The notes beneath the pieces were generated by a model, which searched no databases, was not told the DNA's origin, and saw nothing but the letters and a program-made list of their open reading frames with translations. Shown here in pieces: positions 1 through 28,475 of a stretch of DNA of 28,475 nt. Location: IMG/VR virus record IMGVR_UViG_3300033141_005242, positions 1-28,475 of that record; one strand, written 5' to 3'. Position 1 is the first letter of the stretch. The number at the start of each line of letters is the position of its first letter. Source of the stretch: a virus. Both the position numbers and the translations under genes were made by a program.

Positions 1-615
1 CATGCTCTAACGAAATATGAAAAACGATATAAACAGTGGATCAATGAAATAGTGAATTTTCTTGTTCAGCTTGGTGTTCCTAAGAAACGTATTATGATTG
101 AAGGCTCAGGTAAGAGTCTCGACTTGGACATTCTCGAGCGACACAACCATTTTCTCTATTCCTATCATGGGATAAATACGGCGTGGGCATTTGACAGATT
201 CCATCTTTCGGGATGTGAGATGGAAGAACATTTTTACAAACCATACGGGCGGAGAATAATAGCCGACTCTGACGGTGCACAAACTTGGGCAGATCGGCTT
301 ATAGGAAAGGGGCTGAGAGGCCATTCATGGAACAAAGATTTCAGCCGTCCGTCATCAAAGGACATGGAAGAAGGACTGAAGAAAGATTTTAAGAAGGGAG
401 GCGGTGGTTGGATCATCATGTCTGCGGCAGCTTGGGTAGACAAGACTACGGCTCCAAAGGTTAGTCGTTGGAAGAAAATTGCTTTGGAAGGCTTAACAAA
501 AGCCGAGGCTAAACGTTATGGGGTAGATTGGGAGGATAACAAAGAAGGCGAACTTGCTGCTGTGGGGCGAGCCGCAAAATTTGTAGAAAAACGTATTTCT
601 ATGACAAATCAATGA
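1..615 (+). CDS. C-terminal part of an unrecognised phage protein (5' end outside the window)
   Basis: The reading frame is open from base 1 and ends with TGA at 613-615, so the true start probably lies upstream; a GTG at 52 is possible but has no convincing ribosome site. The visible 204 residues are soluble and rich in Trp, Lys and Gly, with no membrane segment or signal peptide. I do not recognise the family. A stretch reading SYHGINTAWAFD superficially resembles the M15 peptidase motif, but its spacing is wrong. It lies just upstream of the lysis genes, so it may be the last gene of a late block; that is inference from position only. Confidence 0.6.
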   Translation, partial: HALTKYEKRYKQWINEIVNFLVQLGVPKKRIMIEGSGKSLDLDILERHNHFLYSYHGINTAWAFDRFHLSGCEMEEHFYKPYGRRIIADSDGAQTWADRLIGKGLRGHSWNKDFSRPSSKDMEEGLKKDFKKGGGGWIIMSAAAWVDKTTAPKVSRWKKIALEGLTKAEAKRYGVDWEDNKEGELAAVGRAAKFVEKRISMTNQ

Positions 616-667
616 GAGTGATTATTTTTTGGGCTTCTTAGCCAATTTCCCATGGCTTTCTCACTCC

Positions 668-687
668 AGCCAACACTTTAGTTGGCT
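668..687 (+). other. Hairpin in the gap before the holin-like gene
   Basis: A 7-bp perfect stem (AGCCAAC / GTTGGCT) with a 6-nt loop lies in the 101-bp gap. It is followed by an A/T-rich stretch rather than a clean T run, so it may be a weak terminator or a processing or stability hairpin. A ribosome site (AAAAAGGAG) follows it directly before the next ATG. Confidence 0.4.
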
Positions 688-716
688 ACAAAATAATTTG
701 ATAAAAAGGAGACTCT

Positions 717-932
717 ATGAAAAACAATAGTAAAAAACGTTGGGGGCGGAGACTAGGCTCAACGATTACTTGGGCTGTATTGGTCAACATCTCATATTAT
801 ATTTGCCTGTTCAAGGGTTTGGATCTTTCGTGGTGGGTTGAGTACACCAAGTTCATGACATATGCTTTGGGGTTTCTCATTGGTGGCCTAACAATAACAG
901 ACGCTATCTTGACGGCAAGGGGCGGGAAATGA
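717..932 (+). CDS. Small membrane protein, candidate holin
   Basis: A 71-residue protein with a basic N-terminus (KNNSKKRWGRR), two predicted membrane helices (about residues 17-36 and 45-66) and a short basic tail (ARGGK). Size, two-helix layout and position just before a peptidoglycan amidase fit a class II holin, which would release the endolysin through the inner membrane. The call rests on topology and context, since holins share little sequence. The start ATG is preceded by AAAAAGGAG at a normal distance. Its stop overlaps the next start (ATGA), so it is translationally coupled to the cupin gene. Confidence 0.55.
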   Translation: MKNNSKKRWGRRLGSTITWAVLVNISYYICLFKGLDLSWWVEYTKFMTYALGFLIGGLTITDAILTARGGK

Positions 933-1339
933 AGATGGTAACAAAGCCTTGGGGCCGTGAGATCTGGTTTGCGGAAGTTCCTAAAAAGTACATGGGGAAG
1001 GTCTTAGTGATTTTTGTCAATCACCAATCAAGTCTCCATTATCACCGACGGAAAGAAGAGACAATTTATGTGGCTGAAGGTTTTTTGACTTTTGTTGTCG
1101 AGGAAGGCGGTGTGTTGGTAGAGAAGACCTATCGAGAGGGAGAAGCAGTTCATATCAAACCAGGAACACGGCATTCGTTGAAGTGGCATGAGGATCCCGT
1201 GAGGCTCCAACATAGGCCGACAATTCTCTTTGAGGTTTCGACATATCATCCCAACGACTCGGTCAGGGTCGAGGACTACTATGGACGGGAGGTGGCGGGT
1301 GGTCCCAGAAAGAATCATCATACATCACAGTCTAACTAA
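929..1339 (+). CDS. Cupin-fold protein (phosphomannose isomerase type II-like)
   Basis: This 136-residue protein carries both cupin motifs. Motif 1 is seen as HYHRRKEETIYVAEG (HxH, Glu, Gly) and motif 2 as GEAVHIKPGTRH (PxG, His). The N-terminal KPWGREIWF resembles the start of cupin domains of mannose-6-phosphate isomerase/GDP-mannose pyrophosphorylase. The HxH, Glu and His residues form a plausible metal site. Substrate unknown; sugar binding or isomerisation is a family-level guess. It overlaps the holin-like gene by 4 bases and its 3' end is overlapped out of frame by the amidase start, an odd place for a cupin. Confidence 0.75.
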   Translation: MKMVTKPWGREIWFAEVPKKYMGKVLVIFVNHQSSLHYHRRKEETIYVAEGFLTFVVEEGGVLVEKTYREGEAVHIKPGTRHSLKWHEDPVRLQHRPTILFEVSTYHPNDSVRVEDYYGREVAGGPRKNHHTSQSN

Positions 1340-1718
1340 AGACGGGAAGACTGTTAGTTGGAGTGCTATCCGTCGCTATCATACCGAAGTGTTGGGGTGG
1401 CGGGACATTGGCTATCACGCAGGATGTGAGCTTGTTGGTGAGAGTTATGAGGTCTTTATGGGCAGGGCGTGGGATGAGGTGGGGGCTCATACGCGCGGCC
1501 AAAATATCAAATCCTTGGGCTTCTGCTTCGTTGGGAATTTCGACATCTCGGAGCCTCCTGAGGAGCAACTGATAACAGGCGCTAGGGTTATAAAGTACTG
1601 GATGCGGCTCTTCAACATCTCGATCGACAAGATCTACCCACACCATTTTTTCGCATCATATAAGTCCTGTCCGGGTCTCAGATTTGATATGGATCGTTTA
1701 AAAGCCCTACTAAAGTAG
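1281..1718 (+). CDS. N-acetylmuramoyl-L-alanine amidase (T7 lysozyme/PGRP type), endolysin
   Basis: A zinc amidase that cleaves the bond between muramic acid and L-Ala in peptidoglycan, acting as the endolysin. From ATG 1281 it has 145 residues (T7 lysozyme 151). The T7 zinc and catalytic residues align almost number for number: His15 (IIIHHS), Tyr45 (IGYH), His122, Lys128 and Cys130 (HHFFASYKSCPG). No signal peptide, so export would need the holin. ATG 1281 has GAGG upstream; GTG 1299 with GGGAGG is an equally good alternative. Either start lies inside the cupin gene in another frame (41-59 base overlap), an unusually long coupling. Confidence 0.92.
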   Translation: MDGRWRVVPERIIIHHSLTKDGKTVSWSAIRRYHTEVLGWRDIGYHAGCELVGESYEVFMGRAWDEVGAHTRGQNIKSLGFCFVGNFDISEPPEEQLITGARVIKYWMRLFNISIDKIYPHHFFASYKSCPGLRFDMDRLKALLK

Positions 1719-1726
1719 GAACACCT

Positions 1727-1762
1727 AGAATTTTTTATCCCTATGATAATAATAATAAGGGG
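1727..1762 (+). promoter_or_regulatory. Repeated intergenic element, copy 1 (putative phage promoter)
   Basis: AGAATTTTTTATCCC followed by TATGATAATAATAATAAGGGG, lying between the amidase stop and the small HTH gene. Here CCC and GGGG extend to TTATCCC and GGGGATAA, which can pair. No TTGACA lies 17 bases before the TATGAT/GATAAT box, so it is not an ordinary sigma70 promoter. Confidence 0.7.
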
Positions 1763-1799
1763 ATAAGTTGTCCCTATTCCAATTTCTGGAGGGCGTATC

Positions 1800-1967
1800 A
1801 TGCCAAGGCGAAATTTAACAAAAGCAGAGAGGAGAGAAAGAGCCAAAAAGATTATCTCGCTCTATTATGATCATAACGTGCCACAACACCTCATCGCTCG
1901 ACGATTCGGCGTCTCTAGAGCGCTGGTTTATCAAATCCTGCGGGATGTGAGAAAAAATCACAAATAA
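1800..1967 (+). CDS. Small helix-turn-helix DNA-binding protein
   Basis: A 55-residue gene starting at ATG 1800 with GGAGGG six bases upstream. The protein is basic. Residues 27-48 (VPQHLIARRFGVSRALVYQ onward) form a clear homeodomain-like helix-turn-helix: a helix, the turn at GVS and a recognition helix. Likely a DNA-binding regulator, or a remnant of a resolvase-type HTH. It sits alone between copies 1 and 2 of the repeated promoter-like element, so it is probably a monocistronic unit and could bind that element; that link is speculation. A similar small HTH gene occurs at 25429-25608. Confidence 0.75.
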   Translation: MPRRNLTKAERRERAKKIISLYYDHNVPQHLIARRFGVSRALVYQILRDVRKNHK

Positions 1968-1969
1968 CC

Positions 1970-2005
1970 AGAATTTTTTATCCCTATGATAATAATAATA
2001 AGGGG
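1970..2005 (+). promoter_or_regulatory. Repeated intergenic element, copy 2 (putative phage promoter)
   Basis: AGAATTTTTTATCCC then TATGATAATAATAATAAGGGG, identical in the core to copies 1 and 3. It starts just after the HTH stop codon and ends about 45 bases before the next ATG. Confidence 0.7.
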
Positions 2006-2050
2006 AGGGAGGGAGAGAAAAAATTAAACACAAAAGAGGAGGTAAGAGAA

Positions 2051-2278
2051 ATGAAAAAACAAAAATTGGAAGCTATCCGGAAATCTCTGGAGAGCGAATT
2101 GGGTCTTGAAATTGAGGTAGCGGAAAACGAATCACGAGCCTACTTGACTATGAAGAGTCCTACAGGCGTAGTTGTTGCTAAGATAGGCCTAGGTTGGAAT
2201 GAATATTTCCAACGTTGGTATCTCGGCAGTTTTGAGGATGCTCTGTATGAGACAGTGAAAAAGGCGGTGAGAGATTAA
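2051..2278 (+). CDS. Small protein of unknown function
   Basis: 75 residues from an ATG preceded by AGAGGAGG. The N-terminal third is charged and helical; the middle alternates in a way that suggests beta strands (AYLTMKSPTGVVVAKIGLGW), followed by an aromatic patch and a C-terminal helix (alpha-beta-alpha). No Cys, no membrane segment. Family not recognised. It is the first gene after repeated element copy 2 and is followed 19 bases later by another unknown, so the two are probably co-transcribed. Confidence 0.7.
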   Translation: MKKQKLEAIRKSLESELGLEIEVAENESRAYLTMKSPTGVVVAKIGLGWNEYFQRWYLGSFEDALYETVKKAVRD

Positions 2279-2297
2279 CAAGTATAAGGAGGACAAA

Positions 2298-2672
2298 GTG
2301 GCCAAAAGAAGTCGAAATAAGCCGAAGCCTTACAACCCTCTTGAGAAATTGCCTGAATACGAGGTGGCAGGCAAGATATGGAGAAAGATTCACGATAAGC
2401 CCTTCAAATATGGAAGAGAAACGATCCTCTGTGAAATCAACCATCTCATAGTTGAAATCATGGAAGTTCTTCATGGACGAGGAGAGAAGCCAATAACCAA
2501 GCCAGCTTTTGAAATGTCCCAATGGCTGGTCAGATGGGGCGTCAACGAAGCTCGTGCAGTTTTACAAGGAATGAACTCGGCTGAAACTTACTGCCTAATG
2601 GAGAGGTTGAGAAGAAAGTACAAAAGAAAGTTGGACAAGATAACACCAAGATTTGATATGATGATCTCTTGA
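2298..2672 (+). CDS. Basic protein of unknown function
   Basis: 124 residues from a GTG start with AAGGAGG nearby. The N-terminus is strongly basic (AKRSRNKPKPYNP), and the C-terminal RLRRKYKRKLDK is also basic, framing a helical middle with Trp and Glu. Nucleic-acid contact is possible but unproven. No recognised motif. Its stop lies 12 bases before the start of the RadC-like gene, with which it is likely co-transcribed from copy 2 of the repeated element. Confidence 0.7.
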   Translation: MAKRSRNKPKPYNPLEKLPEYEVAGKIWRKIHDKPFKYGRETILCEINHLIVEIMEVLHGRGEKPITKPAFEMSQWLVRWGVNEARAVLQGMNSAETYCLMERLRRKYKRKLDKITPRFDMMIS

Positions 2673-2683
2673 GAGGTGGAAAA

Positions 2684-3244
2684 ATGCAAATTAAATTTAA
2701 ATGTCCCGAATGCGGGCGGGAAAATAAGCAAGAGGTGGTCTGCTTTTATTGTGGATGCGGAGCTAAGAATGATTACGTCAGGCATGGTCTTGAAAATGTC
2801 CGAGCGATCAAGAGGGTAAAAACAATCCTTGAAGACGACGGATCCTTCAAGTATGAAGGCAGGCCGATCTATAATGCGGTTGACCTCGCTAGAATTTTCA
2901 AAAACATAAGCCAATACGATAGAGAGCACGCGACAGTCCTATTTCTCAATAACGCTATGATGCCGATTGGTTATGATATATTCCTCGGCGTTAATGACAT
3001 GGTCTTCGTGGATCCTCGTCATATATTTAAGGTGGCCTGGCTGCTCAATGCGGGCACGTTTGCAGTGGCTCATAATCATCCTTCAGTTGGCGTTGAATTT
3101 CTGTCTCCGTCATCGGGAGATCTGGCGTTTGCGCATATGCTTAATCACCTGTCAAATCTGATGGACATGACTTTTTGGGATTTTCTGATTTTAAACGATG
3201 CGGGATACTTCTCAATGAGGGAAAAGAATCTCATCGTAAAATAG
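2684..3244 (+). CDS. RadC-like JAB/JAMM protein with N-terminal zinc ribbon
   Basis: 186 residues from ATG 2684 (GAGGTGG upstream). The N-terminus is a zinc ribbon (Cys7, Cys10, Cys20, Cys23). The C-terminal half resembles RadC-type JAB domains: Glu81, then H130-N-H132-P and a downstream S-x-x-D ending at Asp146. The loop between the second His and the Ser is about three residues longer than in typical RadC proteins (HNHPSG...PSxxD). RadC proteins lie in mobile elements near replication genes; their activity is not settled. Whether this one is a metallopeptidase, isopeptidase or inactive cannot be told. It is a second JAMM-type protein beside the one at 24009. Confidence 0.8.
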   Translation: MQIKFKCPECGRENKQEVVCFYCGCGAKNDYVRHGLENVRAIKRVKTILEDDGSFKYEGRPIYNAVDLARIFKNISQYDREHATVLFLNNAMMPIGYDIFLGVNDMVFVDPRHIFKVAWLLNAGTFAVAHNHPSVGVEFLSPSSGDLAFAHMLNHLSNLMDMTFWDFLILNDAGYFSMREKNLIVK

Positions 3245-3256
3245 TGGTAAATAACC

Positions 3257-3282
3257 AGAATTTTTTATCCCTATGATAATAA
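3257..3282 (+). promoter_or_regulatory. Repeated intergenic element, copy 3 (putative phage promoter)
   Basis: Same core as copies 1 and 2 (AGAATTTTTTATCCC, TATGATAATAATAATAAGGGG). It sits 12 bases after the RadC-like stop and 44 bases before the ligase ATG. An in-frame ATG inside the element is not the ligase start, because a strong ribosome site lies immediately before ATG 3327. Confidence 0.7.
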
Positions 3283-3326
3283 TAATAAGGGGAGAGAAAG
3301 AGAGGTATAAACCCAAGGAGGAAAAA

Positions 3327-4442
3327 ATGAAATGGAAAGAGCTAAGCGAGAGAGTCAAAGCTCTCTATGGTAATGATTTTGATACAGAGGGCAAGACTCG
3401 CGAGGAGTTACGAGATTTAATAGCTAGAAAGTTTATCACCGATGATACGTTGCCGCAATACCACCCAATGTGTGGGTATGATGGCACAATGGAAATGTCG
3501 GAAAGAGGCGATGGCTTCTGGAAAGATGTTGAAGGAGCTTATTATGCAGAGCCAAAACTCGATGAGATCAGGTGTATGGTGTTCTTCATAGGAGGGAAGG
3601 TCAGGTTACAAAGCCGAGGCAGACACAAGCATACACAGTTGTATCATGAGATGACTGAAAACTTCCCTCAGTTTCAAAAGCTCTACAAACCAGAGCTTGA
3701 GGGGTTAATCCTTGACGGCGGACTGGTTGCAGGCCTGGATAAAAATAGAACGAGAAACATCTGGAAAGGGAATGATCTCTTGTTAGCTATGAGGTACGTC
3801 TCGAGCAGTCCGGAGAAATCACAAGCTCTCCAGAAGGAATTCGGCGAGCCAGAGCTAATTTTGTGGGATGTAATTGCCCTACCAAAGGTGTTGAGGTGTC
3901 CAGTTATGGGTTATGGATTAGGCATGGCTCCAATAGAGATAAGAAGAAGAAATCTTGAGTTCATCGCCAAACGACTAGGATTGAGAGTCGTGCCGCGATG
4001 GCGCAGCAATCTGAAGCATTATTATGAGAGAGTGGTAGCGACGGGTGGCGAGGGTATTATGTTGAAGAAGAAGCGAAGCAGGTATCATTTTAGACGGTCG
4101 ACAGATTGGATAAAAGTGAAGAGGTATGAAGACGTTGTTGGGTATGTCCACAGCAAGAAGTCCGATGGCAAAGGTGCTTGGACAGGTCTCGTTGGTAGTA
4201 TTAATATTGCCGATGAGGATGGAAACATCATCGGTGGTGTAGGGAACATGGAGCTAGAGATTAGAAAAAAGATAAGTCTCCCAGATGGAAGTCTGAATCC
4301 TGTGACTATCGGTAAAAAGGTCTTGATAAGATACTATATGAAGAACCAGGAGAGTGGGAATCCTAGACATTGCCGTTTGATTGCATGGCTAGACGATTTT
4401 GAGTCTGATGTGGAGGAAACAATCAAGGAGGAAGAGAAATGA
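3327..4442 (+). CDS. ATP-dependent DNA ligase
   Basis: 371 residues from ATG 3327 (AAGGAGG upstream). It seals nicks in DNA through a ligase-AMP intermediate. Visible nucleotidyltransferase motifs: motif I with the adenylated lysine (AEPKLDEIR, Lys77), a motif III-like LEGLILDGGLV, motif IV GGEGIMLKK and motif V DWIKVKRY, followed by an OB-fold-like C-terminal domain. The size is close to T7-type minimal ligases. The last base triplet overlaps the following polymerase gene (ATGA), so nick filling and sealing enzymes are translationally coupled. It is driven by repeated element copy 3. Confidence 0.95.
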   Translation: MKWKELSERVKALYGNDFDTEGKTREELRDLIARKFITDDTLPQYHPMCGYDGTMEMSERGDGFWKDVEGAYYAEPKLDEIRCMVFFIGGKVRLQSRGRHKHTQLYHEMTENFPQFQKLYKPELEGLILDGGLVAGLDKNRTRNIWKGNDLLLAMRYVSSSPEKSQALQKEFGEPELILWDVIALPKVLRCPVMGYGLGMAPIEIRRRNLEFIAKRLGLRVVPRWRSNLKHYYERVVATGGEGIMLKKKRSRYHFRRSTDWIKVKRYEDVVGYVHSKKSDGKGAWTGLVGSINIADEDGNIIGGVGNMELEIRKKISLPDGSLNPVTIGKKVLIRYYMKNQESGNPRHCRLIAWLDDFESDVEETIKEEEK

Positions 4443-4981
4443 GGGAAAGAAATTCATCAATAAAGCTGAAGCCTATATCTCTTGATCAGGCTCAAGAGAT
4501 GGTTTCTGAGGTGAAAAAGCTAGTCAAAGATGAGGCTGAATTGATAGAGGTTGCAGGAAGTGTAAGAAGAAAGAAAGAGATAGTGGGAGATCTGGATTTT
4601 GCGGTTATTCCGAAAGACAAAGAGAAGTTTTGGAAGAGGTGCCGAGAGGTCTTTGGTGAGCCGATTTTGGGAGGAAAGGCTGACTCATCGAAGGGTCAAT
4701 TCATATATAAAGACGTTGGTCTAGATTTCTACATGACTGATGCTGGCCATTTTGAGCCGATGATGCTATTCCTGACTGGATCGGCTGCTCTGAATATCTA
4801 TATGAGAGCTATCGCCAAGGCGAAAGGGCTAGCACTCAGTCAGTATGGGTTAGTTGATAGAAAGACTGAGATAGCAATAGGAGAGCAGACTGAACGCGGC
4901 ATTTTCGAGACACTGGGCTTGAAATATCTTAGCCCAGAAGATCGCTCTCTCAGTGACACCGAATTGAGAAAGCTCCGATGA
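4439..4981 (+). CDS. Minimal family X DNA polymerase / nucleotidyltransferase
   Basis: 180 residues. It carries the Pol beta signature AGSVRRKKEIVGDLDFAV (Gly40-Ser41, catalytic Asp51 and Asp53), the third Asp at GLDFYM (Asp96), and the dNTP-binding stretch LTGSAALNIYMRAIAKAKG, ending in the Pol X-like IFETLGLKYLSPEDR. The N-terminal 8-kDa HhH lyase domain, a second HhH and a PHP domain are absent, leaving only palm and thumb. Likely fills short gaps for the overlapping ligase; terminal transferase activity is another option. The ATGA overlap with the ligase supports a functional pair. Confidence 0.9.
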   Translation: MRERNSSIKLKPISLDQAQEMVSEVKKLVKDEAELIEVAGSVRRKKEIVGDLDFAVIPKDKEKFWKRCREVFGEPILGGKADSSKGQFIYKDVGLDFYMTDAGHFEPMMLFLTGSAALNIYMRAIAKAKGLALSQYGLVDRKTEIAIGEQTERGIFETLGLKYLSPEDRSLSDTELRKLR

Positions 4982-4991
4982 CTTAGGGCTG

Positions 4992-5050
4992 AAAAAATTT
5001 TAAATTTTTTTAAGATTTTGCTTGACAAAATGGTTTAAATTTCTTATATT
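4992..5050 (+). promoter_or_regulatory. Sigma70-type promoter with UP-like element before the sigma-like gene
   Basis: TTGACA at 5022-5027, 17-base spacer, TATATT at 5045-5050. Upstream lies an A/T-only stretch including a perfect 9-bp inverted repeat (AAAAAATTT 4992-5000 / AAATTTTTT 5002-5010), placed like an UP element. The predicted transcription start (about 5057) falls almost on the AGGAGG ribosome site, so the leader would be very short. It is the best host-type promoter in the window. Confidence 0.85.
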
Positions 5051-5071
5051 ATAAGTAGGAGGCAAGAGAAA

Positions 5072-5659
5072 ATGAAAGAACAAACCGAAACCAAAGAGCA
5101 AAGATATTTGGCAATCGCTGAGAGAGTGGCAAGGAAACAGAGAAGTGATAGGATTAGAGAGTGGGACCTAGATGAACTGATTCATGAGGCATATCTAGGG
5201 ATAAAGGAAGCCGAAGAAAGAGTAGGGAAGGAGATAGATGAGAGGCTAGCGATAAGGGCAGCGAGCTTGAAGGTAATAAGGTTCAAGCTGAAAATGAGAA
5301 GTGTACTGAGCCTGCCAGAGGGATCGACATGGAGAGAACACAAGGCAGGAAGAATAGAGATAGGAAGAGAGATGGTGGGATACAAAGAGTTAAAGAAAGG
5401 TGAAAGGACATGGATAGAAAAAGAGAGAAAGAGAGATCTAAAGATGGTAGCGAAAAAGGTAGAGGAAAAGTTAGGGATGATAGAGAGAATGGTAATGAAA
5501 GCGATATTGAGAGATGCCGGAATCATAGAGATAGTGGAAGTGATAGAGAGAATGGGAGTTGAAAAGCCAAAGACAGCGGCCTATGGAGCTGCGAAGAGAA
5601 TCGAAGAGGCATGGATAGAAGAAGGAGTGACAGGGTTGGAGTGGCACAGAGGGCAATAA
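5072..5659 (+). CDS. Probable phage RNA polymerase sigma factor (region 2 + region 4)
   Basis: 195 residues, very rich in Lys, Glu and Arg. Residues about 30-75 (WDLDELIHEAYLGIKEAEE and the basic helix after it) match the sigma region 2 pattern DLxQEAxLGL..A. Residues about 125-185 contain a helical pair ending in a plausible region 4 HTH (EVIERMGVEKPKTAAYGAAKRI). It would direct the host core polymerase to phage promoters. ATG 5072 has AGGAGG nine bases upstream. It has its own consensus host promoter, whereas eight other units carry a different repeated element, which fits an early regulator. Region 4 is weaker than region 2, so a sigma-like or HTH protein of other function is possible. Confidence 0.6.
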   Translation: MKEQTETKEQRYLAIAERVARKQRSDRIREWDLDELIHEAYLGIKEAEERVGKEIDERLAIRAASLKVIRFKLKMRSVLSLPEGSTWREHKAGRIEIGREMVGYKELKKGERTWIEKERKRDLKMVAKKVEEKLGMIERMVMKAILRDAGIIEIVEVIERMGVEKPKTAAYGAAKRIEEAWIEEGVTGLEWHRGQ

Positions 5660-5692
5660 AAAGAGAGAAAGAAAAAGAGAGAAAAAGAGAGA
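5660..5692 (+). repeat. Polypurine low-complexity tract
   Basis: After the sigma-like stop, an uninterrupted purine run made of irregular GAGAAA/AAAGAGAG units continues to about 5692, then purine-rich sequence continues to 5720. It has no coding role that I can see. It could be a slippage-prone relic, a triplex-forming or unwinding tract, or a spacer before the structured element. Confidence 0.6.
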
Positions 5693-5715
5693 AAGGTGAA
5701 GGGAGATAAGAACAG

Positions 5716-5817
5716 AGGGACGGGGGTTAAAACAGGCACGTGACTGGGATCCGCCTCGCAAGCGAGAAGTGGAGCAAGCTCCTCGGATCCACCCCCGTGT
5801 CTCCGTTCCTATCCCTC
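5716..5817 (+). ncRNA. Structured element, domain A: nested stem with two side hairpins
   Basis: An outer 8-bp stem ACGGGGGT (5720-5727) / ACCCCCGT (5791-5798) encloses a second stem formed by two GGATCC copies (5747-5752 and 5785-5790). Inside that lie two hairpins with the same CAAG loop: CTCG-CAAG-CGAG (5755-5766) and GGAG-CAAG-CTCC (5771-5782). The drawing is a three-way junction on a long stem. It is GC-rich compared with its flanks and has no plausible gene. It could be a non-coding RNA, a cis-acting leader of the primase gene, or a replication origin. No known RNA family was recognised. Confidence 0.55.
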
Positions 5818-5858
5818 TTGATAGAAAAAAGCAGATGGAGTCAAAAGGAATGCGCACT

Positions 5859-5957
5859 AGAGGTGGCAGATCTCAGGTCTGGGGGCTGCCCGTCGTGACG
5901 AGGCTAGTTTTGGAGGGATCCATCCAAAACAAGTCTTGGGTAGTCCCATCCACCTCT
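5859..5957 (+). ncRNA. Structured element, domain B: closed multi-hairpin unit
   Basis: The ends pair over 8 bp (AGAGGTGG 5859-5866 / CCACCTCT 5950-5957). Inside are CAGATC-TCA-GGTCTG (6 bp with one G-U, 5868-5882), CGTC-GT-GACG (5891-5900), TTTTGGA / TCCAAAA (5908-5914 / 5923-5929, 8-base loop containing GGATCC) and TGGG-TAGT-CCCA (about 5937-5948). At 99 bases it looks tRNA-like, but it lacks a T-arm consensus and usable anticodon geometry. With domain A it fills the 319-bp gap between sigma and primase genes. The primase ribosome site starts 9 bases after the closing stem. Confidence 0.5.
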
Positions 5958-5978
5958 TAACATATAAAGGAGCCACAA

Positions 5979-6737
5979 GTGAAAGAACTAGTAATAAAAT
6001 GTCCTTTCTGCGGTGATCACCCGCGCGGCAGTCATTATCATTTGCACATAAACCCCCAGAAGGGGGTGTTTTTTTGTTTCTACTGCGGTCGCGGAGGGAC
6101 GCTGGACTACCTTACTAGTCGTGTACCGTCAATTAAACATTTAATCAATTTACCTCGCAGCGACCGCAGACCCTCTCAGCAGGTTTTTTCATTTTTTCCT
6201 CTCTTGCAAGGTGGTCGTGAGTCTCCCTACATCAGACAGATTTTCTCTTACCTCCTCAAGCGCTTGACTGCCGCCCATATTGAGGAATACGGCGTCTCCG
6301 TATCTCCTCAACTACCACATCGTGTTGTATTTCCACACGATAGAGGTTTCGACTACTTTTGGGCGGCACGAGCAACTGTCTCGATGAGACCTAAATGGCT
6401 CTTTCCTCCAAAGAGGCTCACGGCCGCTTCTCCTTCTTCAGCAGTCTGGGGAATAGATAGGATCCGAGACGGCGAAGAAATCTGGATAGCTGAAGGGATT
6501 TTTGATGCAATCAGTGTTAAAGGTGTAGCCATTTTTGGGAAAACGCCTCATCCTATTCAAATAAGACAAATTCTATCAAAGGCTCCTAGAAGGATTGTTA
6601 TCGCCTTCGATAGAGATGCTGTTGACAGTTCGGAAAAACTACAACGGCAACTGAGAGGTCTTGTTCCAACCTCTATCATTCTACCGCCAAACAAACACAA
6701 GGACTTTGGCGAACTTCTGCCGGAGGGCTTTAGATGA
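5979..6737 (+). CDS. DNA primase (zinc finger + TOPRIM)
   Basis: 252 residues from GTG 5979 with AAAGGAG upstream; the frame gives the zinc finger at once (Cys8, Cys11, Cys33, Cys36: CPFC ... CFYC). The TOPRIM domain is seen as IWIAEGIFDAI (Glu172) and IVIAFDRDA (Asp211, Asp213). It makes RNA primers for the replisome. The size fits a stand-alone phage primase half like T7 gp4 without the helicase; a separate DnaB-like helicase is at 9459. Its coding strand is pyrimidine-rich, unlike the purine-rich genes before it. It overlaps the next gene by ATGA. Confidence 0.92.
   Translation: MKELVIKCPFCGDHPRGSHYHLHINPQKGVFFCFYCGRGGTLDYLTSRVPSIKHLINLPRSDRRPSQQVFSFFPLLQGGRESPYIRQIFSYLLKRLTAAHIEEYGVSVSPQLPHRVVFPHDRGFDYFWAARATVSMRPKWLFPPKRLTAASPSSAVWGIDRIRDGEEIWIAEGIFDAISVKGVAIFGKTPHPIQIRQILSKAPRRIVIAFDRDAVDSSEKLQRQLRGLVPTSIILPPNKHKDFGELLPEGFR
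6052..6075 (+). terminator. Intrinsic-terminator-like hairpin inside the primase gene
   Basis: ACCCCC-AGAA-GGGGGT (6052-6067), a perfect 6-bp GC-rich stem with a tetraloop, is followed by G and seven Ts (6069-6075). On sequence alone it is the best rho-independent terminator in the window, yet it lies at codons 25-32 of the primase. The encoded residues (PQKGVFFCF) fit the zinc finger, so the structure could be accidental or could attenuate early transcripts. Confidence 0.45.
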
Positions 6738-8134
6738 TCAAAATACGAATGGGAAACATCTTCAGCAAGGTCGAGATGGCTGACTCCAGGAAGGAAGAGA
6801 ATGCTCTACGCAAGGAGCTTACCTTCCCTGTCCCTAATTTCTGGTTTATGCCTTCGTACAGAAAGCGGATATGGAACGGAATGTATTCATTTTACAATGA
6901 CTATGCCAAAACCTTCCCAACAGGGTTGTTGACGCTGATTAAAGATAAGTTTGAAATTGTCTTGATAGACAATCGAAAAAAACCTGAAGTGGAAGTGGTG
7001 GAGCCTGCCTTGCACGGGATTGAACTTCGTGACTATCAGATGGAAGCGATAAATCAAGCGCTAGAATTAGAGAGGTGTATAATTCAGGCTCCGACGAATG
7101 GAGGAAAAACAGAATGTGCGGCAGGGGTCATCTCAGCACTTCAAGGTGCCAGAACGCTATGGATCACTCACCGTGGGAACCTTCTCTATCAAACACGAGA
7201 CAGGCTGGTAAAAAGACTAGGTGTTGAAGTAGGAGTTGTCCACCGCGACACACTCGATATCAAGGAGGTTACTGTTGGAATGGTCAACACACTCTATAAC
7301 CGCCTTTATTCAAAGAATAAGGAAACAAAGTCTTTCTTCCGCAACTGGCTGAAAAACTCGGTTGACGTTTTGATAATTGACGAGGCTCATCATACATCTG
7401 CTACAACATGGTTTTCTGTAGCAAAACTATGTGATGCTTATTTCAGAATAGGACTATCTGCGACACCCTTAATGAGACATGAAATTCAGAACTTGCGTCT
7501 GATTGCTATGACTGGAAATGTGATCGAGACTGTAACCAACAAAGAATTGATCAGAAGAGGTGTTTCAGCCAGACCAAAAATAATGATTGTTAAAAATAGA
7601 ATTCACACTTCTTTTACACCTCGAAACTGGGGGAGTTCGTATAGAGTGGGAATTGAGAGAAATCGAGCCAGAAATTCCCTTATTGAAAAAATTGTTCGTT
7701 TCCATAGTAGAAAAAAAGAGCCAATCCTTATCCTCGTTAACACACTTATGCATGCCCACAATCTAAAGAGAAGTCTGCAACAAATTCGGTGTGTGCTGGT
7801 TTCAGGATCCACCCCTCCAGAAGAACGTAATGTCTGGCTGAAGAAGTTGGAAGAGGGTGAAATCTCCGCAATCATCGCCACCCCGTTGTTTGATGAAGGT
7901 GCTGACGTTCCAAATATTCGGGTCCTCATCCTCGCAAGCGGTGGAAAGAGTCATCTACGACTCTTGCAAAGAATTGGACGCGGACTGAGACGAAAACCGA
8001 GCGGTCTTAATGAAATAAAAATATACGATTTTGCTGATAAAGGTGATAAATATTTGGAAGCACACTCACATCACAGATTTGAACTATACAAGAAAGAGGG
8101 GTTCGATGTAATCCCTCTGGAAATTTCTAGATAG
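6734..8134 (+). CDS. Superfamily 2 DNA helicase, UvsW/ERCC3-like
   Basis: 466 residues. An N-terminal domain of about 90 residues precedes a two-domain SF2 core: Q-motif-like ELRDYQMEAI, Walker A APTNGGKT (119-126), DEAH in IIDEAHH (216-219), motif III GLSATP, and motif VI LQRIGRGLRR. The closest role is T4 UvsW, which remodels branched DNA (fork regression, Holliday junction branch migration, R-loop removal). That fits the T4-like recombination set further on. The start overlaps the primase stop (ATGA), so the two are translationally coupled. Confidence 0.88.
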   Translation: MIKIRMGNIFSKVEMADSRKEENALRKELTFPVPNFWFMPSYRKRIWNGMYSFYNDYAKTFPTGLLTLIKDKFEIVLIDNRKKPEVEVVEPALHGIELRDYQMEAINQALELERCIIQAPTNGGKTECAAGVISALQGARTLWITHRGNLLYQTRDRLVKRLGVEVGVVHRDTLDIKEVTVGMVNTLYNRLYSKNKETKSFFRNWLKNSVDVLIIDEAHHTSATTWFSVAKLCDAYFRIGLSATPLMRHEIQNLRLIAMTGNVIETVTNKELIRRGVSARPKIMIVKNRIHTSFTPRNWGSSYRVGIERNRARNSLIEKIVRFHSRKKEPILILVNTLMHAHNLKRSLQQIRCVLVSGSTPPEERNVWLKKLEEGEISAIIATPLFDEGADVPNIRVLILASGGKSHLRLLQRIGRGLRRKPSGLNEIKIYDFADKGDKYLEAHSHHRFELYKKEGFDVIPLEISR

Positions 8135-8146
8135 GAGATAATAAAA

Positions 8147-8557
8147 ATGAAGGAAGGAATTGTTTTCCCGCCTGGTTTTATTCCTGCCACTAGAAGACTA
8201 AAGAGTTTGGCCAAGGCTCCTGTTCCTGTTGTGACTCTTTCTCCCTCCGGGTTTCTCATTTTAAACACCAAAGCAACAGAGCTATTATGTGGAAAAGATG
8301 GCTCTAATACAGCAGTTGTTCTGGCCTATAATCCTAAGACTAGCGTCCTTGCTTTGAAGGGTGTCGAAAGGAAGTTCTCAACTGATGCTTATGCAATTAA
8401 TACTACAGGCCACCATCGCCAATACGCCACTGTTCGCATCGGGAAAAGTCTTCAGAACATCTGGAGGCTTCCAATGGACAAACGGCGTTGCAAAACCGAG
8501 TGGGATAGTGAAAACAAGATCCTCTACGTCCACGTTAGAGAACCGATCGCTGTGTAG
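8147..8557 (+). CDS. Protein of unknown function
   Basis: 136 residues from an ATG with TAGGAGA upstream, 12 bases after the helicase stop. The pattern suggests mostly beta strands (VPVVTLSPSGFLILN, ATVRIGKSLQNIW, KILYVHVREPI), with no Cys-based metal site and no membrane segment. I do not recognise the family. It is the last gene of the primase-helicase unit, ending at the first inverted repeat of the following gap; the stop codon TAG is part of that repeat. Confidence 0.75.
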   Translation: MKEGIVFPPGFIPATRRLKSLAKAPVPVVTLSPSGFLILNTKATELLCGKDGSNTAVVLAYNPKTSVLALKGVERKFSTDAYAINTTGHHRQYATVRIGKSLQNIWRLPMDKRRCKTEWDSENKILYVHVREPIAV

Positions 8558-8583
8558 ATATTAATACTTAGTATTAATATCTA
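8555..8583. repeat. Perfect 14-bp inverted repeat, one-base centre
   Basis: TAGATATTAATACT (8555-8568), T, then AGTATTAATATCTA (8570-8583). It is A/T-rich and starts at the stop codon of the preceding gene. A dyad this long and tight suggests a dimeric protein-binding site (operator or origin element) rather than a terminator, as no T run follows. Confidence 0.85.
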
Positions 8584-8620
8584 CTGTATTTAAGAATAAT
8601 AAGATAAATATAAAGAAGTT

Positions 8621-8647
8621 TGTTAGTTTAGAATTCTTCTACTAACA
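8621..8647. repeat. Inverted repeat TGTTAGT / ACTAACA in the same gap
   Basis: A 7-bp stem with a 13-base loop containing GAATTC. The stem could extend by GAAG (8615-8618) with CTTC (8648-8651) across a two-base bulge, but that CTTC also belongs to the next repeat, so the two folds exclude each other. Confidence 0.6.
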
Positions 8648-8671
8648 CTTCAAGAGGTAAACCTCTTGAAG
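8648..8671. repeat. Perfect 11-bp inverted repeat CTTCAAGAGGT / ACCTCTTGAAG
   Basis: The arms are separated by AA and lie about 36 bases before the next start codon. With the two repeats before it, this fills the 149-bp gap 8558-8706 with dyad symmetry. No tract of Ts follows, so a regulatory, operator or origin role is more likely than termination. Confidence 0.85.
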
Positions 8672-8706
8672 AAAGCGCGCAAGACAACAAACTAAAGAGA
8701 GGGATC

Positions 8707-9447
8707 ATGAGACAAGAAGACTTCGATTTCGAACGTTTTGTTAACCTTTATAGCTCGTTGGCTTCAGAAAAAAGGAATTGGAAGCCACCAAAACTTGATC
8801 TATCACCTGCTACCTCTAGGGGTGCCAGGAATATCAGGTTGATTGTCAGGATTATAAGAGGATGTAGGGAGCGGAAGATAAAAATTTCCGACTACCTCAA
8901 TTATATGTTTTCACGAAGGCCGCCCCGAGGCTTTAAATATCCTTTATTATCTCATCTTGCTAGCAAGAACTCGTTTGATATCTTTATAAGGAGCCGTCAA
9001 AGAAATAGACGTTTGGTTGGTAAAAAAGGTCTAAAAACCTACCAAAAGTCCTTAGAAATTAGAAATAGAGAACAGGGTTTTGTTAACTGCTGGATTTTTG
9101 GTTATGAGATTATAAAAAGAGCTTTGGAAAGCTTTGAAAATTGGAACCGTGATTCGGCATTAACAATCTTCGAGGTGTTTATGGCTTTCACCGACGTCTT
9201 TTCGCCGGAATTCTTGGTTACGCATCGGCTTTTTAGTCGGTTCACCAGGGTAGCTAAAGGGACGCCGTTAGGTGAAGTTGTTTTTCGATACGTCAAGCCG
9301 GCAGCTGAACGTGCTCATCGTGATTATAGATACAGAGAGGAGTTGTTTAAAGCTCGTGCCGCCGTAAGGAGACGGGAGACAAAATATCTTCTAAAAAAAT
9401 TTGGTAATGACAGGAGGTGGAAGAGAATCATGAAAATCCTTTCGTGA
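8707..9447 (+). CDS. Basic protein of unknown function beside the DnaB-like helicase gene
   Basis: 246 residues from an ATG with AGAGAGG upstream. The protein is strongly basic, with Arg-rich stretches in the middle (RSRQRNRRLVGKKG) and at the end (KARAAVRRRETKYLLKK), otherwise helical. No known motif. It lies just after the inverted repeats and just before the DnaB-like gene, the place where phages often keep an origin-binding initiator or helicase loader; that role is a guess from position and charge. Its last 30 bases overlap the open frame of the next gene, but not its likely start. Confidence 0.75.
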   Translation: MRQEDFDFERFVNLYSSLASEKRNWKPPKLDLSPATSRGARNIRLIVRIIRGCRERKIKISDYLNYMFSRRPPRGFKYPLLSHLASKNSFDIFIRSRQRNRRLVGKKGLKTYQKSLEIRNREQGFVNCWIFGYEIIKRALESFENWNRDSALTIFEVFMAFTDVFSPEFLVTHRLFSRFTRVAKGTPLGEVVFRYVKPAAERAHRDYRYREELFKARAAVRRRETKYLLKKFGNDRRWKRIMKILS

Positions 9448-9458
9448 AAGGGGAAAGA

Positions 9459-10841
9459 ATGAAGGAACCTGTTTTCATTGAGACATCAGTAATCCCGCTT
9501 GAGTTGCAGCGGGAGGTTTTGGCAGGTCTGTTGAGAGACGCCAGATTTGCATCACGCTTTATCCTCAGCTTGAGCGAAGATAATTTTGAAAATCCTGTTC
9601 ACAGGATAATTTTCTCAATAGCTAGGAAGTTTTACATTGAGCAACTGAGGATCGTTCCAAAAAGGATTCTGGAACGTGAGTTGTCGAATTTTTTAAGCGA
9701 GAACGAATCCAGGTTGCCGTATCCATACAGGTTGTTCTGGGAAGAGTTGAGACATCTCTATTCAATCGCAATTGATCAGATAAGAGATTATCTAGTGGAG
9801 AAGTTGACAAACTTTTTGATAAAGGGTCAACTAACACGACTTTGTGAGAGAGCTTTAGAGGAAGCAAAGAAGGAGGAGCCCCGTCTCGAGAGAATTGACA
9901 ACGAAGTCTCCGCCCTGTATTCATTGCGATCCGGTGTTGTAATAAGAGAGCGAGGAGAGTTTCTTCTTCAGCAGGCTTCATCAAGGTTTCGCAGAGTAGC
10001 TAGTGAGGATAAGGTTCCGACAGGGCTGCAGACGTGCGATACAATTTTAGGTGGAGGTTTGGGTAAAGGCGAGGTGGGTGTTGTGTTAGCGCCAACAGGC
10101 TATGGCAAGTCTTTCTGGCTTGTGACGGTGGGAGCAAATGCTGTCCGAAGACAGAAGAGAGTCATTCATATTACTCTTGAGATGTCGAGGGAGAAGGTCG
10201 TAGAGCGTTATGAGACTCACTTGACACGAATTAAGAAAGAGGAGTTGCTTGATAGCGAGAACGATGTTATTAGGAAGTTATTAAGACTCCGCAGACTCTT
10301 GTCACCTGCGGATGTTTACGTGATTCATTTTCCAATGAGATCAATCACGGTAGAAGAACTGAGAGTAGTCATCAATCAGATATCGTTCGTTGAAGAATTT
10401 TTTCCCGATCTGATAATAATAGATTATGGGGATGTGATCAAACCAAGGGAAAGTCGTAATGCTCAGCGTTATGAGCTGCTCGGTGAAATTTATGAAAAGC
10501 TTGTGGCTCTAGCTCACGAACTGAATGTTCCGCTATGGACAGGATCGCAGGCACGACGGATCTCGGTTAATAAAGAGTTTGTGACAGTAGCTGATATGGC
10601 AGAATCCTTTGCCAAAGCACAGGTGGCAGACGTGATTATAGCTATTTGTCGAACCCGAGAGGAGGAAATGAATCATAGAGGACGATTCTATTTCGCGAAA
10701 GTAAGGGACAACCCCGGGAAGCAAGTTGTTCCCTTTGTTGACAAGTTTGAGATAGCTAGGTTCGAAGAGATCCCGGGTAGTGAAGTTGCATATGCCGAGC
10801 CTGAAACTGTTGAGTTTTCTGGAGAATCATCCGAAGATTAG
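9459..10841 (+). CDS. Replicative DNA helicase, DnaB-like
   Basis: 460 residues from ATG 9459 (AAAGGGGAAAG upstream; an earlier in-frame GTG at 9417 has no good site). The N-terminal helical domain (LQREVLAGLLRDARF, then ENPVHRIIFSIAR) is DnaB-like. The RecA-like core has Walker A APTGYGKS (211-218), Walker B LIIIDYGDVI and a SQARR motif. It unwinds the fork 5' to 3' as a hexamer and would work with the separate primase at 5979. The stop codon is directly followed by the ribosome site of the polymerase gene. Confidence 0.93.
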   Translation: MKEPVFIETSVIPLELQREVLAGLLRDARFASRFILSLSEDNFENPVHRIIFSIARKFYIEQLRIVPKRILERELSNFLSENESRLPYPYRLFWEELRHLYSIAIDQIRDYLVEKLTNFLIKGQLTRLCERALEEAKKEEPRLERIDNEVSALYSLRSGVVIRERGEFLLQQASSRFRRVASEDKVPTGLQTCDTILGGGLGKGEVGVVLAPTGYGKSFWLVTVGANAVRRQKRVIHITLEMSREKVVERYETHLTRIKKEELLDSENDVIRKLLRLRRLLSPADVYVIHFPMRSITVEELRVVINQISFVEEFFPDLIIIDYGDVIKPRESRNAQRYELLGEIYEKLVALAHELNVPLWTGSQARRISVNKEFVTVADMAESFAKAQVADVIIAICRTREEEMNHRGRFYFAKVRDNPGKQVVPFVDKFEIARFEEIPGSEVAYAEPETVEFSGESSED

Positions 10842-10849
10842 GAGGTTAA

Positions 10850-13168
10850 ATGGCTAAAAAAACAACTCAATTAGGATGTAAAAAATGCCCTTTGCGGGGA
10901 AGAAAGGTGGTACGACCTGAAGGGAATCCTGAAACGGCACTTTTTTGGGTAGTTGGGCAGGCACCTGGTGTTGAAGAGGAAGAAAAAGGACGTCCCTTCA
11001 TCGGAAGAGGAACTAAAGTCCTATGGAAGGAGTTAGAGCGTTTAGGGATCACCAGACGTGATGTTTATATTACAAACATCTGCAAATGCTTTCCTGGGCG
11101 GCGGGAAGACGGTAGCGGCGATGTTGCGCCCAATAAGCCTATGCGGGACAACTGCGTTGCCGAATTTTCAGATGAGTGGAAGAAGATGAAGGGAAAGATA
11201 GTATTGCTGTTGGGAAATGTAGCTGCCTTACAACTTGCAGGAGTGCGTATTAGGAGTAGTCGGGGAAACGTAATTCAAAAAGATGGCGTAAGATTTTTTC
11301 CGACCTTTCACCCTGCCTACATTTCGAGAAACAAAGGGTCAATCTACACCTGGAGACGGGATCTTACGCTCCTGGTAAAGTTGGCTAGACGAAGAGGAAG
11401 AAAGACAAAGAAGGCAACCTACAGTTTGTGCGAGACCCCCTCTGCTGTCAATGAGGCTCTCGGGTATTTGAAGTCATCAGGTCGTTGGGTTTCGTTGGAC
11501 ATTGAAACGACGATGATAGATCCCTTTAAGCCGGGCGCCGAGATCGTGACAATAGCTTTGTCTGATGGCATCAGAACTTTCGTGATTGACTGGCAGGCGT
11601 TAGGTGAAACCGTTGACAGGGGCATGCGAGATTTTCTTGAGTCGGATGTACCGAAAGTTATTCAAAATATGCAGTTTGAGTTGTTGTGGTTAAAGGTTAA
11701 GAAAGGGATTCTCGTAAGAAATGTTGTTTTTGATACAATGATAGCGCAGTTCCTTCTGGATGAGAGCACCTCAACAAATATAGGATTGAAGCAGATGGTT
11801 TGGCGCTACCTCCCTGAGTATGGAGGTTACGAAGTAGATGTTGATCATTCAGACATTTCTGGAATGGATAGGAAACAGCTCTATCTTTACAATGCTACCG
11901 ACGCCTTTGTCACTGCAAAGATAGCTGAGATACAAAAGCTCCAGATAGAGGATAAAAAGCTAGATTTTCTGCTGTCGGGCGTGATCATTCCAGCGGCTTA
12001 TGCTCTTTCTGAGATGGAGGAGAAGGGATTTCTGGTTGATCTCGAGGAGGTTAAGAGACGTCAGTTACAGCTGGTGGAAAGGATTAAGTCTCTTGAGACG
12101 GAAATACTTAATGATGCAACGGTTAAAAGGGTTCAGGATTTCAAAATCAATTCTCCGCACTCGCTTCGTGAGCTGTTTTTTGATGTGATGAAAATCCAGC
12201 CTAAAAGACACACCGATTCCGGCCTACCCTCTGCTGACAAAATGCTATTGGAGAGTTTGGCAAGCGAAGGAGTGAAGGTTGCCGATAAGATAAGGAACTA
12301 CAAACAAATAGTTAAGTTGAAAAGAACTTACTATGATAATTTAGTTAAGGCAACGACGGAGACTGGAGATAATTTTATCAGACCGCGTTATAACATATGC
12401 TCATCACGAGGAGGGCGTCCAGCGTGCGGTCGTCCTAACCTACAGAATCTTCCCTACGAGGTGAGGGAAGTCTTCATTTCGAGATTTCCTGGAGGGAAGT
12501 TGATTGAGATGGATTTTAAGCAGATTGAAATGAGAGTGATGGCAATAGAATCAGGCGATAAGCATCTCATCGAGATGTTTCAGAAAGGCGAGGATCCTCA
12601 CGGTTCAGTGGCGGCTAGGGTTTATGATGTTAAACCCGAGGACGTGACAAAAGAGATGCGGAGAAGGGCAAAGACGCTCAATTTTGGTATTCTTTATGGA
12701 ATGTCGTGGCGGACGTTGGCGGATAGAGAGAGGTGGAGTCAGGATTTTGCAAGGTCATTCTACAACAGGTTCTTCCGACGCTTTCCTGGAATTAAACGTT
12801 GGCAAGAACAACAGAGACAAAAACGAATCATAAGGTCGCTTTTTGGGAGGTTCTGGGATCTGTCTGGGTATGATGGCGAAGAGCGAGTAAAAAGGTCATA
12901 TAATTTTCCAATTCAGAGTGCGGCGGTTGATGTTACGATGTTCACAATGGGTGCAATATGGGAGTTGAAAAACGAGATGAAGCTAAAGACCGCTATGGTT
13001 GCAGAGGTACATGATTCGATAGTTTTTGATGCTCCTCCCGAAGAGGTTGAAACAGTGATTGCGTTGATCAAAGAGGTAGTGGAGAACTTGCCAAAGGTTT
13101 TTCCGTGGATGATTGTTCCAATGGCTGTGGATATTGAGGTGAAAGACAGGTGGGGAGAAAAAATTTGA
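10850..13168 (+). CDS. Uracil-DNA glycosylase / 3'-5' exonuclease / family A DNA polymerase fusion
   Basis: 772 residues in three parts. Residues 1-180 are a UDG-superfamily domain of the family 4 type: Cys10, Cys13, Cys80 and Cys102 placed for a 4Fe-4S cluster, VVGQAPGVEEEEKGRPFIGR and FHPAYISRN. In family 4 the first motif usually reads GEAPG; here Gln replaces Glu. Residues about 210-370 are a DnaQ-like exonuclease (LDIET with Asp217 and Glu219, Exo II IQNMQFE, Exo III YNATDAF). The rest is a PolA domain: motif A MDFKQIEMR, motif B RRAKTLNFGILYG, motif C EVHDS (Asp722). It is the phage replicative polymerase, with template uracil removal or detection built in. Confidence 0.95.
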   Translation: MAKKTTQLGCKKCPLRGRKVVRPEGNPETALFWVVGQAPGVEEEEKGRPFIGRGTKVLWKELERLGITRRDVYITNICKCFPGRREDGSGDVAPNKPMRDNCVAEFSDEWKKMKGKIVLLLGNVAALQLAGVRIRSSRGNVIQKDGVRFFPTFHPAYISRNKGSIYTWRRDLTLLVKLARRRGRKTKKATYSLCETPSAVNEALGYLKSSGRWVSLDIETTMIDPFKPGAEIVTIALSDGIRTFVIDWQALGETVDRGMRDFLESDVPKVIQNMQFELLWLKVKKGILVRNVVFDTMIAQFLLDESTSTNIGLKQMVWRYLPEYGGYEVDVDHSDISGMDRKQLYLYNATDAFVTAKIAEIQKLQIEDKKLDFLLSGVIIPAAYALSEMEEKGFLVDLEEVKRRQLQLVERIKSLETEILNDATVKRVQDFKINSPHSLRELFFDVMKIQPKRHTDSGLPSADKMLLESLASEGVKVADKIRNYKQIVKLKRTYYDNLVKATTETGDNFIRPRYNICSSRGGRPACGRPNLQNLPYEVREVFISRFPGGKLIEMDFKQIEMRVMAIESGDKHLIEMFQKGEDPHGSVAARVYDVKPEDVTKEMRRRAKTLNFGILYGMSWRTLADRERWSQDFARSFYNRFFRRFPGIKRWQEQQRQKRIIRSLFGRFWDLSGYDGEERVKRSYNFPIQSAAVDVTMFTMGAIWELKNEMKLKTAMVAEVHDSIVFDAPPEEVETVIALIKEVVENLPKVFPWMIVPMAVDIEVKDRWGEKI

Positions 13169-13175
13169 CAAATCC

Positions 13176-13211
13176 AGAATTTTTTGTTGCCCTGATAATA
13201 AGTATAGTAAG
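13176..13211 (+). promoter_or_regulatory. Repeated intergenic element, copy 4 (divergent)
   Basis: AGAATTTTTTGTTGCCC then TGATAATAAGTATAGTAAG. It keeps the T run, CCC and TGATAATAA but has lost the GGGG end and gained bases before CCC. It sits just after the polymerase stop, 22 bases before the ATG of the recombination operon. The divergence shows which parts are conserved. Confidence 0.6.
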
Positions 13212-13232
13212 AAAGATAAAAGGAGGTCTATC

Positions 13233-13502
13233 ATGGTCAGCTTTTATGGAATTGCGGACATAAAAAAAGTCGGAGAGGTGTTAGAACCCTCAGATGAGCA
13301 CGTCAGTCTCGAGAAATTTGTGGATCTGCTCAGATGCAGGGGATTTGAGTTGATCGATCTGGCTTCGCTTTCCAAGGTCTCGGTTTGGAGATTGGAGAAA
13401 ATGTTTGCCTATAATGAACTCCCTATTAATGTGATCATAGGGGCTTTAGATGCACTTTATCCTCGGATTGCGGTAGTATCCAGTGCTCCTTCGGTAAATT
13501 AG
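13233..13502 (+). CDS. Small probable Cro/CI-type HTH protein
   Basis: 89 residues from an ATG with AAAAGGAGG upstream. The core FVDLLRCRGFELIDLASLSK...RLEKMFAYNELPINVIIGALDALY has the five-helix rhythm of XRE/Cro-like HTH domains (LASLSKVSVWRLEKM as the HTH, then a helix capped by P). It is the first gene after repeated element copy 4 and precedes the recombination genes, so it may regulate that operon. Other small helical proteins cannot be excluded. Confidence 0.6.
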   Translation: MVSFYGIADIKKVGEVLEPSDEHVSLEKFVDLLRCRGFELIDLASLSKVSVWRLEKMFAYNELPINVIIGALDALYPRIAVVSSAPSVN

Positions 13503-13511
13503 GAGGGAAAA

Positions 13512-14027
13512 ATGTCAGTAAGGGAAGGAAAGATCGAGTTAAGAATAGGGAATCAAGTTTACCGTGGCAACTACATGGAGGATCTCAGGATCAGCGAAGG
13601 CAATATTAACGAAGTCTTAAAGACGCAGCCGGAGAGATTTGCCTTTTGGTCGCAGATGGAATTTTTAGCTCGGATGATAGCGGAAAAATGGAAAATGGAA
13701 CTGGAGAGAACAGAGGCGCAGGTTTATCTACAGTTTAGAGAAGAAGCGTCGTTAAATGGTGAAAAGATCACGGAGAAAACACTAGAGGCCAAGATGCGTT
13801 TATCACCTGAGATAGATTCAGTCCGCCAGCGGTATTTACAAGCCAAACTTCAGTATGAACGCCTCCGCGCTGTGGCTGAGGCTTTTCGTCAGAGAAAGGA
13901 CATGATTATGTCCTTAGCAGCAAATCTGAGAGAGGAGATGGATTCGTCCCTCTCTTTGAGAGAAAAGAAGTTTGTTGATGAGAGGCTGCGCCGTGCGGTC
14001 TCTGAAAATAATGAGCATAGCTCATAA
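13512..14027 (+). CDS. UvsY-like recombination mediator (tentative)
   Basis: 171 residues, helical and charged. The pattern FAFWSQMEFLARMIAEKWKM, then a helix with alternating Glu/Arg, a linker TEKTLEAKM, and a long helix SVRQRYLQAKLQYERLRAV with a short end is like phage UvsY-type proteins, which load RecA/UvsX onto SSB-coated DNA. Position supports it: directly before a gp32-like SSB and RecA. Sequence identity is too low for me to be sure; it could also be another coiled-coil phage recombination protein. ATG 13512 has AGGAGGG upstream. Confidence 0.5.
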   Translation: MSVREGKIELRIGNQVYRGNYMEDLRISEGNINEVLKTQPERFAFWSQMEFLARMIAEKWKMELERTEAQVYLQFREEASLNGEKITEKTLEAKMRLSPEIDSVRQRYLQAKLQYERLRAVAEAFRQRKDMIMSLAANLREEMDSSLSLREKKFVDERLRRAVSENNEHSS

Positions 14028-14049
14028 TAAAATCAAGGAGGTTTGATTA

Positions 14050-14916
14050 ATGGCAAATGGTACTAGGAAGGACAGGCTAAAAGCTGAAGAAGAGCGTCTT
14101 GCTAGAGAAAGACGGCGCTCCGACGTTAGCTTTTGGCGACCAGAGGTAGGGAAGAATGTTATCAGGATTCTTCCTCATTGGACAGGGGATATGTCTAAGG
14201 TTTTCTACAAGAAGGCGCGCATCCATTTCGGAGTCGGTCCCGATAAGAGTCGTGTCATCTGCCGAAAGACTGATGATGAGAGAGCTGAATGCCCCATTTG
14301 CGACTATGTGGCAGAACTGAGCAAGTCTGGTAGAAGGGAAGACGTTTTCCTCGCCCGAGAGCTGCAAGCAAAAACTCGCTATGTGGTTAATATGGTTGAT
14401 GTCAATGACAGGGAGTCTGGAGTACAGGTCTGGGAAATGGGTCCCGGTCTGTTCCATGATATTTTGGTCTTTTGGACAGACGATGAGGATGAGTATGGTG
14501 ATTTGGATGATCTTGAAACTGGGCGACATTTGACTATCCGTCGTACTGGCGAAGGTCGAACCGATACTCGCTATCAAGTCATCCCTGCACCGAATTCCAG
14601 TAAGGTGTCGTCTAACGTCTTGAAAGCTGCTGTGAATTTGGATGAGTTGTATGCCCCGCCCTCTGTGGATGAAGTCAAGGCTATTCTAGCGGGCGAGGAT
14701 TATATTGAGGAAGAAGATGATGGCGGCGAGGAGGACGATATCCCATTTATGGATGAGCCTTCTCGGGAGGAGGTTGTGGATGAAGATGATTTTTTAGATT
14801 TTGATGTGGTCTCAGACAGCATGGATGAAGATTCCCGGGAGGGCGGTGAAATGTCACGACGCAATGAAATGATGCAGGAGACAAGGAGGTCGGTGAATGA
14901 AAGACGGCGACGATAA
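14050..14916 (+). CDS. Single-stranded DNA-binding protein, T4 gp32-like
   Basis: 288 residues. His59, Cys71, Cys81 and Cys84 repeat the gp32 zinc site spacing closely (T4 H64, C77, C87, C90). A basic N-terminus (DRLKAEEERLARERRRSDV) could give cooperativity, and a long acidic tail (about 225-265, EEEDDGGEEDDIP) is the usual partner-binding end, but the last 25 residues are basic again, which is unusual for gp32. It coats single-stranded DNA and recruits recombination and replication proteins. The 3' end overlaps the RecA gene by 20 bases. Confidence 0.85.
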   Translation: MANGTRKDRLKAEEERLARERRRSDVSFWRPEVGKNVIRILPHWTGDMSKVFYKKARIHFGVGPDKSRVICRKTDDERAECPICDYVAELSKSGRREDVFLARELQAKTRYVVNMVDVNDRESGVQVWEMGPGLFHDILVFWTDDEDEYGDLDDLETGRHLTIRRTGEGRTDTRYQVIPAPNSSKVSSNVLKAAVNLDELYAPPSVDEVKAILAGEDYIEEEDDGGEEDDIPFMDEPSREEVVDEDDFLDFDVVSDSMDEDSREGGEMSRRNEMMQETRRSVNERRRR

Positions 14917-15952
14917 GCAGCTAAATAAAACCGAGTCGTTGGACCAAACAGAAGAGCGGATTGTCGCCGAGATCGAATCCTTGAGGAAAAAGCTGGGGGC
15001 TGTAGACCTAAGGGAAGCTGCTATTAGTTTGGGGTTCATTCCAACAGGTGTTGTTGCGTTTGACCTCATGACTGGAGGCGGCTTCCCTAAGGGTCGCTTC
15101 TCAGAGGTTTTTGGAGAGTGGCAGAGCGGGAAATCTTTGCTCATGTATCAGACGATCGCTCAGTGTCAACACTCAGGCGGGGTGGCTGTGCTCCTTGACA
15201 GTGAGAGAGCGTTGGAACCGCGCTGGGCTAGCTTGCTTGGCATTGATAGTGACACACTTGTTTATTTCACTCCAAAATCTCTGGAAGAGGGCTTCAGAAC
15301 AATTGAGGATCTGGTTTTAGCTGTAAGAGAAAAGGACAGCCCGCTCAAAGACAAAGACGTCCTTATTGTTTGGGATTCTCTAGCGGCGTCAATTGCTAGA
15401 GAGGAAATAGGCAAAGACTACGGAGCTCCGGAGATGGCGTTGCGCGCTCGGACAATATCGGGAGCGCTGCGTCGTCTTGTAAGCCTGATTGCGGATGAGC
15501 GCATAGCGCTGGTTTTCATCAATCAGTTGAGGTCGAAAATTGGAGTCATGTTTGGCTCTACGGAGGACACGACGGGAGGCCGTGCTCCGAAATTCTATGC
15601 TTCTCTACGTATAGGGATAAGCAAAGGAAAGAAGATAAAAAAGGACAACAAGGTGATAGGCGTTACGGGGTCGTTCGAGGTGGTAAAGTCGAAGGTAGGG
15701 ATCCCGTTTAAGAAGGCAGGCTTCGAGATTTATTTTAAAGATGGTATTCCGCACTTAAGTGGATTGCTCAATTTCCTTGTTGATGAAGGTGTGATTGTGA
15801 AGACATCACAAAGGAAATATCAGTTCACGACAGGAAGCGGGGAAGTTATTGAGTTCATCAGACAACAATTTGGTCAAATCTGGTCGGATCACTCAGAGGA
15901 GATGAGGCAGAGGCTTTTGTACACTGACGAAGGCGAGGAGGGTGGAGAATGA
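14897..15952 (+). CDS. RecA/UvsX-type recombinase
   Basis: 351 residues from ATG 14897 with AAGGAGG upstream. Walker A is GEWQSGKS (73-80, RecA usually GPESSGKT), followed by VAVLLDSERAL, Walker B VLIVWDS (Asp), and the signature VFINQLRSKIGVMFGS with TTGGRAPKFYASLRI. It forms filaments on single-stranded DNA and drives strand exchange for recombination-dependent replication. An N-terminal extension of about 45 residues precedes the core, as in other UvsX-like proteins. Start overlaps the SSB gene; the ATGA at 15949 overlaps the RuvC gene. Confidence 0.95.
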   Translation: MKDGDDKQLNKTESLDQTEERIVAEIESLRKKLGAVDLREAAISLGFIPTGVVAFDLMTGGGFPKGRFSEVFGEWQSGKSLLMYQTIAQCQHSGGVAVLLDSERALEPRWASLLGIDSDTLVYFTPKSLEEGFRTIEDLVLAVREKDSPLKDKDVLIVWDSLAASIAREEIGKDYGAPEMALRARTISGALRRLVSLIADERIALVFINQLRSKIGVMFGSTEDTTGGRAPKFYASLRIGISKGKKIKKDNKVIGVTGSFEVVKSKVGIPFKKAGFEIYFKDGIPHLSGLLNFLVDEGVIVKTSQRKYQFTTGSGEVIEFIRQQFGQIWSDHSEEMRQRLLYTDEGEEGGE

Positions 15953-16416
15953 ACATCTTTGCGTTAGATTGCGGAAAAAAGACTGGTTGGGCTATGTTGG
16001 TTAATGACAGCCTTGAGAGTGGAGTGCAGGAATTTTCGCTTCATAGAGGCGAAAGTCCTGGTATGATATTCTTGCGCTTCAACGCCTGGTTAGCTGAAAT
16101 GTTTAGGTTAGGCAAGCCCGAGCTTGTTGTTTTTGAGCAGCCTCATCATCGTGGCGGGGCAGCGACTCATCTGCATCTCGGATTTGTGACGCGGATAGAA
16201 GAGTTGTGTGCTAAGGCAAATGTTGAATATACAATGGTTCATAGTGCGACTTTGAAAAAATGGGCAACAGGATCCGGGCGTGCGGGTAAGGAAGAGATGG
16301 TTGTGCGGGCTAGGGAGTTTTTGAGCCGAGAGCCTATTGACGATAATGAAGCGGATGCTGTTTTGATCCTATATTGGGCGAAAGAGAGCTTTGTCAATGA
16401 AGATCTTAGTATTTAG
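15949..16416 (+). CDS. RuvC-like Holliday junction resolvase
   Basis: 155 residues, RNase H-fold. Catalytic acids: Asp7 (FALDCGKKTGW), Glu63 (VVFEQP), and the pair in DDNEADA (Asp132, Asp136). The middle KKWATGSGRAGKEEM matches the conserved RuvC stretch before the third acid. It cuts four-way junctions. The size is near the usual RuvC length. It is coupled to recA by an ATGA overlap and overlapped by the Mre11 gene by 20 bases. Confidence 0.9.
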   Translation: MNIFALDCGKKTGWAMLVNDSLESGVQEFSLHRGESPGMIFLRFNAWLAEMFRLGKPELVVFEQPHHRGGAATHLHLGFVTRIEELCAKANVEYTMVHSATLKKWATGSGRAGKEEMVVRAREFLSREPIDDNEADAVLILYWAKESFVNEDLSI

Positions 16417-17578
16417 CGACATACACATCCATCCGTATAGGATGTTTGCCGCCTTCTCAGAAGGCGATAACTCAAGACGTCTGGAGATTTTACGACGACT
16501 TGAAGCAATTGTTAATAGGGCGAACACAGGAAATTTTGATTGCTTAGTTTGTGCTGGGGACTTCTTTCATGAAAAGTTGAAGATTGACGTTGTTTCTGTG
16601 AGTAAAGCAAAGAAGATCCTAGTGACACTTACAAAGCCGTTGGTAATGGTCTCGGGGACGCATGACATCACTTTTTCTGGACACTCGGCTTTGTCTGCAA
16701 TTGCGACGTCTCCAAGTTATGATGCGCGGCGTGTAATTGAGTTGCAGACCGAGCGGCCGGATATCGTTTTTGATGGTAATTTCATCATGCAGGGCAAAGA
16801 TGGAGTGAGAGTTCTCTTTGTTTGTATTCCCTCATCCCCTCCATCTAGCGTAATGTCTGTCGTTGAACAGCGTTTTCAATTACTCCGGGATCGGTACGAT
16901 GATCTTTTGGCATCGCACAAAATTGTTCTGTTGGTTCATAATGAGATTTGTGGCTTGGGATTTGGCAGCATCAAATCAACGCCAGAAACCGGTCTGGACT
17001 TGGCGCGACTTAGCGAAATGTGTGATTTGGTTATTGCAGGACATTACCATGTCCCATTTACAGACTCCGATCTGTCGAAAGCTTTTTCTCTCAGTGGAAG
17101 GGTTTTGATTCCAGGAGCAGCAATTCCACACTCCTTTGCTGACCCGTCTGAATATGTCCAGGGAGGGAGTATTTGGGAAATTGATGTAGATGAAGAGATA
17201 ACAATTAAACGAGTTACTTTCGATAGCCCTCAATTTATTACGGTTAAGGCCTCGACAATCAGGAATGAAGACGTAGGCTTTAGGGAAGACTGTTATTATC
17301 GAATCATAGCTGATGAACCCGCCTTCGATGCACCTGAGAATGTCAGATACGTAGTTGTTCCCCAAAAACGACGATCTGAGATTATCAGAGACGCGCCAGG
17401 CGTTATTTGGCAAGACAGAGAACGACTCCTTGAGCAATTTGTTTCGCACTCAGTTGAGACATTGAAAATCTGCGACAGCAGGAAACTTCTTGCTATCTCA
17501 ATTGCTAAAGCTGTCTTGGATATTGGTGATATTGATCTCTTAAAAAAGAAAATCGACTCTCTTGTAGGAGGCGAGTAA
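16397..17578 (+). CDS. Mre11/SbcD/gp47-like nuclease subunit
   Basis: 393 residues from ATG 16397. Five metallophosphoesterase motifs are visible: SDIHIH (Asp8, His10), AGDFFHE, SGTHD, LVHNE and GHYH. Each supplies metal ligands for the two-manganese site. With the next gene product it forms the end-processing nuclease-ATPase complex (MR, gp46/47) that resects double-strand ends for RecA loading. The capping domain and a coiled part follow in the C-terminal third. The ribosome site (GAGAG) is weak, consistent with reliance on coupling to the ruvC-like gene. Confidence 0.9.
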   Translation: MKILVFSDIHIHPYRMFAAFSEGDNSRRLEILRRLEAIVNRANTGNFDCLVCAGDFFHEKLKIDVVSVSKAKKILVTLTKPLVMVSGTHDITFSGHSALSAIATSPSYDARRVIELQTERPDIVFDGNFIMQGKDGVRVLFVCIPSSPPSSVMSVVEQRFQLLRDRYDDLLASHKIVLLVHNEICGLGFGSIKSTPETGLDLARLSEMCDLVIAGHYHVPFTDSDLSKAFSLSGRVLIPGAAIPHSFADPSEYVQGGSIWEIDVDEEITIKRVTFDSPQFITVKASTIRNEDVGFREDCYYRIIADEPAFDAPENVRYVVVPQKRRSEIIRDAPGVIWQDRERLLEQFVSHSVETLKICDSRKLLAISIAKAVLDIGDIDLLKKKIDSLVGGE

Positions 17579-17580
17579 CC

Positions 17581-19443
17581 ATGAGAGTTGTCTTTAAAAG
17601 AGTGATAGCGGAAAACTTCCTTTCCTTTCCCTCTCTCGATTTCTCAATTCCGGAAATGGGGCTTTGGATCGTTTATGGTGAGGTGGAGGGAGTTAGTAGC
17701 GGTTCGAACGGAGCGGGAAAGAGTGCACTTTTTGAAACAATTGTTTGGGCGTTGTATGGAAAGACGTTGCGGGGAGGGAAATTAGATGATGTCATAAGGA
17801 AAGGGACCGCGATGGCGAGTGTGTCGCTTGATTTTTTCGTTGACCAGCAAAAATATAGGATAGTGAGATCACGAGATGTAGGCGGAAGTCATCGTGTTTC
17901 TCTCTACCTTTGTGGAGAGAATGATGAGCTATCTGATATTTCAGGTTCAGGTGTTTTGGATACAAATGGAAAGATAGTGAATGTCATCGGCGGAGTTACA
18001 TTTGACATTTTTAGAAATGCTGTGTGTTTTGGTCAAGGACTTCCCTATCGCTTTATTCAGGCCACAGATGCCGAGAAGAAACGCATTTTCGATGAAATTC
18101 TAAATCTTGATTGGATAAGTATTGCAAAGGATCGCTGTGCTGATCTACTGAGATGTTATGAACAGGAAGATGAAAAGCTAAATTTTACAATGAATTCTGC
18201 ACAATCAACCCTCCAGAGCTTAATTAATGACCTTGAAAAGACGACAGTGGGAGAAAATGAGAATGATCCCGCATCTACCTTCGCCTGCCTCAGGACTGCA
18301 TTGAAGGGGAAAGCCGAGTTGGTGAAAAGGATAGAGCGACTGGAGTTGATCAACAAGGGGCGACAGGATAAGAAAGAGGTTCTTAGTGAGAAACTCAAAG
18401 AGGTCGAGAAAGAGATCGAAATCTTCAAAAACTCTGTTATGACTCATAAGGAGGCGGCGGAGACGATGAAAAGTGCTATTGATGAGGTCATTGATGCAGT
18501 CAGGAAATTAAAAGAAGCAGGTTGGTGTCCTTTATGTCTTTCTCCCTTGTCAGAAACAATGAGGGAGAAGTTGCTCAAGGACTATCGTAAGAAGTGGAAG
18601 GCCCTTAGTGAGGAGAGAACTAGTACTCTAGAGATGATTGAGATTTACAGAAATTCAATAAATCAACTGAATAGTCAATTGAGAAAAATCAATCTGCAAA
18701 TATCAAAGCTGGATGAACGAATTGAAAGAACCCTGGATGATCTTGAATCTGCTAGAGAGGAGGCTGTGTGGTTTGAAACTCAAATAGCCCGGTTAAGAAC
18801 TGAATTGCGGCACCTGGTCTCGGAGGAGAAGAGGGAAGATGTCAGAATGGAAACTTTGAGTAAGAAAATCGCCGAAACAAATAGAAAGATAGACTTGATT
18901 GCACACCGGAAGCGGAATGTTGACTTGGCTGTTGAGATTTTAAGGTTTTGGAATCGCTCCTTTGGCTCTAAAGGGTTAAAAACTCTGGTTTTGGAGAATG
19001 TTTTGCCCGAACTCAACAGAATCGTTTCTATCTATCTTGACGCTATGAATATGACAAGGTCGAGACTTTCGTTTACGTCGCAGAATGTGGAATCTGGAGG
19101 GGTAAGCGAGCGAATAGGCATCCATATCACGGAAGATGATCACGAGCGAGCTTATGAGACATTGTCAGGAGGAGAGAAGAGGCGTTATGATTTTGTTATC
19201 CTTTTAGCTTTGCAAGAATTCATCTCGAGGATGAACAATGTTGACTTTAGCATTCAGGTTTTTGATGAAGTGTGCGAAAGCCTTGACGACAACGGCATCG
19301 AGAGCGTTATCAGTCTGTTAGAAAATGTAGCTAGCACTTCTGGTCGTGCAATATTTGTTATAAGCCACAGCGACTTGGCACAGCTTACAGGCAATATTCT
19401 AAAGGTCACCAAATCAGACGGTGACTCGAAATTAGTTTCTTAA
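17581..19443 (+). CDS. Rad50/SbcC/gp46-like ATPase subunit
   Basis: 620 residues. Walker A GSNGAGKS (41-48), ABC signature LSGGEKRR and Walker B VFDEVCESLD at the end. Between them are two coiled-coil arms and a zinc hook CPLC (Cys316, Cys319) at the turn. Length is close to phage gp46 types and much shorter than cellular Rad50. It pairs with the Mre11-like protein (two bases between genes). RIVSIYLDAMNMTR stands before the signature, as in the gp46 family. Confidence 0.93.
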   Translation: MRVVFKRVIAENFLSFPSLDFSIPEMGLWIVYGEVEGVSSGSNGAGKSALFETIVWALYGKTLRGGKLDDVIRKGTAMASVSLDFFVDQQKYRIVRSRDVGGSHRVSLYLCGENDELSDISGSGVLDTNGKIVNVIGGVTFDIFRNAVCFGQGLPYRFIQATDAEKKRIFDEILNLDWISIAKDRCADLLRCYEQEDEKLNFTMNSAQSTLQSLINDLEKTTVGENENDPASTFACLRTALKGKAELVKRIERLELINKGRQDKKEVLSEKLKEVEKEIEIFKNSVMTHKEAAETMKSAIDEVIDAVRKLKEAGWCPLCLSPLSETMREKLLKDYRKKWKALSEERTSTLEMIEIYRNSINQLNSQLRKINLQISKLDERIERTLDDLESAREEAVWFETQIARLRTELRHLVSEEKREDVRMETLSKKIAETNRKIDLIAHRKRNVDLAVEILRFWNRSFGSKGLKTLVLENVLPELNRIVSIYLDAMNMTRSRLSFTSQNVESGGVSERIGIHITEDDHERAYETLSGGEKRRYDFVILLALQEFISRMNNVDFSIQVFDEVCESLDDNGIESVISLLENVASTSGRAIFVISHSDLAQLTGNILKVTKSDGDSKLVS

Positions 19444-19467
19444 GTTCTAAAAAGAAAGGAGATGAAT

Positions 19468-20124
19468 ATGAAGAGAAAAACAAGACAGCATTCTACAAGG
19501 ATAGTCATGATCCCAATTGACGAAATTAAGTTGATTAAAAATCCCTATGTCCATCCAGAACGACAGATAGAGGAGTTGATGAAGGCTATTGAGGTTTATG
19601 GTGTTACGAATCCTGTTGGGATCTCGAGACATGACAAAACCCTCCTTCTTGGTTATGCTCGGTATGAGGCGCACAAGAGACTGGGTAGAAGAGAGATCCC
19701 CGCACGCCTTCTGGATTTTGATCCAGAAGAATACTATGCTGTGATGATAAGTGATAACCGCATTTCTGAGTTTTCGTCTCAAAACATTACCGAGATGATT
19801 AGGATCATTGAGGAAGAATTGGGCAGAGCTGATCCAGACTCACTAATCATTGCTTATACTGAGGATGAGTTGGCATCACTAAAATCATGGCAAGACGAAC
19901 AGGAGCAGATGTCAATTGATATTGATAGCATAATTGACAAGCCACAAAGCGCACCTGTCAGGGATGCGGAAGAAGTAGTTGAGATAGCAGTCCGTGTGCC
20001 GCTGTCTGTGTGGGAAGATGACGCCACACGCAACTTGGTTAATGCCTCCTTGGCAGACCTCAAAAACAAAGTCTCAGATGTGAGAGTGATGGCACCAAAG
20101 ATAATAAAACCGCGTCGTCGCTAG
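19468..20124 (+). CDS. ParB/Srx-domain protein
   Basis: 218 residues from ATG 19468 (GGAG six bases upstream; ATG 19462 abuts the site and is too close). The N-terminal part has the ParB pattern: NPYVHPERQIEELMKAIEVYG, then VTNPVGI, LLLGYARYEAHKRLGRREIPARLL (GxxR type). A middle acidic linker and a basic tail PKIIKPRRR follow. ParB-like phage proteins may segregate, act as nucleases or bind DNA; which applies here is not visible. Last gene of the recombination operon; its stop TAG forms part of repeated element copy 5. Confidence 0.88.
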   Translation: MKRKTRQHSTRIVMIPIDEIKLIKNPYVHPERQIEELMKAIEVYGVTNPVGISRHDKTLLLGYARYEAHKRLGRREIPARLLDFDPEEYYAVMISDNRISEFSSQNITEMIRIIEEELGRADPDSLIIAYTEDELASLKSWQDEQEQMSIDIDSIIDKPQSAPVRDAEEVVEIAVRVPLSVWEDDATRNLVNASLADLKNKVSDVRVMAPKIIKPRRR

Positions 20125-20159
20125 AATTTTTTATCCCTGTGATAATAATAATATTGGGA
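20123..20159 (+). promoter_or_regulatory. Repeated intergenic element, copy 5 (putative phage promoter)
   Basis: AGAATTTTTTATCCC then TGTGATAATAATAATATTGGG; the first A is in the stop codon of the ParB-like gene. GGGAGG at its end doubles as the ribosome site of the next gene. Confidence 0.7.
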
Positions 20160-20166
20160 GGAAGTG

Positions 20167-20781
20167 ATGAAGTACGTCAAGGAGATTTGTGTGAACAGGT
20201 TTTCGCAATCAGACAGGCTTAGCCTCATCTCGATTGATGATATTGACAAGTTTATTACTCTCTATGAGGTGGGCGATCTGGAGACGGTAACAGATGATCT
20301 TCACTATGAGATGTGTAAAGCAGTTGCAAAAGAGATAATAAAATGGGTCAATTTAAAGAAATTGACCAAGTGGAAAAATTTGACGTCCCCCAGAAGGAGA
20401 TTAATAATCCACTATGTTCTGAGGCTGGTTGAAAACAAAACAAGTGATCAGTTTTGTCGTATAGCTCTCTATTTGGGTTTAACTTGTCATGAATGTCCAC
20501 TCATAGTCTATGGTATTATAAAACCTCAACCCCGCCTGCTGAAGAGCGCAGCTCCTCTATTGGAAGTTTGTTGGGGAGAGAAGCGTCAGTTTCTCCTTAC
20601 GCACCTACTCTCAGCCAGAGATCAAGGAGATTGTAGTTGGCTGAGTATGGAGTATTTTAGAGAGTTTGTTAAAAGGGAACAGCCTGCTAGGATTAGAGCA
20701 TTGAAGACCTTGTGGTTGAGGTACAAAGCTAATCCTGCTCTTTGGGAGGACAGGGTAAGAGAAAAAATGAATAGGAGTTGA
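20167..20781 (+). CDS. Protein of unknown function
   Basis: 204 residues from ATG 20167 (GGAGG five bases upstream; GTG 20164 is closer and less likely). It appears helical throughout, with Arg/Lys patches, several Trp and three Cys not arranged as a zinc site. No motif recognised. It is the first gene after repeated element copy 5 and before the ubiquitin-like operon, but is separated from it by another element, so co-function is open. Confidence 0.72.
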   Translation: MKYVKEICVNRFSQSDRLSLISIDDIDKFITLYEVGDLETVTDDLHYEMCKAVAKEIIKWVNLKKLTKWKNLTSPRRRLIIHYVLRLVENKTSDQFCRIALYLGLTCHECPLIVYGIIKPQPRLLKSAAPLLEVCWGEKRQFLLTHLLSARDQGDCSWLSMEYFREFVKREQPARIRALKTLWLRYKANPALWEDRVREKMNRS

Positions 20782-20783
20782 AA

Positions 20784-21125
20784 ATGGAAGAAGTAAGAAT
20801 CGAGGGAGAACCAACAGCTTTTGTTGTTTTAGCTATCTACAGAAGAGTTCGAAAGGAGCTCGAGAAGCTTGCTAAAGGTGACTCTTCTTGGGATGAAATT
20901 CTGATGATGGTCACTTCGCTAGTTTTTGGTATGGAGATTTTTGGATCAGTCCTTTTGTCATCCGATTTGGATGCATTAGTAGAAAAAGCTGAAGATCATT
21001 TTGGCAAGGATAGGATTGAGGAAACTGTAAAGAGTGTTGTAGCTAATTATGCCTCCATACGAAACGTAGCTGAGGCTGAATCCATACTGATCGATTTTGA
21101 TCCACGGAAAAATTTATCCCACTGA
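20784..21125 (+). CDS. Small protein of unknown function
   Basis: 113 residues from ATG 20784 (TAGGAG upstream), right behind the preceding gene. It looks helical, with an acidic end. The last codons and the TGA stop lie inside repeated element copy 6 (ATCCCACTGA), so the C-terminal residues KNLSH are read from the regulatory element. No homologue recognised. Confidence 0.7.
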   Translation: MEEVRIEGEPTAFVVLAIYRRVRKELEKLAKGDSSWDEILMMVTSLVFGMEIFGSVLLSSDLDALVEKAEDHFGKDRIEETVKSVVANYASIRNVAEAESILIDFDPRKNLSH

Positions 21126-21142
21126 TAATAATAATAAGGGGA
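21108..21142 (+). promoter_or_regulatory. Repeated intergenic element, copy 6, before the ubiquitin-like operon
   Basis: AAAAATTTATCCC then ACTGATAATAATAATAAGGGG. It is followed by GAGAGATGGAGGAG, which recurs after copy 8. It overlaps the end of the previous gene and sits 29 bases before the SprT-like gene, so it would start the five-gene unit 21172-24833. Confidence 0.7.
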
Positions 21143-21171
21143 GAGATGGAGGAGTGCAAAGGAGGTGACCT

Positions 21172-21573
21172 ATGGCTAAATTGAGGACTAGAAGAAGGTG
21201 GAAAAAAGTGCAGGCTCATTTGCAGGATGATATTGATGCCGTGGTAGCAATGCTCAACGAAAGGGTGCAGGAAAATGACAGAATAGGTGGAATCCAAGCT
21301 GTTGTTGTAGATTGTCGGAGAGGATGGTGTTTTTCAAAAGACAGAGAGTTTTCAGTACCCCTTGCGGCGTATATGCGTGGATTTGATCAGTTCCTTTGGT
21401 ACACCGCTCATGAACTATCTCATATCTATGCTGATCTCTATTCCAATTCCCAAGGACATGATCGTGCGTTCTATGAGTGGTTCGTAAAAATTTGTCCAAG
21501 AGAGGTTCAAAAATTGGAACTTCAATACATAACTCGGGCAAGAGCGTATATCATCACTCGGGAAGACGAGTGA
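21172..21573 (+). CDS. SprT-like zinc metalloprotease, first gene of the ubiquitin-like operon
   Basis: 133 residues from ATG 21172 with GGAGGTGA upstream. The zinc motif HExxH is His80-Glu81-Leu-Ser-His84, and a third His96 follows 11 residues later in GHDRAFYEWF, close to SprT/SPRTN spacing (12-14 residues, H-G-x-x-[FW]). No zinc ribbon at the C-terminus. SPRTN-type proteases digest proteins crosslinked to DNA, and in eukaryotes act with ubiquitin. Whether this one does is inference from the shared unit with Ubl, E2, E1 and JAMM genes. Alternatives are other small zincins, including toxin-like peptidases. Confidence 0.75.
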   Translation: MAKLRTRRRWKKVQAHLQDDIDAVVAMLNERVQENDRIGGIQAVVVDCRRGWCFSKDREFSVPLAAYMRGFDQFLWYTAHELSHIYADLYSNSQGHDRAFYEWFVKICPREVQKLELQYITRARAYIITREDE

Positions 21574-21602
21574 TATCGAAATAAGAATCAATGGAGGTAA
21601 AA

Positions 21603-21875
21603 ATGTCTGAGAATGGAAACAATTCTGTACAGGCAAGAGGACGGACAACCCCAGAGAGTACTAGACAGGAAAGTCGCGGCGTACGCCTGATTGAATTTGG
21701 CAGACTTCCTCAAGTGGTATTCTTGGAGAGAGAGACAACGGTTGGCGAACTAAAGAGACAAGGATACTTCAGCGACGATGTGGAGATTTTTGTTAATTCA
21801 AATCCAGCAAACGACGAAACCATCGTCAGGAACGGCGATGCCGTCGTGGGCGTGCAGTCTATTAAGGGTGCTTAG
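21603..21875 (+). CDS. Ubiquitin-like (beta-grasp) modifier protein
   Basis: 90 residues from ATG 21603 (GGAGGT upstream; the ATG at 21591 lies before that site). After a disordered 26-residue N-terminus rich in Ser, Asn and Arg, VRLIEFGRLPQVVFLERETT, VGELKRQGY, EIFVNSNPA and DAVVGVQSIKGA match the strand-strand-helix-strand-strand order of MoaD/ThiS-type folds. The C-terminus is SIKGA, not GG: a Gly89 exposed by removal of Ala90 would be a usable conjugation tail. The neighbours (E2-like, E1, JAMM) make it the likely modifier. Identity to ubiquitin is not detectable by eye; the fold is inferred. Confidence 0.7.
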   Translation: MSENGNNSVQARGRTTPESTRQESRGVRLIEFGRLPQVVFLERETTVGELKRQGYFSDDVEIFVNSNPANDETIVRNGDAVVGVQSIKGA

Positions 21876-21894
21876 AACTCATTAGGAGGGCAAA

Positions 21895-23322
21895 ATGGCT
21901 GGTTGGCTAACAGTGAGGATAGTGGAAGAGGAGGGTGGCACGGCCTATCCTCTTCCCGGAGCCCTCCTTAGGTCTCTGTCGTTGGATTTAATCATCGTTC
22001 CGGCGCGCGATGAAAATCATCCATCAGATTACGTCTTGTTTCTCAACACCGCGTCTGTAATGGACGATGTTGAGCAGTCGGCAGAATTTGCTCAGTTTCG
22101 GAGCGAGGTTGAATCATACTGTAGAGAGTTGGGTGTGAGAGTTCGTGTTGAGACAGTCATTTTTATTTCTCATGGCGAAATCGCGCCCGCTGCCACTAGG
22201 TTGGTACCGACGCAGCCTGATTCGGGTGTAGAAATAGAAACTGAGAGTTCACAACATCAGCGAAGAGATGAGATTAGAGCAGAGTATGAAGGTCTCCGTC
22301 GGATGATGGACTTTGTCAGAAGGAACCAACCCCGCGGTGTGTCTGACGGCAGAGCTATTGAAGTTGCTCGTCATGTGGCGAGGAGTGGTCAAACACAGAG
22401 AGTAGCGCAAGATGCGGCAGTCCTCGAAGCCGCTGTGAGGGAAGGACTTGAACGTCCGAAGAATCTGGACAACAATATTGAAAAGTTGGCTGCTATCCTA
22501 GAAAGGTGGAATTTATGTGCTAAGACGCTGGAGCAGGAAGTCGAGAATCTTTCCCGCGAAAGAACTCGCAGGATAAGAGTGATCAATGAGGGCATTCTTG
22601 TTTGGCAGTTCTATAAGATGTATGCAGGTGCTATCAGAGAAATATCAGCTAAACCAGATGCAGGAGTTGATAGAGAGTGTATTCGGTTTCTTCGGCATCT
22701 TGGTTCAGATTTCAACACAGATGGTTTGATACAGCTTCGAGATGAAATTGTGTCTAAAGTGGTTGAGAACGAGGTTGAGTCGAAGAAAAATCTTGAGAGG
22801 GTTATCAATGAACTGGTTCTGTGTGAACGAAGGATCCGCGAGGTGAACGAGGAGATAGCCGCAGTTGCGAGGAGGTCGAAAGATTGGGCGCGAGAGAAAG
22901 CGAAAAACGAACTTGAAATTATATCTAAAATGCCCTATGTGGAAAAATTCGAGGTCTCGGTTTCGCCGCCCCAGCTGGTTGTCTTCTACGGGAATGCTCA
23001 TATACGGTGGGGAGGCAATGACTTCGAGATAGGCAAGTACATTTTGAAGATAGATTTGGATCAGACAGGAAGCGGCGATACCAAACTTCGCCTTCGTCAT
23101 GCGGAGCTGCCTGAACACGTGAGTCAGCAGCATCCACATGTTAATGGGAGTTATGTTTGTTGGGGGAACATCCGTAAAGGAATAACGAGTTTATATGCAG
23201 AATTTTCGTTGGCTATGCTAGTGACTGTGGTTTGGAAGTTTTTGAATAGCTACACTTATGGAGATAGTTTCATCAAGATTGAAAATTTTGTAGAAAAATT
23301 GAATGAAATGAGAGGGAGGTAA
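21895..23322 (+). CDS. E2-like protein: long coiled coil plus C-terminal UBC-like domain
   Basis: 475 residues from ATG 21895 (AGGAGGG upstream). Residues about 1-100 form an unidentified alpha-beta domain, 110-345 are mainly charged helix with likely coiled coils, and 350-475 have the E2 order: VFYGNAHIRWGG strand pairs, then HPHVNGSYVCWGN with Cys422 in the place of the E2 active Cys (after HPxV). This His413-Pro-His415-Val-x-x-x-x-x-Cys422 arrangement resembles prokaryotic E2-like families. It would carry the modifier from the E1 to its target. The E2 assignment is by pattern and operon context; the N-terminal part might choose the substrate. Confidence 0.7.
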   Translation: MAGWLTVRIVEEEGGTAYPLPGALLRSLSLDLIIVPARDENHPSDYVLFLNTASVMDDVEQSAEFAQFRSEVESYCRELGVRVRVETVIFISHGEIAPAATRLVPTQPDSGVEIETESSQHQRRDEIRAEYEGLRRMMDFVRRNQPRGVSDGRAIEVARHVARSGQTQRVAQDAAVLEAAVREGLERPKNLDNNIEKLAAILERWNLCAKTLEQEVENLSRERTRRIRVINEGILVWQFYKMYAGAIREISAKPDAGVDRECIRFLRHLGSDFNTDGLIQLRDEIVSKVVENEVESKKNLERVINELVLCERRIREVNEEIAAVARRSKDWAREKAKNELEIISKMPYVEKFEVSVSPPQLVVFYGNAHIRWGGNDFEIGKYILKIDLDQTGSGDTKLRLRHAELPEHVSQQHPHVNGSYVCWGNIRKGITSLYAEFSLAMLVTVVWKFLNSYTYGDSFIKIENFVEKLNEMRGR

Positions 23323-23327
23323 CAATT

Positions 23328-23996
23328 ATGGATTATCAAAGACAGCTAGATATTTTTAACCCGGCCGAATTCGAAAATGAGAAGGTAAACATAGTAGGTT
23401 GCGGAGGAATAGGATCGTTTGCAGCAGTTGCTGTTGCCAAAATGGGACTTAGCTTATCCTTGTGGGATGGTGATGTTGTTGAGGATCACAATGTTCCCAA
23501 TCAATTCTTTCCACATAAAGCGGTTGGCATGAATAAAGCTGAAGCAGTTGCGAGGCTCGTGAAGGCGTTTTCCGATGTAAATGTTGACGCACACGCAAAG
23601 ATGTGGGAAGGCGAAGAACTGACAGGTATCGTCGTAAGTGCCGTTGATTCGATGGCTGGCAGACGTTCTCTTTGGGAAGAGGTCAAGACGTCACCAAACG
23701 TTCCGCTTTTCATAGATGGCAGGATAGGCGGGGAATTTGTCCGAGTCATATCAGTCAGGCCTGTCAATGACGCCTTCGTTTTTGGTTGGTATGAAGGGAC
23801 GTTGATTGATGATGAAGACGCAGTTGAATTTCCTTGCACAGCGAGGGCAGTTATATATGTTGGTTTCCAAGTTGCGGCAACGATAACTGCAATTATCAAG
23901 CAATTTCTTGTGACAGGCAAACTATCCTGGTACGACATCAATTATAGCATGAGTGATTTTAATGTCGCCACTAATCTGGCGGCTGACACAATATAA
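23328..23996 (+). CDS. E1/ThiF-type activating enzyme
   Basis: 222 residues. The Rossmann ATP site is VGCGGIGSF (from residue 23), DGD at 47-49, then DHNVPNQFFPHKAVGMNKAEA, all diagnostic of E1/ThiF/MoeB enzymes. VSAVDSMAGRR is the second substrate-adenylation element. Cys170 in EFPCTARA is the place of the catalytic Cys in JAB-associated prokaryotic E1s. No CxxC zinc pairs are seen. It would adenylate the Ubl C-terminus and pass it to a thioester. It lies between the E2-like and JAMM genes, 5 bases after the former. Confidence 0.92.
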   Translation: MDYQRQLDIFNPAEFENEKVNIVGCGGIGSFAAVAVAKMGLSLSLWDGDVVEDHNVPNQFFPHKAVGMNKAEAVARLVKAFSDVNVDAHAKMWEGEELTGIVVSAVDSMAGRRSLWEEVKTSPNVPLFIDGRIGGEFVRVISVRPVNDAFVFGWYEGTLIDDEDAVEFPCTARAVIYVGFQVAATITAIIKQFLVTGKLSWYDINYSMSDFNVATNLAADTI

Positions 23997-24008
23997 ATGG
24001 AGGAAAAC

Positions 24009-24833
24009 ATGAAAATTAAACTCAAATCGCAATTCCCTCATTATGAGGTGAAGATCTCTAGGAAAGAATACGACAAGATGATGTTTTTGGCACGTTTAGC
24101 CCAACCTTTTGAGGTTCAAGTGCTAGCTGATGTGGGGTTCGAGGACAATGTCTTCTATATCTCAAAGATCCATCTTATCAAACAACGTGTTAGTCCCTCT
24201 ACGACAGAGTTTGATACCGCTTCATTGGCGGACTTCCTGCTGAATTCGGAACATCCAGAGAGGATACACGGTTGGATTCATTGTCATGTTAATATGGGAA
24301 CTTTTTGGTCTGGTGTGGATGAACAGAATATCCAAAGTCTTGTTGAGACAATGGGTTGGGTAGTTAGCATTGTATTCACCTTGGATGGGCATATGACTGC
24401 GAGGTTGGATGTGAAGGTTGATGTCAAACCTGCACTAGGTCGCACGATTGAGTTGCCCCAATCTATCCTTTCTTTCGACGGGATTCGTTGTGAGGTGGAG
24501 GATGTCTTATCAGATAAAGAAAGACAGGAACTTGAAAAACTCTTTGAGCAGACGGTTTGCGCATCTCGACCTCAATTTAGTGAACACACTGGTATTCACA
24601 CCTACGGAGGCCTACAGCTATTTGATACCCCTGAAGGCAATGATGATGTTGAAGAGGATAACATCGATAGTGAAGAGTTTGATGATGGTGGTGAAGGCCT
24701 GACGATTTGCTCGACCTGTGCGCACGAGATTCGTGGAGGGGCCTTTTGTAGAGCAGGGAGGGATATGTTTCTAGCCTCGAGAGATGGGTGTTGCGAGGCT
24801 TGGGTTCCTAATGATGATGTTAGAAAGGTCTAG
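24009..24833 (+). CDS. JAB/JAMM metalloisopeptidase with Cys-rich tail
   Basis: 274 residues from ATG 24009 (GGAGG five bases upstream, overlapping the earlier ATG at 23997). Zinc site: Glu35, then His91-x-His93, Ser101 and Asp104 in HCHVNMGTFWSGVD, a perfect HxH-x7-SxxD. An acidic linker (about 210-228) leads to a Cys-rich end (CSTC, C, CC, about residues 234-262), probably a treble-clef or ribbon zinc site. JAMM enzymes in such operons trim the Ubl or remove it from targets. Last gene of the operon; its stop is inside repeated element copy 7. Confidence 0.9.
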   Translation: MKIKLKSQFPHYEVKISRKEYDKMMFLARLAQPFEVQVLADVGFEDNVFYISKIHLIKQRVSPSTTEFDTASLADFLLNSEHPERIHGWIHCHVNMGTFWSGVDEQNIQSLVETMGWVVSIVFTLDGHMTARLDVKVDVKPALGRTIELPQSILSFDGIRCEVEDVLSDKERQELEKLFEQTVCASRPQFSEHTGIHTYGGLQLFDTPEGNDDVEEDNIDSEEFDDGGEGLTICSTCAHEIRGGAFCRAGRDMFLASRDGCCEAWVPNDDVRKV

Positions 24834-24867
24834 AATTTTTTATCCCTGTGATAATAACAATGAGGGG
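24832..24867 (+). promoter_or_regulatory. Repeated intergenic element, copy 7 (putative phage promoter)
   Basis: AGAATTTTTTATCCC then TGTGATAATAACAATGAGGGG. The core base AAC replaces AAT. The following leader has GAGAT...ATCTC which can form a small hairpin before the AAAGGAGG ribosome site. Confidence 0.7.
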
Positions 24868-24901
24868 AGAGATGAGAACGAATCTCAAAGGAGGTAAAGA
24901 A

Positions 24902-25186
24902 ATGATGAGAGAAAAACCTTTAGGTGAACGTCATAATGAGGAACTTCGCAATAGGATTGCCGATGAAGCTGCCTATTGGGAATCTCTGATGAGAGATGTT
25001 GAGTATGGGAGATGTCCTCACTTGGTGGCAGAGGGTTGTTTTCCTTGTCCATATGGTACCAAAAAGAAGGGTTATTGTAGTCTCGTCAAAGAGGTAAATG
25101 ACGTAGAAGAGTACCCAGAGGAATTTTGGTGTGATCAGGTAATGAGGGAATTATCAAAGAGAGAAGATGAGTTGGCCTTTCTATGA
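24902..25186 (+). CDS. Small Cys-containing protein of unknown function
   Basis: 94 residues from ATG 24902 with AAAGGAGG upstream. An in-frame ATG at 24848 is inside the repeated element and is not used. Charged N-terminus, then five Cys (CPHL, CFPC, YC, WC), with one Cys-x2-Cys pair, which could bind zinc. No family recognised. It leads a three-gene unit with a membrane protein and a small HTH protein. Confidence 0.7.
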   Translation: MMREKPLGERHNEELRNRIADEAAYWESLMRDVEYGRCPHLVAEGCFPCPYGTKKKGYCSLVKEVNDVEEYPEEFWCDQVMRELSKREDELAFL

Positions 25187-25198
25187 AGGGAGGTAAAA

Positions 25199-25417
25199 TT
25201 GGCTTTTGAGAAAAAGGAAGGTTTCTATATTATACTAGCCGGGTTAATGTTTCTGGTAGGACTTGTTTTGGGTGTTATAGTGGGATACAAGGTTGGTTTT
25301 ATAGCTGGCGAAGCCTATGTTGTTAGAAAAATCCAGCGAGTCGAGATGCGTCCCTCAACAAAGAGTCAACCTTGTATGTTCATTGATCTACAAGCTCGCC
25401 CGAGCGATTCGGATTGA
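25199..25417 (+). CDS. Small single-pass membrane protein
   Basis: 72 residues, TTG start at 25199 with GGGAGG upstream (no ATG fits). A single hydrophobic helix, about residues 10-39, is rich in Gly (GLMFLVGLVLGVIVGYKVGF), typical of tight helix packing. The short tail is soluble. No signal peptide site is evident, so it is probably an N-in or N-out anchor. Function unknown; it might be a superinfection or host-membrane protein. Confidence 0.65.
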   Translation: MAFEKKEGFYIILAGLMFLVGLVLGVIVGYKVGFIAGEAYVVRKIQRVEMRPSTKSQPCMFIDLQARPSDSD

Positions 25418-25428
25418 AGGAGGAGGAG

Positions 25429-25608
25429 ATGGGCAAACCTTATTCGCGCTGCTTATCTAAGAAGGAAAGGGAACGACGAGATCGTCTCATAGTAAAGTTG
25501 AGAGATTATGGGCTGACGTGGACAAGCATTTCAAAACGAGTCGGTGTTAGTGCATCACGATGCATTAAGATCTACCGCGGAATAAAAGGCGAGACGAATA
25601 ACAGCTAG
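25429..25608 (+). CDS. Small helix-turn-helix protein
   Basis: 59 residues from ATG 25429 (AAGGAGG upstream). SKKERERRDRLIVKLRDYG then TWTSISKRVGVSASRCIKIYRG is a clear HTH with the turn at GVS, close in layout to the protein at 1800. The N-terminus is basic. Likely DNA-binding. It ends shortly before repeated element copy 8, so both small HTH proteins border such elements. Confidence 0.75.
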   Translation: MGKPYSRCLSKKERERRDRLIVKLRDYGLTWTSISKRVGVSASRCIKIYRGIKGETNNS

Positions 25609-25612
25609 CGGC

Positions 25613-25649
25613 AGAATTTTTTATCCCACTGATAATAATAATAAGGGGA
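25613..25649 (+). promoter_or_regulatory. Repeated intergenic element, copy 8 (putative phage promoter)
   Basis: AGAATTTTTTATCCC then ACTGATAATAATAATAAGGGG, the same ACTGATAAT variant as copy 6, and the same leader GAGAGATGGAGGAG after it. The SLOG gene starts 29 bases further on. Confidence 0.7.
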
Positions 25650-25678
25650 GAGATGGAGGAGCGCAAAGGGGTAAAGAA

Positions 25679-26041
25679 ATGAAATTAGGCATTGTGGGAT
25701 CTAGAAAACGAGACTCGATGAGAGACAAGGCTTTGCTTAGACAACGGATCCTCGTATTAAATCCCGAAGTGATAATTTCGGGAGGTTGCCCGAGAGGAGC
25801 TGACAGGTTTGCAGAGGAGTTGGCAGAGGAGCTGGGAATCCCGATAAAGATTCATTATCCAGAAATCTCTGACGGTGCGTCTTATTGGGAGAGAATCCGT
25901 GCATATTATGCGCGGAACCAGAAGATCGCGGAGGACTCCGATTATTTAATTGCGCTTGTCTCAAAGTCTCGCAAGGGCGGGACAGAGGATACAATAAGAC
26001 GGTTTTTAAAGCTTGGTAAATCGGATCTAGAAATTTGGTGA
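25679..26041 (+). CDS. SLOG-fold protein (DUF2493/YspA-like)
   Basis: 120 residues with the SLOG signature: N-terminal GIVGSRKR, then SGGCPRGADRFAEELA, and ARNQKIAEDSDYLIAL followed by a KGGTEDTIR loop. SLOG domains bind nucleotides or their derivatives, and appear in systems that sense or make nucleotide signals; here it is a single domain, so binding of a nucleotide or NAD-type ligand is the likely core function. ATG 25679 with GGGGTAA upstream. First gene after repeated element copy 8. Confidence 0.85.
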   Translation: MKLGIVGSRKRDSMRDKALLRQRILVLNPEVIISGGCPRGADRFAEELAEELGIPIKIHYPEISDGASYWERIRAYYARNQKIAEDSDYLIALVSKSRKGGTEDTIRRFLKLGKSDLEIW

Positions 26042-26052
26042 AGGATGGGGAA

Positions 26053-26397
26053 ATGGAAAAATTATTAAACTTTCAAGCGGCTGAGTTTAAAAAGGGGCTC
26101 AATTTCTTGGTCGTAAAATATGACAAGGTTGTTGATCATCTAAGAGTTGGGGGCGTCACCTTCATCAAAGGTTGGAACGGCCTAGCATGGATCGAGAAAA
26201 TTTATATCTGCGCCTTGAGTGACATCCCAGATGAGGTTTTTAAAAATGAGGCAGATCCGAGATGTCGAACACTGAAGGGACTAATTGAAGTGCTCTCAAA
26301 GGAGGTGTGCCCCGAGATAAAAGATCTGCTTGAGTCTGGATATTTAGGATTCAAGGTAGCCTGCATTGGCTATCGGCTCTTTAAGCCATACGAGTAA
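26053..26397 (+). CDS. Protein of unknown function
   Basis: 114 residues from ATG 26053 (AAGGATGGGG upstream; in-frame TTG 26035 and GTG 26038 overlap the SLOG end and are less likely). Alpha-beta pattern, mixed charge, two separated Cys. No known motif. It follows the SLOG gene closely and so is likely co-transcribed from copy 8. Confidence 0.7.
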   Translation: MEKLLNFQAAEFKKGLNFLVVKYDKVVDHLRVGGVTFIKGWNGLAWIEKIYICALSDIPDEVFKNEADPRCRTLKGLIEVLSKEVCPEIKDLLESGYLGFKVACIGYRLFKPYE

Positions 26398-26404
26398 GGG
26401 GTAT

Positions 26405-26544
26405 GGAAATTTGGTTCAGTATTGGCATTTATAGGATAGCATATTTTTTTGAGAGTGTAAAGAAAAGGAGAATCGGAAATCAGATTCAGGGTTGGCACTT
26501 ATAACATTAGATATTTTAATGAGATTGTCAAGGAGAAATCATGA
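26405..26544 (+). repeat. Two tandem imperfect 70-bp repeats in the 143-bp gap
   Basis: Copy 1 is 26405-26474 and copy 2 is 26475-26544. Both begin GGAAAT and share TTCAG, TTGGCA, TTATA, ATATTTT and TGAGA in order. Copy 2 ends with the start codon region of the next gene. Translated in frame, the copies give similar peptides (EIWFSIGIYRIAYFFESVKK and EIRFRVGTYNIRYFNEIVKE). Copy 1 has ATG at 26403 with a poor ribosome site; copy 2 has an AAGGAG site but TCG in place of ATG. It is either a decayed duplicated small gene or a duplicated regulatory leader. Confidence 0.7.
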
Positions 26545-26918
26545 AGAAAAGAGAGAGTAAAATGGCAAGGAAGGAAAGGAGGGCGTGGTTAAAGGCTATC
26601 AAGAAATTGGAAAAGTTTTACAAAAAGAACACGCCTAGCATAGGTTGTCCTTTGTGTGAAGTGGTAGAGAGATTTTACCCACCCATTATCAAGGAAGGAT
26701 GGAAAAAATATCCTGATTGTAGGCGTTGTTTGTGGGTTAGATTTGAAGGTGTAAAGTGTACTGAATATGCAAATATGGAATTCGGAAGCTGTATTCATAT
26801 GTGCAAGTACTCTGGGGATGGGAGATGGGTAAGAGATAGCCTAGAAAGGTTGGCTAGATGGAAAGAGTTAGTAGGAAGTATGGCTGGATGGCTTTTATTT
26901 CTGTCTCTTGAGGAGTGA
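26541..26918 (+). CDS. Basic, Cys-rich protein of unknown function
   Basis: 125 residues from ATG 26541 (AAGGAG upstream). The first 35 residues are basic and helical; the middle has CPLC, a CRRC pair and further single Cys residues, which fits a bound zinc. The end has Trp-rich helical stretch with GSMAGWLLFLSL, perhaps membrane-touching. Function not recognised. The tandem repeat forms its upstream leader. Confidence 0.68.
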   Translation: MKKRESKMARKERRAWLKAIKKLEKFYKKNTPSIGCPLCEVVERFYPPIIKEGWKKYPDCRRCLWVRFEGVKCTEYANMEFGSCIHMCKYSGDGRWVRDSLERLARWKELVGSMAGWLLFLSLEE

Positions 26919-26920
26919 AG

Positions 26921-27370
26921 ATGGGGAAAGGGAAAAGAGAAAAACAAATCATCATAGGAAGTTTCTCTGTGGTTAAAGAGACAGAGAGGGCTTATCTCTT
27001 GCGCTACAAAGGCGGGTCGAAAGACGTTTTTGGAGGATTGTTCTATGCCGAAGAAGATGAGGAGTTTTGGGTCCCTAAGTCAGCGGTGATGGAGATAGGG
27101 GTTGGTTATGTTATTGCCAAGTGGTGGAAAACACGAACAGGGGATCCTGTGCTAGACATTGACAAGTGGCCTGGGAGGGAAGTGGTTATTTCCATAGACC
27201 CACAAGTTAGGGACTATGAGGGGCTTCTTAGGATGGGTGATTATAAGACTATTTTATTTAAGCGTGCTTTAGAGAGAGAACACCCGCTTCCTGTCGAATG
27301 GTCGCGTCAGGGAGCTATCAAGATCTTTTTCCCCGCATCTCTTGTGGAGAAACTGAGAGAGGAGGATTAA
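26921..27370 (+). CDS. Protein of unknown function
   Basis: 149 residues from ATG 26921 (AGGAG upstream). Beta-rich with a basic start and conserved-looking DKWPGREV and FFPASLVEKL. No motif recognised; no Cys site or membrane segment. Its stop overlaps the next start codon (TAATG), indicating a shared transcript. Confidence 0.7.
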   Translation: MGKGKREKQIIIGSFSVVKETERAYLLRYKGGSKDVFGGLFYAEEDEEFWVPKSAVMEIGVGYVIAKWWKTRTGDPVLDIDKWPGREVVISIDPQVRDYEGLLRMGDYKTILFKRALEREHPLPVEWSRQGAIKIFFPASLVEKLREED

Positions 27371-27597
27371 TGAGTGGAGTTATTATTTTTATCTTAGGCG
27401 TCGTCGTTGGTGGGATCGTCGGGCTTCTGGGAATATCCTTGATGACGACATCAAAGACGGCAAGTTTACGGGAACATAACTTTATCATGAAGACTAGTAT
27501 GAGGAGGTTGGAGATGGAGTTAAAAGAATGTCGGGAAAGTAAGAAGGCGTTGAAGAAGGCTTTGGAGGAGATGGAAAAAGAAAAGGAGACTCGTTAA
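27370..27597 (+). CDS. Small membrane-anchored coiled-coil protein
   Basis: 75 residues from ATG 27370, with GGAGG upstream in the end of the previous gene. An N-terminal hydrophobic helix (VIIFILGVVVGGIVGLLGISL, about residues 4-24) is followed by a charged helix of about 45 residues with coiled-coil character. This layout is seen in Rz-like spanins and other anchors, but there is no lysis cassette near it, so function is open. TAATG overlap on both sides. Confidence 0.65.
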   Translation: MSGVIIFILGVVVGGIVGLLGISLMTTSKTASLREHNFIMKTSMRRLEMELKECRESKKALKKALEEMEKEKETR

Positions 27598-27953
27598 TGA
27601 AAGAAGTTTATGTCGTTACGACGGGCAGAGTTTTGGGAGTTTATACAGGCAAAGATAAAGCCGAGCGAGTGAACAAAATCTTCGGCGGCAAAGAAAATGG
27701 TTTTTCGGTCGTCTCCGTTCCACTCGATGTTGCGCCTCCAGCACAGAAGAGGTTTTATGTGTTTGTGAGGAAGAATGGTGAGATAGAAAAAGTTAGTCTT
27801 GCGAGTCCAGCAGAGTATTCATCTGAATTTGGGATCGTAAAGACAGAGTGGGATAGCGGCGCAGGTTATACGTACAGCGTTTGGGCGGATGATATAGAGC
27901 AAGCCGTTAAGATCGTTAAAGGGTACTTGAAAGAGACCGGGAACAATCTATAA
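27597..27953 (+). CDS. Protein of unknown function
   Basis: 118 residues. Alternating strands and helices (VYVVTTGRVLGVYTGK, RFYVFVRKNGEIEKV, TYSVWADDIEQAVKIVKGY) suggest a small two-repeat alpha-beta fold. No Cys, no membrane segment. Its ATG overlaps the preceding stop. No family recognised. Confidence 0.68.
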   Translation: MKEVYVVTTGRVLGVYTGKDKAERVNKIFGGKENGFSVVSVPLDVAPPAQKRFYVFVRKNGEIEKVSLASPAEYSSEFGIVKTEWDSGAGYTYSVWADDIEQAVKIVKGYLKETGNNL

Positions 27954-27967
27954 GAGGAGGCGGTAAA

Positions 27968-28288
27968 GTGTGGCAAGATGAGGAGGAATATATTGTCAGA
28001 TGCGATTGTGGGCAATTACATTTTGTGCATCTGTTATTTCTTTATAGTGCTTGGGGTAACCACGAACATATGGACTTAGACATTATGATGGAGCCTGAGG
28101 GTGGAACGTTTTGGGAGAGGATCAAGAAGGCATTTTGGTTTATTGTGAAGGAGAGGAAATTTTATCATTATGGGGACGTCAGTCTGAATTTGCGGACAGA
28201 TCGAGGACGTAAAGAAGTTGAGGGATTAATTTCTTTTCTTCAGAGAGTACTTGAGCAAGCGAAAAAGAAGGGAGGCCGAGGTGAATAG
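27968..28288 (+). CDS. Protein of unknown function
   Basis: 106 residues from GTG 27968 (AGGAGG upstream). An N-terminal RCDCG element might hold a metal together with His residues further on (HFVH, NHEH), but the set is incomplete. Aromatic in the middle, basic at the end ([10 protein letters not shown]). Overlaps the next gene by 8 bases. Confidence 0.65.
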
Positions 28289-28475
28289 AGAGATGACAGC
28301 GGAAGAGGTCAAGGAGTTCGCAAGCGACTGGGGTAGAGCCAAAAATTTTGTATGTGAGTGTGGGGCGAGGCCATTTGAAGGTGGGTATGATGTATGGAGA
28401 TGGAATGGCGAATGTTGGGAGCATTATCATGGCTATCCCATAGGTCATGTGCCAACTATTTATAAACCATTGGAT
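28281..28475 (+). CDS. Start of an unknown protein, cut by the window end
   Basis: GTG 28281 with GGGAGG upstream opens a frame that stays open to the last base (65 codons). The protein begins with a charged helix, then CECG, another Cys and three His residues (EHYHGY, GH), so a metal-binding fold is possible. It shares the CxCG start motif with the preceding gene product. No family recognised. Confidence 0.6.

Follow-up and report, generated by a model that had tools for sequence, protein, structure and literature searches.

The stretch of DNA analysed here (henceforth the window) is the IMG/VR virus record IMGVR_UViG_3300033141_005242, taken from position 1 to position 28,475 and thus 28,475 bases long. 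It contains an ATG-initiated open reading frame for a 195-residue protein, P0001, followed by primase and SF2 helicase genes in the same operon (Table 1). The initial annotation had placed this gene behind a TTGACA-17-TATATT promoter of the host type with an A/T-rich tract resembling an UP element, and both features are present directly ahead of it. Among the sigma70-type matches of the window, the promoter ranks first and alone reaches 11 of 12 positions, and every remaining plus-strand match of 10/12 falls within an assigned gene. The description of this site as the only clear host promoter is therefore accurate for the window, but it does not extend to the relatives considered below, one of which (G001) carries a second copy at 2285. 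The coding strand of the sigma gene region (positions 5001-6000) is also extremely purine-rich, with a GC skew of 0.41 and an AT skew of 0.38, the latter far exceeding that of the remainder of the window.

Table 1. Features of the window discussed in the text (window positions, with strand and basis or remark).
Feature	Position	Strand	Basis or remark
UP-like A/T-rich tract 5' of the host-type promoter	4992..5021 (about 4992-5020)	+	sequence
TTGACA-17-TATATT, sigma70/sigmaA-type host promoter ahead of the sigma gene	5022..5050	+	11/12 match; same in G001 and L003
Sigma ORF P0001: predicted phage sigma factor, diverged, with a region 2 and a putative region 4	5072..5659	+	orthologues, PHROG/Pfam matches of orthologues, fold, ranking
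Primase, next gene of the sigma operon	5979..6737	+	weak Toprim/CHC2 matches; conserved sigma-primase neighbourhood
SF2 helicase of the sigma operon	6734..8134	+	tblastn matches in four relatives
Element copy 1 (GAA-N14-GATAATA), before HTH gene 1800	1728..1751	+	
Element copy 2, before gene 2051	1971..1994	+	
Element copy 3, before DNA ligase (start about 3327)	3258..3281	+	also before the G001 ligase (4844)
Element copy 4, before 13233-13512-SSB-RecA	13177..13200	+	corresponding sites G003 23180, G001 31869
Element copy 5, before gene 20164	20124..20147	+	
Element copy 6, before SprT-like gene 21172 and the ubiquitin-like operon	21107..21130	+	
Element copy 7, before gene 24848 (true start probably about 24890)	24833..24856	+	
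Element copy 8, before gene 25679	25614..25637	+	
Weak element-like site AGATAATA	8120..8143	+	PWM score 20.4; doubtful
Weaker element-like copy inside dnaB	10395..10418	+	455 nt before polA
Ubiquitin-like operon: Ubl (21591), 475-aa protein (21895), E1/ThiF (23328), JAB-like (23997)	21591..24833	+	

Knowing that the initial annotation had read a region 2-like segment and a possible region 4 in P0001, and had named the lack of a sigma domain in a profile search as the outcome that would speak against it, we searched the protein against family profiles. Searched alone, P0001 matched nothing at E<=10 in Pfam, PHROGs, NCBIfam or the PDB, and Pfam offered no region-4 match, Sigma70_r4_2 included. 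Literally, then, the profile search of P0001 by itself found no sigma domain. This is not decisive, because two annotated Herelleviridae sigmas, those of Listeria P61 and Staphylococcus MSA6, likewise have no Pfam sigma match in the same kind of scan. The two-part reading was instead recovered through relatives and a structural model.

Two relatives, L002 and L003, were reached via PolA, and a search of their records yielded orthologues of P0001 at 25-37% identity; further orthologues came from the orthologue alignment together with the neighbouring primase. In all, orthologues were found in records G001 to G006, and since G003 and G004 share the same sigma, as do G005 and G006, they represent five distinct phages including the window. 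One of these orthologues, P0002, matches PHROG 1740 ('RNA polymerase sigma factor') with an E-value of 1.7e-5 over residues 4-176, which is nearly its full length; as a yardstick, the established sigma SPO1 gp34 scores worse on the same family (E 0.01). Matches to Pfam Sigma70_r2 were weak and under the curated cut-off for P0002 (E 0.026) and for the G003 orthologue (E 0.041, its sole Pfam match), and when Sigma70_r2 was searched record by record it found the sigma ORF in G002, G003 and G004 with E-values of 1.4e-4 to 1.4e-3.

A column-shuffle profile test that favoured bacterial sigmas (z 5.5-11.6) was set aside, and because its null breaks helix periodicity we used a ranking of all 341 proteins of the five phages by their match to the region-2 core of E. 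coli sigma. The five orthologues took places 1, 2, 3, 4 and 6, each coming first in its own phage. The region 2 core of the sigma70 superfamily (2.1-2.4) is thus recognisable in the family, weakly but consistently, and all orthologues keep a region-2 helix that bears the sigma core motif. Aligning the five-sequence alignment with E. coli and SPO1-type sigmas by hhalign gave a probability below 12%, collinear only in places, and hmmsearch against the PDB returned spurious matches and no sigma. The family alignment found no relative in GTDB genomes, and tblastn with three of the family members found no match in 50,697 phage records. P0001, P0002, P0003 and the L007 and L012 orthologues also failed to match PHROG 1025, the gp34 family, whose known members do match.

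Predicted structure points in the same direction. AlphaFold2 of P0001 without an alignment was poor, with one 50-residue helix, and was discarded. A model built with four orthologues is mediocre (pLDDT 70, pTM 0.48) and shows three helices, a linker carrying a short helix and then four helices, an arrangement consistent with two domains. Foldseek gave no match to this model with an E-value below 1. In a VIA-align comparison with 268 chains, most of the 26 best are sigma factors, the first being E. coli sigmaE (RpoE), which aligns over residues 3-187 with the highest Z of 7.5. Residues 111-188, the putative region 4, align to region 4 of many sigma structures (about 70 residues at roughly 2.7-3.3 A, Z<8), and this half is the only part of P0001 that aligns well as a single domain. 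With Z values that are middling, we take the predicted fold as support for, and not proof of, a sigma fold. Taken through the orthologues and the fold, the sigma homology of the family is supported. Family profiles alone miss sigma factors of this kind; synteny and promoter conservation find them.

The host-type promoter is conserved along with the gene. It stands ahead of the sigma gene or its operon in G001, G002, G004 and G006, which are all the relatives with upstream sequence. In G001, TTGACA-17-TATATT lies immediately 5' of the sigma gene, at 9858; in L003 the promoter, at 473, heads an operon of one gene, SprT, sigma and primase, and its surroundings (443-528) share 75% DNA identity with window positions 4992-5080. 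G006 has TTGACA-17-TATAAT one gene ahead of sigma, and L008 (G004) has TTGACA and an A/T tract immediately 5' of it. A/T tracts resembling that of the window accompany the promoter in L003, G001 and L008. The gene neighbourhood is similarly stable: sigma adjoins the primase on its upstream side in G002, G005 and G006, one small gene separates the two in G003/G004, and in G001 sigma lies near a polX-type gene of the sort that also precedes it in the window.

Eight other units of the window were said to use a different element, and this claim stood up to counting. The 56-nt copies lie at 1719, 1962, 3249, 13168, 20115, 21098, 24824 and 25605; allowing <=3 mismatches, TTTTTTATCCCNNTGATAAT has 8 matches where shuffled sequences lead one to expect 0.07, and all copies are on the coding strand and 5' of a gene start. 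We ruled out that the element is an extended -10 host promoter, as the TG is misplaced in most copies. Of the two weaker sites in Table 1, the one at 8120 is doubted as a promoter for gene 8147, whose ATG comes only 4 nt past its -10, while the copy inside dnaB at 10395 may reflect chance coding of a Walker B-like strand.

Is this element shared by the sigma-bearing relatives? A repeat search in G001 recovered tGAAAC...TGACAATACTTAT, with a layout identical to that of the window element. In the form GAA-N13-TGAYAAT it has 9, 8, 2 and 5 sites in G000, G001, G002 and G003, all on the coding strand, against an expectation of <=0.6 per genome for both strands. These 24 sites in four sigma-bearing phages all have a spacer of 13, and each of the other spacers from 6 to 23 gave 0-5 sites. 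By contrast with these phages, 17 distant control loci (306 kb), in which the family profile finds no sigma orthologue, have no peak at spacer 13. G006 uses the variant GAA-N14-TATAATA (4 sites versus 0.05 expected); this places the -10 hexamer at [G/T]A[C/T]AAT, and the G003 box reads GTGA[A/C] (10 sites). All five phages keep 14 nt between the GAA box and the -10 hexamer, which puts the box about 4 nt nearer to the -10 than the matching portion of TTGACA would lie in a promoter with a 17-nt spacer. The exact window element has no match in IMG/VR because the relatives use other letters. Judged by sequence conservation, the element is a shared putative promoter class, GAA-14-[G/T]A[C/T]AAT, kept at one spacing and on the coding strand in five phages.

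It is very improbable that the element works instead at the level of RNA, as a leader that forms a hairpin or a translation signal. The window element does have a CCC...GGG able to pair, but this pair is absent from the copy at 13177 and from the relatives, where the conserved parts are the GAA box and the -10 at their fixed spacing; moreover, the ribosome-binding site of G003 starts at about position 31 of the site, directly after the -10, which leaves little room for a leader.

In the ubiquitin-like operon, the E1/ThiF gene matches ThiF (PF00899, E 4.5e-15), whereas the JAB-like gene was assigned by motif reading and has no Pfam match. Homologues of the operon occur in G001, G003 and G006, so that the element precedes it in four of the four distinct phages that hold it: immediately 5' of the Ubl gene in these relatives (at 40729, 36374 and 22333, respectively) and through SprT in the window. 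The placement of a non-host element ahead of this operon, which had been noted for the window, is therefore conserved. The same holds for sites before the ligase and the SSB region (Table 1), and polA has an element at G002 6685 and G006 10278 and, one gene earlier, at G001 28156. The structural genes of G001 (portal, protease and capsid) all lie past its last element site, and the class accordingly looks middle rather than late.

The proposal that host polymerase makes sigma and the replication genes together fared less evenly. A host-type promoter does stand before sigma, but in the relatives the element also occurs within the replication block, before the homologues of 8147 and 8707 and before polA, and the window has its copy in dnaB. 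Replication genes are thus partly under the element in relatives, and there is no clean host-driven early set. Among the replication genes themselves, DNA polymerase A of the window (10850-13168) has a long N-terminal domain that, on our reading of the sequence, resembles family 4 uracil-DNA glycosylase, and the G001 homologues of SF2 helicase, DnaB and SbcC carry intein-like insertions (L002 2425-5343, 6867-9455 and 17230-20163).

Based on these results, we regard as probable a programme that leads from a host promoter through an early phage sigma to the element promoters of middle genes. Host RNA polymerase with its main sigma would make P0001 early, along with the primase and helicase, from TTGACA-17-TATATT. 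P0001 would be a diverged sigma of ECF size, with region 2 at about residues 8-78 and region 4 at about residues 111-188, that binds the host core polymerase and steers it to promoters in which a [G/T]A[C/T]AAT(A) -10 is preceded, at about 14 nt, by a GAA box. This would switch on a middle set comprising DNA ligase, SSB/RecA and repair genes, the ubiquitin-like operon and small genes. We infer core binding, recognition of the element by P0001 and the early-to-middle timing; the tie between sigma and element, in particular, is drawn from their co-conservation.

With sigma and element tied by co-conservation, there is a small chance, slighter than that of the T4-like reading below, that P0001 is indeed a sigma and that the element is read by an alternative sigma of the host or by a different phage regulator, the two being kept together by lineage. 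The -10 letters fit such a reader in that they do not track the sigma tree: we found no co-variation between the -10 letter and the tree. Against it, a bipartite, non-palindromic, promoter-like element with fixed spacing is present in every distinct sigma-bearing phage and shows no peak in relatives without the sigma, and in none of the five phages does any protein match the sigma region-2 core better than the member of the P0001 family.

Two-step schemes of this kind are known from SPO1, T4 and phiEco32/7-11; to our knowledge, neither the promoter class nor the sigma family described here has a known match. In SPO1 (gp28, gp33/gp34), the host sigma makes a phage sigma early, which opens the next gene class. 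Our phages resemble SPO1 and the Herelleviridae in having a phage sigma of about 200 aa among replication genes, and the annotated phage relatives of the window primase belong to that family. They differ in that sigma precedes the primase instead of following RecA, in the promoter, and in a sigma that falls outside PHROG 1025 and is without a tblastn match in the phage records searched.

With phiEco32 gp36 and 7-11 gp47 the likeness is a phage sigma whose own promoters are repeated ahead of phage genes, and sequence search detects no relation between those proteins and ours. The late promoters of 7-11 are bipartite, GTAAtg-16-aCTA (PMC8948821). The promoter sequence here is different, the boxes are closer together, and the targets are of middle type (replication, ligase, Ubl) and not structural genes. 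An earlier computational promoter prediction for 7-11 (PMC4331800) was replaced by a different promoter found experimentally (PMC8948821). The case made here is stronger than that prediction, since five phages share the element.

ECF sigmas (group 4, such as E. coli RpoE) span about 170-200 aa and consist of regions 2 and 4 only; the P0001 family, at about 175-195 aa and with a predicted make-up of these two regions, is alike in both respects. ECF sigmas also have an upstream box containing GAA; RpoE is, as described above, the top fold match. Assuming that P0001 reads the element, GAA would be 14 nt from the -10 and not about 16-17 nt as for ECF sigmas, the box being about 4-5 nt closer here. 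In addition, an S-[IL]-P motif that follows region 2.4 is, by our own reading, similar to the R-I-P found in group 1-3 sigmas.

T4 middle promoters, in which a MotA box at -30 lies close to a host-like -10, have a similar layout, with an upstream box near a -10 of the host kind. They suggest a different division of labour, namely sigma appropriation, with the host sigma reading the -10 and P0001 acting as an activator, its region-4-like helix-turn-helix bound to the GAA box near -29 so as to hold the host polymerase there. The -10 is indeed host-like, fully so in G006 (TATAAT), the GAA box at about 14 nt is nearer than a normal -35 and close to the MotA position, and the region-4 half of P0001 is the one that aligns well by itself. 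We nevertheless consider this arrangement unlikely: all orthologues retain the region-2 helix bearing the sigma core motif, and G000-G003 begin the -10 with a G, a base that host sigma does not prefer, which implies another reader of the -10. P0001 is, besides, sigma-like in two domains and not MotA-like.

If P0001 is the sigma that reads the element, the programme is a testable one for a phage lineage known only from metagenomes, and the sigma/promoter pair, present in several diverged versions, could reveal how regions 2 and 4 tolerate altered spacing. That the Ubl operon is grouped with DNA ligase and repair genes in one regulatory class offers a clue to its timing in infection. More tentatively, and with rather less confidence than we give the programme itself, a new primase-linked sigma family might read a short-spaced promoter (GAA 14 nt from the -10) and thereby time Ubl conjugation as a middle function throughout the lineage.

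Several further features of these genomes may be regulatory. The first gene under an element copy in the window (1800-1967) encodes a 55-aa HTH protein that weakly matches a PHROG annotated as 'late transcriptional activator' (E 3.6e-4), which makes it a candidate for the following step of the cascade. A third promoter-like class, GTTGACAAYnGnAAT, has no clear -10 and occurs at about 53880 and 61092 in G001 and about 54280 in G003; lying ahead of portal or protease genes, these sites are candidate late promoters. The structural-gene region of G001 also has paired repeats TTTCACTCATAACCTGGCGG about 70 nt apart (56251 and 56321, 57005 and 57074, 60231 and 60301). In the window, a gap without the element (26397-26541) holds the near-duplicate pair TTGGCATTTATAGGATAGCATATTTT / TTGGCACTTATAACATTAGATATTTT, a candidate promoter or operator pair, and the gap before the 8707/DnaB genes holds a perfect 14-bp inverted repeat (GTAGATATTAATAC..., 8554-8584) that is terminator- or operator-like.

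Rfam and tRNA scans returned nothing relevant, and no credible Rfam match was found for a 78-nt noncoding block downstream of the sigma gene (5717-5803). This block is 97% identical to L003 864-940, in two phages whose proteins share about 45% identity, and the exact core of it occurs in one other viral contig only. It has a multi-branched predicted fold (DNA z-score -3.2) and is possibly an origin, a packaging signal or an RNA.
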